A stretch of DNA of 64,000 bases. Origin: Azospirillaceae bacterium. Lineage in GTDB: Bacteria; Pseudomonadota; Alphaproteobacteria; Azospirillales; Azospirillaceae. The notes beneath the pieces are model-generated. The model was not told the DNA's origin. It saw only the letters and a program-made list of their open reading frames with translations, and ran no database searches. Position 1 is the first letter of the stretch. Each line of letters opens with the position of its first letter. The translations under genes were made by a program, and so were the position numbers. Below are positions 1-64,000 of the stretch, piece after piece. The stretch lies in assembly GCA_031291675.1 (NCBI GenBank), contig JARLIO010000034.1, positions 434,001-498,000 of the forward strand, written 5' to 3'.

Positions 1-332
1 CGCAGACATAGCAACCTCCCAACCACCAGAAAAACGCGGAACAATGTCACCATTCCTTCCCAAGACAGGAACAAATGCCCGGGACATCGTCACCACAACA
101 ATCGATACATTTCGTATTATGCCGAACCAATTTTTGGCGTCAATTGCAACATTGTCACCATTACAATATCAACGATGGCGCCGTTTCCGGCCTGATCGCC
201 GTCAATCCCACCGTTTCGATCGCGTGGATGCGGCACGATGCCGGGATCACATTGATCATATTGTTCTAGAACATCTCGCCCCGGATTGCTAAAATGACCG
301 CTTGATTGTTCACATGGAATGTCCTGTTCACG
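1..332. other. non-coding region upstream of the MocR-type regulator
   Basis: No convincing gene is seen. Short open frames on both strands lack recognisable domains and overlap each other. The stretch is clearly more AT-rich than the genes that follow, particularly around 110-170 and 250-310, as expected of a promoter region. MocR-family regulators usually control a divergent neighbour, so a target gene may lie to the left of the window. No specific operator could be identified. Confidence 0.4.
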
Positions 333-1727
333 ATGACAGATTGGCTGCCCGATATCGTCGCCCGTCCGGGATCCCGGTATCAGGCGATTGCCGACGCCCT
401 GGCCGAGGACGTCAACGCGGGCCGGTTGGCGGCGGGAAGCCGCCTGCCGACTCACCGTGACCTGGCCTTCAAACTGAAGGTCACGGTCGGAACCGTGACA
501 CGCGCCTATGCCGAGGCCGAACGCCGTGGCCTGGTCGCTGGCGAGGTCGGGCGTGGTACCTATGTGCTGGGATCCGGCCAACCGCTGCGGGTCGAACCCT
601 GGCCCGAGGATACGCGCCAGACGACGATCAATCTCGCGGTGTGCCAGCCGCAGGTTCCCGGCGTCGCCGAAGCCCTGGCCGCCGAGATGGCCAATCTGGC
701 GACGACCTCAGCCACGACGATTGAGGAGTGGCTGGGCTATCCGCTCCACAGCGGACTCCCCACTCACCGCGCGATCGGGGCACGATGGCTGCAACGCCAC
801 GGGATCGATGCCAAACCGGAGTCGGTGCTGTTGATCGGCGGCGCCCAGGCCGGCATGGCGGTCGCCTTCGCCGCCCTGACCCGTCCGGGGGATCTGGTTC
901 TGACCGAATGCCTGACCTATTTTGGCATGAAGTCGGTCGCCGCCAGCCTCGGCCTCAAGCTTGAGGGCGTCGCGATTGATGATCACGGCCTGATCCCCGA
1001 CGCGTTCGACGCCGCCTGCCGCCAGGGGGCACGCGCCCTTTATACCGTTCCGACCCTGCAAAATCCGACCGCGACGATCCAGCCGGCGGAACGGCGGGCC
1101 GAAATTGTCGCCATTGCCCGCCGCTACGGCGTCGCCATTGTCGAAGACGATGTCTTCGGCTTTCTGGTGGAAAACCAGCCGCCACCCCTGCAAACCCTGG
1201 CCCCGGATCTGGTCATCCTGTTGCGCAGCCTGTCGAAATCCGTCGCTGCCGGCCTGCGGATCGGTCACCTGGTCGCGCCGCCGCGCCTGGTGCCGCGGCT
1301 GGAGGCGCAGATCCGGGCGCTGTATTACGGCGTCCCGCAACTGATGGCGGAAATTGCGAGTCGCTGGATCGACAACGGCAAAGCCGACACCTTCGCTGAC
1401 GTGCAGCGCGGGGTTGCCGCCGGCCGCATGGCCCTGGCGAAACGGATCCTGGCACCGTTTGATGTCGCCGCGACCCCGACGACCAGCCTGCACCTGTGGC
1501 TGAAACTGCCCGACCCCTGGCGCCGCGAAGCCTTCGTCGAGGAGGCGCGGATCCACGGTGTGGCCGTGACCGGCGCCGATGCTTTCGCCGTCGGTCGCAT
1601 CAATGCCCCCCATGCGGTTCGCCTGGGCCTGTGCATGCCGCGAAACGATGCCGAACTGATCCGCGGACTGTCGACGCTGGTCGATGTTCTCAACGGCCCG
1701 GCGATGGCGGGCCCATCGCTGGTTTGA
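333..1727 (+). CDS. MocR/PdxR-family transcriptional regulator, GntR HTH plus aminotransferase domain
   Basis: This 464-aa protein has the MocR architecture. An N-terminal GntR-type winged helix (about residues 5-70, with the typical SRLPTHRDLA and TVGTVTRAYAEAE segments) is followed by a fold-type I aminotransferase domain that normally binds PLP. The PLP-lysine candidate is K302 in SLSKSVAAGLRIG, and an NPT segment (LQNPTATIQP) and a VEDDVF segment match the family. Such proteins sense PLP or an amino-acid adduct and regulate vitamin B6 or amino-acid metabolism genes; the target here is unknown. ATG at 333 was preferred over an in-frame TTG at 306 because it directly precedes the conserved WLPDI segment. 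The Shine-Dalgarno sequence is weak. The gene stands alone and is followed by a probable sRNA. Confidence 0.88.
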   Translation: MTDWLPDIVARPGSRYQAIADALAEDVNAGRLAAGSRLPTHRDLAFKLKVTVGTVTRAYAEAERRGLVAGEVGRGTYVLGSGQPLRVEPWPEDTRQTTINLAVCQPQVPGVAEALAAEMANLATTSATTIEEWLGYPLHSGLPTHRAIGARWLQRHGIDAKPESVLLIGGAQAGMAVAFAALTRPGDLVLTECLTYFGMKSVAASLGLKLEGVAIDDHGLIPDAFDAACRQGARALYTVPTLQNPTATIQPAERRAEIVAIARRYGVAIVEDDVFGFLVENQPPPLQTLAPDLVILLRSLSKSVAAGLRIGHLVAPPRLVPRLEAQIRALYYGVPQLMAEIASRWIDNGKADTFADVQRGVAAGRMALAKRILAPFDVAATPTTSLHLWLKLPDPWRREAFVEEARIHGVAVTGADAFAVGRINAPHAVRLGLCMPRNDAELIRGLSTLVDVLNGPAMAGPSLV

Positions 1728-1842
1728 CACCGGCCCGCGACCGCCACCGCGGTCCGCATGGTATTACCATTTATGCGTTGGACGCAGGGGTGCCACGCTG
1801 GACCACCGGTTCTGCCGCAACCGATTTTGCCGTACATTCCCT

Positions 1843-1912
1843 CTTGTGATCGCGCGCTTCAGGGCGTGCGTTTCCTCCCTGAACTTAGGCCGCCCTTGAG
1901 GCGGCCTTTTTT
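1843..1912 (+). ncRNA. SuhB/MmgR (alpha-r8)-like small RNA
   Basis: The gap between the MocR-type gene and thiD holds a compact sRNA signature. Hairpin one is CGCGCGC (1851-1857) pairing with GCGTGCG (1864-1870). An unpaired TTTCCTCCCT follows at 1871-1880, then GAACTT, then a strong Rho-independent terminator at 1887-1912. The alphaproteobacterial SuhB/MmgR family, as I recall it, has this order: hairpin, single-stranded UUUCCUCCCU and terminator. In Sinorhizobium MmgR limits polyhydroxybutyrate granule build-up. The CCUCC core is complementary to Shine-Dalgarno sequences, which fits translational repression in trans. A possible -10 (TACATT, 1833-1838) puts the start near 1843-1845; the 5' end is inferred. 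Confidence 0.7.
1887..1912 (+). terminator. Rho-independent terminator of the sRNA
   Basis: AGGCCGCC (1887-1894) and GGCGGCCT (1900-1907) form a perfect 8-bp stem around a 5-nt loop, followed by a T run to 1912. It ends transcription of the small RNA and possibly read-through from the regulator gene. thiD converges from the other side. Confidence 0.85.
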
Positions 1913-1936
1913 CGTTCCGGGCCATCGGCGCCGGGT

Positions 1937-2767
1937 TCAGCGGAATGAGGTCACGGTGTGGCCGTGATTCAGCGGGCCGTGACCATGGCCCAAGCCGGGC
2001 GCCGTGCGGATCGCCTCCTGCACGTAGCGTCGGCCGCGGTCGACCGCGTCACGCAAGCTCAATCCCTGGGCCAGGCCCGTCGCCACCGCCGAGGCCAGGG
2101 TGCAACCGGTTCCATGGGTATGGACCGACAGGAACCGCGGCGACTCGAATTGTACGGTCCCGGCCGCGGTGACCAGCAGGTCGGTGACGATATCACCCGA
2201 CAGATGCCCGCCTTTCAGCAAGACCGCCTGCGATCCCAGCGCCAGCAGCGTATCGGCGGCCCGGTGCATATCATCGACGGTTTCGATGGTCCGGTGCGTC
2301 AACAACGCGGCCTCAGGCAAATTGGGGGTGATCACGGCGGCGCGCGGGATCAGGCAGGAGGTCAGACATCCGATTGCCGCCGGATCCAGCAACGGGCTGC
2401 CGCCTTTGGCGACCATGACCGGATCCAGCACGACCGGGATCGTGAGCGCCGACGGTGCCAGCAGAACCGCCAGAGCCTCGATCACGTCGATCTGGTTGAC
2501 CATGCCGATCTTGATCGAATCGGCACCGATATCGTCAAGCACCACGCGGGCCTGATGCACCACAAACGCCGCGGGAACCGCCATCACCCCATGGACACCC
2601 AGGGTGTCCTGTGCGGTCAAGGCGGTGATCGCCGTCGCCGCGTAACCGCCCAGAGCGATCACGGTCTTGATGTCGGCCTGGATCCCGGCCCCACCACCGG
2701 AATCCGAACCGGCGATGATCAGAACGCGGCCGATCCCGGCACGAACGCCAGTCTCCGCGCCGCTCAT
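1937..2767 (-). CDS. thiD: hydroxymethylpyrimidine/phosphomethylpyrimidine kinase
   Basis: ThiD phosphorylates HMP and then HMP-phosphate to give HMP-pyrophosphate, one of the two substrates of thiamine phosphate synthase. The 276-aa length is normal. The N-terminus carries [18 protein letters not shown], the pyrimidine-binding ribokinase-fold motif, and the C-terminal region has [14 protein letters not shown], the anion hole with the catalytic cysteine. The ATG overlaps the glmM stop by 4 nt, so the two are translationally coupled. No TPP riboswitch was recognised upstream. The partner enzyme thiE lies elsewhere in the window at 24862-25542. Confidence 0.95.
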
Positions 2768-4131
2768 GACGTGGCGATCCGCGAGACCCCGGCGACGCCC
2801 TCAATCGCAGCGACAATATCGCCGACGACCTGCCCGACCAGGCCCTGGTCATTGCCTTCGGCCATCACGCGGATCAGCGGTTCGGTTCCCGATTTGCGAA
2901 TCAGGAGCCGACCCTCGCGGCCCAGCCGGTCTTCGCCGTCCCGGATCGCCGACTTGACTTGCGGTGATTCCAGCGGTTGACCGCCGCCGAAGCGGACATT
3001 GCGCAGCAACTGGGGCAGCGGTTCAAACACGCGCAGGGTTTCGCTGGCCGGCCGCCCCGTCTGCTGCACCACGGCCAGCACCTGCAGCGCAGCGATCAGA
3101 CCGTCGCCGGTCGTCGAATAGTCGCTGAGGACGATATGCCCCGATTGCTCGCCCCCCACATTGAAACCATGTTCGCGCATATGCTCGACGACATAGCGGT
3201 CACCGACCGGCGTCCGGGCCAGCACCAATCCCCGACTGGTCAGGAAATGCTCCAGACCCAGGTTCGACATCACCGTGGCGACAACCCCGCCGCCGCGCAG
3301 CTTTTGTGATTCGGCCCAGGACCGGGCGACCAGCGCCATCACCTGGTCGCCATCGATCTGCTGGCCCCGTTCGTCGACAACAATCAGCCGATCCGCATCA
3401 CCATCGAGGGCCAGGCCGAAATCCGCCCCCTCGGCAACCGTTCGCGCCTGCAACAAGGCTGGCGCGGTCGCACCACATTCCCGATTGATGTTCTGCCCGT
3501 CGGGCTGAACGCCGATCGCCACGACCTCCGCCCCCAACTCATAGAGCACCTTGGGGGCAACCTTGTAGGCGGCGCCATGGGCGCAATCGACGACGATCTT
3601 CAGACCGTCAAGGCGCAAGCCCCGCGGGAAGGTATTCTTGACATATTCGATGTAGCGCCCGCTGGCATCGTCCAGGCGGCTGGCGCGGCCGACGCGCGAT
3701 GGCGCCGCCAGATCACTGCTGAAAGGCAATGCAAGCCGGGCTTCGATCTCGGCTTCAACCGAATCCGACAATTTGTAGCCGTCCGGCCCGAACAATTTGA
3801 TACCGTTGTCCTGATACGGATTGTGCGAGGCCGAAATCACCACCCCGACATCGGCCCGCAGGCTGCGGGTCAGCATCGCGACCGCGGGCGTCGGCAACGG
3901 CCCGACCAGGATCACGTCCATCCCCATCGAGATGAACCCCGTGGTCAAAGCCGGTTCCAGCATGTATCCCGACAGCCGCGTGTCCTTGCCGATCACGGCC
4001 AGATGCCGATGGTCACCCCGCCGGAATTGAAGCGCCGTCGCCATCGCGACCCGTAATACCGTCTCGGCTGTCATCGGCTCGATATTCGCGGTACCGCGGA
4101 TGCCGTCGGTGCCGAACAGTTTTCGGTTCAT
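2764..4131 (-). CDS. glmM: phosphoglucosamine mutase
   Basis: GlmM converts glucosamine-6-phosphate to glucosamine-1-phosphate on the way to UDP-GlcNAc, needed for peptidoglycan and LPS. The protein is 455 aa, normal for the family. It opens with [10 protein letters not shown]. The phosphoserine is S102 in ISASHNP, and the Mg-binding loop is D243-G-D245-A-D247. The C-terminal phosphate-binding segment [15 protein letters not shown] is intact. The folP-glmM-thiD order on this strand resembles the common folP-glmM pair of proteobacteria. Confidence 0.97.
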
Positions 4132-4363
4132 CTCATGCCCTCAGTTCTGGACCCGGTCGTTATCGGTACCCGAACAATGCCGCGATCATCACGTCCCCGA
4201 TCATTCCGTCGGGAACCGGACGGGCCACTGCGACGGGACTCTGTTCGGGGCTCCGACGAGCCAGGGTCTTTCCCGTCCGTTCATAGCAATCGCTTGCCAC
4301 CCCTGCCAACGTCACAATTTGACATAATTGCGTCGGCGATCCTTCAGGGACCGGATTTTGCGT

Positions 4364-5482
4364 TTAAACGCTGGCTTCGACCCCTGCGGGCCGCGGCGAC
4401 GGCGATTGCCGGTTGATCGCCAGCCAGATCGCGCGAGCCTGCGCGGTCGCGGCGACATCATGGACCCGCAGGATCTGGGCCCCCTGATCCCAGGCGGCGA
4501 TGCCACCGGCCAGGGATCCCGCCAGTCGCTGGTCGGCCGGCTCGTCACGGCTGAGCAGGCCGATGAACCGCTTGCGCGACAGACCGACCAGCACGGCGAC
4601 CCCGAGACCGTGAAACAACGTCAGTTGGGTCAGGATTTCGATATTGTGCTGCGCGGTCTTGCCAAAGCCGATCCCGGGATCGACGACAAGAGCGGCCGGT
4701 GCAATTCCGGCCGCCACAGCCGCATCGACCCGGTCGGCGAGTTCGTCATAGACATCAAGAGCGGCATCATCATAGCGCGGCGCCCGCTGCATGGTCTGCG
4801 GTTCGCCCCGCATATGCATCAGCACCACCGGCGCGCCAGCCGCAGCCACGACGGCGCCACTGTCGGGATCACCGCTCAATCCCGTGACGTCATTGATGAT
4901 GTCGGCACCCGCATCCAGGGCCGCTCGCATCACCGCCGCGTGGCGGGTGTCGATCGACACCCGGACCTTGCCCGCGAAATGGCGTACCACCGGCAAGATC
5001 CGCGCGATCTCCTCCGCAACCGGAACCTCGGCGGCCCCGGGACGCGTCGACTCGCCACCGATATCGAGGATCTCGGCCCCCTGGGCCCACAACGCCTCGC
5101 CATGGGCAATCGCGCGATCCGGATCCCGATAGCAGCCGCCGTCGGAGAAGCTGTCCGGCGTGCAATTGACGATCCCCATGATCCGCGGCCGGTCGAAGTC
5201 AATCCCGGCAAAATCCGGCCGCGGCATCGTCAACCGGCTCATGATTGCCTGGACCCGCTCGGCGATCGCCGGCCCCCGCTCCCGCGCCCAGGCCCGGATC
5301 TCCGGGATCGACGCAATCGCGCGATGAACCTGCCCCTGATCGCGGATGATCACCTCGGCCTGGGTGAAGGCGCGGTCGCTACCGGCCAGAGACAACGCGC
5401 GATCTTGTCGCAGCTGATCCCGGGCGACAGCACCCGCCACCAACGCGACGGGGCGCAGATAAAGGCGTCCGGACGACGACAA
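4364..5482 (-). CDS. folP: dihydropteroate synthase
   Basis: FolP joins 6-hydroxymethyl-7,8-dihydropterin pyrophosphate to p-aminobenzoate to form dihydropteroate in folate synthesis, and is the sulfonamide target. Diagnostic motifs are MGIVNCTPDSFSDGG, DIGGESTRPGA, INDVTG, DPGIGFGKT and VGLSRKRFIG. About 115 residues precede the barrel, including a YLRP...LAGSDRAFTQAEV segment that I regard as typical of alphaproteobacteria. The start is uncertain. An ATG at 5575 would place a perfect 14-bp palindrome and a likely ftsH terminator inside the coding sequence. The in-frame TTG at 5482, just past the terminator and just before RLYLRP, was therefore chosen, giving 372 aa. Confidence 0.9.
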   Translation of the reverse strand: MSSSGRLYLRPVALVAGAVARDQLRQDRALSLAGSDRAFTQAEVIIRDQGQVHRAIASIPEIRAWARERGPAIAERVQAIMSRLTMPRPDFAGIDFDRPRIMGIVNCTPDSFSDGGCYRDPDRAIAHGEALWAQGAEILDIGGESTRPGAAEVPVAEEIARILPVVRHFAGKVRVSIDTRHAAVMRAALDAGADIINDVTGLSGDPDSGAVVAAAGAPVVLMHMRGEPQTMQRAPRYDDAALDVYDELADRVDAAVAAGIAPAALVVDPGIGFGKTAQHNIEILTQLTLFHGLGVAVLVGLSRKRFIGLLSRDEPADQRLAGSLAGGIAAWDQGAQILRVHDVAATAQARAIWLAINRQSPSPRPAGVEASV

Positions 5483-5492
5483 CGCTGTTACG

Positions 5493-5517
5493 AAAAAGCC
5501 CCGGAGCGACCCGGGGC
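5493..5517 (-). terminator. Rho-independent terminator downstream of ftsH
   Basis: Read on the minus strand, a GCCCCGG/CCGGGGC stem (5511-5517 with 5498-5504) is followed by TTTTT at 5497-5493. It lies about 65 nt beyond the ftsH stop codon at 5581 and directly before the conserved part of folP, so it probably ends the ftsH transcript. Confidence 0.6.
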
Positions 5518-5520
5518 CCG

Positions 5521-5554
5521 GGCCCGGGCTCTGGATCGTGCCAGAGCCCGGGCC
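5521..5554. repeat. perfect 14-bp GC-rich palindrome between ftsH and folP
   Basis: GGCCCGGGCTCTGG (5521-5534) and CCAGAGCCCGGGCC (5541-5554) are exact inverted repeats around a 6-nt spacer. The palindrome abuts the probable ftsH terminator. Similar CCCGGG-rich runs occur inside tilS (7925-7965) and upstream of the TIR gene (60092-60113), so it may belong to a loosely related GC-hairpin family. Confidence 0.7.
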
Positions 5555-5580
5555 ATACGCCGCTTCGATTGTCACCTTTG

Positions 5581-7518
<1,938 letters not shown>

Positions 7519-7622
7519 GGTACAGGCCTTTCGTCGAGCCGCGGTCCCGAAGCGCGAAGGCGCACCACGCACAGCCTTCGACATTGTAGCTCATCAGTAG
7601 CTTAGATAATGCCGGTTGGCAG

Positions 7623-9008
7623 TTAAACAACTACAAAGGCCGGACCGCTGATTGGTCGCGGCGGGCGGAAGCGGCAACGCGGCATCGTCACGCCCGCGCG
7701 ACAATAGCCCAAGCCCGGCACGGCGACCACGCCGGCGCCATCGCGCAGGGCCGGCAGCGTCGCGGCGACAACCGGCGGCGGCCCGTTTGCGCCGCCGACC
7801 ACGGTCCGCTGCCGCGCCTCCGTGGCGCCCAGCGCCCCGACCACGACCGCAGCCAAGCCGGCGTCCGACCAATCGGGCGGAATTTCCACCCACCAGCGGC
7901 GATCCCAAAGCAGCGCACGCGTCCCCCCGGGTTCGAGCCCGGGTTCGGGCCCTGGTTCAAACCCGGTTTTAAGATCGATCACCTGTGGCGGCGCCAAAGC
8001 CTCCGGTTCGCGACAAATCAGCCAGCGCCCGCGACGCCACAGGATACGGCACCCCGCCAGGGTCGCGCCCCCCGGCGGATCGGGAGCCAACAGCCGGTCA
8101 CACATCCCTTCCACCACCGACTCGCGCAGGGGATGAACCGGCGCTCCGATCGTCGTCACACAGCGCGCCAATGCCCGGCGCCGGATCTCGGGATCGGCGG
8201 CACGCCAGGGACCCGGATCGAGCCACAGATAGCCGTCGCCATGGGCTTCGACGCTGGCGGCCAGGAGGGCCGCCACCTGGCCGTCGAGAACCGCGCGGAC
8301 CCGGCCGGCGCGCCGCGCCGCCAAGACCAGGCTGTCGGCATCGAGGCCTTCGCGCGACAGCGCGGCGCTGACCGCGCGCAACCGGCCGCGGGCATGGCAC
8401 GATGAAGGATTTGACGGATCTTCGATCCAGTCCTGGCCCTGCGACCGGCAGGTCGCGACGAGGCGCTGATGCGGCACCGCCAGCAGCGGCCGCAGCAGCC
8501 GCCCCCAGGAGAGCTCCCGCATCGCCGGCATCGCCGCCAGCCCGTCAGGCCCGCTGCCCCGGGCCAGGCGCATCAACAGTGTCTCGGCCTGGTCGTCACG
8601 ATGATGGGCAAAGACGAGATGAAAAATACCCTGCACCCGACAGGCATCCGCCAACAGGCGATGGCGGGCCTCGCGGGCGCGGGCCTCGATCCGGGTTTCC
8701 GGTTTCGGCCCGCCCCAGGTCAAAACGCGATGCGCGATGCCCCGCGCCGCCAGCCAGACGCCCAATTGGCGACATTCCTGCCCCGACTCGGGGCGCAGCT
8801 GATGGTCGACCGTGAGCGCCAGCAGCGACCCCTGGCGGGCCGCCGTCCACCCGGCCAGCAGCAAGGTCAGCGCGAGACTGTCGGCCCCCCCGGACACCGC
8901 GACCGCGAGCCGCGGCGATGACTCGAACGGCCCCAACAGATCCATCGTCGCGGCGAATTCCGCGTCGCTGACCGGCCAGTTCTCCGCCGGGGTGGCAATC
9001 ACCGGCAC
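7623..9008 (-). CDS. tilS: tRNA(Ile)-lysidine synthase
   Basis: TilS attaches lysine to C34 of the CAU-anticodon tRNA-Ile so that it reads AUA. The PP-loop ATP-binding motif SGGADS sits in AVAVSGGADSLALTLLLAG near the N-terminus, followed by the usual TVDHQLRPES, FAHHRDDQAETLLMRLARGSG and LRPLL segments. The C-terminal part is divergent and contains a GFEPGPEPGLEPGG run, a proline-glycine insertion coded by CCCGGG repeats. The start is ambiguous. A GTG at 9062 would overlap cpoB by 50 nt, whereas GTG at 9008 or 9002 lies just after the cpoB stop; 9008 was used. The position between ftsH and the tol-pal genes is the conserved alphaproteobacterial arrangement. Confidence 0.92.
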   Translation of the reverse strand: MPVIATPAENWPVSDAEFAATMDLLGPFESSPRLAVAVSGGADSLALTLLLAGWTAARQGSLLALTVDHQLRPESGQECRQLGVWLAARGIAHRVLTWGGPKPETRIEARAREARHRLLADACRVQGIFHLVFAHHRDDQAETLLMRLARGSGPDGLAAMPAMRELSWGRLLRPLLAVPHQRLVATCRSQGQDWIEDPSNPSSCHARGRLRAVSAALSREGLDADSLVLAARRAGRVRAVLDGQVAALLAASVEAHGDGYLWLDPGPWRAADPEIRRRALARCVTTIGAPVHPLRESVVEGMCDRLLAPDPPGGATLAGCRILWRRGRWLICREPEALAPPQVIDLKTGFEPGPEPGLEPGGTRALLWDRRWWVEIPPDWSDAGLAAVVVGALGATEARQRTVVGGANGPPPVVAATLPALRDGAGVVAVPGLGYCRAGVTMPRCRFRPPRPISGPAFVVV

Positions 9009-9012
9009 CGGC

Positions 9013-9855
9013 TCAGGGACAGCTGAGCTTCGTGCGTTCGCTCTCGACGCGATGTTTGACACTGGCGGAAACGTCAGGATAGTCCTTGGTCAGCTGACGG
9101 TAAGCCGTACAAGCATCGCTCTTGTGATTGAGCGCCGCCAGCGCCATTCCCAGCTTCAAAAGACTGTCGGGGGCCTTGGGACCTTTTGGGAACTTCTTGT
9201 AGCTGTCGGCAAACGCGACCGCCGCTTCGGTGAATTTCTGCCGGACATAGTAGGTTTCGCCAAGCCAATATTGGGCGTTCGCCGCCAGGGCATCCTTGGG
9301 ATTCCGGGCGATGAACTGGGTCAACGCGACCTCCGCCTTGTCATAATCGGCCTGGCGCAACAGGGCGAAAGCGGCTTCATATTGTTGCTGGACGGTCCCG
9401 CCGGGCAGCGAATTTGCGGCGGCGCTTTTTTCCTTGCCGCGCGCCGGTGGCGCGGGTTTTTCAGACTGCAACGGCGTGCCGTCATCGGGAAGGCTGCTGG
9501 CGCCGAGATCGGCGGTGGCACCGCTGTTGACCGCTGGCGCCGCGGCCACGCCCTGGCCATTGACCTTGGCTTCCATCTGCGACAGGCGGAAATCGATATC
9601 GCTTTGCAGCTTGTCCAACCGCTCACGGAGCTGGTTGTTGGCATACAAAGCCTCTTCGTATTTGCCGGTCAGATCCTGCATCTGGCTTTGCAGTTCGCTG
9701 ATTCGGACCTCAAGATCGGCAGCAACGCCGCCAGGCATCGCGCCGTTGGTCTGCGCCAGCGCGGGCATCGCCGCCACAGAGCCCCCCAGCAGCAGGATGA
9801 CCGCGCCCAGTCGGGCCAGACGCGCGAAAACAACGGGATAGCAATGCTTGGTCAT
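9013..9855 (-). CDS. cpoB: cell division coordinator CpoB (YbgF), periplasmic TPR protein
   Basis: CpoB coordinates peptidoglycan synthesis with Tol-driven outer-membrane constriction during division. The 280-aa protein starts at the ATG at 9855 with MTKHCYPVV, then a hydrophobic signal sequence (LGAVILLLGGSVAAMPALA) with likely cleavage after ALA. A trimerising coiled coil follows (LEVRISELQSQMQDLTGKYEE and onward), then a low-complexity linker, then C-terminal tetratricopeptide repeats (YEAAFALLRQADYDKAEVAL, AQYWLGETYYVRQKFTEAA). A longer frame to 9963 adds residues before the signal peptide and was rejected. It is the last tol-pal gene before tilS. Confidence 0.93.
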   Translation of the reverse strand: MTKHCYPVVFARLARLGAVILLLGGSVAAMPALAQTNGAMPGGVAADLEVRISELQSQMQDLTGKYEEALYANNQLRERLDKLQSDIDFRLSQMEAKVNGQGVAAAPAVNSGATADLGASSLPDDGTPLQSEKPAPPARGKEKSAAANSLPGGTVQQQYEAAFALLRQADYDKAEVALTQFIARNPKDALAANAQYWLGETYYVRQKFTEAAVAFADSYKKFPKGPKAPDSLLKLGMALAALNHKSDACTAYRQLTKDYPDVSASVKHRVESERTKLSCP

Positions 9856-10070
9856 TTTGACGGATCCATGGGTAAACCGCGGCGGCGTGACTGTCGTCTG
9901 TTTACCGTTTGGGCTGAACGCCCACAAGGCCACGTCGCACCGTCGCGCGGCAACACGGCACAATTATGGCGTCCTGAAAGAGGCGACCGCCGGATATGGC
10001 AACGCCGCCGCTCCCGCTGGGGAGCGGCGGCGTTACACCACCGAAACAATCGTCACTGATCCCGAAGGGT

Positions 10071-10565
10071 TCAGTTGATGACGGTCACGCCACGGCGATT
10101 CTGGGCCCAGGCGGCTTCGTTCGAGCCGGCGACGGCCGGACGCTCTTTGCCGTAGCTGATCGTGGTCAGACGGCTGCCGTCGATACCACGGGCAACCAGA
10201 TAGTTCTTCACGGCGGAGGCGCGGCGTTCGCCGAGCGCCAAGTTGTATTCGCGCGTGCCGCGTTCGTCAGCATGACCTTCAACAGTGACGGTGACGCTGC
10301 GGTAGGTCTGCAGCCAGGTCGCCTGACGGTCGAGGGTGGCACGGGCCTCCGGGCTCAGATCAGACTTGTCGAAGCCGAAGAAGACGCGGTCGCCGACATT
10401 GACCTGGAAATCCTGAGCGGAACCAGGCGTGACACCGTTGGTCGTCGCCGCGCTGGTGGCGCTGGAATTGCCGGCCGAACCGGCGCTGCCTGTGTCGGCG
10501 GGCTTGGTTTCGCAAGCGGCGACCAGCATAACGGCAGCCATCAGGCTCAAAACTTTGAGATACAT
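10071..10565 (-). CDS. pal: peptidoglycan-associated lipoprotein Pal
   Basis: Pal is an outer-membrane lipoprotein that binds peptidoglycan and TolB and helps the outer membrane invaginate at division. The 164-aa precursor has a lipoprotein signal peptide with lipobox LVAAC near residue 18. A Ser/Ala/Thr-rich linker follows, then an OmpA-like domain with the peptidoglycan-binding segment VEGHADERGTREYNLALGERRA. An AGGGGG Shine-Dalgarno lies 8 nt before the ATG at 10565, which decides this start over 10622. Confidence 0.96.
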   Translation of the reverse strand: MYLKVLSLMAAVMLVAACETKPADTGSAGSAGNSSATSAATTNGVTPGSAQDFQVNVGDRVFFGFDKSDLSPEARATLDRQATWLQTYRSVTVTVEGHADERGTREYNLALGERRASAVKNYLVARGIDGSRLTTISYGKERPAVAGSNEAAWAQNRRGVTVIN

Positions 10566-12090
10566 CGAGGAACCCCCTACAGAGAATCGATAGTCTAGAC
10601 ATCGGGAAGGCAGCGGCACCAATACTGCCCCGCCCTCGGCTGCTCCCGGTCTCTGATGGACCTGAAATCGATATGATGGATAGCAATCGAGGTCTTGTCT
10701 TGGTGTCGTTCTGCGGTGCGCAAACTAAACGCCTATGGCTAGGGAATCAAGGGTGACCAAGCCGGATCCGACGCGTCGAGCGGCGTCGGAACCCGCCGCG
10801 GGTTGGTCCCGGTCAGGTCAATCGTGTACAAGCGGGCCGATCGCGCCCGGCCATCAGCCGACGCCGTCTCGCGGAAGAACATCAAGACCCGGCCGTTGGG
10901 CGCCCAGGTCGCGCCTTCGGTATGGAAGGCTTCGTCCAGTGTCCGTTCCCCGGTGCCATCAGGACGGATCACGCCGATCGAGAAACGACCGCCATTCTCG
11001 CGTGTAAAGGCGATCAAGTCACCCCGCGGTGACCAGACAGGACCATCATATCGCCCAGCGCCATAGCTGATGCGGTGAACATTTCCGCCGCCGGCATCCA
11101 TGATATACAATTGCGGTGAGCCGCCACGATCCGACTCAAAGACGATTTGACTGCCATCGGGCGAATAGCACGGTGCGGTGTCGATCGCATTCGTGTTGGT
11201 TAGCTGCGTTGTGTGGCGAGTCCGCAGATCCATGACGTAGATATTGGTTCGACCATTCTGCGCCAGGCTCATGATCACCCGGTTTCCATCGGGCGAGAAT
11301 CGGGGGGCAAAGGTCATCCCGGGAAAATCGCCCAGCAGTTCCTGGCGTCCGGTGTCGATGTTGAAGATGTAAACACGGGGCGTGTTGCGGAAATACGACA
11401 TATAGGTGATTTCCTGCGACGTCGGCGAGAACCGGGGAGTCAACACCAGGTCATTGCCGTCGGTCAGAAAGCGATGATTCTCACCGTCCTGATCCATGAT
11501 CGCCAGACGTTTTTTACGGGCCAGCATCGGCCCGCTTTCCGAGATATACACAATTCTCGTGTCAAAATAACCATCCTCACCGGTGACGCGCTTATAGATC
11601 GCGTCGGCGATGATATGAGCGACACGGCGCCAGTTGTTTGGGATCGTCGCATAGGCCAGGCCGGTCATTTGCTGTTCGGCGAAGACATCCCACAGGCGGA
11701 ACTCGACGCTGAGTTGACCATCGCCCTTGGGGCGAACCGCGCCGGTGACCAGGGCCTGGGCGTTGATGACCCGCCAATCCGCGAATCGCGGCGTCCCCGC
11801 CTGAAGGGACGCGGCATCCTGGATAAAGGCGTGCGGATCCACCGGCTTGAACAGACCGGAACGCTCCAGGTCGGCGGAAATCACGCCGGCGATGTCACGG
11901 CCAACCTGTCCCTCGCTGCTGGTGTCAGCAAAGAAGTTGGTGATCGCAATCGGCATCGGCTGCACATTGCCGTGCGTGATGTCGATATGCACTTCGGCAC
12001 GGGCGGACGAGCCGACCACCGTCAGGACGGTGAACACGGCTCCGACGGCCAATTGTGCCAGGTGGCGCGCACCCCGGGTCAGGATCTGGT

Positions 12091-13209
<1,119 letters not shown>

Positions 13210-13219
13210 CGTAACAACG

Positions 13220-13678
13220 TCAGTGTGAGCCGGGTTTGGCGCCGGCGCCGGGCAGCTCGGCGACCAGTCCGACTTTTTTGAAGCCGGCGGCACTCATCGT
13301 ACCCATGACTTCGAGCATCCGCCCGTAGGAGATCTGCTGGTCGCCACGCACCAGGACGCGGGCATCGGGATTGCTGTTGGTGATCGCCGACAGCATCGGC
13401 ACCAGATTGGCCAATTCAACCGGCGTCTCCTGAACAAAGATGCGGCCGTCGCCGGTCACCGACACAAACAGCGGATCCTTTTCCGACGCGATCGGCGGCG
13501 CCTTGGTTTTGGGAAGATCGACAGGAACCCCGACCGCCATCAAGGGCGCCGCGACCATGAACACGATCAGCAGCACCAGCATGACATCGACAAACGGCGT
13601 GACGTTGATTTCCGCCATCCGGGAGTAACCCCGCCGGCCTCGGCCACCGCCCGATCGGGATCTGATTTCCACGCCCAT
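13220..13678 (-). CDS. tolR: Tol-Pal motor protein TolR (ExbD family)
   Basis: TolR forms the proton channel with TolQ. It has a short arginine- and glycine-rich cytoplasmic start, then the single transmembrane helix preceded by MAEINVTPFVDVMLVLLIVF. The conserved aspartate for proton transfer is in PFVDVML. A periplasmic ExbD domain follows (LPKTKAPPIA, VLVRGDQQISYG). The 152-aa length is normal. The ATG lies 1 nt after the tolQ stop, indicating coupling. Confidence 0.96.
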   Translation of the reverse strand: MGVEIRSRSGGGRGRRGYSRMAEINVTPFVDVMLVLLIVFMVAAPLMAVGVPVDLPKTKAPPIASEKDPLFVSVTGDGRIFVQETPVELANLVPMLSAITNSNPDARVLVRGDQQISYGRMLEVMGTMSAAGFKKVGLVAELPGAGAKPGSH

Positions 13679-13679
13679 G

Positions 13680-14408
13680 TCAGGCCCGCTCTTCCAGATG
13701 CCGCGACAGGATCGACGCGAATTCAGACGCGAAATTCTCAAGCCGGTCGGCGTAGCGCGACAAGTCCGTGTTGAACTTGTTGTAAGCCACAACCGCCGGA
13801 ATCGCCGCCACCAGACCGAGCGCCGTGGCGATCAGCGCCTCGGCAATGCCAGGCGCCACGACGGCCAGGCTGGTGTTGTTGGAGTTGGCGATCGAGGTGA
13901 AGCTGTTGATGATGCCCCAGACGGTGCCAAACAGCCCGACGAAGGGCGACACCGAAGCCACCGAGGCCAGGAACACCATGTAGCGCTCGACCCGCGCCAT
14001 CTCACGGCCGATCGTCACCGCCATCACGCGTTCGACACGCGATTGCAGATTGGCGCGCATGGTGCCGGTCGCGGTCAGATTGCGTTCGGTGGCGTGTCGC
14101 CACTCCCGCATCGCCGCGGCGAAAGTCGCGCTCATCGGATCCCCGGGCCGCTTGCCGACCCGTTCATAGAGATTCTCCAACGAGCCGCCAGACCAGAAGC
14201 TCTCCTCAAAATCAGCGGCCCGCGCGTTGAGACGGCGCAGCGACGTGATTTTTTCGAAGATGATCGCCCAGCACCATATTGACGCTGCAAACAGAAGCAG
14301 CATCACCAGTTTGACAACCCAGTCGGCGGTCAGGAACAACCCCCACACCGACAGGTCGCGGTGGACAGCCGCCCCGAGTTGCACCGTGTCCATCACTGAT
14401 TGGTCCAT
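13680..14408 (-). CDS. tolQ: Tol-Pal motor protein TolQ (ExbB family)
   Basis: TolQ is the multi-spanning stator of the Tol motor. The 242-aa sequence has a first membrane helix around LVMLLLFAASIWCWAIIF, a cytoplasmic domain, and two further helices in the conserved SVSPFVGLFGTVWGIINSF and AEALIATALGLVAAIPAVVAYN segments. The latter matches the ExbB/MotA family signature. It is followed immediately by tolR and preceded by ybgC, the canonical order. Confidence 0.97.
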   Translation of the reverse strand: MDQSVMDTVQLGAAVHRDLSVWGLFLTADWVVKLVMLLLFAASIWCWAIIFEKITSLRRLNARAADFEESFWSGGSLENLYERVGKRPGDPMSATFAAAMREWRHATERNLTATGTMRANLQSRVERVMAVTIGREMARVERYMVFLASVASVSPFVGLFGTVWGIINSFTSIANSNNTSLAVVAPGIAEALIATALGLVAAIPAVVAYNKFNTDLSRYADRLENFASEFASILSRHLEERA

Positions 14409-14425
14409 TCGCTCAGTCTCATTCC

Positions 14426-14914
14426 TTAATTGCCGGCTCGGCGGAACGCGTTGGCCAAGGCGATGCGCACGGCCGACGGCAGGCGTACCGCCCGCCCCGC
14501 TTTGTCAATACACGCAAGCTTGGTCGATAGTCTGGTCAGCACGGCTTCGGCCCCACCCGAACCGGTGCGATGGATGCTCTGATGCATCTCCAGCGTCGCG
14601 CCGGAGATATTCGCGATCCTGGTGTGCACTGCAAGAAGATCATCCAGACGCGCCGGTATCAGATAGTCGATCTCACATCGCCGTACCGCGAATGCCACAC
14701 CGCTGTCGCGCCACAGTGCGACATGGGTGACCCCGGTCAGGCGCAGGACTTCGGTCCGCGCCCGTTCCGCGAAGCGCAAATAGGCGGCGTGATAGACGAT
14801 TCCGCCGGCATCCGTGTCCTCGTAATAGACCCGGACCGGGAATCGAAACACCGGTCCGTCGTCATCGCTCAACAGGGCCGGCATGGCATCGTCCAGAGGT
14901 CCCGCGTCAGACAT
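14426..14914 (-). CDS. ybgC: tol-pal-associated acyl-CoA thioesterase YbgC
   Basis: YbgC is a hotdog-fold (4-hydroxybenzoyl-CoA-type) thioesterase usually encoded at the start of tol-pal operons. The motif [20 protein letters not shown] contains the catalytic aspartate, with [10 protein letters not shown] after it. The ATG at 14914 overlaps the ruvB stop by 8 nt; the frame extends to 14962 but would then run further into ruvB. Length is 162 aa. Confidence 0.94.
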
Positions 14915-16031
14915 CAACGGCCTCCTCCGGCAGATCGCCCAGCAGATCGAGTTGCGGGGCAACCGGCACCGGCACCGCCAGACCGAGATGACGGAACCCG
15001 GCCGCGGTCAAGGTCCGGCCGCGCGGCGTGCGCTGCAGCAAACCTTGTTGGATCAGGTAGGGTTCGATCACTTCCTCCAGCACGTCGCGCTGTTCGGACA
15101 ACGCGGCGGCAAGCGTTTCAATGCCGACCGGACCACCGGCATAGTTGACGGCGATGCAGCCGAGATAGCGCCGGTCCATGGCGTCGAGCCCGTGGCGATC
15201 GACCTCCAGCCGGGTCAGCGCGGCATCGGCGGTAAAGGCGTCGACCTCGGTCCGCCCGGCCACCAGCGCGATATCGCGCACCCGACGCAACAGGCGGCCC
15301 GCCACCCGTGGCGTGCCGCGGGCCCGTCTGGCGATTTCGGCGGCACCATCGGCGGTCAGCGCCAGGTCCAGCACCCGGGCGGCGCGGCGCACGATCTCCT
15401 CCAACTCGGCCGGTTCGTAAAATTGCAGCCGCAGCGGGATCCCGAATCGTTCCCGCAAGGGCCGGGTGATCAGCCCGGAACGCGTGGTCGCTCCGACCAG
15501 CGTGAAGGGCGGCAGGTCAATGCGGATCGAACGCGCCGCCGGGCCCTCGCCAATGATCAGGTCGAGCTGAAAATCCTCCATCGCCGGATAGAGGATCTCT
15601 TCGACCGCCGGACTCAGACGATGGATTTCGTCGATGAACAACACGTCAAAGGGCTGCAGATTGGTCAGCAGTGCCGCCAGATCCCCGGCCCGCGCGATCA
15701 CCGGACCCGAGGTCGCGCGGAACCCGGCCCCCATTTCCCGGCTGATGATCTGCGCCAACGTGGTCTTGCCCAGGCCCGGCGGACCAAACAGCAGAACATG
15801 GTCCAGCGCCTCGTTCCGGCTGCGCGCTGCGGCGATGAAGATCGCCAGATTTTCACGGGTCTGGCGTTGACCGATGAACGCGCTCAAGGTCTGCGGGCGA
15901 ATGACATTGTCGACGCCATCACCCGGCGCCATGGCCGGATCGACCACCCGATCCGCGGCGCCGTTCGCGCCGGCGCGCGGCGCAGAGCCCGGATCCGACG
16001 GCGGACGCGCTCCCGAGCGTGCGGCGCTCAC
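14907..16031 (-). CDS. ruvB: Holliday junction branch migration helicase RuvB
   Basis: RuvB is the AAA+ hexameric motor of the RuvAB complex. It shows Walker [10 protein letters not shown], Walker [10 protein letters not shown], sensor GATTRSGL and the C-terminal winged helix ending in [11 protein letters not shown]. The first ~40 residues are an Ala/Pro-rich extension before [13 protein letters not shown], making it 374 aa. The GTG start overlaps the ruvA stop in a GTGA quadruplet. Confidence 0.97.
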
Positions 16032-16642
16032 GAGCCCAGCTCCTTCAAGCCCTGACGGATCAGATCGCCCACGGCGGCGCCCTCACCCAGACGCCGCGCC
16101 GCGGCGCTGACCGCGGTGAAGGCCTCGACCCGGCGATAGCCCAGATTGACCAGCGCCGACACCGCGTCGGCGGTGGCCCCGGAGCCTTCCGGCAGCGTGA
16201 CCGCAGCGGCACCGGCGAGCGCCGGGCTCGCCGGGCCCAACGACCCGACCTTGTCCTTCAATTCGCTGACCAGACGGTTGGCCAGCCGCGGGCCGACCCC
16301 GTCGGCCGCGGCCAGGGCGGTTTTGTCCTGGGCGGCGATGGCCAGCGCCAGGCGGTCCGGTTCCAGGACCGACAGGATCGACAAGGCCACCTTGGCCCCG
16401 ACGCCCTGGACGGTATTCAGCAACCTGAACCATTCGCGCTCGGCCGGGTCGGCGAAACCATAAAGCTGGATCCGGTCTTCCCGGACCGACATCTCGACCG
16501 CAACCGACACCGCGGCACCCGGCGCCCCGAGCCGCGACAGGGTTCGCGACGAGCACGACACCCGATAGCCGACGCCGCCGACATCGATCACCGCCCAATC
16601 GAGCCCCGTGGCATCGAGGATTCCGGTCAATTTGGCAATCAT
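16028..16642 (-). CDS. ruvA: Holliday junction branch migration protein RuvA
   Basis: RuvA tetramers bind the four-way junction and load RuvB. The 204-aa protein begins [10 protein letters not shown], with the OB-fold region [14 protein letters not shown], helix-hairpin-helix motifs ([17 protein letters not shown] and [21 protein letters not shown]) and a C-terminal UBA-like domain that contacts RuvB ([21 protein letters not shown]). The ATG at 16642 overlaps the ruvC stop by 4 nt. Confidence 0.96.
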
Positions 16643-17190
16643 GGCCGCCGTTCCTGCAGTTCGGCCTGCCGCCACACCCGGCGCGACGCCTCATGATGGG
16701 CGTGACAGACCGCGACCGCCAAGGCATCGGCGGCATCAGCGCTGTCATTGATGCAGCCCGGCAGCAGATGGCGGATCATCGCCTGAACCTGGGCCTTGTC
16801 CGCATGGCCGGCACCCACGACCGTCTTCTTGATCAGATTGGCCGAATATTCGGCAACTGAAAGCCCGGCCAGGGCCGGAACCAGCAGCACGATGCCCCGC
16901 GCCATGCCCAGCTTGAGCGTCGAGGCCGGGTTGCGGTTGACGAAGGTCTCCTCGACCGCGGCCTCGTCGGGCTTCCACGCCGCCAGAACCCCAACCAGAC
17001 CATCGTGGAGTTGCACCAACCGCTCCGCAAGGCTGCGGGTTTCGTCGGAGTGGACCGCCCCATCGGCAACATGACGCAGCCGGTTGCCGGCGACATCAAT
17101 GATCCCCCACCCGGTGTGACGCAAACCGGGATCAAGCCCGATCACCCGCGTCACCGGCGCGGGACCTGTTGCAGACGGGGTCGCCATCAT
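16639..17190 (-). CDS. ruvC: crossover junction endodeoxyribonuclease RuvC
   Basis: RuvC resolves Holliday junctions by symmetric nicking. The RNase-H-fold acidic residues are visible: D in [16 protein letters not shown] in AAVEETFVN, and the pair in [15 protein letters not shown]. Three start codons are stacked (GTG 17193, ATG 17190, ATG 17187); ATG 17190 overlaps the yebC stop as TGATG and was chosen. Length is 183 aa, normal for the family. Confidence 0.95.
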
Positions 17191-17942
17191 CACGTCGTCA
17201 GCCGTTCCACCAAAGCGTCGGGAATATCAAAGTTTCCCGACACGTTCTGGACGTCGTCATTGTCCTCGAGAACATCAAGCAGTTTCAGCAGGCTCGTCGC
17301 GGCCTGCTCCTCGGTGACGGGAACCGCATTGGACGGGCGCCAGGCCAGGCGCGCCGTGTCCGCCGGTCCGAAGCGGGTTTCGAGCGCATCGCGCACCGCG
17401 ATGAAATCATCGATCGCGGTCGTGACCTCGTGGCTCTCGTCCGTCACGTCGACATTTTCCGCGCCGGCTTCCAGCGCCGCCTCGAACATCACGTCCGCCG
17501 CGGCGACCTTGACGGGATAAATGATCAGGCCGACCCGCGCGAACATGAAGCTGACCGAATTGGTTTCGCCCAGCGTTCCGCCGAATTTGGTAAAGGCCGA
17601 GCGAACCTCCGCCGCGGTGCGGTTGCGGTTGTCGGTCAGCGCCTCGACAATCAGCGCGGTACCGCCGGGGCCATAACCCTCATAGCGAACCTCCTCGTAA
17701 TTGGTGTCATCGCCCCCCGAAGAGCCGCTCTTGACCGCGCGGTCGATGCGGTCGCGCGCCATGTTCTGCTGGCGGGCCGCCTGGATCGCCGCGCGCAGCC
17801 GCGGATTTGCCGCCGGATCCGGCATCCCGGACTTGGCGGCAACCGTGATTTCGCGTGCCAGCTTGTTGAAGATTTTTGCCCGCCGGGCGTCTTGAGCGCC
17901 CTTGCGGTGCATGATGTTCTTGAATTGGGAATGGCCGGACAT
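17190..17942 (-). CDS. YebC/PmpR family protein (TACO1 type)
   Basis: YebC-family proteins were annotated as transcriptional regulators, and more recent work links them to relief of ribosome stalling. The 250-aa protein begins [19 protein letters not shown], almost the family consensus, and has the characteristic [11 protein letters not shown] and [19 protein letters not shown] segments. ATG at 17942 was chosen over an upstream start at 18008. Position directly upstream of ruvC is widely conserved. Confidence 0.95.
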
Positions 17943-18135
17943 GCGCTTATGCGTCCCTAGGGGCAGGTTGAGCAAACATAGGGGGATTATCCATGAATTC
18001 GGTACCACGGCTCGTGCATCACCGTGCCGCGCCCCGCGAGGCGCTACGGTTCGGCCGGCAACACCGCACCCTCTGCTTAAAAAGTCAATATGGCGATATT
18101 AGGGCCCGACCTGCATCACGATCATCCCCCGGCGC

Positions 18136-18951
18136 TCAACGCTGCGGCAATGCCGGGGCCAGCCGGCCACCGACCCGCACCGGGGCGATACGCAGCGCCA
18201 GCCCGGTCCGATCATCGGTTTCAACGAAACAACCGCACACCGTCGCCTCGTTCTCGGCGGGCTTCAGCCGCTCGCCGGGCATCTTGCGCACGAAACGTTG
18301 AACCGCCCCCTCCTTCTGCATGCCGATCACACTGTCATAGTCGCCACACATGCCGGCGTCGGTCTGGTACGCTGTCCCGCCCGGCAGGACCTGGGCATCG
18401 GACGTCGGTATGTGGGTATGGGTGCCGACCACCAGAGAGACGCGCCCGTCGAGGAAATGCCCCATCGCCATCTTCTCGCTCGAGGCTTCGCCATGGAAAT
18501 CAACGATGATCGCGTCGACTCCACCGCCGAGGCGCTGCTGACGCAGCACGCGGTCCACCGCGGCAAACGGATCATCGAGGGCATCCATGAACAACCGGGC
18601 CATCGCGTTGATCACTAAAACCTTGCGCCCCTGACGTACCGTCAGCACCACGGCGCCGCGTCCCGGCGTTCCCTCGGGAAAATTCAGCGGCCGTAGCAGT
18701 CGCGGCTCCCGATCGATCTGGCTGACCAGTTCCTTCTGGTCCCAGACATGGTTGCCGGTGGTCAGGCCATCGATTCCGGCCTCAACGAACTCCCGCGTGA
18801 TCTTGTCGGTAATCCCGAACCCGCCTGCGGCATTTTCGCCATTGGCGACGATGACGTCGGGATCCAGCGCCTCACGCAATGCCGGCAGGTGTCGCAGCAC
18901 CCCATCCCGCCCCGAACGTCCCACAATGTCGCCTAAAAACAGCAGCCGCAC
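18136..18951 (-). CDS. YmdB-family metallophosphoesterase (TIGR00282 type)
   Basis: The 271-aa protein matches calcineurin-like phosphoesterases of the YmdB group, which hydrolyse 2',3'-cyclic nucleotides. Metal ligands are visible in order: GDIVGRSGRDG (D), ANGENAAGG (N, E), TTGNHVWDQKE (N, H), VDFHGEASSEK (H) and VGTHTHIPTSD (H, H). There is no signal peptide, so it is cytoplasmic. It lies 24 nt after the 5-formyl-THF cyclo-ligase gene, a common alphaproteobacterial pairing. The gap to yebC (17943-18135) contains an AT-rich stretch around 18075-18105 that could hold the yebC promoter. Confidence 0.92.
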   Translation of the reverse strand: MRLLFLGDIVGRSGRDGVLRHLPALREALDPDVIVANGENAAGGFGITDKITREFVEAGIDGLTTGNHVWDQKELVSQIDREPRLLRPLNFPEGTPGRGAVVLTVRQGRKVLVINAMARLFMDALDDPFAAVDRVLRQQRLGGGVDAIIVDFHGEASSEKMAMGHFLDGRVSLVVGTHTHIPTSDAQVLPGGTAYQTDAGMCGDYDSVIGMQKEGAVQRFVRKMPGERLKPAENEATVCGCFVETDDRTGLALRIAPVRVGGRLAPALPQR

Positions 18952-18975
18952 AGCATCCCCCTCACCACAACAACG

Positions 18976-19620
18976 TCACGACAACGGCGCGTCCCGCACC
19001 CAAAATGAAAACGCCTCGGTGACGACCCCGTCCAGCGGCTGGTCGAACCGGCCACACGGAACCGCTGCGATCTCCTGCGCCGCAAAACCCACGCCGATCG
19101 CGGTCACCGGCCGGCTGTGGCGGAGCAGGCCCAAGGTCCGATCATAGAAGCCACCGCCATAACCAAGGCGATGGCCGCACCGGTCAAACGCCAACAAGGG
19201 CACCAGCAAAGCCTCCGGAACGCAGAAGGGCTCGGTTTCGGACGGGATCGACACCCCGAAGGCCCCGGCCACCATCACGGTTTGCGGCCGCCAGCGTCTG
19301 AACCGCAGCGGTTCACCGCGGCGCACCACAACCGGGAGACACAGCGCATAGCCACGGTCATGCAAATCATGGAGGGCCACACGGACATCGATCTCGTCAT
19401 CGAGCGGCCAGTAACCGGCGACCAGCGCCGCAGGGCGGACCGAAGGCGTCGCCGCGAGTTCGTCAACGATCCGCGTCGCCAACCGCGCCCCGGCGTCAAC
19501 ACCAACCCGCCATGCCGCCAACCGGATCTGGCGGGCCGCCGCCCGCACCGTCGCCTTGGCTCGCCGTGCCGCGCCCGCGTCCGTCTCGGTATTCTCCATA
19601 GCGGCAACCATTCCGGGCAT
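18976..19620 (-). CDS. 5-formyltetrahydrofolate cyclo-ligase
   Basis: This enzyme (YgfA/Fau) uses ATP to convert 5-formyl-THF to 5,10-methenyl-THF. The 214-aa sequence has the N-terminal basic helix (RAAARQIRLAAWR), the VAGYWPLDDEIDVRVAL substrate segment and the diagnostic LLAFDRCGHRLGYGGGFYDRTL near the C-terminus. It follows 6S RNA on the same strand, the same ssrS-fau linkage seen in E. coli. Several ATGs cluster at the N-terminus (19620, 19608, 19596), so the first residues are uncertain. Confidence 0.94.
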   Translation of the reverse strand: MPGMVAAMENTETDAGAARRAKATVRAAARQIRLAAWRVGVDAGARLATRIVDELAATPSVRPAALVAGYWPLDDEIDVRVALHDLHDRGYALCLPVVVRRGEPLRFRRWRPQTVMVAGAFGVSIPSETEPFCVPEALLVPLLAFDRCGHRLGYGGGFYDRTLGLLRHSRPVTAIGVGFAAQEIAAVPCGRFDQPLDGVVTEAFSFWVRDAPLS

Positions 19621-19689
19621 GCTGACCGGCGCTCCGGATGGCGCCGGCCCGATCCGGAGCCTCAGAAAAATGGGGGGAAGCAGCCGCCT

Positions 19690-19845
19690 CAGCCGTTGGC
19701 ATTGTATCCTCTTGCGGCCTGCCTAGGCAGGTGGGCACCGCGTACCACGACCACGATCGCAGCAGAGACAGCTCCCGAGAGAATAGGTTATCGGCCCCAG
19801 GGATAAACAGCCTGTCGCACCACGCAGCCACTTCCCTTGCGCCTA
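19690..19845 (-). ncRNA. ssrS: 6S RNA
   Basis: The zapA to 5-FCL gap contains a long imperfect hairpin with alphaproteobacterial 6S features. On the minus strand these include TATCCCTGGGGCCGATAACC on the 5' side and GCGGTGCCCACCTGCCTAGG on the 3' side, which frame an open central bubble resembling promoter DNA. 6S RNA binds the housekeeping RNA polymerase holoenzyme. The zapA-ssrS-fau order is conserved across many proteobacteria. Ends are approximate, placed between the zapA stop (19848) and the start of the downstream gene. Confidence 0.85.
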
Positions 19846-19847
19846 AC

Positions 19848-20174
19848 TTAGGGACGATCCAGCCGGGCTGCAATATCTTCAATCCGCCGCGCCAATTGAT
19901 CGACCGCGCTGACCACGGCCTCCTCCTCCTGCGGGGCGAGCCGGTTGGCCGCGTCACCGCCGCCGCCGGCCTTGATGTCGAACAATTCATCGGCCAGCAG
20001 CAGCGCCGTCAGCGCCAGCAGATGCGCGTCGCTGCCCTGGCCGCTGCCGGACGCCGCCACCTGCCTGATTCGTTCGTCGACGAACGCGGCGATCTGAAGC
20101 AGACGATCCTGTTCGCCATCCCGGCAGGAGACGGCATAGCCGCGTCCGTTGAGCCTGACTTCGACGCGGGGCAT
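19848..20174 (-). CDS. zapA: cell division protein ZapA
   Basis: ZapA crosslinks FtsZ filaments at the Z ring. The 108-aa protein opens with the family domain PRVEVRLNGRGYAVSCRDGEQDRLLQIAAFVDERI and ends in a helical coiled coil (VSAVDQLARRIEDIAARL). It lies 3 nt downstream of the small coiled-coil gene and directly upstream of 6S RNA. Confidence 0.93.
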   Translation of the reverse strand: MPRVEVRLNGRGYAVSCRDGEQDRLLQIAAFVDERIRQVAASGSGQGSDAHLLALTALLLADELFDIKAGGGGDAANRLAPQEEEAVVSAVDQLARRIEDIAARLDRP

Positions 20175-20177
20175 AAA

Positions 20178-20402
20178 CTATTCCTCCAGCACGGTCTGCA
20201 AGCGACCGATCGCATCGTCGAGGCGGGCGGAAACCGCTTCGACGACCCCCTTTGCCTGGGCCTCCCCGGCTTGCGCAACACCAACCACCTGCTCGAGGCT
20301 CCGGCGCTCGACCTCGATACGCGTCTCATAATGTCCCAGCGCCGTCTCGAACCGATCGAGAGCAGCAGTCAGGCGGTGCAGTGCGGCATGCAAACGGTCC
20401 AT
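20178..20402 (-). CDS. small coiled-coil protein, DUF4164-like
   Basis: This 74-aa protein is predicted to be almost entirely helical with heptad-like spacing (LHAALHRLTAALDRFETALG; LEQVVGVAQAGEAQ; VSARLDDAIGRLQTVLEE). It has no signal peptide or membrane segment. Small proteins of the DUF4164 type sit directly upstream of zapA in many alphaproteobacteria, and this one is coupled to zapA by a 3-nt gap. By location it may act with ZapA in division; that is inference. Confidence 0.8.
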   Translation of the reverse strand: MDRLHAALHRLTAALDRFETALGHYETRIEVERRSLEQVVGVAQAGEAQAKGVVEAVSARLDDAIGRLQTVLEE

Positions 20403-20836
20403 TGGCGGGCGGGGCAGACAGTCATTGTCATCAGGTTCCGCAACATTAGAAGCCGTCTCCCTTTGTCGTCAACCATCGAGCGGCCTGATTATGACAAACA
20501 TCACCGCGGCACGCTGGACCCGACGATGATCCGGCCGCGGCTGCGGCACCGGCGACCCGTTCCGCCGCTCTCCGGCGCCATCGGGGCCGCCTTGGCAACG
20601 GGCACAACCCGGCCTGCGACACGGCGTCCCGCCCGATCGCGAAAGACGATGCGACCCCTTAAAGCGCGCGCGCGACCCGCGTCCCATTCGGATCTGCATC
20701 GACATCGTCGACATTGACGCGGTTGAATGACAGCGCCATGGTGCGACAGCCCCGGCAGGCCATCTGGCTCGGTTCCGGCGCTCGATTGGATGGCCGGGCT
20801 GCTGCCGGCCGTGTCTCTTTGCAGGATCCAGACCCC
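20403..20836. other. intergenic region between divergent zapA cluster and tkt
   Basis: These 434 nt separate two divergently transcribed units and must hold both promoters. A possible -35 element TTGACG occurs at 20714-20719 on the plus strand, without a good -10. The open frames here lack recognisable domains. A frame extending tkt upstream to 20714 is not conserved in appearance and was treated as non-coding. Confidence 0.4.
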
Positions 20837-22843
20837 ATGCCGACCACTGTCGCTCCCTCCGCGGACCCGATGCCACCCCGCCATGAGCTCCTGGCCAACG
20901 CCATTCGCTTTCTCGCCATCGATGCGGTCGAGAAGGCCGGCTCCGGCCATCCGGGCATGCCGATGGGCATGGCTGATGTTGCGACGGTCCTGTGGACACG
21001 TTTTCTCAAATTTGACCCCGACGCGCCAACCTGGGCCGATCGCGACCGCTTCGTGCTGTCGGCCGGCCACGGTTCGATGCTGCTCTACAGCCTGCTGTAC
21101 CTCTCGGGCTTTCCGGTTCTGACGCTGGATGACCTGAAACAGTTCCGGCAACTGGGCAGCAAGACCCCGGGCCACCCCGAAGTGCTGCACGAGGCCGGAA
21201 TCGAGATGACCACGGGCCCGCTGGGCCAGGGGCTGGCGACCTCGATCGGCATGGCATTGGCGGAGCGTTCACTCAACGCCCGCTTCGGTGACGACATCGT
21301 CAACCATTTCACCTATGTCCTGGCCTCCGACGGTGATCTGATGGAAGGCATCAGTCACGAGGCGGCCTCGCTCGCCGGGCATCTTGGCCTGGGCAAGCTG
21401 ATCGTCCTGTGGGACGACAATCAGATTTCGATCGATGGCGCGATCGGCGTCAGCTCATCGGATGATGTGCCGGCCCGGTTCCGCGCCTATGGCTGGGACG
21501 TCAGCGCCGTCGACGGCCACAATCCGGACCAGATCGCCGCGGCGATCGCCGCCGCCCAGACCACCGGCGCACCGTCATTGATCGCCTGTCGCACCATCAT
21601 CGGTTTTGGCGCCCCGACCAAAGCCGGAACCAGCGGCTGCCACGGTTCGGCCCTGGGTGCCGCCGAGGTCGCCGGAACCCGCGAGAAGCTCGGCTGGCCC
21701 TACCCGGCCTTCGTCATTCCCGACGCGATTCTCGCGGCATGGCGTAGCGCCGGCCAGCGCAGCAAAGGCGACCACGCCGCCTGGACCCAGCGTCTGGCCC
21801 GCGACCCGGCCCGCCAGGCCGCGTTCGAAACCGCGGTCGCCCCGGCGCTGTCGGTCGACATCGCGCCGGTGGTCGAGGCCTACAAGCAAAAGGTCGCGAC
21901 GGAACAGCCAAAGCTCGCGACCCGGGTCGCCTCCGGTCAGGTCCTGGAGCTGCTGGTTCCCGCGGTGCCCGAGATGATCGGCGGGTCGGCCGACCTGACG
22001 CCCTCGAACAACACCAGGACCAAAACCGGCACCGATCTCAGCCGGACCAATTATGGCGGCCGCTACATTCATTTCGGCATCCGCGAGCACGGCATGGCCG
22101 CGGCCCTCAATGGTATGGCGCTTCACGGCGGCCTGGTCCCGTACGGCGGCACCTTCCTGACGTTCAGCGACTATTGTCGTCCGGCCATTCGCCTGGCTGC
22201 GCTGATGAAACAGCGCGTCGTCTTCGTCATGACCCATGACAGCATCGGTCTGGGCGAGGATGGTCCGACCCACCAGCCGGTCGAACATATTGCGGCGTTG
22301 CGGGCGATTCCCGGCCTGACGGTGTTTCGTCCCGCCGATCCGGTCGAAACCGCCGAGGCCTGGCAGATCGCCGTGACCACGCCGGACCGGCCGTCGATCA
22401 TGGCCTTGACCCGCCAGAACCTGCCGACGCTGCGGACCCGCTTCACCCGCGAGAATCTCACCGCCCGCGGCGCCTATGTCCTGGCCGAGGCCGAGGGCCC
22501 GCGCCGCGCCACTCTGTTTGCCACCGGCTCGGAGGTTCACCTCGCGGTCGAAGCCCGCGCGGCGCTCGCCGCCGAAGGCATCAGCGTCGCCGTGGTGTCG
22601 ATGCCGGCGTGGGACCTGTTCGAACAGCAGGATGCCGCCTACCGCAAGGCGGTGATCGGCGATGCCCCGATCCGGGTCGGGATCGAGGCCCAGATCGTCC
22701 AGGGCTGGCACCGCTATATCGGCAGCGACGGCGTCTTCATCGGCATGCCCGGCTTCGGCGAATCCGGAGCCTATGAGAAACTCTACCAACATTTCGGCAT
22801 TACCACTGCCGCCATCGTGGCGGCGGTCAAGGCTCGACTGTAA
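20837..22843 (+). CDS. tkt: transketolase
   Basis: Transketolase transfers two-carbon units between sugar phosphates in the pentose phosphate and Calvin pathways, using TPP. The 668-aa length matches the family. N-terminal features are [25 protein letters not shown] and the TPP motif GDGDLMEG as [19 protein letters not shown]. The central [19 protein letters not shown] and [18 protein letters not shown] are diagnostic. The C-terminal domain ends [16 protein letters not shown]. Start ATG 20837 was chosen because the protein then begins near [11 protein letters not shown] as usual. GAPDH follows on the same strand. Confidence 0.97.
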
Positions 22844-22954
22844 CCAGGAACCACCTCCAACCACCCTGGAATAAGCAAGACAAACGGCACACGTCATTCC
22901 TGGTATCGCGATCACGATTTTCTGAGAAACTCCCACGCTTAACTGGAGGATCAC

Positions 22955-23962
22955 ATGGCTGTAAAAGTTGCAATCAATGGCTTCGGTCGCATTGGCCGGC
23001 TCGTCCTGCGCGCGATCTATGAAAGCGGCCGTACCGACATCGAAGTCGTTGCGATCAATGATCTCGCCGACGTCCACACCAATGCCCACCTGCTGAAATA
23101 TGACAGCGTTCATCGCCGTTTCCCGGGTACCGTCGAAGCCGGCGAAGCCACGCTGACCGTCAACGGCCACGCGATCCGTGTCATCCAGGAACGCGATCCC
23201 GCCAAGCTGCCGTGGGGCGAGCTGGGCGTCGACGTCGCGTTGGAATGCTCGGGGATCTTCACCAAGCGCGCCGACGCCGAGAAGCACCTGACCGCGGGCG
23301 CCAAAAAGGTCCTGATCTCCGCTCCGGCCACCGACGAGGACCTCACGGTCGTCTATGGTGTCAACCACGACAAGCTGATCGCGGCGCACAAGATCGTTTC
23401 GAACGCATCGTGCACCACCAACTGCCTCGCACCGGTCGCGTTCGTGCTCAACAATGCCATCGGCATCGAGCGCGGTTTCATGACCACGATCCACAGCTAC
23501 ACCGGCGATCAGCGCATCGTCGACACGATGCACCGTGACCTGCACCGCGCCCGCGCCGCCGCGCTCAATCTGATCCCGACCTCGACCGGTGCCGCCAAAG
23601 CCGTCGGCAAGGTTTTGCCCGAGCTCAAGGGCAAGCTCGACGGAACCTCGATCCGCGTCCCGTCGCCCAACGTTTCGCTGGTCGATTTCAAGTTTGTTGC
23701 CAAGCGCGCCACCACCGCCGAAGAAATCGCGTCCCTGATCCAGACCGCCGTGAACGGCCCGCTCAAGGGCATCCTGTCCTGCTACGACGAAGATCTGGTC
23801 TCGACCGACTTCAACCACGACGCGCACTCCTCGATCTTCGCGCTCAAGGAAACCAAGGTCATTGATGGCACCTTCGTGCGCATCATGTCCTGGTACGACA
23901 ACGAATGGGGCTTCTCGAACCGGATGGCCGACACCGCCATCGTGATGGCCAAGCTCGGCTGA
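22955..23962 (+). CDS. gap: type I glyceraldehyde-3-phosphate dehydrogenase
   Basis: GAPDH oxidatively phosphorylates glyceraldehyde-3-phosphate to 1,3-bisphosphoglycerate. The 335-aa sequence begins MAVKVAINGFGRIGRLVLRA. D36 after AIN suggests NAD preference. The catalytic cysteine is C153 in SNASCTTNCLAP. A TGGAGG Shine-Dalgarno lies 6 nt before the ATG. It follows tkt by 111 nt. In related genomes pgk and fba often follow; neither is present in this window. Confidence 0.98.
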   Translation: MAVKVAINGFGRIGRLVLRAIYESGRTDIEVVAINDLADVHTNAHLLKYDSVHRRFPGTVEAGEATLTVNGHAIRVIQERDPAKLPWGELGVDVALECSGIFTKRADAEKHLTAGAKKVLISAPATDEDLTVVYGVNHDKLIAAHKIVSNASCTTNCLAPVAFVLNNAIGIERGFMTTIHSYTGDQRIVDTMHRDLHRARAAALNLIPTSTGAAKAVGKVLPELKGKLDGTSIRVPSPNVSLVDFKFVAKRATTAEEIASLIQTAVNGPLKGILSCYDEDLVSTDFNHDAHSSIFALKETKVIDGTFVRIMSWYDNEWGFSNRMADTAIVMAKLG

Positions 23963-24070
23963 TCGGCTGATCCCGGGCCGGTTTTCGACCCCCGACGGTC
24001 CCGCGACACGCAGGAACGTCGGGGCCGATGCCGGTCCTCCTCCGTTCCTCGCCCCCCCCTCCGGAGCCTC

Positions 24071-24508
24071 GTGCCCGCGATCCTGCGACCGATTCGTATC
24101 CTCGGCATCGCCGATCTGGCCCTGGTCATGACCGCGGCGCAGACGACAAGCTGCCCTGCCGTCGTCGTCTCGGCCCCGGAAGCCGCCGGCTTTGCCGGCG
24201 TCGGCTGGTTCAAGGCGCTGATCGAGACCGGGCACCATTGTTTTCCCACCGTCCCCTTGACGGCCATTCTGGACTGCGGCGACATGCCGGGCTTGGTGCT
24301 GGCCGCCTGGCGGGTCGGCGTGAGCGACGTCATTTTTTCGGGTGACATTGCGACCCGCGATCGCTTGTGCCAGGCCGGCGCGGCGAGCGGCGGCGTAATC
24401 CATGACCGTTTCGCGACCGTGCTCGACCTCGCCGGGATCATTGCCCGGGACAGTGCCTGCCGAACCTGGCTGACCGGGATCACCGAAGGGTCCCGGGACG
24501 GGACGTGA
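24071..24508 (+). CDS. conserved hypothetical protein between gap and thiE
   Basis: I do not recognise the family of this 145-aa protein (GTG start). It has alternating hydrophobic strands and helices (RILGIADLALVMTAA, AVVVSAPEAAGFAGVGWF, VPLTAILDCGDMPGLVLAAW, VGVSDVIFSGD), suggesting a small alpha/beta domain. The text resembles one side of a TIM-barrel or Rossmann sheet in which a coded position (VSDVIFSGD) follows a sugar- or nucleotide-like pocket. There is no signal peptide or membrane helix. It lies between a glycolysis gene and thiE; inference from position suggests a cytoplasmic metabolic role. Coding is supported by the codon pattern and protein-like composition. Confidence 0.6.
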   Translation: MPAILRPIRILGIADLALVMTAAQTTSCPAVVVSAPEAAGFAGVGWFKALIETGHHCFPTVPLTAILDCGDMPGLVLAAWRVGVSDVIFSGDIATRDRLCQAGAASGGVIHDRFATVLDLAGIIARDSACRTWLTGITEGSRDGT

Positions 24509-24587
24509 TCCACGGCCCCGATTCCCGCGCGATCGGGGCCGCGGCGAGCACCTATCGCTCCACAAGCGGAATTCTTTGTGGCCCTCA

Positions 24588-24771
24588 GCCCACGAAGCAG
24601 CCATTCTCATTTTGCCTGTCGGTAGCGGGCTGCCGCCCACACCCGCCCGGGGTGAATCCCGAATCCCCCTCTATTTTGACAAAAACAAAGGGGTCTGGGG
24701 CATGGCCCCCGTTGGGCTTGGGCGAAAGCCCAACGCTTCGTCGCCAAAATGAGAACCGCTGCCCACGAAGC
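24588..24771. mobile_element. MITE-like element with terminal inverted repeats and 11-bp target duplication
   Basis: A 162-bp unit (24599-24760) is bounded by inverted repeats. The left end is AGCCATTCTCATTTTG and the right end is the complement of AGCGGTTCTCATTTTG, 14 of 16 matching. Both sides are flanked by the same 11 bases, GCCCACGAAGC, at 24588-24598 and 24761-24771. The inside has no coding capacity and folds into GC-rich hairpins such as GTTGGGCTT/AAAGCCCAAC at 24710-24734. These are hallmarks of a non-autonomous transposable element moved in trans. It lies in the gap between the unknown 145-aa gene and thiE. No matching transposase is in the window. Confidence 0.75.
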
Positions 24772-24861
24772 CCTTGCCTTGACCCGCCAGTCGGTCAAGA
24801 TCTATCCGGGTGTGGTGCAAACAGGCATCGATCGCCCGGCTGACCTGGAGGCACCGAACGG

Positions 24862-25542
24862 GTGCTCCCGTCGCCGCTCTATAAGGTCTCCGTTGCTGTG
24901 CCCGACTGTCGTCTTTACCTGATAACGCCCCCGGTGCTCGATCCGATCACCTTTGCCCCACGCCTGGCCGAAGCCTTGGACGCCGGGGATGTCGCTTGCG
25001 TCCAACTCCGGCTCAAGGGTGTCGACGACGATACCGTGCGCCGTACCATCGATCACCTGCGGCCGCTGGTCCAGGACCGCGATGTCGCCTTCATCCTCAA
25101 TGACCGCCCGGACCTCGCCGCGGCAACCGGGTGCGATGGCGTCCATATCGGTCAGGACGACACCCCTTACCCCGCCGCGCGCCAGCAGGTCGGTGCCGAC
25201 GCGATTGTCGGCGTGAGCTGCATGGACAGCCGTCACCTGGCGCTGGAGGCGGCCGACGCCGGGGCCGACTACGTCGCTTTCGGACCGTTTTTTCCCACGA
25301 CGACGAAAATCACCGATTGCGTCGCCGGCCTCGATCTGCTGACCTGGTGGAATGATCTGGTCGAGATCCCGGTGGTCGCCATTGGCGGCATCACACCGGG
25401 CAATTGCGGGCCCCTGGTACATGCCGGGGCCAATTTCCTGGCCGTGGTTTCGGCGATCTGGGACCATATCGATGGTCCCGGTGCCGCGGTCAAAGCCTTC
25501 AACAGTGCGATTGCCGCCGCTGAACCCCCGGCCGAGGCTTGA
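24862..25542 (+). CDS. thiE: thiamine phosphate synthase
   Basis: ThiE condenses HMP-pyrophosphate with thiazole phosphate to form thiamine phosphate. The 226-aa TIM-barrel protein carries CRLYLITPP, AFILNDRPDLAAATGCDGVHIGQDD, VGVSCMDSRHLALEAADAGADYVAFGPFFPTTTK and the phosphate-binding VVAIGGITPGN. The GTG at 24862 has TGGAGG about 12 nt upstream; a later in-frame start is possible. The insertion of a MITE-like element just upstream may have altered its leader. Together with thiD (1937-2767) it covers the last steps of the pathway. Confidence 0.92.
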   Translation: MLPSPLYKVSVAVPDCRLYLITPPVLDPITFAPRLAEALDAGDVACVQLRLKGVDDDTVRRTIDHLRPLVQDRDVAFILNDRPDLAAATGCDGVHIGQDDTPYPAARQQVGADAIVGVSCMDSRHLALEAADAGADYVAFGPFFPTTTKITDCVAGLDLLTWWNDLVEIPVVAIGGITPGNCGPLVHAGANFLAVVSAIWDHIDGPGAAVKAFNSAIAAAEPPAEA

Positions 25543-25639
25543 TTATCACATCAAGGGAATGGAACGGCGCCAACCCGTGTTGGTAACCGGACATGCCCCT
25601 TGTGGCGCCTTCCTCTCCTGACGCGAGCGACGTTCCGCG

Positions 25640-26470
25640 ATGTCCCCTGCGAACGATGGGTCCGCCTTCCCCATCCACCCCCACCCGGGCCGGTTGCTGG
25701 CCCCGGACGATCCGCCGCCGGCCCGGGTCGAGAATCGCGCGGGAACGGCCCCGCTGCTGCTGATCTGCGATCATGCCGCCAATGCGCTGCCCTCGGGCCT
25801 GTCCAGCCTCGGCGTCAAGGCGGCCGACATGCAGCGCCACATCGCCTGGGATATCGGCGCGGCCGAGGTCACCCGCCATCTGTCGCGCCGGTTCGACGCC
25901 TGCGCCGTCTATGCCGGCTATTCGCGTCTGGTGATCGATCTCAACCGGGGCCTCGACGATCCGACCCTGGTGCCGATGATTTCCGACGGAACCATCATTC
26001 CGGCCAATCGCGATCTCGGGATGGCTGCCCTCAACGCGCGGATTGAGGCGTTCTATCGACCCTATGATGCGGCTGTCGCGACCGAAGTCGTCCGCCTGGG
26101 CGCGCGCGGCCCCGGTCCGGCAATCGTCTCTGTCCATAGCTTCACGCCCATGATGCGGGGATATCTGCGCCCCTGGCATATCGGCGTGCTGTGGGATCAG
26201 GACAGTCGCATCGCCGACCCCCTGCTGCGGCACCTCGCCGCGGATGCCACGCTCGTCGTCGGCGACAATCATCCCTATTCCGGGCGCGGTGACGACGGTT
26301 CGACGCTCGATCGCCACGCCGTCCCGCTGGAGTTGCCGCATGTCCTGGTGGAAATCCGCCAGGACCTGATCTCGGATCCGCCGGGCGCCGCCCGATGGGC
26401 TCAACGCCTGTATGATGCGCTGGCGCCGATCCTGGCCTCACCCGAATTTTTCGGCAACGACACCCGTTGA
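25640..26470 (+). CDS. N-formylglutamate amidohydrolase family protein
   Basis: This 276-aa protein belongs to the HutG-like FGase superfamily. Visible family segments are PLLLICDHAANALP, HIAWDIGAAEVTRHLSRRF, YSRLVIDLNRGLDDP, VSVHSFTPMM, GDNHPYSG and LPHVLVEIRQDLI, which carry the putative metal-binding His and Asp residues. The family hydrolyses N-formyl-glutamate or related amides. No histidine-degradation genes surround it, so the substrate cannot be assigned. It follows thiE by about 97 nt and may be cotranscribed. Confidence 0.85.
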   Translation: MSPANDGSAFPIHPHPGRLLAPDDPPPARVENRAGTAPLLLICDHAANALPSGLSSLGVKAADMQRHIAWDIGAAEVTRHLSRRFDACAVYAGYSRLVIDLNRGLDDPTLVPMISDGTIIPANRDLGMAALNARIEAFYRPYDAAVATEVVRLGARGPGPAIVSVHSFTPMMRGYLRPWHIGVLWDQDSRIADPLLRHLAADATLVVGDNHPYSGRGDDGSTLDRHAVPLELPHVLVEIRQDLISDPPGAARWAQRLYDALAPILASPEFFGNDTR

Positions 26471-26861
26471 ATAACCAGATCTCGTTCCGACCCCGAACGA
26501 TCATCAGACCTTTCACGACCGCGCCGCCGCATTGGTGCTTGGTGCGGCGAGGCCTCCGGCCTCAGCGGCCGGGCCCGGGTTGACCGGCAGATCCGCGCTG
26601 TGCGCCCCTGACGCGCCCCGGCTTGCGAGACACCGCACTTTCGATCACGCCCTTGGCCTGAAACGATACTTCGGCATCATTGCATCGTGCGACAAGATTT
26701 GTGCACTGGTGACAGAGATGCGCGACTTTTTCTCGGCCTTCGTGCATAATCCCGTGTCGAATTAGCCTGGCTTTCGCGCCGCGCGAATTCCCGACGACGG
26801 CGGCCGACAGAACGGACCAACCGACCAGGAACGGACATGGCATAGAAGAGGTTCGCTGAGA
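26471..26861. other. intergenic region without recognised gene
   Basis: These 391 nt hold no convincing reading frame. A GC-rich inverted segment around 26523-26580 (CGCCGCA...TGCGGCG and a GGCCTCCGGCCTC run) could end the upstream transcript. The 26690-26770 part is AT-richer and may hold the promoter of the next small gene, whose Shine-Dalgarno AGAGG is about 11 nt before the ATG. Confidence 0.4.
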
Positions 26862-27116
26862 ATGGCTTTCGACAATGCCGGACCGCGAGGTCCAGACCGA
26901 TCCAAGTTTCGCCGCTCCTCGCAAAGCTCATCCAATCAGGCCCCCTCGGCTGAGGGAGCCTCCGCAAGGGGCCGCGCCGGCGGCTCAGCCGCCCAGAAGC
27001 ACAATCAATGGCTGACCCGTGCTGTGGATGCCGAGCATTCCGGGGACCTGATCGAGGCCGAGCTTTGTCGTCAATATGCCGAACATTGGTTCCGGGTTTC
27101 GCACGAAACCGAATAG
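26862..27116 (+). CDS. short DUF4167-like protein
   Basis: The 84-aa protein has a basic, Ser/Gly-rich disordered N-terminal half and a helical C-terminal half ending AAQKHNQWLTRAVDAEHSGD and AELCRQYAEHWFRVSHE. This resembles the DUF4167 domain, in which a glycine/arginine-rich start precedes a helical segment with the QHAEHYFR signature. DUF4167 proteins are usually much longer, with a long Gln/Arg-rich tail; the tail is missing here. Function is unknown, and a role in RNA or nucleoprotein binding is only suggested by composition. Confidence 0.65.
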   Translation: MAFDNAGPRGPDRSKFRRSSQSSSNQAPSAEGASARGRAGGSAAQKHNQWLTRAVDAEHSGDLIEAELCRQYAEHWFRVSHETE

Positions 27117-27132
27117 AGCCAACCGCCCGTCC

Positions 27133-28215
27133 TCAAAACAGGGCGAGTTGCTCCCCCGGGCGCGGCGGCGGCCGGAACTGTTCGGCCGCAAAACCCATGA
27201 AACGCCCGCCCAGGCCCAGCCGTTTCGCCCCCAGACGGAAGCGCTGCGCCAACACCTCGGCATAGGCACCGGTTCCGATCATGCGATCACCGAATCCCGA
27301 GCGGTACAACCGGCCGTCACGTGAACCGCGCAGCAGCGTCAGAACCCGATCCGCCCGCGACGGGTAGTGCTGACGCAACCAGTCCTCGAACAGGCTCTTG
27401 AGTTCGAACGGCAAGCGCAACAGGATATAGCCCGCACCCGTCGCCCCGGCCTGCTTCGCCGCGTCGAGGATCTGCTCCAACTCGTGATCATTGAGGCCCG
27501 GGATCATGGGCGCCGCCAGGACGGCGACCGGGACCCCCGCGGCACTCAGGCGGCGGATCGCCTCCAACCGCCGCTCCGGCGTCGGAGCCCGGGGCTCCAT
27601 CGTGCGCGCCAGCGATCGGTCCAGCGTCGTCACCGAAAGATACACCTGGGCCAACCCCCGCGCCGCCATCGGTGCGATGATGTCGAGATCGCGCAGCACG
27701 AGGTTCGATTTGGTGGCAATCCCGACCGGATGGTTGAACGCCGACAACACAGTCAGCAACTGGCGGGTCAGCGTCAGGTCACGTTCGACGGGCTGATAAG
27801 GGTCGGTGCCGGTCCCCAGCGCCAGCGGCCCGACCCGGTAGCCGGGCGCGTGCAGTTCCCGTTCCAGGATCGCCGCCGCATCCGGCTTGTAGAACAACCG
27901 GGTTTCGAAATCGAGCCCGGGCGACAGACCGAGATAGCCATGGCTCGGCCGCGCGAAACAGTAGATGCAGCCATGCTCACAGCCGCGATAAGGATTGATC
28001 GAACGGTCGAAGGGAAGATCGGGAGAGGTGTTGCGGGTGATCAGCGACCGCGTCGTGTCCGCGGTTACCGTGGTCGGCAACCTGGCCTCCCCATCGTCGT
28101 CCGACGATCCCCAACCGTCGTCAATCGCGAAACGATCCTCGCGATCGAACCGCGACATGATGTTGCCGAGAGCGCCGCGGCCCTTGTGCGGCAGAACGGG
28201 CGAGCGGATGTCCAT
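27133..28215 (-). CDS. PA0069-family radical SAM protein
   Basis: A 360-aa radical SAM protein related to spore photoproduct lyase-like proteins. The [4Fe-4S] cluster motif is CEHGCIYC in the segment YRGCEHGCIYCFARPSHGY. Upstream it has the family start KGRGA, and downstream LALGTGTDPYQPVE, GIATKSNLVLRDLDII and VSVTTLD-like YLSVTTLD segments. The reaction is unknown; family members are cytoplasmic and widespread in proteobacteria. It ends 16 nt from the convergent small gene. Confidence 0.88.
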   Translation of the reverse strand: MDIRSPVLPHKGRGALGNIMSRFDREDRFAIDDGWGSSDDDGEARLPTTVTADTTRSLITRNTSPDLPFDRSINPYRGCEHGCIYCFARPSHGYLGLSPGLDFETRLFYKPDAAAILERELHAPGYRVGPLALGTGTDPYQPVERDLTLTRQLLTVLSAFNHPVGIATKSNLVLRDLDIIAPMAARGLAQVYLSVTTLDRSLARTMEPRAPTPERRLEAIRRLSAAGVPVAVLAAPMIPGLNDHELEQILDAAKQAGATGAGYILLRLPFELKSLFEDWLRQHYPSRADRVLTLLRGSRDGRLYRSGFGDRMIGTGAYAEVLAQRFRLGAKRLGLGGRFMGFAAEQFRPPPRPGEQLALF

Positions 28216-28507
28216 ACCCCGAGAATAAAAGAACGATGAGAACGTTTCAAGAACATTCTACTCCGGCCACCGCCATCGGCTTGCCACGCGAACCGGCCTG
28301 GGCCCTCCCTTTTCCGCAAGAAACGCATGGGGCTCGAAACCCGGCGTCCTCGTGGCTCGCGTCGCTGACAATGAGAGGATCTCTGGCCACCATCATGCTC
28401 GAGAACGCGGGCATCCAGGGCCACAGGCGCCATCGTTCGAAGCGGGCGGCTCTGGGCCCCCGCGTTCGCGAGGGCGACGGTCGCAAATTGGATAACGCAC
28501 GCCACCA

Positions 28508-28573
28508 GAGCATTTTCCGACCAAGTGGGTTCCGGTTGGGCGTAGAAAATGCGACAAAACAAAGATCTAGAGC
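28508..28573 (-). repeat. dispersed 66-bp palindromic repeat, copy 1
   Basis: On the minus strand this copy runs from GCTCTAGATCTTTGTTTTG to GGTCGGAAAATGCTC. It matches copies at 45222-45286 and 48257-48322, and resembles the RIME/Bru-RS-type short palindromic repeats I know from alphaproteobacteria. The copy begins inside the 3' end of rnhB and provides its stop codon. The rest of the 28216-28566 gap holds no gene. Confidence 0.75.
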
Positions 28574-29181
28574 GCGGCGAGGCGGGCATTGAGTTTGCGC
28601 AAGAAGGTCTGGCGATGGTGCGGGGTTGGCCCCAGCCGAGCGATCGCGGCGAAATGGGCCGCCGTGCCGTAGCCGGCATGCCGTTCCAGGCCGTATCCCG
28701 GATAGCGCGTCGCCATCCGGGCCACCAGCCGATCCCGGAAGACCTTGGCCAGGATCGACGCCGCCGAGATTTCCGCAACCAGGGCGTCGCCTTTGATCAC
28801 GGTCTCGCCCGGGATCGTGACCGGCGGATAGTCGCGGCCGTCGACGATCACATAGCGCAGCGGCACCCGCGGATTGCGCATCCTGGCGTCGAGGCGTTCG
28901 ATCGCCCGCGCCATCGCCCGCATCGTCGCCTGCAGCGGGTTGACGGCATCGACCTCGGCGGCGCTGGCGGCACCGAAGGCAAACCGGACGCAGCGGCACA
29001 GCTGATCGGCGAGGTCCTCCCGGGTGCGCCGGCTCAGGACCTTGGAATCGCCCAATCCCGCCGCAAGCACGGGATCGAGGCCATCATCCGGAAACACAAC
29101 GGCGCAGGTGACCACCGGCCCGAAGCAGCTGCCCCGCCCGACCTCATCGACCCCGGCCCGCGCACGATCCCATCCCACCAT
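28567..29181 (-). CDS. rnhB: ribonuclease HII
   Basis: RNase HII cuts RNA in RNA-DNA hybrids and at single misincorporated ribonucleotides. The 204-aa product starts MVGWDRARAGVDEVGRG; D12 and E13 belong to the type 2 active-site motif (usually DExGRGPL; here DEVGRGSC). The other signatures are IVDGRDYPP and KGDALVAEISAASILAKVFRDRL. ATG 29181 was chosen over 29202. The stop codon TAG lies within the GCTCTAG end of a dispersed repeat, so the last residue is set by the insertion. It is divergent from ccrM, a common arrangement. Confidence 0.93.
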   Translation of the reverse strand: MVGWDRARAGVDEVGRGSCFGPVVTCAVVFPDDGLDPVLAAGLGDSKVLSRRTREDLADQLCRCVRFAFGAASAAEVDAVNPLQATMRAMARAIERLDARMRNPRVPLRYVIVDGRDYPPVTIPGETVIKGDALVAEISAASILAKVFRDRLVARMATRYPGYGLERHAGYGTAAHFAAIARLGPTPHHRQTFLRKLNARLAAL

Positions 29182-29217
29182 GACTCTGTCCCGCACCCAC
29201 AATCCCGTCGATCATAG

Positions 29218-30489
<1,272 letters not shown>

Positions 30490-30609
30490 GGGCGCGGCGG
30501 ATCCCGACATCAACGACCCGCGCGGCACCGGGTTTGCGCAACCCCGTCTCCGCGTTTCAACAGAGAAACCGGTCTTGGCAGGGCCGACAGGGAGTGCTAA
30601 TCACCGATT

Positions 30610-31017
30610 ATGAACAAGCTGTTTGCCACTGTGACGGCGCCACGTGCTCGCGCCGAGACCAAGACGATGCGTATGTTTGTCCGCGATCTGGTCCTCGACG
30701 CCCGAATCGGCGCTTTCGACCACGAGAAGCAGGCACCGCAGCGTATCCGCCTCAATGTCGACTTCCGGGTCGCCGACCCGGGGCTGCCGGCCCATGACCG
30801 GCTGGACGAGGTCGTATGCTATGATCGACTGATTGGCGCGATCCGCGACATCATCGCCGCGGGCCACATCCATCTGCTGGAGACCCTGGCCCATCGTATC
30901 GCCGACCGTTGCCTCGCCGATCCGCGAATCCGGTCGATCACCGTGCGAATCGAAAAGCTGGACATTATCGCCGACGCCGCCAGCGTCGGTGTCGAGATCG
31001 AACGCACGGCGCCATAA
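30610..31017 (+). CDS. folB: dihydroneopterin aldolase
   Basis: FolB cleaves dihydroneopterin to hydroxymethyl-dihydropterin, the precursor used by FolP. The 135-aa protein has the family core FVRDLVLDARIGAFDHEKQ, VVCYDRLIGAIRDII and HLLETLAHRIADRCL. It includes the catalytic glutamate and the octamer-forming fold. The first ~20 residues precede the conserved start, so initiation at 30667 or 30673 is possible. No other folate gene is adjacent. Confidence 0.85.
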   Translation: MNKLFATVTAPRARAETKTMRMFVRDLVLDARIGAFDHEKQAPQRIRLNVDFRVADPGLPAHDRLDEVVCYDRLIGAIRDIIAAGHIHLLETLAHRIADRCLADPRIRSITVRIEKLDIIADAASVGVEIERTAP

Positions 31018-31116
31018 CGCGCGACCGCAAGAGCGGACGGCAGCGGCTCGCGCGGACACCGGGGAATCGGCCGAAGCGCGAGGCCACGGCCCACAAATCC
31101 CCGCGTCGGGGCGGGG

Positions 31117-31917
31117 TCAGCCAAACAGGGCGTCGATATCGGCCTGCGAGATCATGCCTTTGTTCTTGTCTTCCTTGTGAGGGCCGTGCAACTCCAAATC
31201 ACCATCATGATGCGACACGTCGGGCGGTAGCGGCATGGACTCGAATTCACGGCGGTTCCAGACGCTCATCATGGCGTCGACGCGTTCCTCGATGAACGAC
31301 AGGGCACGCACCACCTTGGTGATCCGCTGTCCGGTCAGATCCTGGAAGTTGCAGGCCTCGAAAATTCGGACCACAATCTCGTTCATGTCGTTGACCCGCG
31401 ACGACTGATAGCCGTCCGGGAGCTGTGCCTTCAGCTCCGCGATGATTTCTTCCATTTCCTCGGCGCTGGCCATGATGACGTTCGTGGCATCTTCAGTCGC
31501 GGAAACGACAGCACTCAATTCTTCGGACGCCTGCTGGAACTTGTCCTCGTTGGCGAGAGGATGGCGCAAAGCCGCCATTTCGGCTTTGGTGGCCTTGATC
31601 CGACCGGCAATGTCCTCGATTTCGAGTTGGATGCTCTCGATCTGCGTCTTGTCCGTCGCCAGAAACCGGTCGAACTTCGACGACAGGTCGGCAATGGCCC
31701 GCAGGACCTCGCCATTGTCGGCCGGTGCGACGATGATCTGTGGCGGCGCAACGACCTCAGGCTGCGCAGCTTCGACGGGTACGGCACCGTTACCGGCCGG
31801 CCTCTGGCGCTTTTTGTACTGCAGCTCGGCCATGAACGGCCGGCGAGACTGGTCCACCATGTCCTTCAATCCTGTGCTGACATCTGTTTTCGTGTCGCGA
31901 GCGTGGCCATCAGGCAT
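31117..31917 (-). CDS. cheZ: CheZ-family protein phosphatase
   Basis: CheZ dephosphorylates CheY-P to end the motor-switching signal. The 266-aa protein has a long helical hairpin (residues ~70-160) and then the catalytic segment IFEACNFQDLTGQRITKVV. D193 and Q197 correspond to D143 and Q147 of E. coli CheZ, in the same FQDLTGQ motif. The C-terminal residues 256-266, ISQADIDALFG, resemble the CheY-tethering peptide of E. coli CheZ and the N-terminus of FliM (SQAEIDALL). A paralogue with many such motifs lies 163 nt upstream, followed by cheY in the 5' direction. Start 31917 is not certain because later starts exist. Confidence 0.86.
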   Translation of the reverse strand: MPDGHARDTKTDVSTGLKDMVDQSRRPFMAELQYKKRQRPAGNGAVPVEAAQPEVVAPPQIIVAPADNGEVLRAIADLSSKFDRFLATDKTQIESIQLEIEDIAGRIKATKAEMAALRHPLANEDKFQQASEELSAVVSATEDATNVIMASAEEMEEIIAELKAQLPDGYQSSRVNDMNEIVVRIFEACNFQDLTGQRITKVVRALSFIEERVDAMMSVWNRREFESMPLPPDVSHHDGDLELHGPHKEDKNKGMISQADIDALFG

Positions 31918-32080
31918 TCATCATACGGCCGAAACTTGCTGAATATATCGCAGAACTATTTCCGTTCCGATCACGACACCGATTTTTCACCGCGACGACG
32001 GCCAAAACCCAACCGGAGTGCCCCTCTGCGACCGTGAGGACCGGCCGCCGCACCGCCGTTTCCTCACCCTGGTGACACTC

Positions 32081-33538
32081 TCACCCAAACAGCGCGTCGA
32101 TCGCCGACTGGTCCAGCGCGGCCTTCGGCGCTGCGGCCGGCGCCGCCTTGGCTGCGGCTGCGGGCGGCGCGGCCGGCGGTGGTTTCGCCGCCGCGGCAGC
32201 GACGGGCCGGGGCGCCACGGCTGCCGGAACCGGTCTGGCCGGCGGCGGCGCCATCGGTCTTGCGGCCGCAGGCGGCGGGGCCGGTTTGGGCGCCACCGGC
32301 GGTGGAGCCGATCTGGCTACGGGGGGCGGCGGAGCCGGCCTTGGCGCCACGGGCGGCGACGCCGCTTTGGCCGGCGCCGGTGCCGCGAACATGGCATCAA
32401 TGTCGGATTGATCGACGGATTTCGATGGCGCCGAGGGCGCCGGGGACGCGAACAGCGCGTCGATGTCGGACTGACTCGCCGGTTTCGGCGGGGCCGCCGA
32501 GGCCGGAGCACTAAACAGGGCATCGATGTCGGACTGGCTCGCCGGCTTCGGCGGGGCCGCCGGGGCCGCCGGGGCCGGGGCACTGAACAGGGCATCGATG
32601 TCGGACTGGCTCGCCGGTTTCAACGGAACCGGGGCCGGGGCACTGAACAGGGCATCGATGTCGGACTGGCTCGCCGGTTTCAACGGAACCGGGGCCCCAA
32701 ACATCGAATCGATATCCGCCTGACTAGCATGGTGAGCCGGAGCGGCTTCCGGTTCCAAACTGGCCGGCGGCGCGACGACCGGCGGCGGTTCGGGCGCAGG
32801 CGGCTGGACCTTTGGTGCCGCGGGCGGGGTGTCGAACATGGCATCGACATCGCCCTGGGACACGCCTTTGCCGTCGGCCTGCGGGCCGTGAAGCAAATGC
32901 GCATCAGGCCGCCGATCGACGAAGTCCCCGATCATGGGCGAGGCATCGACGCCCTCGATGCCCCAGATAGCGATCATGGCGTTGATGCGCTGTTCGATAT
33001 AACGGAGCGCGTTGATGACCTTGCTGGTGCGCTGCCCGGTCAGATCCTGGAACGAACACGCGGTGAAGATCGACATCACCTCGTTTTCGATATCGGTACA
33101 AAGGATAGGGTCCGCCCCCGACGCCCGCAACCGATTGCCCAAATCCATCAATCGCTCGGCGGAATTGAGAATATCGAGACTGGCCCGTTCCGTCGAGCTG
33201 ACGATGGCGTCAAGCTCGTTGGTTGCGGATAGAAACTTGTTGCTGTCACTGTCAGGGGGCTGCAACGCGGCCACTTCCCGCCGCGCCTGCTCGATCGAAC
33301 CCGCCATTTCCAGCAGCTCGCGCCGCAGCATATCGATATGTCCGACCGATTGGCTCAGCTCGCGCTGCTGACGCAGCATGTGCTGGATCTGGTCGACCAT
33401 GCCACGGACTTCCTCGGTCGCGGCACCCTGCATGCGCCGGGCATAGCGTCGGAGGAACGCCCGCCCCTTGGCGGTACGTGTGATCGCCTCTTCAATACTT
33501 TCGTATTCGTCGTCGGAGAGCGACGCGGGCTTGTCCAC
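32081..33538 (-). CDS. CheZ-like phosphatase with an array of CheY-tethering-like motifs
   Basis: The 485-aa protein has two parts. Residues 1-220 form a CheZ-like helical domain; catalytic residues D165 and Q169 lie in SFQDLTGQR, followed by RYIEQRINAMI as in its neighbour. Residues 221-485 are a Pro/Ala-rich tail with eight copies of an SQxDIDALF motif: 226-235, 271-280, 289-298, 309-318, 333-342, 354-363, 375-384 and 475-485. The motif matches the FliM N-terminus and CheZ C-terminus that bind CheY. The 3' end abuts the cheY stop region by 3 nt (cheY is transcribed first). Inference: it could hold several CheY-P molecules or act as a phosphatase sink. Confidence 0.85.
   Translation of the reverse strand: MDKPASLSDDEYESIEEAITRTAKGRAFLRRYARRMQGAATEEVRGMVDQIQHMLRQQRELSQSVGHIDMLRRELLEMAGSIEQARREVAALQPPDSDSNKFLSATNELDAIVSSTERASLDILNSAERLMDLGNRLRASGADPILCTDIENEVMSIFTACSFQDLTGQRTSKVINALRYIEQRINAMIAIWGIEGVDASPMIGDFVDRRPDAHLLHGPQADGKGVSQGDVDAMFDTPPAAPKVQPPAPEPPPVVAPPASLEPEAAPAHHASQADIDSMFGAPVPLKPASQSDIDALFSAPAPVPLKPASQSDIDALFSAPAPAAPAAPPKPASQSDIDALFSAPASAAPPKPASQSDIDALFASPAPSAPSKSVDQSDIDAMFAAPAPAKAASPPVAPRPAPPPPVARSAPPPVAPKPAPPPAAARPMAPPPARPVPAAVAPRPVAAAAAKPPPAAPPAAAAKAAPAAAPKAALDQSAIDALFG
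32387..32728 (-). repeat. tandem coding repeats in the CheZ-like gene
   Basis: Six tandem units of about 54-72 nt encode the motifs at residues 271-384. Two neighbouring units are identical at DNA level: 32581-32636 equals 32641-32696, a 60-nt period. The others are near copies. Identity in DNA, not just in protein, points to recent slippage or unequal recombination. Confidence 0.85.
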
Positions 33539-33541
33539 CGA

Positions 33542-33907
33542 TCAGGTTCCCAAGACGGCCTGAATCTTCTGCTTCAGCGTATCGGCGTTGAACGGCTTGA
33601 CGATGTAGTTGTTCACACCGGCTTCCTTGGCGGCAACGACGTTCTCGGTCTTGCTCTCGGCCGTGACCATGATGAACGGGGTCGCATTCAGCTTGTTGTC
33701 GGCACGGATTTCCTTCAGGAGCTGCAACCCGGTCATCGGTTCCATGTTCCAGTCCGAAATGACCAAGCCGTATTTCGCTTCACGCAGCTTCTGCAGGGCA
33801 CTGACACCGTCGCCAGCCTCGTCGACATCGGTAAAACCGATTTGGGTCAACAGGTTTCTGACGATGCGCCGCATCGTGGCGTAGTCGTCGACAACCAGGA
33901 TCTTCAT
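33542..33907 (-). CDS. cheY: single-domain response regulator CheY
   Basis: CheY is phosphorylated by CheA and acts on the flagellar switch. The 121-aa receiver domain starts MKILVVDDYATMRRIV. D52 (SDWNM) is the phosphoacceptor, D7-D8 bind Mg, T82 (MVTAES) and K104 (YIVKPF) complete the active site, and Y101 is the aromatic switch residue. ATG 33907 has GGAG about 7 nt upstream in TGGAGAAAGTG, preferred to 33919. It is the first gene of the cheY/CheZ-like/cheZ cassette. A GTCGGAC/GTCCGAC inverted repeat at 33969-33988 lies in its upstream region. Confidence 0.95.
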   Translation of the reverse strand: MKILVVDDYATMRRIVRNLLTQIGFTDVDEAGDGVSALQKLREAKYGLVISDWNMEPMTGLQLLKEIRADNKLNATPFIMVTAESKTENVVAAKEAGVNNYIVKPFNADTLKQKIQAVLGT

Positions 33908-34150
33908 CACTTTCTCCACTCAATATCGTTGGCAGAATAACCCGCCCGGTCCGGCATCATCGCACGCCGTCGGACAAACCCGTCCGACAGGTCCTTGCAA
34001 TACGGAGGCGCGGCTGACTCCTGACGCCTTACGGTCTCATCGTAAACGTTGCGCTGATCACGACCTGACCCGTTGCCCCTTTTCGGCGCTACGTTCTAAC
34101 ATAGTCGGCAATCCTTAAGAAAGTTAGAGCTGCCTTTACCGAAAATCATC

Positions 34151-36193
34151 TCAAATGACCAGTGATTCGGTGTTGTGGCAGAGCCAGGCGCGCTCGGAAT
34201 CTCCGAGGAGTGGCAGCAATGTCTGCCTGACCCGCGCATGATAGCCATCAATCCAGGCAATCTCAGCTTGTGTCAGCAGCGCCGGGTCGATGAGCCGGGC
34301 GTCGATCGGAACCAGGGTCAGGGTTTCAAAGGCCAGCATCTCCCGTTCCCCCGCAGCCTCGCCGGGGCCCGGATCCGGACACGGCGTCACCACGACCAGA
34401 TTCTCGATGCGGATGCCATAGGCCCCGGCCTTGTAGTAGCCGGGCTCGTTGGACAGGATCATCCCCGGCGCCAGCGCGATCACATTCGGCGCCTTCGAGA
34501 TACGCTGGGGGCCCTCGTGAACCGACAGGAAGCTGCCGACACCGTGACCCGTCCCGTGATCATAGTCCAGTCCCTCGGACCATAACGGCAGTCGGGCCAG
34601 AATATCGAGCTGCGAACCGGTGGTCCCGACCGGGAAGCGAACCGTCGCCAGGGCGATATGCCCTTTCAGCACCAGCGTGAAGCGCCGCCGCATTTCCGCC
34701 GATGGTGTCCCGATCGCAATGGTGCGGGTCACGTCGGTGGTCCCGTCACGATACTGGGCCCCGCTGTCGACCAGATACAAGCTGCCCGGCGTCAGGCGGC
34801 GATCGCTGCGGGCGCTGACCCGATAATGGTTGATCGCGCCATTGGGTCCGGCACCGGAGATCGTCTCGAAGCTGAGGTCGCGGAATTGCGCCCCGTGGCG
34901 CCGGAACTGCAACAGCTGGGCGGCGGCCGACATCTCGGTGACATCCCCGGCGGGCGCCGCGCTGTCCAGCCAGGCCAGAAAGCGCACCATGGCGACGGCG
35001 TCGCGCAGATGGGCCGCCCGGGTGCCACCCAGTTCGACCGCATTCTTGCACGACTTGGGCAGGGAGCAGGGATCGTCTCCGCGTTCGATTCGGGCGCCAG
35101 CACCGCTGAGACGATCAAAAATCCAGGACGGCGCGGTTGCCGGATCGATCTGGACCTTGACGCCCGCCGCGGCCAGGCCGTCGAGCACCGCCCCCAGCTC
35201 CTCCGGCGGCCGGATCGCAACCTGATTGCCGAGATGTTCCTCCAGCCCGGGAACCAGTTTACGGCGATCGACAAACCAGTCGACCGCGCCCTGGCAGTCG
35301 AGGATCGCGAAGGACAAGGCAAACGGCGTATGGGGGACATCACCGCCGCGGATATTCAGCAGCCAGGCCACCGAATCGGGTTGGGTCAGCGCGACAGCGC
35401 CGCTGCCGGTGCGGGCGACGGCCGCCGCAATCTCGGTCCGCTTGTCCTGGGACGACACGCCGGCAAAGGACAGCTCCTGCGCGACGACCGGGGCCAACGG
35501 CGCCGGCGGCTGGCCAAGCCACACGCTGTCGAGCGGGTTCTCGGCGCAGGCCACCAGTTCGGCGTCGGCACGCGCCACCGCGGCACGCAGCTTTTCGACG
35601 GCGCTGGCCGTGTGCAACCACGGGTCATAACCCAACCGGGCTTTGGCGGTCAGATTTCGCCCCAGCCATTCGGGCGGTGGCGTTTCGATCAGGTGGCCAT
35701 GCTGGTACAGGCCCGTCGGAACCTCGTTGCGCACCTGCAGCGTGTAGCGGCCATCGACCAGGATCACCGCCTGGTCCTGCAGAATGATGGCAACCCCTGC
35801 CGAGCCGGTGAATCCGCTGATCCAGGCCAGGCGCTCGCTGCGCCGTGCCACATATTCACCCTGGTGTTCGTCGGCACGGGGCACAATGAAGCCAGACAAG
35901 CCGCGACGCGCCAGTTCCGCGCGCAAGGCGACGACGCGGGCCCCGATCTCGGCGGCTTCCGCCGTCCGGGGCGGCTCGGCCAGGCCGGTGCGCAGGGCAC
36001 AAAGCTGCGCCGCCAGTTCGCCCTCGACGCGCTCACCGACCAGCGGCAGCCACTCCGACGACGCCAATGGCAGCGGCGACGCATTGACGCCCTCGATCAG
36101 ATCACGAACCTCTTGGGTCGACTTGTCGATACCGGCCGCCGACAACAGCCGGGCCAACAGGGCATCCCCACGGTAACTCGCGCGTTCCGACAC
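34151..36193 (-). CDS. aminopeptidase P family protein (M24B)
   Basis: This metalloenzyme releases N-terminal residues from X-Pro peptides. The M24 catalytic domain lies in the C-terminal half. Metal ligands are seen in LYLVDSGAQYRDGTTDVTRT (two Asp), GTGHGVGSFLSVHEGP (His), LSNEPGYYKAGAYGIRIENL (Glu) and the final LAFETLTLVPID (Glu). Two creatinase-type N-terminal domains precede it. At 680 aa it is longer than the usual ~600 because of an extra ~85-residue helical N-terminus (residues 1-85). It stands alone upstream of the cheY region and downstream of prmA. Confidence 0.93.
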   Translation of the reverse strand: MSERASYRGDALLARLLSAAGIDKSTQEVRDLIEGVNASPLPLASSEWLPLVGERVEGELAAQLCALRTGLAEPPRTAEAAEIGARVVALRAELARRGLSGFIVPRADEHQGEYVARRSERLAWISGFTGSAGVAIILQDQAVILVDGRYTLQVRNEVPTGLYQHGHLIETPPPEWLGRNLTAKARLGYDPWLHTASAVEKLRAAVARADAELVACAENPLDSVWLGQPPAPLAPVVAQELSFAGVSSQDKRTEIAAAVARTGSGAVALTQPDSVAWLLNIRGGDVPHTPFALSFAILDCQGAVDWFVDRRKLVPGLEEHLGNQVAIRPPEELGAVLDGLAAAGVKVQIDPATAPSWIFDRLSGAGARIERGDDPCSLPKSCKNAVELGGTRAAHLRDAVAMVRFLAWLDSAAPAGDVTEMSAAAQLLQFRRHGAQFRDLSFETISGAGPNGAINHYRVSARSDRRLTPGSLYLVDSGAQYRDGTTDVTRTIAIGTPSAEMRRRFTLVLKGHIALATVRFPVGTTGSQLDILARLPLWSEGLDYDHGTGHGVGSFLSVHEGPQRISKAPNVIALAPGMILSNEPGYYKAGAYGIRIENLVVVTPCPDPGPGEAAGEREMLAFETLTLVPIDARLIDPALLTQAEIAWIDGYHARVRQTLLPLLGDSERAWLCHNTESLVI

Positions 36194-36278
36194 TGTCGCG
36201 TCCCTTTCTTACGACCAAACGCCAACGGCGCCGGGACCTTCGATCGCGGGACCCGGGCCGCCGCAAGCCTATCCGATA

Positions 36279-37154
36279 TTAACCACGCAGAACCAGAGTG
36301 CGCCACTCACCGATTGCGATGCGGCTTTCGAGGGACAGCCCCTGCGCCTGATGGGCGGCCAGCACGTGCCGCTCCTGGCGCGCCAGGAGCCCCGACAAGA
36401 TCGCGCGCCCGCCGCGGCGCAGATGGTGGCGCAGGGCCGGCGCCATGCGGGCCAGGGGCCGGGCCAGGATATTCGCGGTGATGATGTCATAGGGGCTGCC
36501 CCGCGCCACCACCGCCGCCCGGTAGCCGTCGCCACCGCCAATGGTCAGCCAGGGCGTCAACGCGTTGACCCGGGCATTGTGGCGCGCGACGCGAACCGAT
36601 TCTTCGTCGAGATCGACCGCAACGACGGGAATACGCCAGGACTTGGCCATGGCCAGCGCCAGGATCCCCGAACCACAGCCCATGTCGAGAACCCGGCGCG
36701 GTCGCGGTCCGCGCGTCAGGCGATCAATCGCCAGCAGACAGCCTTTGGTCGTTTCATGTTCGCCGGTCCCAAATGCGGTCGCGGCATCGATCAACAAGCC
36801 GATCGATCCGGCCGGATGGCCACCCTCATGGTGCGAGCCATAGATGAAATAGCGCCCGGCCCGGATCGGCGGAAAGCTCTGATAGCTGTGGCTGAGCCAA
36901 TCGATCGGCGGCAGGGCCTCGATCGCCAACTGCGGTTCGATCAGCCCGAGCGCCTTGGCGACCACCGCCGCCCGGCTTTCGAGCACGCCCCGATTCGGCT
37001 CGGTTCGAAAGGTCGCCTCCAGCAACCAATCACCGCCCTCATCGAGCTCGAAGGTCGATACCGCGGCGGCACCGTCGCCAATGGCCTCAGTGAAAGCGGC
37101 GACGGCCGGTTCGGGGATGGCGAGCGCGACGCGCCAAATCTCTGGCTTGGGCAT
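36279..37154 (-). CDS. prmA: ribosomal protein L11 methyltransferase
   Basis: PrmA methylates ribosomal protein L11. The 291-aa protein has a variable N-terminal recognition domain, then LIDAATAFGTGEHETTKGCLLAIDRL and the AdoMet motif DMGCGSGILALAMAK. VVAVDLDEESVRVARHN and DIITANILARPL are also typical. Its start at 37154 is followed upstream by an AT-rich gap to 37316. Confidence 0.95.
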   Translation of the reverse strand: MPKPEIWRVALAIPEPAVAAFTEAIGDGAAAVSTFELDEGGDWLLEATFRTEPNRGVLESRAAVVAKALGLIEPQLAIEALPPIDWLSHSYQSFPPIRAGRYFIYGSHHEGGHPAGSIGLLIDAATAFGTGEHETTKGCLLAIDRLTRGPRPRRVLDMGCGSGILALAMAKSWRIPVVAVDLDEESVRVARHNARVNALTPWLTIGGGDGYRAAVVARGSPYDIITANILARPLARMAPALRHHLRRGGRAILSGLLARQERHVLAAHQAQGLSLESRIAIGEWRTLVLRG

Positions 37155-37316
37155 GACTGGGTTGAGGCCGTGGAAAGATGCGAGGGTGCGGTTATCGCCG
37201 ATTCGGCGTGATCACGCCACCGGAATTCGCAATGATTCGAATTCCGTGCCCTTCCGTAGCAAGTTGTTTATCAATATTTAAGCATTGCATAAGCGGCCTT
37301 GAGTCCGGGGCCGGGG

Positions 37317-38591
37317 TCAGGGCGCTCCTTCCCCGGAGGTTGCGGCAACGGCACCGCCCGGGCCCGGCATCTGAAACACCCAATGACGCGGCACCTCATC
37401 GGCGGCGTCGAGCAGGCCCATGCGACGCAGCGTTTCCTGGCGCTGGCGCATCAGGCGCTGGGACAACGCGGCCTCGACCACCGCCCCGCCCAGCAATCGG
37501 CCCTGGTCGTCGTACAGCTTGCTCATCAGCATTTCGATCATTTTGGCGTCCTGCTGCGGGTCGCGCCGGTCCAGCGGATTGTCCTTGCGCAACTCCTGCT
37601 GCAAGCGATCGATCAGCACGATGCGGCACGATGGCGCCAACCCGGCACGGATCAGGGTTCCGATCCGCGCCAGACCCGGCGTCAATCCCGGGGTGTCCGG
37701 GGCCACCCGGCCATTCAGGAAATCCGCAAGCTGACACAGACCCGCGCCCAGGTGGGGCTGCGGACCGAGCAGATCCTTGACCATGTCGGCGGTCCCCAGA
37801 GCGTCGGCAACCACGGCTTCCATCAAGGTGCTGACCTCGGGCAATGCCACCTCACCGATCAGGCCAAGGGCAAACTCCATCTTGGCACCGATCGAATTGA
37901 AATGCTCGGTCATGTAATGGACGAACATCGCGGCCAGGGTGAAATCATGGCGTTCCGCCCCGACCTTGGCCCGCACCCGGCGGCTGACATATTCGAGATT
38001 GTCGAGCGCCAGCACCGGCAGGCCACGCCGCTCCGCGGCGAAATCCCGGACCCGGACCGAAATCTCGCGCGCCAAGCCATCGAGAAACCGCACGCGATCG
38101 CGCACCGGAATATCAAGTTCCTGAGCCTGGACCCGCGCGACCTGGAACAAGGCAGTCTGCAGCAGCATCCCGGTATCGGTCAGCTTGCGCACATAGGTCG
38201 GATGATGCAGCAGCTCCGTAACGGTGATCTGGTATTTTTCAAAAAACTGACGGAGCAGCCGGCCGAGCGTCATCCGGCTCGACAAATTGAACAAATCGTC
38301 AGCACATTGACACGGCCCGACAGCGGTCACGCGCCCCGAAATCGTCAGCGGCTTGTCCTTGACAAGGGGCCGATACTCGAGAAACACCTGGGCTTTGGTA
38401 AAAAACCCGGAGGACATGTGGCGTTCGCGAATGACCTTGACCGCTTCATGCCGTCCCTGAGCCAACAACGCGCGGGCGGCGGCGAGCGCATCCGCCTCGC
38501 TGCCCTTGACCACCTGTTCGATGCACCAACGCCCTTCAACCGAAACGTGAATTTCGTACTCGATGACGCGATTCTTGACCAAAGGATTCAT
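37317..38591 (-). CDS. conserved hypothetical protein
   Basis: I do not recognise a defined family for this 424-aa protein. It has an N-terminal beta-rich segment (VIEYEIHVSVEGRWCIEQVVKG, IRERHMSSGFFTKAQVFLEY) and then long helical stretches without signal peptide or membrane helices. The repetition of VKGSEADALAAARALLAQGRH suggests a small ligand- or DNA-binding-like domain near residues 28-50. Many Arg/Glu pairs suggest a soluble cytoplasmic role. A GGAG Shine-Dalgarno lies 8 nt before the ATG. It is on the same strand as uvrD upstream and prmA downstream, but with gaps of ~150 nt. It is probably a Rhodospirillales-specific protein; that is inference. Confidence 0.7.
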   Translation of the reverse strand: MNPLVKNRVIEYEIHVSVEGRWCIEQVVKGSEADALAAARALLAQGRHEAVKVIRERHMSSGFFTKAQVFLEYRPLVKDKPLTISGRVTAVGPCQCADDLFNLSSRMTLGRLLRQFFEKYQITVTELLHHPTYVRKLTDTGMLLQTALFQVARVQAQELDIPVRDRVRFLDGLAREISVRVRDFAAERRGLPVLALDNLEYVSRRVRAKVGAERHDFTLAAMFVHYMTEHFNSIGAKMEFALGLIGEVALPEVSTLMEAVVADALGTADMVKDLLGPQPHLGAGLCQLADFLNGRVAPDTPGLTPGLARIGTLIRAGLAPSCRIVLIDRLQQELRKDNPLDRRDPQQDAKMIEMLMSKLYDDQGRLLGGAVVEAALSQRLMRQRQETLRRMGLLDAADEVPRHWVFQMPGPGGAVAATSGEGAP

Positions 38592-38739
38592 CGGTTACTC
38601 CGCGGCTCTGAATGGATCTAATATCCCAGCCAAGTGTTAATCATCCTTTCAGATTACCTCGAATGCCAGATAAATCAATTCGACTTCTCAGCGCCGCGCC
38701 CGGCCAAGCCCCCTGGCCCGGGCACGGCCGGAACCGGTT

Positions 38740-40995
38740 TCACGACGCCTGGTCGGCGGGAACGACGAAGCTGTCGATGACCTTCTTGGAGCCGGCAATG
38801 TCGAACGCGATATGCAACTTGTCGCCATCGACCGTCTCGATTGTGCCATAGCCGAACTTGGTGTGAAATACCCGCTCACCGACGCCGAAGGCGGCGACGG
38901 CGTGGCCACGCTCCGGGGACCGGTCCCGGCTTGGCACGGCACGGGCCTCGACGATGGCGGTACGCCCGCCATCCCGGCCGGTTTCGCCCGCGGCAAACCG
39001 GCCAACCCCGGTGGCGAGACCGCGTGACGGCGTGGCGAACAGGCCCGGCGCCGCGTCGCTGACGATATCCTCGTCCGGCAACTCGGCGACAAAACGCGAC
39101 GGCATCGCGTTGGTCCAGCTGCCATGGATCATCCGGTTGGCGGCATGGCTGACATAGGCACGAAGACGTGCCCGGGTCAGCCCGACATAGGCCAGGCGCC
39201 GTTCCTCCTCCAGGCCGGCGACACCGGCGCCATCGAGAGCGCGCTGGTTGGGGAACAACCCCTCCTCCCAGCCAGGAAGGAACACGTTGTCGAATTCCAG
39301 GCCCTTGGCACCGTGCAGGGTCATCACACTGACCGCCGCGTCGCCGGCGCCCTCGACATTCTCCATCACCAGGCTGACATGCTCCAGAAAGCCGGTGATC
39401 GCGTCGAATTCGGCCATGGCGTTGACCAGTTCCTTGAGATTCTCCAGCCGCCCCGGCGCCTCGGGCGACTTGTCCTCCTGCCACATCCGGGTGTAGCCCG
39501 ATTCGTCCAGGATCATCGGAACGACCTCGGTATGGGGCAGGGCCCGGAACTGCTCACGCCACCGGGCGAAATCCTGCAGCAGCGCCCGCAAGGTCGCCCG
39601 CAATTTGGGCTTGAGCTCATCGGTCTCAACCAGACGCAAGGCGGCGCCGACCCGCGACGTCTCCAGCCGCCGTGCCGCCTGGCTCAGCTGCTGCAAGGCC
39701 GCCGGCCCGATGCCGCGCTTGGGCAGATTGATGATGCGCTCGAAGGCCAGGTCGTCATCGGGCTGAACCGTCACCCGGACATAGGCCATGGCGTCGCGGA
39801 TTTCCTGACGTTCATAGAATCGCGGCCCGCCCAGGACCCGATAAGGCAAACCGATATTGAGGAAGCGTTCCTCGAATTCCCGGGTCTGGAAACCGGCGCG
39901 CACCAGAATCGCGATTTCGCCCAGCGCGGTCCCGGAGCGCTGCAAGGCCTCGATCTCGTCACTCACCCAACGGGCCTCATCATCGGCATCCCAAACCGCC
40001 TTGACGCGCACCGGCTCGCCGCCATCCGCCTGGGTCCACAGCGTCTTGCCCAGGCGCCCGCGATTGTTTGCCACCAGCTGCGCCGCCGCCGCCAGAATAT
40101 GGCCGGTGGAGCGATAGTTCTGCTCCAGTCGAATCACCTTGGCACCCGGGAAATCATGCTCAAACCGCAATATGTTGCCAACTTCCGCCCCGCGCCAGCC
40201 ATAAATGCTTTGATCATCATCGCCGACGCAGCAAATGTTCTTGTGGCCCTGCGCCAATATTCGAAGCCATAAATATTGCGAGACGTTGGTATCCTGGTAT
40301 TCATCGACCAGAAGATATTGAAACTGCCGGTGATATTGCGCCAGGACATCGGGATGATCCTGAAATATCGTCAGATTGTGAACCAGGAGGTCGCCGAAGT
40401 CGCAGGCATTCAAGGTCTTCAAACGCGCCTGATAGGCGATGAAAAGTTCGACCGCCCGGCCACCCGCAACCTCGCCCCCATCGCCCTCCGCCAGCTTGGC
40501 CGGGACCAGCCCCCGATCCTTCCACCGTTCGATGACGCCAAGAACCGCGCGCGGCGGCCATTTGTGGTCATCGATCTTCGCCGCCTGAAGCAACTGGCGG
40601 ATCAGACGCAGCTGGTCATCGCTATCCAAAATCGTGAAGTCGGATCGCAGCCCGACCAGCTCGGCATGCCGACGCAGAATCCGCGCCGCCAGGGCATGAA
40701 ACGTTCCCAGCCACCAGCCTTCGACCTCCTGCCCCAACAAGGCGGCAACCCGGTGGCGCATCTCCTGCGCGGCCTTGTTGGTAAAGGTGACCGCCAGCAC
40801 CTGGCGCGGATCGATCCGCCGGGATAGCAGCAGATGGGCCAGCCGGGTCGTCAGCACCCGGGTCTTCCCGGTTCCGGCCCCGGCGAGCACCAGAACCGGA
40901 CCGTCAAGCGCCTCAACCGCGGACCGCTGGGCCGGATTGAGCGACGATAAATACGAAGAGGCGGGTTCGCCCGCAGCGGAATTCAGATCAACCAT
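38740..40995 (-). CDS. uvrD: UvrD/PcrA family ATP-dependent DNA helicase
   Basis: This superfamily 1A 3'-5' helicase acts in nucleotide-excision and mismatch repair. Motifs appear in order: SLNPAQRSAVEA (Q), VLAGAGTGKTRVLT (I), AVTFTNKAAQEMRHR (Ia), LVDEYQDTN (II), CCVGDDDQSIYGWRGAE (III), IRLEQNYRS (IV), MTLHGAKGLEFDNVFLPG (V) and VGLTRARLRAYV (VI). The 751-aa length is typical. The C-terminal tail (GERVFHTKFGYGTIETVDGDKL) is the PcrA Tudor-like domain that contacts RNA polymerase in known homologues. Confidence 0.96.
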   Translation of the reverse strand: MVDLNSAAGEPASSYLSSLNPAQRSAVEALDGPVLVLAGAGTGKTRVLTTRLAHLLLSRRIDPRQVLAVTFTNKAAQEMRHRVAALLGQEVEGWWLGTFHALAARILRRHAELVGLRSDFTILDSDDQLRLIRQLLQAAKIDDHKWPPRAVLGVIERWKDRGLVPAKLAEGDGGEVAGGRAVELFIAYQARLKTLNACDFGDLLVHNLTIFQDHPDVLAQYHRQFQYLLVDEYQDTNVSQYLWLRILAQGHKNICCVGDDDQSIYGWRGAEVGNILRFEHDFPGAKVIRLEQNYRSTGHILAAAAQLVANNRGRLGKTLWTQADGGEPVRVKAVWDADDEARWVSDEIEALQRSGTALGEIAILVRAGFQTREFEERFLNIGLPYRVLGGPRFYERQEIRDAMAYVRVTVQPDDDLAFERIINLPKRGIGPAALQQLSQAARRLETSRVGAALRLVETDELKPKLRATLRALLQDFARWREQFRALPHTEVVPMILDESGYTRMWQEDKSPEAPGRLENLKELVNAMAEFDAITGFLEHVSLVMENVEGAGDAAVSVMTLHGAKGLEFDNVFLPGWEEGLFPNQRALDGAGVAGLEEERRLAYVGLTRARLRAYVSHAANRMIHGSWTNAMPSRFVAELPDEDIVSDAAPGLFATPSRGLATGVGRFAAGETGRDGGRTAIVEARAVPSRDRSPERGHAVAAFGVGERVFHTKFGYGTIETVDGDKLHIAFDIAGSKKVIDSFVVPADQAS

Positions 40996-41197
40996 GGCCC
41001 TACCGTTAGCATAAAAGAGCGGCTCTGCCGACCGGCGCCGCCGACAAATCCGTCACTGGCCGCCACGCGCGATGTGTACTAAAACGACGATGGCGGCTGT
41101 CAGGATTCCATGCGCAAACCCGGGTTGCCGCGTCCGGCCGAGCCCCCTGGCCGAGCCCTGATGAGTTGCCAGGCCCCTCACTGGATCGGAGAGCGCT

Positions 41198-41869
41198 TTG
41201 AACGAGCGGACCCAACAACGCGACGACATCCTGATTGCGACCCTGGCCGAGACCACCTTCGACGGCTGGACCGCACGCGCGCTGCGAACCGGCGCGGTCG
41301 CCGCCGGATTTGATGCGGCGACAGCACGCCGGCTGTTCCCGGGCGGCATCCCCGATGTGATCGATCATCTGTCCGACTGGCTGGACCGGCGCATGCAGGA
41401 CGGCCTGGCCCACGCCGACCTGACCGCGTTGCGGACCCCCGATCGCATCGCCCTGGCGGTGCGCCTGCGCCTGGCGGCGCTGTCGCCCTATCGCGAGGGG
41501 TGCCGCCGGCTCGCCAGCCATCTGGCATTGCCCGTCGCCGCCGCGCAGGGGCTGCGACACCTCGCACGCGCCGCCGATGCGATCTGGGTCGCGGTCGGCG
41601 ATCAGGCCACGGACATCAACTGGTACAGCAAGCGCGCCACCCTGGCCGCGGTCTACAGCACGACTTTTCTGTTCTGGCTCGACGATCGATCCGAAGACGA
41701 TCGCGAAACCATGGCGTTTCTCGAACGCCGGCTCGGCAATGCGGCCCAGTTTGGCAAGGCGGCCCGTCGTCTGGGTGCGTTGACGACCCTGGGCGGCCTG
41801 CTCCCCTCGCCGCTGCGGATGATGCGACAGGTCCGCCGCCAACGCACGGCGCGTCCGCCGGTGCGGTGA
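41198..41869 (+). CDS. COQ9 family protein
   Basis: COQ9-family proteins bind lipids and support ubiquinone biosynthesis by presenting intermediates to COQ7-type hydroxylases. The 223-aa protein has the helical TetR-like fold. Recognisable segments are RDDILIATLAETTFDGW, AARRLFPGGIPDVIDHLSDWLDR and NWYSKRATLAAVYSTTFLFWLDD, the last being the lipid-binding C-terminal COQ9 domain. The start is TTG at 41198 with GGAGAG 7 nt upstream. It is divergent from uvrD and stands alone. Confidence 0.85.
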   Translation: MNERTQQRDDILIATLAETTFDGWTARALRTGAVAAGFDAATARRLFPGGIPDVIDHLSDWLDRRMQDGLAHADLTALRTPDRIALAVRLRLAALSPYREGCRRLASHLALPVAAAQGLRHLARAADAIWVAVGDQATDINWYSKRATLAAVYSTTFLFWLDDRSEDDRETMAFLERRLGNAAQFGKAARRLGALTTLGGLLPSPLRMMRQVRRQRTARPPVR

Positions 41870-41960
41870 GCGCCGGCCCGGCACTCCGACTCGGATTGCT
41901 GCGATCAATGTCAGGGGTGGTGCGGCCCGCCGCGCCGGTGATCGCGGCAGCAGCGATCGA

Positions 41961-42458
41961 TCAGGGATTTTTCTTGCGAAACGCGTCCAACGCGACGACT
42001 TGGCCGCGCTTGGCATCGTCGCCACCGCCCGGTGGCTCGGCCGCGCCCGCGGCCTCTTCCGACTCGGCCTCCAAATCATCGAGAACCGCGTCGACCTCGC
42101 CGCCCAGGGGCTGGAACTGCAGCACGAAATTGACGGACGGGTCGGCAAACGTACTGATCGCCGCAAACGGGACCACCAGCCGCTCCGGCACGCCATTGAA
42201 GCTCAGCGACACGCTGAACCGATCGTCGAAAACTTCCAGCTCGTAAAATTGATGCTGCAGAACGATGGTAATTTCGCCCGGATATTGGGCGCGAAGATAT
42301 TCCGGAACCGCCACGCCCGGGAAACCCGTCCGGAACGTCAGATAAAAATGGTGGGCCCCGGGCAGGCCGTACTCCGACGCTTCGCGCAACGCCTCGCGGA
42401 CAACGCCCCGCAAGGCGCCTTCCACCATTCTGTCATACCGTAGAAGTTCCTGGGCCAT
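41961..42458 (-). CDS. sspB: SspB family ClpXP adaptor
   Basis: SspB tethers ssrA-tagged proteins to ClpXP for degradation. The 165-aa protein matches the alphaproteobacterial SspB fold: REALREASEYGLPGAHHFYLTFRT, PGVAVPEYLRAQYPGEITIVLQHQFYEL and LSFNGVPERLVVPFAAISTFADPSV. A disordered acidic linker leads to the C-terminal VVALDAFRKKNP, the ClpX-binding peptide. ATG 42458 (MAQELLRYD) is preferred to 42473. It is directly downstream of ssrA on the same strand, so the tag-maker and the tag-reader are neighbours. Confidence 0.93.
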   Translation of the reverse strand: MAQELLRYDRMVEGALRGVVREALREASEYGLPGAHHFYLTFRTGFPGVAVPEYLRAQYPGEITIVLQHQFYELEVFDDRFSVSLSFNGVPERLVVPFAAISTFADPSVNFVLQFQPLGGEVDAVLDDLEAESEEAAGAAEPPGGGDDAKRGQVVALDAFRKKNP

Positions 42459-42620
42459 ACCGTCCGACTTCAAAATTCGAAGAAAATCGTGCTCGCGGCA
42501 TTAAGACAAAATTGGCCTGACAGTGCAAGCTCGCCAATCGCCGCGACAGACTCCGTTTCGCGACCCGGGTTCAGACCGGGATCGGGTGTTCAGACCCACG
42601 CGGGAGAACCGGAACAACGA

Positions 42621-42905
42621 TCGGTAAGTGGGGGGCTTTCTGTTGCCCGGCGCCCCCCTTACCGCGCTCAGACAATTGCTACCCTGGCACCGTTAGGTGA
42701 TCAGGCGGCAACCTTCATCGCGGGTGCAACATTGTCGTTGGCACCTATCATTTTAGCCCGATAACGGCGGTACCATGCCGAGCGAAAACATCACCTTTAC
42801 CACGCGCGTCGAGCCTGTTTCGCCCCCAGAACGACCCAACCGGGTCTGATTTGGTGGAGGCGCCGGGTACCGCCCCCGGGTCCGCAACGCTTATTCCGCG
42901 ACGCG
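42621..42905 (-). ncRNA. ssrA: circularly permuted two-piece tmRNA
   Basis: tmRNA rescues stalled ribosomes and appends a degradation tag. The gene is permuted. The acceptor piece comes first on the minus strand, with the T-arm and CCA end at about 42852-42890 (…CGCCTCCACCA). A spacer follows, then the coding piece starting GGGGGCGAAACAGGCTCGACG at 42827. GGGGGCG pairs with CGCCTCC to form the 7-bp acceptor stem, and the third pair is G-U, the alanyl-tRNA synthetase identity element. The tag frame at 42742-42701 reads ANDNVAPAMKVAA-stop. A strong 12-bp hairpin closes the 3' side near 42621-42663. Ends are approximate. Confidence 0.93.
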
Positions 42906-43073
42906 TTTATCGCCATATTCGGGTGTTACCCCGACAGGACCTATATAGGGCGTTCCGCGCCCCAGGAAAAGCCCTGGCGCGCGCTTCGTCGCGAATAGCC
43001 GAAAACGATGACCAACGGTTGGCAACGCGCCGGCTCCCGGGCTAGTGTCGCGCGATCGTTGCCGGAGAACCTG

Positions 43074-44009
43074 ATGTCGTTGACCGCTGACCAGAACGCC
43101 GAAATCGCCGCTTTGCGCGCCCAGACCATCGCGACGCACCGCGCGACCGTTCCTGCGCTGGAAGAGATCCTGTTCGAGGCGCTGCCGGTCCTCGACCACG
43201 GCTTTGTGCGCGTGATCGACTATATGGGCGACGATGCCGCTGTGGTGCAGGCGGCGCGGGTGTCCTACGGCCGGGGCACGCGCAAGGTCAGCGAGGATGC
43301 CGGCCTGATCCGCTATCTGATGCGCCACTGGCATTCGACGCCGTTCGAAATGGCGGAAATCAAGCTCCACGTCAAATTGCCGATCTTCATCGCCCGGCAA
43401 TGGATCCGCCACCGCACCGCCAACGTCAATGAGACCTCGGCGCGCTATTCCATCCTGGACAAGGAATTCTACATTCCGGACGCCGATCATCTGGCGGCAC
43501 AGTCCGACACCAATCGTCAGGGCCGCGGCGCCGTCCTCGAAGGTGCCGAAGCGGCACGGATCCTCGAGCTGTTGCGAACCGAGGCGCTGCACAGCTATCA
43601 GACCTATGAAGACCTGCTCAATGTCGACGAGGACGGCAATCCCCGCGACCCCGGAAGCGACGGGCTGGCGCGCGAACTGGCGCGCATGGCGCTGCCGCTC
43701 AACATCTACACCCAGTGGTACTGGAAGATCGACCTGCATAACTTCATGCATTTCCTGCGCCTGCGTGCCGATCCGCATGCTCAGTACGAAATCCGCGCCT
43801 ATGCCGAATGTCTGCTTGAGGTGTTGCGGCGTTGGGTGCCGCTGACGCATGCGGCGTTTCTGGATTACCGCCTGGGCGCGGTTCAACTGTCGGCGACGGC
43901 ACTCACGGTGGTACGCCAGTTGCTAGCGGGCGAATCGGTCAATCCCGACGCCAGCGGCCTGTCGAAACGGGAATGGCGCGAACTGATGGATCAATTGGGA
44001 CGCCCATAG
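43074..44009 (+). CDS. thyX: FAD-dependent thymidylate synthase ThyX
   Basis: ThyX makes dTMP from dUMP with methylene-THF, NADPH and FAD, independent of ThyA. The ThyX motif is R112-H-R114[12 protein letters not shown], matching RHRxxSxxxxSxR loosely (alphaproteobacterial enzymes read RHRTANVNE). Other family segments are [19 protein letters not shown] and [27 protein letters not shown] 43074 ([10 protein letters not shown]) gives 311 aa; the frame upstream to 43008 overlaps the promoter region. It is divergent from ssrA. Confidence 0.95.
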
Positions 44010-44118
44010 CAAAATAATATCGACGACTTCGCGGTGCTCCTTCAAAAAAGCGCCGCCCGGTCGTCAAAGAACCGGGTTCACGGGCTCTGGCTCCTTCCGC
44101 GTTTGGAATGCTTCCGAT

Positions 44119-45183
44119 ATGGTTGTCCGTCAAAGAGGGACGGGGACCACCGTGCGCTATTTCGATGATCGGGAACGAGCCGCCGAGATCGCCCGCCAGG
44201 CTGTCGACCGGATGGCGGCGGAGGCTTTGCCGCCAACACCCGACAATTTCACCATCTGGTACAATTATTACAGCGACCAGAACCCCGAGCTCCGCCGGGC
44301 CATCGATATCTTGCACAGCAATAAACAGCTGTTCACCCCGGATCGGGTCGAGGAGATTTTTCGCCGCTTCATCGGCCCGGACCAGCACGAGGAAACCGTG
44401 CAGCAGACATTGCTGCGGCTGCAGGCGGCGCTGGCGAGCCTCGCGACACTGCTGGGCGAAAAGAGCGCGGATGCCGGCCGCTATTCCGTTGTGCTCAACA
44501 GCTTTTCCGGCGTTCTGACACAACGGCCCCGGCTCGACGATCTGCGCGACGCCCTTGATCAGATCCTGCTGGCGACCGAGGCGATGGTGGAACAGAATGC
44601 CCGCCTGCAAACACAACTCAACGCATCATCGGCTCATATGGCCGAGCTGGAGCATAATCTCGTCCGGGTCCGACGGGAATCCCTGACCGATCCGCTGACC
44701 GGCCTCTATAACCGCAAGCATTTTGATGCATCGCTGTCCGCCGCCGCGGCCGCAGCCATGGAAAGTGGTCAATCCCTGTCACTGCTGATGGTCGATATCG
44801 ACCACTTCAAGCTGTTCAACGACCGATTCGGCCACATCATCGGTGATCATGTCCTGGCCCTGGTCGCCCAGATCCTGACCGATTGCATCAAGGGTCGCGA
44901 TACCGCAACCCGGTATGGTGGCGAGGAGTTTGCCATCATTCTGCCCGACACCCATCTCCAGGACAGCGTAAAAGTGGCGGAGCAGATCCGAACCACGGTC
45001 GCTTCGCGTCGGGTTGTCAATCGGAGCAACAATCAGAGGCTGGGATTGATCACCTTGTCGGTCGGCTGCGCCGAATACGAGCCCGGCGAACCGCTGCGTG
45101 CGCTGGTCCACCGCGCCGATGAGGCGCTCTATGCCGCCAAGCGTGCGGGCCGCAACCGAGTCGAGCAGCGCAAAACCCGGTGA
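44119..45183 (+). CDS. GGDEF-domain diguanylate cyclase
   Basis: The 354-aa protein makes cyclic di-GMP. Residues 1-160 form a predicted helical domain with PPTPDNFTIWYNYYSDQNPELRRAI, an element I have seen at the start of several Rhodospirillales GGDEF proteins. A coiled linker (LQTQLNASSAHMAELEHNL) leads to the GGDEF domain from about 185. The catalytic motif is GGEEF at 267-271 and the substrate segment is LTGLYNRKHFD. The inhibitory I-site (RxxD) is replaced by KGRD at 258-261, so product feedback may be weakened. There is no membrane helix. A GTG at 44152 could also be the start. Confidence 0.9.
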   Translation: MVVRQRGTGTTVRYFDDRERAAEIARQAVDRMAAEALPPTPDNFTIWYNYYSDQNPELRRAIDILHSNKQLFTPDRVEEIFRRFIGPDQHEETVQQTLLRLQAALASLATLLGEKSADAGRYSVVLNSFSGVLTQRPRLDDLRDALDQILLATEAMVEQNARLQTQLNASSAHMAELEHNLVRVRRESLTDPLTGLYNRKHFDASLSAAAAAAMESGQSLSLLMVDIDHFKLFNDRFGHIIGDHVLALVAQILTDCIKGRDTATRYGGEEFAIILPDTHLQDSVKVAEQIRTTVASRRVVNRSNNQRLGLITLSVGCAEYEPGEPLRALVHRADEALYAAKRAGRNRVEQRKTR

Positions 45184-45547
45184 CCCGAGGAACCGTTTCC
45201 GGTCCGGCGGGATCGCAAACGGCTCCAAATCCTTGTTTTGGCGCCGTTTCTCCGCCGACATAGAACCCGCCAGGCCGAAAAATGCTGTTGTGGTGCGACA
45301 AGCCACCAGGCCCGGCCGCGGCGGCACCGGTGCAAAGTCGACTGATGCGGACCCAGGAACCGGCACGATTCCGCCACGCGCCGATCCGTCGCGCAATGTC
45401 GCTCACAAACATCCCGAATTCCCCCTTGTCGGTGCAGGGATGACGGGGCTATCTCCTATAGCGAAACAGCGGCATCGGATCCCGGCCTCACGCCACGGGT
45501 GACCGGGGTTGGTTGTCGCTTGCGTCGGCCACTGTGGGGGTGGTGCC
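45184..45547. other. intergenic region holding a dispersed repeat
   Basis: Between the cyclase and the small membrane protein gene there is no supported coding sequence. The main content is repeat copy 2 at 45222-45286. GC-rich inverted segments around 45185-45220 may terminate the cyclase transcript. Confidence 0.45.
45222..45286 (+). repeat. dispersed 66-bp palindromic repeat, copy 2
   Basis: This copy begins GCTCCAAATCCTTGTTTTGG and ends CAGGCCGAAAAATGCT on the plus strand. It is the most diverged of the three copies in the window but keeps the CTTGTTTTG...GTTTCTCCGCCGA...ACCCGCCAGGCCGAAAAATGC layout. It sits in a gap just after the cyclase gene, typical of such repeats near gene ends. 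Confidence 0.7.
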
Positions 45548-45895
45548 ATGCTGGATGTCGACAACAGCCCGATTTATGTGCTGAAAGATCCACACGGAAT
45601 TGAATTGGGGCGTTTCCTGAGCCTCTCGGTTGCGCGCGCAGAGGCCGCGCGACTGATCGCCGAAGGGACCATTCGCGAAGCTGTCGTGGAATGGAGCGCC
45701 GCGGAAAAGACCAAGCGCCTGCGGCTCAAGGCCGGCGTCGCAACAGGCAACGTCGCCCATACCGTGCCGCCCACGTCCACGGCCCGAACGGACGACCCGG
45801 CCCCGTCACGCGACCTCGCGAACCGCATTACGATCGGAATCGCGATCGTTCTGGTTGTCATGATCGTGATGCTGGTCCTGCAAGGCCATCGCTAG
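45548..45895 (+). CDS. small C-terminally anchored membrane protein, hypothetical
   Basis: The 115-aa protein has a cytoplasmic-looking N-terminal domain (MLDVDNSPIYVLKDPHGIEL, then FLSLSVARAEAARLIAEGTI) resembling small family domains with a helix-strand pattern. A Thr/Pro-rich linker follows, with a single C-terminal membrane helix (ITIGIAIVLVVMIVMLVLQ). I do not recognise the family. The start at 45548 was chosen over 45509 because the short extension is not protein-like. It ends a few bases from the convergent GNAT gene. Confidence 0.6.
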   Translation: MLDVDNSPIYVLKDPHGIELGRFLSLSVARAEAARLIAEGTIREAVVEWSAAEKTKRLRLKAGVATGNVAHTVPPTSTARTDDPAPSRDLANRITIGIAIVLVVMIVMLVLQGHR

Positions 45896-45922
45896 TCCGC
45901 GCTCGATCGGCCCCAATCCCGG

Positions 45923-46447
45923 TCACGCCCGGCGCGGCGATAACGGGGGCTCGGCATGGGCCAAAGCGGCCAGAGCGACGCCGCTGACGCGGTAGGGCGC
46001 CCAACCGGTCAGAGGCATAATCCCCAGTGCCTCGTAAAACGCCCGCGCCGGGTTCCATTCCAGCACGTTGAGATCGAGTCGCCGGCAACCCCGGACCTCG
46101 GCGACGCCAGCGACCGCCACGAGAAGCCGGCGCCCGATCCCCTGACGGCGGGCGCCGTCGCGGACGAACAAATCCTCAAGAAACAGTCCTGATCGCCCCG
46201 TCCAGGTCGAATAGGTTTCGAAAAACAATGCAAAGCCGCAGGGGCGACCATCAAGTTCGGCAATCAACGCCTCAAATCGCGGCGCCGGGCCGAACCCGGC
46301 CTGCCGTAGATCCTCCGCGGTCGCCTTGACGGCCTCAGGCTGTCGCTCGAACGCTGCGAGGTCCCGGATCAGGCTCAACAGCGTGTCCACGTCCCCGATT
46401 TCCGCGGGGCGGATCGAAATCGTCACGATCACCGGCTCCCGAACCAT
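45923..46447 (-). CDS. GNAT-family N-acetyltransferase
   Basis: The 174-aa protein has the GNAT fold. The acetyl-CoA binding motif A is FVRDGARRQGIGRRLLVAV, with the R/Q-x-x-G-x-G/A core in RRQGIG. The C-terminal LDLNVLEWNPARAFYEALGI is typical of small-molecule or spermidine-like acetyltransferases of the type often called diamine acetyltransferases. The ATG at 46447 shares a base with the def stop (TGATG), so the two are coupled. The substrate is unknown. Confidence 0.85.
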   Translation of the reverse strand: MVREPVIVTISIRPAEIGDVDTLLSLIRDLAAFERQPEAVKATAEDLRQAGFGPAPRFEALIAELDGRPCGFALFFETYSTWTGRSGLFLEDLFVRDGARRQGIGRRLLVAVAGVAEVRGCRRLDLNVLEWNPARAFYEALGIMPLTGWAPYRVSGVALAALAHAEPPLSPRRA

Positions 46448-46977
46448 CAAGTCGACGCGAAATGCCGCATTTCCTCGGCATACGCCAAGCGGGTCAGATC
46501 CGGCATCCGGTCGAGGAACAGGATACCGTCCAGGTGATCGGTCTCATGCTGCACGACTCGGGCGTGAAAACCGAGGGCCTCACGGTCCACGGCCTCACCC
46601 TCGGGCGTCAAGCCGCGATAACGGATGTGTTGCCAGCGCGGCACGTCACCACGCAACCCTGGAATTGACAGGCAGCCTTCCCAGCCGAAAACCTGCTGGT
46701 CAGCCAGCGGCTCGAATTCCGGGTTGATCAAGGCGGTAATCCCCGCCGGGACGTCGCCGCTATCGGGTCCGGCGCGTTCCACCGGCACCCGGAACACAAT
46801 GACCCGGCGGGCGACATGAATCTGTGGCGCCGCCAGCCCGACCCCGGGCGCATCGAGCATGGTCTCGATCATATCGTCAATCAGCCGTCGCAGGTCCTGG
46901 TCCACCGGGCCGACCACGGGCGCCGCACGCTGGCGCAGGACCGGATGCCCCATCCGTGCGATCTTGAGTAATGCCAT
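46447..46977 (-). CDS. def: peptide deformylase
   Basis: Peptide deformylase removes the formyl group from nascent N-terminal methionine. The three metal-site motifs are present: GVGLAAPQI (residues 45-53), EGCLSIPG with ligand C102, and HETDHLDG with ligands H144 and H148 and catalytic E145. Length is 176 aa. The ATG at 46977 (MALLKIARMGHPVLRQ) is the classic N-terminus, so the longer frame to 47127 was rejected. Confidence 0.95.
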   Translation of the reverse strand: MALLKIARMGHPVLRQRAAPVVGPVDQDLRRLIDDMIETMLDAPGVGLAAPQIHVARRVIVFRVPVERAGPDSGDVPAGITALINPEFEPLADQQVFGWEGCLSIPGLRGDVPRWQHIRYRGLTPEGEAVDREALGFHARVVQHETDHLDGILFLDRMPDLTRLAYAEEMRHFAST

Positions 46978-47273
46978 GATACCCCGATTCCTGGCGCCGA
47001 AAGGGGCACCGCTTTGCTCCAGAGACCCGAAACCGGCGCGATGCGGCACCGGTTCGCGGCCTTTCGATCCCGCGGAACGGTCGGGCGGCAACAACAACCC
47101 GGTCGCCGGCCGTTTCGCCCTTCCCATTCGCGGAGGGCCATGGTATCAAAGTCGACCTCGGGTAGACGAGTGGTTTCCGCAAGCGCTGCTGTCGTCTTTA
47201 CATCGAGGGAGTCGCCAACCCGTGAGCCTTGCATGTCGGCAGGCCGGGTCAACCGCTGGAGAGACGAACAACC

Positions 47274-47477
47274 GTGCAAGTTCTGGTTCGTGACAACAAT
47301 GTCGATCAGGCCCTGCGCGCGCTGAAGAAGAAGATGCAGCGCGAGGGCATTTTTCGAGAAATGAAGCTGCGGCGGAATTATGAAAAACCGTCGGAGAAGC
47401 GCGCCCGTGAAAAGGCTGAAGCGGTGCGGCGCACCCGGAAGCTGTTGCGCAAGCGCATGGAGCGTGAGGGCTACTAA
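47274..47477 (+). CDS. rpsU: 30S ribosomal protein S21
   Basis: S21 (67 aa) is a small basic 30S subunit protein needed for initiation. The sequence begins with a GTG start and then [20 protein letters not shown], with the conserved [20 protein letters not shown] and a basic C-terminal tail. GGAGAG lies about 11 nt upstream. The frame runs up to 47229 without a stop, but the extra residues are not conserved. Confidence 0.95.
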
Positions 47478-47623
47478 AAAGTCCGATCGTTTCACATCGT
47501 CTCCCGATCTGGGAAAACGTTTGAAAGCCGTCCCGTGTCGCCACGGTGCGGCTTTGATCGTTGAGCGCTCTGCCACATTGTCAAATAGCCTGACGTTCAA
47601 AAAGACCTTGGCGGTGCATTTCG

Positions 47624-47656
47624 CGATGGCGTGATGCACCATCGAGGTTTTTTTTT
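47624..47656 (+). terminator. Rho-independent terminator downstream of rpsU
   Basis: CGATGG (47624-47629) and CCATCG (47639-47644) make a stem, followed shortly by a run of nine T at 47648-47656. A larger overlapping stem, GGTGCAT/ATGCACC (47613-47619 with 47634-47640), can form instead. Either would end the rpsU transcript. Confidence 0.65.
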
Positions 47657-47730
47657 GCGCTCGGTCCAACGCACAAGGCACTGACCGGTCCTGGCGACCT
47701 CACAGAGCAGCCCGCTGACATGTCTCTCAA

Positions 47731-47747
47731 TTTAGAATTATTCTTAT
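47731..47747. promoter_or_regulatory. ICE/Fur-like palindrome upstream of the small secreted protein
   Basis: TTTAGAATTATTCTTAT contains the perfect palindrome AGAATTATTCT and matches part of the Irr-binding ICE consensus (TTTAGAA-N3-TTCTAAA), with mismatches in the right arm. It lies about 145 nt before the 58-aa gene. Iron control is a hypothesis only. Confidence 0.3.
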
Positions 47748-47891
47748 TCTGGAAACGCCCTGACCCCATTGAAATGATGGGAACCCTGATCTATCTCCAG
47801 CTCACGGTGCTCCGATCGGCTGCTCGCGCCCACGGGATCAGCCTTCGCGGTGGCACCCGACACCTCACAGCTTTGACATAAGGAGTAGATC

Positions 47892-48068
47892 ATGAGCCGT
47901 TCCCAAACCACCGCCCCGATCCTGGCCATTGCCCTGTTGATCGCGACCACCCTGTCGACCGCGGCCTATGCCGCGCCCGGTGTCGCCGGCACCGTAGCAC
48001 CCCTGCCGGGTACCGCGGCGCCGACCTGCACCTGCCCGGCGACGACGACCGGCCCGCTCGGCTACTGA
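47892..48068 (+). CDS. 58-residue secreted protein with a CxC motif, hypothetical
   Basis: This short frame reads MSRSQTTAPILAIALLIATT and then LSTAAYAAPGVAGTVAPLPG, ending PTCTCPATTTGPLGY. The first ~26 residues form a classical signal peptide with an AYA/A cleavage site, leaving a mature peptide of about 32 residues with two cysteines in a CxC pair. A near-perfect AAGGAG lies 7 nt before the ATG, which supports translation. I do not recognise a family; the CTC pair could bind metal or be disulfide-bonded. Neighbours are the rpsU terminator and the glpF gene on the other strand. Confidence 0.65.
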   Translation: MSRSQTTAPILAIALLIATTLSTAAYAAPGVAGTVAPLPGTAAPTCTCPATTTGPLGY

Positions 48069-48426
48069 ATGCGCGCGCCCCAACGACCGGCGCGGACGAT
48101 CCTCGACCGTCGCCAGGCAGGGGTAAACGCAGGGATTGTCATGGAACCCCGGTCACGGGGAGATAGCGCCGGCGGGGGCGGATTGCGGGCGGCAGAAGCC
48201 CGAACAGCGGCGCCCGGTGCCGGATCACCGGGGCCCGGCCGACGGCGAGGATCCCGGCTCTTGAACGTTGTTTCGTCGCATTTTCGCCGCCCCAGCGAAA
48301 CCCGCCAGGTCGGAAAATGCTCTGACGGACCGTCGCCGGTCCGTCACGCCGCAGTCCTCGATTCTTCTTTCGTTTTATGCTCCGGCTTCGACACCTTGGT
48401 CGGAACCAGGCGTCGGTGCCGGAACC
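48069..48426. other. intergenic region with repeat and hairpin
   Basis: No gene is supported here. The stretch holds repeat copy 3 at 48257-48322 and directly after it a GACGGACC/GGTCCGTC hairpin at 48324-48345, which may be a bidirectional transcription barrier for the small secreted-protein gene and glpF, which end toward each other. Confidence 0.45.
48257..48322 (+). repeat. dispersed 66-bp palindromic repeat, copy 3
   Basis: This copy runs GCTCTTGAACGTTGTTTCG to GGTCGGAAAATGCTC and keeps the TTGTTTcGTCGCATTTTC and CGAAACCCGCCAGGTCGGAAAATGC segments shared with copy 1. It is in the gap between two convergent genes. Confidence 0.75.
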
Positions 48427-49155
48427 CTAGACAATGCCGGTGATCCTGCAAATGACGGCACCGACGGCCCCACCCAGCGCCGGAGCCAACACCGGAACCA
48501 GGGCATAACCCCAGTCGGATCCACCTTTACCCGCGATCGGCAGAACCGCGTGCGCGATGCGCGGACCGAGATCCCGGGCGGGATTGATGGCATAACCGGT
48601 CGGCCCGCCCAGCGACAAGCCGATCGCCCAAACCAGCATGCCCCACAGATAGGGGCCGAACCCCGCGGTCAGGCCGTTCGCAGCCAAACCCTTGGATCCA
48701 ATCGAGAAGCCAACCACCACCAGAACGATCGTGACCAGGAACTCAGTCAGGGCGTTCGACGCGATGTTCCGGATTGCCGGGCCGGTACAAAAGATCGCCA
48801 GCTTTGCCCCCTGATCGGGCGTTTCGGCCCAATGCGGCAAATAGATCAGCCAAACCAGAACCCCGGCGCAGAACGCCCCCGCCATCTGCGCGAGGATGTA
48901 GGGCACGACGATGTCGTAGCTCCCACTGCCCATGGCCACGGCGATGGTCACCGCGGGATTGAGATGAGCGACGCCGCCGACGCCGAGGCTGGCGATGATC
49001 CCGCACAGAACCGCAAGACCCCACCCGGTGGCAATCACGATCCAGCCACCATTCTCACCCTTTGACTTCTTGAGAAGCACATTGGCAACGACACCATCGC
49101 CAAGAAGGATAAGAATCAACGTTCCGAGAAACTCACCGAATACCGGTCCATGCAT
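48427..49155 (-). CDS. glpF: glycerol uptake facilitator GlpF (MIP/aquaporin family)
   Basis: GlpF is a six-helix channel that lets glycerol into the cell by facilitated diffusion. Both NPA boxes are present: HLNPAVTIAVA and GYAINPARDLGPR. The second is followed by Asp, as in aquaglyceroporins. The 242-aa length is normal and the start MHGPVFGEFLGTLILILLG is typical. It lies 51 nt downstream of glpK and is probably cotranscribed. Confidence 0.95.
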   Translation of the reverse strand: MHGPVFGEFLGTLILILLGDGVVANVLLKKSKGENGGWIVIATGWGLAVLCGIIASLGVGGVAHLNPAVTIAVAMGSGSYDIVVPYILAQMAGAFCAGVLVWLIYLPHWAETPDQGAKLAIFCTGPAIRNIASNALTEFLVTIVLVVVGFSIGSKGLAANGLTAGFGPYLWGMLVWAIGLSLGGPTGYAINPARDLGPRIAHAVLPIAGKGGSDWGYALVPVLAPALGGAVGAVICRITGIV

Positions 49156-49206
49156 AGTCCGTTCTCCCGTTTCTTTTTTTGAAGGCCATAGCTGTGGTGG
49201 CCTGCT

Positions 49207-50706
<1,500 letters not shown>

Positions 50707-50720
50707 GTTTCCTCTCCCGA

Positions 50721-50735
50721 TCGTTTTATTTCGAT
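50721..50735. promoter_or_regulatory. candidate GlpR operator upstream of glpK
   Basis: TCGTTTTATTTCGAT on the plus strand shares 12 of 15 bases with a site upstream of the glpA-like gene (54143-54157). It lies 15-29 nt before the glpK start. DeoR-family regulators bind TTCG-rich repeats. The region has no other recognisable site. Confidence 0.45.
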
Positions 50736-50932
50736 TTATCGCGTCATTTTTAACGTGACTTCGCGCCGCCTATAGCAAACTCGCCATTTTCGATGGCGTC
50801 CCTTCCGTCACCCCATGAACAAAGGGTGCCGGGTCAGGGTGACTCTGGCCCCGATCCCGTGTCCTGCTGCCCTCCCTCTCGTGATCGCCCGCGCCGCACC
50901 GGATCACCGGGGACGGTACCGCAAACAAAACC

Positions 50933-51322
50933 TCAAAGCGGGTATCCTTCGCCGGCCGCCCCGATGCTGCGCGACGCCACGAAGCGGATCCCCAGCCCCA
51001 ACAGATCGGGGACCACGACATCGCCGGCCGCGATCGGCGCTGTCAGCTCCACGGCGCGCAGTTGGCTGACGCAGTCCAGCACCCGGTCTTTGGGGACCGG
51101 CTGCTCGGAGACGACGGGAAGCAATGGCAACCCGCCGCCGCGCACCCGGACCGTCGTCGTCACCATCCGCCTGGGTGCAACCACCTCCTCGGCGGCATAG
51201 GCCTTGCCCTTGTCACAGGTGAAACCGCGCATCTCCGTCACCTTGCCATCCTCGACGACGACCTCGCCGCCGCATCCCGAGGGGCAACCGATGCACAGGA
51301 TGGGGTGGATCTCGCTGGCCAT
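50933..51322 (-). CDS. DUF1667 iron-sulfur-like protein of the glycerol-3-phosphate oxidation cluster
   Basis: The 129-aa protein has four cysteines near the N-terminus, C10-x2-C13-x3-C17 and C36, a likely Fe-S cluster site. It belongs to the DUF1667 group that occurs next to GlpA/GlpB-type flavoproteins. By context it may pass electrons from the flavoproteins or replace the GlpC subunit. ATG 51322 lies 6 nt past the flavoprotein stop; a GTG just upstream is an alternative. It is the last gene of the three-gene unit. Confidence 0.8.
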   Translation of the reverse strand: MASEIHPILCIGCPSGCGGEVVVEDGKVTEMRGFTCDKGKAYAAEEVVAPRRMVTTTVRVRGGGLPLLPVVSEQPVPKDRVLDCVSQLRAVELTAPIAAGDVVVPDLLGLGIRFVASRSIGAAGEGYPL

Positions 51323-51327
51323 GGCGA

Positions 51328-52599
51328 TCACTCCGTCGCTGGTGAAATCGTGAACGTCAAATTCTCCGCACCCTGGAACAGGGTGGCGACCTGAATATCG
51401 GCGACAACCATCTCGCTGGGTTTGACGACCCGCAGCCGTCGCTGCCAAACGACATTGTCGTCGGCATGCAACGCCAATATCGCCGGCTGCAGCGGCTGCG
51501 TGGCCCGGAAATAGAAGCGCACCGACTTTTCGTCCCCGGTCGGCGGGACCAGGCGCTGCGGCACCACGGTGCGAACCCCCGCTCCCGCCGACACCGCGAG
51601 CGCCCCCCCGGTACCGCCCAAAGCGCCGTGCGCGAAGCGCGCCGCGGATTGCCCCGCGGTCTCGGCCTCCCGGGACACCCAGTCGACCAGATCGTGGACA
51701 TGGAGCACATTCCCGGCGGCGAAAAACCCCTGTGCCGAGGTTTGGCGGAACTGATCGACCACCGCCCCGCCGGTGACCGAATCCATGTGGATCCCGGCAG
51801 ACCGCGTCAACTCATTCTCGGGGATCAACCCCACCGACAGCAGCACGCAATCACAGGGCAGCTCAAACTCCGTCCCTGGCACCGGCGCAAAATGAGAGTC
51901 GACCTGGGCGACCGTGACCCCGGTGACCCGGTCGTGACCGTGAACCGCGACGACGCTGTGGCTCAAATAGAGGGGAATGGAGAAATCATTGAGACATTGG
52001 ACGATGTTGCGCGTCAGCCCGTTGGAATAGGGCATGATTTCGAAGACCGCCCGGACCCGGGCGCCCTCCAGGGTCATGCGCCGCGCCATGATCAACCCGA
52101 TGTCACCGGACCCGATGATCACGACATCGTGCCCGGGCAGATAGCCTTCCATATTGACCATCCGCTGTGCCGCCCCGGCGGTGAAGACGCCGGCGGGGCG
52201 GCTGCCGGGGATCCGGATCGCGCCACGGGTGCGTTCGCGGCACCCCATGGCATAGACCACGGCGCCGGCGCGGACCGTCTGCGGTCCCCCGGTCGGGCTG
52301 ACACAGGAAACCGCGCCACCCGGCGCGGTCGCCAGCACCGTGGTATCCAGCCAGACATCAATCCCCGCCTTCTCGACCATCTCGATATAGCGGTGGGCAT
52401 AGCCCGGACCGGTCAGCTCGGCTTGAAAGCGGCGCAAACCGAAACCATTGTGGATGCATTGCTGCAGGATGCCACCGAGTTCGCGGTCCCGCTCCAGGAT
52501 CAGAACCTTGTCCGCGCCGGCTTCGCGGGCGCCGAGCGCCGCCGCCATGCCGGCGGGCCCGCCACCGATCGTGACAACATCATAATAGGGCTCATGCAT
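51328..52599 (-). CDS. FAD-dependent oxidoreductase, GlpB-like
   Basis: The 423-aa protein has the N-terminal FAD motif VVTIGGGPAGMAAALGAREAG (GGGPAG at residues 12-17) and a second NAD(P)/FAD motif in VVIIGSGDIGLIMARRM. C48 (GGILQQCIHNG) lies near the flavin, resembling disulfide-reductase-like or thioredoxin-reductase-like folds. The FFAAGNVLHVHDLVDWVSREAE segment is characteristic of this group. It is coupled to the glpA-like gene by an 8-nt overlap. Inference: partner subunit of a glycerol-3-phosphate dehydrogenase. Confidence 0.88.
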   Translation of the reverse strand: MHEPYYDVVTIGGGPAGMAAALGAREAGADKVLILERDRELGGILQQCIHNGFGLRRFQAELTGPGYAHRYIEMVEKAGIDVWLDTTVLATAPGGAVSCVSPTGGPQTVRAGAVVYAMGCRERTRGAIRIPGSRPAGVFTAGAAQRMVNMEGYLPGHDVVIIGSGDIGLIMARRMTLEGARVRAVFEIMPYSNGLTRNIVQCLNDFSIPLYLSHSVVAVHGHDRVTGVTVAQVDSHFAPVPGTEFELPCDCVLLSVGLIPENELTRSAGIHMDSVTGGAVVDQFRQTSAQGFFAAGNVLHVHDLVDWVSREAETAGQSAARFAHGALGGTGGALAVSAGAGVRTVVPQRLVPPTGDEKSVRFYFRATQPLQPAILALHADDNVVWQRRLRVVKPSEMVVADIQVATLFQGAENLTFTISPATE

Positions 52600-54082
52600 G
52601 CTCGTTCTCCCCGACGGCACCCTGGCTGCGCGGAAAGAACAGCCGCGAACCGGCACTGTCCTTGCGGACCTCGGTCACCGCGATGCCCAACTCCCGGGCC
52701 AGGATCGCGGTGACGCGCGGCCCGCAGAAACCGCCCTGGCACCGGCCGCAACCGGGGCGAACCCGCCTTTTGACCCCGTCGAGGGTCCGGGCCCCGCCGG
52801 GGGCGCGAATCGCCGCGACGATTTCCGCCTCGGTAATGGTTTCACAGCGACAGATCACCCGGCCATAAAGCGGATTTTCCGCGATCAACGCCGCCTGGAC
52901 GTCGACCGGCTGCTCGATGAATTTCGGCCGTTTCGGATTGGTCGGATTGAATTCCGGCCGAGGGCGGAGCACCAGACCGGTATCGCGCAGGCTCTCGACG
53001 ATCACTTCGGCAATCGCCGGCGCCGAGGTCAGCCCTGGCGACTGAATGCCCGCGGCGTGAACCAACCCCTTGACCATCGGCGACGGGCCGATCACGAAAT
53101 CCTTGCCGGCCACCGCCCTGAGGCCGGCAAACTCGGTGATCGCGGCCTGAACCGGCAGATCGGGCACGATGCGCTGCGCCCCGGCGACAATGGCGGCCAG
53201 GCCCTCCGGCGTGGTCTCCTGGTCCTCGGGATCCTCGACCGGAGACGCATTGGGCCCGATGAAGATATTGCCGTGCACCGTCGGCGAAACCAGAATGCCC
53301 TTGGAAATCTTGTCCGGTGTTGGAAACAGGACGCTGTTCGCCAGATGGCTGACGGCCTTGTCGAACAGAATATATTCCCCCTTGCGCGGCGTGATCGAAA
53401 AGCTGTCGTCGCCGGCCATGCGGCTGACATGGCCGGAAAAGACACCCGCGGCATTGACGACATGGCGGGTTTCGATGCGGCCCCGCGGCGTCATGACGGC
53501 GACGACGGCGCCGGCTTCGGTCTCCACCGCGGTCACGGGACACTCGGTCACGATCTGGACGCCGTTGCGAACGGCATTTTCCGCAAATCCCGCAGTGGCC
53601 AGGAACGGGCAGACCACGGCGGCGCTCGGTGCCCACAAGGCGCCGGCGATTTCCGGTGACACATGGGGCTCGTGGGCCAGAACCTGGTCCCGGTCCCAGA
53701 TCGCCAAGCCGACCACGCCGTTGCTGATGCCGCGTTGCCGCAGCGCTTCCAGCGTCACCATCTCGTCGGCATTCTGCGCCACGACCAACGATCCGATCAC
53801 CCGGCGCGGGATCCCCAGATCCTCGGCGATCTGCGCGTAGATTTGGGAGCCACGCACATTCAGCCGCGCCTTCCAGCTTCCCGGCTCGGCATCGAACCCG
53901 GCGTGCAGGATGCCGCTATTGGCCTTGGAGGTCCCGGCGGCAACATCCGGCGCTTTCTCCAGCACCACCACGGACAACTGATAGCGCGACAGCTCCCGGG
54001 CAATGGCCGCGCCGACAATGCCGCCACCGATCACGACCACGTCGGCGCGCGGCGGCACGGACCAGGCCTCAGTTCCACCCAT
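52592..54082 (-). CDS. glycerol-3-phosphate dehydrogenase GlpA-like flavoprotein with BFD [2Fe-2S] domain
   Basis: The 496-aa protein has an N-terminal DAO-type FAD domain (ADVVVIGGGIVGAAIARELS, GGGIVG at residues 19-24) and the substrate-domain segments HVVNAAGVFSGHVSRMAGD and GNIFIGPNASPVEDPED. A C-terminal bacterioferritin-ferredoxin-like domain carries C411-x-C413 and C445-x2-C448-x4-C453. It probably oxidises glycerol-3-phosphate to dihydroxyacetone phosphate. ATG 54082 begins MGGTEAWSVPPRADVVV; a longer frame to 54160 would run through the candidate operator. It is the first gene of the unit with GlpB-like and DUF1667. Confidence 0.9.
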   Translation of the reverse strand: MGGTEAWSVPPRADVVVIGGGIVGAAIARELSRYQLSVVVLEKAPDVAAGTSKANSGILHAGFDAEPGSWKARLNVRGSQIYAQIAEDLGIPRRVIGSLVVAQNADEMVTLEALRQRGISNGVVGLAIWDRDQVLAHEPHVSPEIAGALWAPSAAVVCPFLATAGFAENAVRNGVQIVTECPVTAVETEAGAVVAVMTPRGRIETRHVVNAAGVFSGHVSRMAGDDSFSITPRKGEYILFDKAVSHLANSVLFPTPDKISKGILVSPTVHGNIFIGPNASPVEDPEDQETTPEGLAAIVAGAQRIVPDLPVQAAITEFAGLRAVAGKDFVIGPSPMVKGLVHAAGIQSPGLTSAPAIAEVIVESLRDTGLVLRPRPEFNPTNPKRPKFIEQPVDVQAALIAENPLYGRVICRCETITEAEIVAAIRAPGGARTLDGVKRRVRPGCGRCQGGFCGPRVTAILARELGIAVTEVRKDSAGSRLFFPRSQGAVGENEHA

Positions 54083-54142
54083 GGCAATTTCCCCACCGGA
54101 TCGCTCGCGCCCGAAAACCGCATCATGCCACGGCCAACGAAT

Positions 54143-54157
54143 TCGTTTACGTTCGAT
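54143..54157. promoter_or_regulatory. candidate GlpR operator upstream of the glpA-like gene
   Basis: TCGTTTACGTTCGAT on the plus strand matches the site upstream of glpK in 12 of 15 bases. A second TTCGATC follows at 54173-54179. It lies about 60-75 nt before the gene start. The pair supports shared control by the DeoR-family regulator encoded next door. Confidence 0.45.
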
Positions 54158-54380
54158 CACTTTTCATATTTGTTCGATCCAGACTACTATAGCCGTGAAA
54201 AATGACAATACGAAAATTTCCGAATGCCGATCCTTCCGCCGGAACGCATGCGGCGTCGACGGTCCGGCGTCGGCCTGCTCGGAAGAAAAGGGTGAAATTA
54301 CCGGGCCTTGGCGCGATCCGCGTCGACGGGCGCCCGGCCCGTTCGGCCGGCTGCGGCAAAGTGCGGCAGGCCTTGGCCGG

Positions 54381-55202
54381 TCACGGGGCGTCTGCCGATG
54401 GATCGGCGACATGAACGGCGACGCGTTCCTGACGCAGCAGATCGGCGAACGCCGGCGGCGGCATCCGATCGATGAACAAGGCATCCAGCAACGAGACATG
54501 GCCAAGCTTGACCATGGCGCGACGACCGAACTTGCTGTAGTCCGTCGCCAGGAACACCGTCCGCGCATTGGAAATAATCGTCTGGGCGACCTTGACCTCG
54601 CGAAAATCAAAATCAAGCAAGGTGCCGTCGGGATCGATGCCGGAAATCCCGATCACGCCGAAATCGACCTTGAACTGATTGATAAAATCGATCGCAGCCT
54701 CGCCGACGACAGCGAGATCGTTGAGACGAACCCGACCTCCGGCAATCGTGATTTCAAAATCATGCCCCTGGCTCAGCAGGACGGCGACATTGATATTGTT
54801 GGTGATAATTCGCAAACCACGATGGTTCAACAAAGCGCGGGCAACGGCCTCGGTCGTCGTGCCAATATTCAGGAACAGCGAGGCGCCATCGGGAATATGC
54901 TGGGCAACCAGGCGGCCGATTGCGGCCTTTTCCGCCGCCATCATCTGCCGCCGCGCCTCGTAATCAACGTTGCGGGTGTTGGTGACAAGGCTGGCGCCGC
55001 CGTGATAGCGGCGCAGAATGCCCTGCTCGCACAGCACATTGATGTCGCGGCGAATGGTCTGCGGGGTGACATCCAGGGCCTCGGTCAGCGCTTCAATGCT
55101 GACAAAGCCGTCGGCCTGCGCCCGTTCAACAATCAGGGCCTGACGCGGATTGAGGCTCGGCTCGGCCAAGCTCGCCAACGAGGGTGTTGTCGACCTGGGC
55201 AT
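54381..55202 (-). CDS. glpR: DeoR-family transcriptional regulator, GlpR-like
   Basis: The 273-aa protein has a DeoR N-terminal HTH (NPRQALIVERAQADGFVSIE through VTPQTIRRDINVLCEQGILRRYHGGA) and a C-terminal sugar-phosphate sensor domain with LFLNIGTTTEAVARAL and DFREVKVAQTII. In DeoR-family GlpR proteins the ligand is glycerol-3-phosphate, which releases the repressor. Context next to glpA-, glpK- and glpF-type genes supports that. ATG 55202 (MPRSTTPSLASL) is preferred to 55241. The gene ends about 300 nt from the glpA-like gene. Confidence 0.9.
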   Translation of the reverse strand: MPRSTTPSLASLAEPSLNPRQALIVERAQADGFVSIEALTEALDVTPQTIRRDINVLCEQGILRRYHGGASLVTNTRNVDYEARRQMMAAEKAAIGRLVAQHIPDGASLFLNIGTTTEAVARALLNHRGLRIITNNINVAVLLSQGHDFEITIAGGRVRLNDLAVVGEAAIDFINQFKVDFGVIGISGIDPDGTLLDFDFREVKVAQTIISNARTVFLATDYSKFGRRAMVKLGHVSLLDALFIDRMPPPAFADLLRQERVAVHVADPSADAP

Positions 55203-55275
55203 GGTGGAACCTCCATTGCGAACAAAAGCGCCGACCCCCACTGTAGCCCAGCTTGATTTTCCGAACCAACCGCAC

Positions 55276-55287
55276 TTTTCGCGAAAA
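55276..55287. promoter_or_regulatory. TTTTCGCGAAAA palindrome upstream of glpR
   Basis: TTTTCGCGAAAA is a perfect 12-bp palindrome about 75 nt before the glpR start. DeoR-family GlpR boxes often read TTTTCG...CGAAAA, so this may be an autoregulatory operator. It is not the same motif as the TCGTTT-N3-TTCGAT sites. Confidence 0.4.
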
Positions 55288-55420
55288 TGGCGCCGGACCC
55301 TGCGGGACGTCTGAACCCAACGCCCCTATCGCACAACCATGGGCGTGGCGCTGTTTATTGATGTTCGAACCTTGTTCATTCGCGCCCGGGATGGCGCCGC
55401 ACGGCTGGTCGGAAATGAAA

Positions 55421-55450
55421 TCGGCCGGAGCGCAATCGCACTCCGGCCGA
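55421..55450 (-). terminator. hairpin terminator downstream of pntB
   Basis: TCGGCCGGAG (55421-55430) and CTCCGGCCGA (55441-55450) form a perfect 10-bp stem with a 10-nt loop. On the minus strand a short T-containing stretch (TTTCATTTCC) follows. It lies 36 nt beyond the pntB stop and fits termination of the transhydrogenase operon. Confidence 0.6.
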
Positions 55451-55485
55451 GGTCAAGACCCGCGTGCCGCGGGGGATCCGGGCGA

Positions 55486-56886
55486 TCAGCCCAGAGCTTT
55501 GACGATTTCCTCGCACATTTTCTTGGCGTCCCCGAACAGCATCATGGTGTTGGGACGGAAGAACAGCTCGTTGTCGACGCCGGCGTAACCGGACGCCATC
55601 GAGCGCTTGACGAACAGCACGGTCTTGGCGCGCTCGACCTCAAGGATCGGCATGCCATAGATCGGGCTCTTGGGATCGTTCTTGGCCGCCGGATTGGTGA
55701 CGTCGTTGGCCCCGATCACGAAGGCGACATCGGTCTGGGCGAAATCGCGATTGATATCGTCCAGCTCGAACACCTCGTCATAGGGGACATTGGCTTCGGC
55801 CAGCAGCACGTTCATATGACCCGGCATGCGGCCCGCCACCGGGTGGATCGCATAACGGACCTCGACACCTTCCTTTTTCAGCATTTCGGCCATCTCGCGC
55901 AGCGCGTGCTGCGCCTGGGCCACCGCCATGCCATAGCCCGGAACGATCACCAGCGACTGGGCGTTCTTCATGATATAGGCGGCGTCCTCGGCGGAACCGG
56001 CACGCACCGTGCCGCGATCAGCGCCGGCGGGCCCACTCGCCGCAGCGGCGTCGACACCGAATCCGCCGAGAATCACGTTGAAGATCGAGCGGTTCATGCC
56101 CTTGCACATGATGTAGGACAGGATCGCACCCGACGACCCGACCAGGGCACCGGTGATGATCAGCAGATTGTTCTGCAGGGTGAAGCCGATGCCGCAGGCC
56201 GCCCAACCGGAATAGCTGTTGAGCATCGAGATCACCACCGGCATGTCGGCGCCACCGATCGGCAGGATCAGCAGGAAGCCGAGCGCCAGCGACAGGATGA
56301 TGATCAGCCAGAACGGCGCCGTGGCCGCCGTCGCCACCAGCCAGACGATCAGCACCACCAACGCCACGCCCAGGGCGGCATTGAGGGGATGCTGGCCCTT
56401 GAACATCAGGGGCTTGCCCGACACCAGCCCCTGCAATTTGGCGAACGCGACCAGCGAACCGGTGAAGGTGATGGCACCGATGGCCACGCCCAGGCTCATT
56501 TCCACCAGAGATCCGCCGAAAATGGCGCCCCGGCTACCGATGCCATAGGCTTCGGGATCATAGAAGGCGGCGATGGCGACGCAGACCGCGGCCAGACCGA
56601 CCAGCGAATGGAACGCGGCGACCAGCTGGGGCAGCGCCGTCATCTGGATGGTCCGGGCGACATAGGTGCCGATGCTGCCACCAATGATCAGGCCGCCGAG
56701 GATCAGCGTGTAGGAGAGGCCCGACAAGACGCCGGGCAGGATCAGCGTGGTCACAATGGCGATGACCATGCCGACAATGCCGTACAGATTACCCTGTCGC
56801 GATGTTTCGGGACTGGACAGTCCCCGCAAGGCCAGGATGAAACAGACGGCGGCGACGAGATAAGCGAGAGTCGCGATGCTATTCAT
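55486..56886 (-). CDS. pntB: NAD(P) transhydrogenase subunit beta
   Basis: PntB carries membrane helices and the NADP-binding domain of the proton-translocating transhydrogenase that makes NADPH from NADH. The first ~260 residues are hydrophobic helices (IATLAYLVAAVCFILALRGL and onward). The C-terminal domain has the NADP site VPGYGMAVAQAQHALREM and GHMNVLLAEANVPYDEVFELDDIN. The 466-aa length is normal. It lies 12 nt after pntA2. Confidence 0.96.
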   Translation of the reverse strand: MNSIATLAYLVAAVCFILALRGLSSPETSRQGNLYGIVGMVIAIVTTLILPGVLSGLSYTLILGGLIIGGSIGTYVARTIQMTALPQLVAAFHSLVGLAAVCVAIAAFYDPEAYGIGSRGAIFGGSLVEMSLGVAIGAITFTGSLVAFAKLQGLVSGKPLMFKGQHPLNAALGVALVVLIVWLVATAATAPFWLIIILSLALGFLLILPIGGADMPVVISMLNSYSGWAACGIGFTLQNNLLIITGALVGSSGAILSYIMCKGMNRSIFNVILGGFGVDAAAASGPAGADRGTVRAGSAEDAAYIMKNAQSLVIVPGYGMAVAQAQHALREMAEMLKKEGVEVRYAIHPVAGRMPGHMNVLLAEANVPYDEVFELDDINRDFAQTDVAFVIGANDVTNPAAKNDPKSPIYGMPILEVERAKTVLFVKRSMASGYAGVDNELFFRPNTMMLFGDAKKMCEEIVKALG

Positions 56887-56898
56887 CGTGCCGTGTCC

Positions 56899-57315
56899 TT
56901 ATTTCTTTTTCTTGTACATGGCCAGCATCCGCTGGGTGACGATGAAGCCACCAAAGATGTTGACCGACGCAAGGATCACGGCAAAGACGCCCATGATCGT
57001 GGAAAAGCCGAACTGCAGCGGACTGGCGGCAATCAGGGCGCCGACGATGATCACCGACGACACGGCGTTGGTGACGCTCATCAGCGGCGAATGCAGCGCC
57101 GGGGTGACGCGCCAGACGACGTGGTAGCCGACAAACACCGCCAGCACGAACACCGTCAGTCCGGTCAGAAAGAAGCTGCCATGGCCGCCGGCCGCCTCGG
57201 TCACCGGCGCACCGGCATGCGCCACCTCGGCGGCCAGGGCGTCGGCGCGCTTGGCAATGGCGCCGATCTGGGCCTGCAGGGTGGCGATACTGTTGACCAA
57301 ATCGTTGTGATCCAT
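56899..57315 (-). CDS. pntAB: NAD(P) transhydrogenase subunit alpha, membrane part
   Basis: In many alphaproteobacteria the alpha subunit is split, and this 138-aa piece (PntA2/PntAB) supplies the membrane helices. It starts at ATG 57315 (MDHNDLVNSIATLQAQIGAI), with a helical segment, then membrane helices such as FFLTGLTVFVLAVFVGYHVVW and SSVIIVGALIAASPLQFGFS. It ends in a Lys-rich MYKKKK tail. The longer frame to 57366 overlaps pntA1 and was rejected. Confidence 0.92.
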   Translation of the reverse strand: MDHNDLVNSIATLQAQIGAIAKRADALAAEVAHAGAPVTEAAGGHGSFFLTGLTVFVLAVFVGYHVVWRVTPALHSPLMSVTNAVSSVIIVGALIAASPLQFGFSTIMGVFAVILASVNIFGGFIVTQRMLAMYKKKK

Positions 57316-57319
57316 GGCG

Positions 57320-58480
57320 TTATTCTCCGGCAGCAGCGGCGAAAGCGGGATGGACGACGCCACCATCCCGGGTCAGCACCGTGGCCTTCAGGATTTCATC
57401 GTCGAAATTGAGCTTCAGGCTGTGGCTGTCCTTGTCGACCAGCGGGGTCAGGAAGTTCAACAGATTGCGGGCGTAAAGATTGCTGGCGCTGACCGCGATG
57501 CTGCTGGCGATATTGAGCGGACCGACAATCTTGGCGCCGTGACGGAGCACGACCTCACCGGGGACCGATCCCTCGATATTGCCGCCCTGCTCGACCGCGA
57601 GATCGACCAGGACCGAGCCCGGCTTCATGGTCGCAATCATGGCGTCGGTCACCAGGACCGGCGCCTTGCGCCCCGGAATCAAGGCCGTGGTGATGATGAT
57701 GTCCTGTTTCTTGATCGTCTCGGCGACCAGTTCCGCCTGCTTGGCCCGGTAGGCCGCCGACATTTCCTTGGCGTAGCCGCCGGCGGTCTCGGCCTGCTTG
57801 AACTCCTCATCCTCGACCGCGACAAAGGTGCCGCCCAGCGAGTGCACCTGCTCCTTGACCGCGGGGCGGACGTCGGTGGCCGACACGATCGCGCCCAGGC
57901 GCTTGGCGGTTGCGATCGCCTGCAGACCGGCGACGCCGACCCCCATAACGAAGACCCGGGCCGGGGACACCGTCCCGGCGGCCGTCATCATCATCGGAAA
58001 GGCCCGGCCGAATTCCACCGCGGCATCGAGCACCGCGCGATAGCCGGCCAGATTCGATTGCGACGACAGCACGTCCATCGACTGGGCCCGGGTGATGCGC
58101 GGCATGAATTCCATCGCGACGGCGGTGATCCCGGCATCGGCATAGGCCTTGACGGTTTCCGGATCACCATAGGGCGCCAGAATACCGACCAGGATCGCGC
58201 CGCGCTTGATCAGGGCCAACTCGTCGATATCGCCTTCGCCGGCGCGCAGCGGCCGCTGAACTTTCAAGACCAGATCGGCGTCACGCAGCGTTTCGGCGGC
58301 GTCGGCACCGATCGTGGCGCCGGCCTCGACAAAGGCCTGGTCCGGGATCGCGGCGCCAAATCCCGCGTCCGTCTCGACAACAACATCGAAGCCAAAGGCT
58401 TTGAATTTTTTTATCGTATCCGCTGTGACGGCAACGCGTCGCTCGTGTGGTCGCCGTTCCCTCGGTATTGCGATCTTCAT
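57320..58480 (-). CDS. pntAA: NAD(P) transhydrogenase subunit alpha, NAD-binding part
   Basis: This 386-aa subunit (PntA1/PntAA) binds NAD(H) on the cytoplasmic side. It begins MKIAIPRERRPHERRVAVTA, with the alanine-dehydrogenase-like segments AMEFMPRITRAQSMDVLSSQ, VFVMGVGVAGLQAIATAKRLG (dinucleotide fold) and SVLVDLAVEQGGNIEGS. It is the first gene of the pntA1-pntA2-pntB operon and is followed 4 nt later by pntA2. Confidence 0.96.
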   Translation of the reverse strand: MKIAIPRERRPHERRVAVTADTIKKFKAFGFDVVVETDAGFGAAIPDQAFVEAGATIGADAAETLRDADLVLKVQRPLRAGEGDIDELALIKRGAILVGILAPYGDPETVKAYADAGITAVAMEFMPRITRAQSMDVLSSQSNLAGYRAVLDAAVEFGRAFPMMMTAAGTVSPARVFVMGVGVAGLQAIATAKRLGAIVSATDVRPAVKEQVHSLGGTFVAVEDEEFKQAETAGGYAKEMSAAYRAKQAELVAETIKKQDIIITTALIPGRKAPVLVTDAMIATMKPGSVLVDLAVEQGGNIEGSVPGEVVLRHGAKIVGPLNIASSIAVSASNLYARNLLNFLTPLVDKDSHSLKLNFDDEILKATVLTRDGGVVHPAFAAAAGE

Positions 58481-58712
58481 TGTGACAGCTTCCTTGTATG
58501 GCGCCCCGGCGAGACTCCGGTGGCCAGGAAAAGACGTGGCTTTGGAAACTGCCGTATCCCGGCCGCTTTGTACAGGAATCGCCGGATCGGCCCGATGGGC
58601 ATATTACGCCTCCGGGCAGATCGCAAGCGCAACAGACGGAAACTTTTCCCGTTCGATCAAACCTCAGGGCAAACCCCAGGGCGCGCCCAGGCACGGATGT
58701 GACACGCCGGTG

Positions 58713-60053
58713 TCACAGCGGCGCCGCGATACCGTGGCGCTCCAACTGGTGACTCTGCCGCGCCGCCAGCCGCGAAACGTCGAATCCGGCAACCAGATCC
58801 TGGAACTGGCGATACCAGTTGACCTCAGCCCTTAGATGGAGAAATACCGAACCGAGACCAATCGCCGCACGATCCATGAAGACAAACTCACGCGGGATTT
58901 CTACCCCACCGAAGCGACGCAATTCGCGATGAACGCTTTCCGCCGTCTCGCGTCCATAATGACTGCCGCTGTTTTCTTCGATCGGCCGGGCCCGATCATC
59001 GAGAATCGGGGCATAGATGAAACGGGCCCACAGATTCAAGACGGCGACCAGATCCTTGGTGAGCGCCTTGAAGCCCCAGGCGCGATAGGCCGCCACCGCG
59101 CGTTCCTCGTCATCGGTGCGCAGCGCCTCGTAGAGCTCGAGAACGCCGCCGACAAAGTGCGGCGGGAACACCCGGATACAGCCGAAATCGAGCAGATTGA
59201 TCGAGCCGTCGGGTCGCACCGAATAGTTGCCAAGATGCGGATCGCCATGGATGATACCGTATTCATAGAACGGCACATACCAGGCCCGGAACATGTTCAT
59301 CGCCAGATGATTGCGGAATTCGACCGGCCGATCGACCTGGGCGAGCAGGCGTTCGCCCTCGACCCAGGACATCGTCAGCAACCGGCCGGTCGACAACTCT
59401 GGCACCAGCTCGGGCACATGAACCCCGGGGACATCGGCCAGGATGTCGCGATAAAGCGACAGATGGCGGGCCTCCAGCCGGTAATCGAGCTCCTCGCGCA
59501 GCCGGGCGCCGATCTCCGCCTGGATCTGCCGCGTCGAGATCGTGCCGTCATAGCGCTCGAAAATCGCCAGCACCAGGCCGAGCTGGCGCAGATCGGCTTC
59601 GACCGCCGATTGCATATCCGGATATTGCAGCTTGCAGGCCAGCTCCCGTCCGTCGGGGTGACGGGCGCGATGGACCTGGCCCAGCGAGGCCGCGGCCGCG
59701 GCCTCGCGGCCGAACGCGGCGAAGCGCCCCTGCCAGTCCGGGCCCAGCTCGGCCGCCATCCGCCGTTTGACGAACGGCCAGCCCATCGAGGGCGCATCGG
59801 CCTGAAGCTGGCTGAGTTCCTGGACGTAGGAAGGCGGCAGCGCGTCGGGGATGGTCGACAGGATCTGGGCGACCTTCATCAACGGTCCCTTGAGACCGCC
59901 CAGGGCCTGGCGCAGCTCCGCCGCCCGTGCCGGGCGGTCGGCGCTCAATCCCAGATAACGTTCCCCCGCCAACCGTGCGGCGAGACCGCCCATCGCGGTC
60001 GAGACCCGGGCATAGCGCGCCAGCCGACCACCGAGTGAATTCTCTTCTGCCAT
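58713..60053 (-). CDS. ABC1/UbiB-family atypical kinase
   Basis: The 446-aa protein belongs to the UbiB/COQ8 kinase-like family that supports ubiquinone biosynthesis. The KxGQ-type motif region is LKGPLMKVAQILSTIPDALP (here KVAQ). The Ala-rich nucleotide loop is AAAAASLGQVHRARHPDG, the lysine is in LACKLQYPDM, and the catalytic segments are IIHGDPHLGNYSV and LLDFGCIRVF. ATG 60053 (MAEENSLGG) is preferred to 60065. It is divergent from the TIR gene. Confidence 0.88.
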   Translation of the reverse strand: MAEENSLGGRLARYARVSTAMGGLAARLAGERYLGLSADRPARAAELRQALGGLKGPLMKVAQILSTIPDALPPSYVQELSQLQADAPSMGWPFVKRRMAAELGPDWQGRFAAFGREAAAAASLGQVHRARHPDGRELACKLQYPDMQSAVEADLRQLGLVLAIFERYDGTISTRQIQAEIGARLREELDYRLEARHLSLYRDILADVPGVHVPELVPELSTGRLLTMSWVEGERLLAQVDRPVEFRNHLAMNMFRAWYVPFYEYGIIHGDPHLGNYSVRPDGSINLLDFGCIRVFPPHFVGGVLELYEALRTDDEERAVAAYRAWGFKALTKDLVAVLNLWARFIYAPILDDRARPIEENSGSHYGRETAESVHRELRRFGGVEIPREFVFMDRAAIGLGSVFLHLRAEVNWYRQFQDLVAGFDVSRLAARQSHQLERHGIAAPL

Positions 60054-60261
60054 GGGCGTTAACATAGGGTCGCGGCGCGACCGCGGCCAGGGGTCCCGGG
60101 CCTGGGCCCGGGCTGATCAGGTCCGTCACGATCGGGGCAATCCACTGGTGGCCCTGTCTTCTTCGATTGGGCCGCGGCGCCCGCCATTCCCTGCCCGCTG
60201 CGGTTTCAAGACCCGGCAATTTCTGCTAGGCTCAGCCGCAGCGGCGGGGAGGCGGCACGCG

Positions 60262-60918
60262 ATGGCTGCGGCGGTGGGCGACGAATTCGACGTATTCATC
60301 AGCTATGTCCAACGCCAGGATCGTGATGCGGTCGAGGCGTTGCACCAGCAACTGAAAACGGCCGGCCTGCGCGTCTGGCGCGATGTCGGCGAAATCGAAA
60401 CCTTCGACGATTTCAAGCGGGTGATCGAGCGCGGCCTGGCGCGCAGCCGGACGCTGCTGGCCTATTATTCCCGGCACTACCCGACCCGGCGTCTCTGCCA
60501 ATGGGAGCTGACCGCGGCGGTGCTCAGCGGTGACGACGATCGGGTGCTGGTGATCAACCCGGAAACGACGCTCGACCATATCCACCCGACGCCGCTGCGC
60601 CGGCATCAGCTTGTCCGGCCCGACGGCGCGGATCTGGTGGCACGGCGCTTGCATGAACAGGCGCTGGAGATCCACCGCCGGGTGCAGGGCGACGAGCATC
60701 CCGACACCCTGACCAGCATCAACAACCTCGCCGTAACCCTATTTGCTCTAGGAAAACCCGCCGCGGCGCGAAGCCTGTGGCACGAAGCCCTGGAGCCGGC
60801 GATCCGGCGTTGCGGTGAGCAACACCCGATCACCCAAGCGATCCGCAAGGGCCTCGCCCTTCTGACACCACCGGAACCGGGACCGCCTTCGGCACCAGCA
60901 TCGGACAGCGCCGAATGA
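60262..60918 (+). CDS. small TIR-domain protein with a short TPR tail
   Basis: The 218-aa protein has a TIR domain at about 9-120: EFDVFISYVQRQDRDAVEAL, GLRVWRDVGEIETFDDFKRV, ARSRTLLAYYSRHYPTRRLC and QWELTAAVL. E82 (WEL) is the likely catalytic glutamate of NAD-cleaving TIRs. Residues 128-200 are about one and a half TPR repeats of the kinesin light-chain type (HEQALEIHRRVQGDEHPDTL, SINNLAVTLFALGKPAAAR). VLVINPETTLDHIHP and the TPR text resemble the ends of long TIR-NB-ARC-TPR proteins, but the NB-ARC middle is missing. A GGGGAGG lies about 10-12 nt before ATG 60262, which decides this start over 60052. Function unknown, possibly defence. Confidence 0.8.
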   Translation: MAAAVGDEFDVFISYVQRQDRDAVEALHQQLKTAGLRVWRDVGEIETFDDFKRVIERGLARSRTLLAYYSRHYPTRRLCQWELTAAVLSGDDDRVLVINPETTLDHIHPTPLRRHQLVRPDGADLVARRLHEQALEIHRRVQGDEHPDTLTSINNLAVTLFALGKPAAARSLWHEALEPAIRRCGEQHPITQAIRKGLALLTPPEPGPPSAPASDSAE

Positions 60919-61367
60919 AATGCGATTCTTGATTGGCAAGAGCCCATTGCCGCGTTGGCGGCGTCCGAAGGCGTTCACTTCATGGCGGGCCGGTATAGCC
61001 TGTTCCCTTGAGAGCCCGAGAACAGAGGCTTTCAACAAAATCAAGGGATCCAAGGGCCCCGGCCCTTGGCGGGCGCGGGCGGAGCCCGCGAAGCCTTTTC
61101 AGGTTTTGGAGCGAACCGCGGATAAGAGCGCGCAGCTTTATCCCAACAAAGAACGCAACGGCGGGGTCAACGGGCCCGCGCGATCGATCCGGCGCGCTCT
61201 TGTACCGGGCCCGGCGCGACCAATCTTGGTGCGATGGTGTCGCGTCCGCGCCATGGGTTTGACGATTGCTGCACTGCGATCGCATTACCGCCATCAATAT
61301 CCGTACAATGGTTTCACGGTCCGCGTGGCAAGGCCGGTGCCGCTGTGTGGGGGAGTCGACTGACGCC
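60919..61367. other. intergenic region with GC hairpins before glgX
   Basis: No gene is supported in these 449 nt. Two adjoining strong hairpins occur: CCAAGGGCC/GGCCCTTGG at 61050-61069 and CGCGGGC/GCCCGCG at 61074-61090. They may end the TIR transcript or form part of a decayed mobile repeat. The glgX start has GGGGGAG upstream. Confidence 0.45.
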
Positions 61368-63614
61368 ATGACATCGAAGACCTATCACCCCTTGTCCAGC
61401 ACCCGGATCACCGAGGGACTGCCGTTTCCGCTCGGGGCCAACTGGGATGGGCTGGGGGTCAATTTCGCGCTGTTTTCGGCGAATGCCACCAAGGTCGAGC
61501 TCTGTTTGTTCGATGACGGCGGGCGCCGCGAGCTGGAGCGCGTGGTCCTGCCCGAATATACCGACGAGGTGTGGCACGGCTATCTGCCGGATGCCCGCCC
61601 CGGCACGGTCTACGGCTATCGGGTCCACGGCCCCTATGAGCCGACAGCCGGGCATCGCTTCAATCCCCACAAGCTGGTGCTGGATCCCTATGCCAAGGCG
61701 CTGGTCGGCAATCTGCGCTGGTCGGATACCCATTTCGGCTATCGTATCGGCTCGCCGCGCGAGGATCTCAGCTATGATCGCCGCGACAATGCACCGGGCA
61801 TGCTGAAATGCCAGGTGATCGATCCGGCCTTCACCTGGGGCCGGGACCGGTCACCGGGCATTCCCTGGGACCGGACGATTTTCTACGAAACCCATGTCCG
61901 CGGCCACACCATGCGCCATCCCGCGGTCCCGGCGCGGCTTCGCGGCACCTATGGCGGCATGGCGCACAAGGCGGTCCTCGATCATTTGCGTGATCTGGGG
62001 ATCACCTCGCTGGAATTGCTGCCGGTTCACGCCTTTGTCGACGAACGCCATCTGCTGGAGCGTGGCCTGAAGAACTATTGGGGCTACAACTCGATCGGCT
62101 TCTTTGCCCCCGATTCACGTTATTCCGCGAGCGGAACGGTCAACGAATTCAAGGAAATGGTGGCCCAGTTCCATGATGCGGGGATCGAGGTCATCCTTGA
62201 TGTCGTCTATAATCACACTGCGGAGGGCAATGAGCGGGGCCCGACCTTTTCCTTCAAGGGCATCGACAACGCGTCCTATTACCGGCTGCTGCCCGACGCG
62301 CCGCGCTATTACATCAATGATACCGGAACCGGAAATACCCTGAATCTCAGTCACCCCAGGGTGCTGCAACTGGTCACCGACAGTTTGCGCTACTGGGTGA
62401 CCGAGATGCATGTCGACGGTTTTCGTTTCGATCTCGCAACAATTCTGGGCCGTGAATCCCATGGCTTCGACCAGGGTGGTGGTTTCCTTGACGCCTGTCG
62501 CCAGGATCCGATCCTGTCGCGGGTCAAATTGATTGCCGAGCCCTGGGACATCGGCCCGGGCGGCTATCAGGTCGGCGGCTTCCCGCCGGGCTGGGCCGAA
62601 TGGAATGATCGCTTTCGCGACACCGTCCGGCGCTATTGGAAGGGCGACGAGGGCACCCTGCCCGATCTGGCGACCCGGCTGACCGCATCGGGCGATCTGT
62701 TCAACCGTCGTGGTCGCAAGCCCTGGGCCTCGGTGAATTTCGTCACGGCGCACGATGGTTTCACCTTGCACGATCTGGTTTCCTATAACGAAAAACATAA
62801 CGCGGCCAACGGCGAGGATAGTCGTGACGGCCACGCCAACAATCATAGTTGGAACCACGGCGCGGAAGGCGCCAGCGATGATCCGGAAATCCGCAAACTG
62901 CGCGAGCGGCAAAAGCGCAATATGCTGGCGACGCTGTTGTTCGCCCAGGGCACGCCGCTGATCCTGGGCGGTGATGAATTCGGTCGCTCCCAGGACGGCA
63001 ACAACAATGCCTATTGCCAGGACAATGCCCTGAACTGGTTCGACTGGCGCGCGATTGATGACGATGGCCAGGCCCTGATGGCTTTTGTCCGCGTCCTGAC
63101 GGCGCTGCGTCACAAACACCCGCTGTTGCACCGCAATCGCTTTCGCACCGGGTCGTTCAACCCGGTGCTGGGGGTCAAGGACGTCACCTGGCTGACACCG
63201 GACGCGACCGAAATGACCCCGGATCAATGGCGTGATGCCACGGCGCGTTGTCTGGGTATGGTGCTGGACGGCAGGGCGCAGGCGTCGGGCATCACGCGGC
63301 CCGGCGCCGACACGACATTGCTGCTGATCACCAACGCCCATCACGATGTTGTGCCTTTCAAGCTGCCCAATGTCGTCGGCAGCAGTGCCTGGCAACGGTT
63401 GATCGACACCAACACCCCCGATCAGAGCGAAACCCCGATCTTTGCCGCGGGTGACGACTATCTGGTGACCGGCCGGTCCCTGTTGCTGTTCGCCCTGCAG
63501 TCGCCATCGGCCGGCGACGACAGCCGATGGCGCAATATGCTTGACGATAGCGCCGCGGACGGCACCGCGGCTGACGCGGACGAGGACAGGCCCGACTCGG
63601 TTCCTGCCGCCTGA
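61368..63614 (+). CDS. glgX: glycogen debranching enzyme GlgX
   Basis: GlgX hydrolyses alpha-1,6 branch points of glycogen limit dextrins. The 748-aa GH13 protein has an N-terminal CBM48-like domain (LGANWDGLGVNFALFSANA and TVYGYRVHGPYEP). The conserved GH13 regions follow: VILDVVYNHTAEG (I), GFRFDLATI with nucleophile D355 (II), IAEPWDIGPGGYQ with E391 (III) and VTAHDGFTLHDLVSY with D464 (IV). ATG 61368 has GGGGGAG upstream and starts the conserved part; the longer frame to 61266 adds unconserved residues. No other glycogen gene is adjacent. Confidence 0.94.
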   Translation: MTSKTYHPLSSTRITEGLPFPLGANWDGLGVNFALFSANATKVELCLFDDGGRRELERVVLPEYTDEVWHGYLPDARPGTVYGYRVHGPYEPTAGHRFNPHKLVLDPYAKALVGNLRWSDTHFGYRIGSPREDLSYDRRDNAPGMLKCQVIDPAFTWGRDRSPGIPWDRTIFYETHVRGHTMRHPAVPARLRGTYGGMAHKAVLDHLRDLGITSLELLPVHAFVDERHLLERGLKNYWGYNSIGFFAPDSRYSASGTVNEFKEMVAQFHDAGIEVILDVVYNHTAEGNERGPTFSFKGIDNASYYRLLPDAPRYYINDTGTGNTLNLSHPRVLQLVTDSLRYWVTEMHVDGFRFDLATILGRESHGFDQGGGFLDACRQDPILSRVKLIAEPWDIGPGGYQVGGFPPGWAEWNDRFRDTVRRYWKGDEGTLPDLATRLTASGDLFNRRGRKPWASVNFVTAHDGFTLHDLVSYNEKHNAANGEDSRDGHANNHSWNHGAEGASDDPEIRKLRERQKRNMLATLLFAQGTPLILGGDEFGRSQDGNNNAYCQDNALNWFDWRAIDDDGQALMAFVRVLTALRHKHPLLHRNRFRTGSFNPVLGVKDVTWLTPDATEMTPDQWRDATARCLGMVLDGRAQASGITRPGADTTLLLITNAHHDVVPFKLPNVVGSSAWQRLIDTNTPDQSETPIFAAGDDYLVTGRSLLLFALQSPSAGDDSRWRNMLDDSAADGTAADADEDRPDSVPAA

Positions 63615-63621
63615 AAACGAC

Positions 63622-63656
63622 AATGGCCCCACCCGACGGGGTCGGGTGGGGCCATT
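63622..63656. terminator. bidirectional hairpin terminator between glgX and amtB
   Basis: AATGGCCCCACCCGAC (63622-63637) and GTCGGGTGGGGCCATT (63641-63656) form a perfect 16-bp stem with a 3-nt loop. It lies between two convergent genes and is well placed to end both transcripts. It lacks a strong T run on either side. Confidence 0.7.
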
Positions 63657-63726
63657 CGGGCGACTCTGCCGTACGGCGCAGCCCCGGGACGGGGTTACCG
63701 TCCGAGGGAAGCGCGACGGGCAAGGA

Positions 63727-64000
63727 TCAGTGGATTGCCTCACCATGCAGGCCGAGATCGAGGCCGTCACGTTCGATATCCTCGTCGACCCGCAGGCCGA
63801 TCACGAGATCGATGGCCTTGAGAATGACGAAGGACGCGATCGCGGTCCAACCGATGGTGTAGGCAATGCCCTGAAGCTGGACCAGCACCTGGCCGGCATT
63901 GCCGTCGATCAGACCACGCTGGGCCTCGACGCCGGAAATGACCTGCTTGGCAAAAACACCGGTCAGCAGGGCACCGACGATGCCGCCGACGCCGTGGACA
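63727..64000 (-). CDS. amtB: ammonium transporter, C-terminal part (runs off the window)
   Basis: Only the last ~91 codons are in the window. The minus-strand product reads VHGVGGIVGALLTGVFA, then GIAYTIGWTAIASFVILKAI, and ends GLRVDEDIERDGLDLGLHGEAIH before the stop. This is the final transmembrane helices and cytoplasmic tail of the AmtB/Mep/Rh family, where the GLDL..HGE end is characteristic. AmtB imports ammonium and is gated by GlnK. The rest of the gene lies beyond 64000. Confidence 0.92.
   Translation of the reverse strand, partial: VHGVGGIVGALLTGVFAKQVISGVEAQRGLIDGNAGQVLVQLQGIAYTIGWTAIASFVILKAIDLVIGLRVDEDIERDGLDLGLHGEAIH

Follow-up and report, generated by a model that had tools for sequence, protein, structure and literature searches.

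An array-type CheZ with eight FliM/CheZ-type motifs from an Azospirillaceae bacterium, and variation of motif number among its relatives

Genes and repeats at the array-type cheZ locus

The window analysed here, a stretch of 64,000 nucleotides from an Azospirillaceae bacterium, carries on its minus strand a cheY gene, a cheZ gene with an array of motifs in its tail (array-type cheZ), and a second cheZ downstream of it (Table 1). The array-type CheZ matches the Pfam CheZ family (PF04344) with an E value of 2.7e-8 and 34.4 bits, above the curated cut-off of 30.7, and D165 and Q169 are both found within FQDLTGQ, which confirms the CheZ-like domain with two catalytic residues that had been read from the letters alone, at the right coordinates though with no strand given. 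The Asp and the Gln of the FQD(L/I)TGQ segment we take to be the active-site residues of CheZ. In a nine-row alignment of array-type CheZ and its relatives the surroundings of D165 and Q169 are also invariant and the N-terminal region is conserved, and judging from the invariance at the two residues and around them catalysis seems to be kept. A role of these residues in the CheZ active site is described in the available part of PMC7750401. The NCBIfam CheZ equivalog NF008368 matches residues 149-231 only, and because its 25 bits lie below the cut-off of 257 we do not call the protein an equivalog of that family.

CheZ proteins typically have a long helical hairpin that pairs into a dimeric four-helix bundle. 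An AF2 model of the CheZ core (mean pLDDT 69.8, pTM 0.34) contains helices at residues 23-92, 99-140 and 144-192. Structure comparison with this model matched many unrelated, generic helical hairpins, and CheZ was absent among the best 50 structure matches listed. A plus-strand ORF at 32018-33232 was considered as the true frame and no support was found for it; the minus frame is favoured because many of the differences between motif copies are synonymous in that frame.

Table 1 Features of the array-type cheZ locus in the window.
Feature	Position	Strand	Remarks
cheY	33542..33907	minus	immediately upstream, 3 nt from the start of cheZ; Response_reg E 2.7e-30
Array-type cheZ	32081..33538	minus	485 aa, GTG start; ORF and translation
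CheZ domain match, residues 149-234	32837..33094	minus	includes most of motif 1; Pfam, 1kmi_Z alignment
Catalytic-type Asp165	33044..33046	minus	invariant in the nine-row alignment; FQDLTGQ aligned with 1kmi_Z
Catalytic-type Gln169	33032..33034	minus	invariant in the nine-row alignment; FQDLTGQ aligned with 1kmi_Z
Motif 1, SQGDVDAMF, residues 227-235	32834..32860	minus	aligned with the C-terminal helix of E. coli CheZ
Motif 2, SQADIDSMF, residues 272-280	32699..32725	minus	
Motif 3, SQSDIDALF, residues 290-298	32645..32671	minus	
Motif 4, SQSDIDALF, residues 310-318	32585..32611	minus	
Motif 5, SQSDIDALF, residues 334-342	32513..32539	minus	
Motif 6, SQSDIDALF, residues 355-363	32450..32476	minus	
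Motif 7, DQSDIDAMF, residues 376-384	32387..32413	minus	
Motif 8, DQSAIDALF, residues 476-484	32087..32113	minus	C-terminal; last motif is DQ[AS]AIDALF in 58/58 complete proteins
Five direct 63-nt DNA repeats	32373..32693	minus	carry motifs 3-7
Second cheZ	31117..31917	minus	266 aa, downstream of the array gene; Pfam CheZ E 6.7e-11; one C-terminal motif SQADIDALF at 31123-31149 (protein end SQADIDALFG)

The translation confirms that the Pro/Ala-rich tail of about 260 residues contains eight motifs of the SQxDIDALF type, with linkers of 36, 9, 11, 15, 12, 12 and 91 residues between successive motifs. The linker parts of the tail are probably disordered. At the DNA level the repeat copies at 32571-32633 and 32631-32693 are identical, and the copies are 63-71% like the reference copy. 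A chance origin of the motifs was rejected, as 20,000 shuffles of the tail gave a mean of 0.00065 motifs. When the 5.87-Mb genome was searched with the DNA pattern CARNNNGAYATHGAYNNNNTNTT, a stricter pattern outside which motifs 1 and 8 fall, there were seven exact matches, six in the array gene and one in the adjacent cheZ, and the reversed control of the pattern gave none.

The arrangement of the neighbouring genes recurs. The gene upstream of the array gene is cheY in 19 of the 21 loci examined, and 18 of 22 loci have a one-motif cheZ on the downstream side. One early set of loci was found partly by motif-based peptide patterns and is biased; the core-profile search of 82 genomes described below is less so, the last residues of the core nevertheless including motif 1. 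The window's own genome encodes five CheZ-like proteins (225, 305, 291, 266 and 485 residues) on three contigs (two, one and two proteins, respectively), so the array-type CheZ may not be the main phosphatase. By eye, each of the five shows one or more motif-like stretches beyond the core. Elsewhere in the window, a minus-strand ORF of 424 aa at 37317-38591 gave no Pfam match at E values up to 1 and no NCBIfam match up to 0.01.

Motif class, conservation and copy number

A search with a profile built from nine sequences, one from the window and the others from eight relatives, brought up E. coli CheZ (1kmi_Z) with an E value of 0.0019 and 20.9 bits, and the stretch LLNGPQ...SQDQVDDLLDS of 1kmi_Z aligns with the segment of array-type CheZ that ends in motif 1. 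Since motif 1 thus lies at the place of the known CheY-P-docking helix, the other motifs may be regarded as copies of the same kind. A FliM search of the genome found one protein, in which NQDEIDSLL aligns with SQAEIDALL of the solved FliM 8umd_C. On sequence grounds there is good support, from 1kmi_Z, FliM and the 57 tails analysed below, for assigning the motifs to the CheY-P-binding kind, as in the earlier interpretation. For another part of that interpretation, a bridge between CheY and the motor, no support was found here.

The partner encoded next door was compared with E. coli CheY, to which it aligns over 118 residues. Among the CheY residues that contact FliM, Y106, V108, F111 and K119 are identical in the two proteins, and the K92 and I95 of E. 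coli are replaced by T and V in the window. From these residues, the surface of the adjacent CheY looks able to receive the motifs. An AF2 model of a fused CheY-CheZ chain, read through the cheY stop and based on 16 alignment rows, was poor (mean pLDDT 52.6), with pLDDT values of about 37-55 in the CheY part, probably because the CheY rows of the alignment were nearly identical. Among the best 50 matches listed by Foldseek for this poorly modelled chain there were CheY structures and no CheZ.

When the core profile was run against the 82 genomes of the order, 61 of them, counting that of the window, proved to have a close orthologue. Three of these are cut by contig ends and were excluded, which leaves 58 complete proteins. 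This survey of homologues for motif number, as the sequence-only reading had proposed, gave 2 to 9 motifs per protein, distributed as 9 proteins with two motifs, 1 with three, 19 with four, 16 with five, 8 with six, 3 with seven, 1 with eight (the window) and 1 with nine. Hence 49 of the 58 have three or more motifs, and since the other 9 have just two, a long array is not essential. The first and the last motif are present in all 58, the first starting 61-66 residues after FQD, and it is the middle copies that vary in number. Among nine comparison paralogues (L136-L144) there are eight with two motifs and one with a single motif by the pattern used; a tenth (L145) is cut and was omitted from the tree. 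Three of the two-motif paralogues (L138, L140 and L141) fall on the close group's side of the core tree, and the limit of the orthologous group is therefore indistinct. One orthologue, L135 from G045, appears to be frame-shifted in its core (the profile match stops at 153 of 238, and its end branch is 10) and has a tail that keeps four motifs; it is included in the motif counts, the tree and the codon comparison, and left out of the leave-one-out set, hence the 57 tails. Searching viral contigs with the CheZ core yielded no relative, and on plasmids five records matched, covering 34-40% of the query, none of them reaching 80%.

Conservation within the motifs was quantified in the 57 tails (window included) by leaving out one motif position at a time, each test still demanding the remaining positions. 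Read in this way, Q and the second D were found in every case (198 of 198 and 259 of 259, respectively), F in 256 of 259 (the exceptions being two M and one L) and I or V in 259 of 260. The first D was found in 198 of 259, with A in 57, which is the residue of the last motif at that position. The motifs fall into three types, the first being mostly SQxDVDxMF, the middle ones mostly SQxDIDxMF or SQxDIDxLF, and the last DQxAIDALF. Outside the motifs the tails consist of 36% Pro, 32% Ala and 8% Lys, the linkers diverge, and the start-to-start spacing of middle copies is 16-48 residues, most often 21.

At the codon level, 181 pairs of middle copies from the same gene were compared. At the first D (position 3), which is left free by the pattern, there were 30 synonymous and 12 non-synonymous differences, against 54-89 non-synonymous differences at each of the six codons upstream of the motif. 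That no non-synonymous difference was counted at Q or at the second D is circular, since the pattern fixes those positions, and the codons directly after the motif (positions 9 and 11) also show few residue differences. Homologues in which the motifs decay and the rest is conserved were to count against the sequence-only reading; the opposite was found, with motifs kept and linkers and copy number changing.

The core tree, which has 67 sequences, requires a minimum of 22 changes in copy number, and there are identical cores with four versus five motifs (L084 and L092; L081 and L093, L094). We regard the array as real, and the case for it as stronger than the letters alone could show: its copies conserve the motif and differ in number within a genus. 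Compared as 51-nt units, the copies of the window gene are on average 73% like each other and at most 65% like those of other genes, although a single pair between the window and L099 reaches 76%, and with all 48 genes taken together there is little contrast (80% within versus 77% between genes). Because the window copies resemble each other more, and because five of them lie in 63-nt direct repeats of which two are identical, the data point to a local expansion of the window array, either independent or concerted.

Possible roles of the array

We propose that the single CheY-P-docking helix of a CheZ-type phosphatase has been multiplied. A helical core with the D/Q active site would be followed by a linker bearing eight docking helices, each of which would bind one CheY-P at the alpha4-beta5-alpha5 face. 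Owing to the linker, a captured CheY-P could then get to an active site, either that of the chain holding it or that of a neighbour. The chain could thus gather several CheY-P molecules and work through them, with stronger capture and steeper CheY-P removal as the outcome. We give this multi-tether reading, with several CheY-P captured by each CheZ chain and handed on to its active site, a probability of about 0.6, and the local phosphatase sink suggested from the sequence alone is the part of the earlier interpretation that fits best. What the sequences show is the gene, its domain and active-site residues, the motifs with their conservation and changing number, and the synteny; CheY-P binding by each copy, the stoichiometry, delivery to the active site, catalysis and the effect on signalling are what we infer. 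In E. coli CheZ the main affinity for CheY-P lies in the tethered helix and that of the active site is loose or weak, according to the available part of PMC1447658; with the tethered helix multiplied, more CheY-P would be held per chain. A Gaussian-chain estimate with an assumed persistence length of 0.4 or 0.8 nm places the motifs at an effective concentration of 0.26-17.9 mM at the core, from which even the last motif could deliver its CheY-P.

The same multiplicity might act between chains. CheY-P has been proposed to link E. coli CheZ dimers into oligomers of higher activity (PMC1447658, available part), and a dimer of the array-type CheZ would have sixteen docking helices, so that CheY-P connecting the helices of one dimer with a second dimer's active site could drive formation of a network or small condensate and act as a threshold-like off switch. 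If this were true, CheZ clusters would assemble as CheY-P rises and dissolve as it falls, and the steepness of the switch would be tuned in evolution by gain and loss of motifs; we consider this extension doubtful.

The array could instead mainly hold CheY-P, or cluster CheY and CheZ, perhaps at a pole, in competition with FliM and with catalysis being secondary. The motif class is common to FliM, the core sequence ACSFQ fits the AXXF(Y)Q motif, which is reported to control polar localisation of Azorhizobium CheZ (available parts of PMC8563088 and PMC7750401), and the recurrent one-motif cheZ downstream would also agree with such a buffer or scaffold. We nevertheless find it unlikely, since D165, Q169 and their surroundings are invariant, so that catalysis seems kept, and no motor-binding part was seen in the array-type CheZ. 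Less probable still is that slippage or unequal exchange expanded the repeats without any functional effect, leaving just the first and the last motif to work. The direct DNA repeats, two of the five being identical over 63 nt, the frequent changes in motif number, also between identical cores, and the low residue divergence directly after the motif are all consistent with neutral expansion. Set against this, the middle copies keep Q, D, I and F where the upstream codons diverge, and 49 of the 58 complete proteins retain at least one extra copy. As for the partner, the systematic differences between first, middle and last motifs could mean that the middle ones bind another receiver domain or a CheY paralogue instead of the CheY of the operon. 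This appears very improbable, given that the hydrophobic positions and the second acidic position are common to all three types and that cheY is the upstream gene in nearly all loci examined.

If the multi-tether reading is correct, the orthologues amount to naturally occurring versions of one enzyme that carry between 2 and 9 tethers, in some cases on identical catalytic cores, and the old question of tethered versus oligomeric cooperativity in CheZ becomes directly testable. Most array-type CheZ proteins seem to come from Azospirillum, a genus much used for plant growth promotion. In A. brasilense, a cheZ gene (AHNNBFGK_04641) rises with a benzoxazinoid, as given in the available part of PMC12421955.

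Arrays elsewhere and known systems

Among 385 genomes of the class, five of them from this order, the strict motif pattern had six or more matches in four genomes: that of the window (7), G436 (8), G359 (6) and G179 (6). These genome counts are complete; arrays were read only among the matches listed, and smaller ones are possible. In G436 (L177, minus strand) the pattern leads to a CheZ of a different type, FEACSFQDITGQRITKV, which has three SQDDIDALF motifs and scores 36.1 bits against NF008368 (cut-off 257); by eye, a degenerate fourth motif stands at the first position. A similar protein with three motifs is encoded in G359 (L178, minus strand), and the protein at the matches in G179 has two. 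The array-bearing paralogue of G436 and G359 comes from another alphaproteobacterial family. On the motor side, a planctomycete FliN (MAG contig JAJRPG010000097.1, L045:3980-4915, plus strand) has four DQxxIDxMF motifs before its FliMN_C domain (E 9e-23; TIGR02480 102 bits, cut-off 84.05). The ORFs around it look flagellar by eye. From the arrays in the other CheZ type and in the planctomycete FliN there seems to be more than one origin, on the side of the phosphatase as well as that of the motor, which suggests that motif number may tune both.

In the titles and abstract beginnings of the open-access papers searched we found no CheZ with a motif array, which could be noted elsewhere. With E. 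coli CheZ (1KMI chain Z) the array-type protein shares FQDLTGQ, LLNGPQ and the CheY-P-binding helix at the position of motif 1, but the E. coli protein of 214 residues ends with this one helix, whereas the array-type CheZ continues in its tail with eight motifs. The CheZ of another alphaproteobacterium, Azorhizobium caulinodans, is a subject of PMC7750401 and PMC8563088; according to the available parts, it has one C-terminal CheY-binding helix (residues 225-236; PMC7750401) in place of eight motifs. The two-motif CheZ paralogues of the same order (L136-L138, L140-L144) have, in common with the array-type CheZ, a motif that follows the core and a second at the C-terminus, and differ from it in being without the middle copies. 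Finally, the N-terminal CheY-binding segment of FliM belongs to the same motif class, with the difference that FliM, a motor protein, carries a single copy close to its N-terminus and the array-type CheZ eight copies on its tail.
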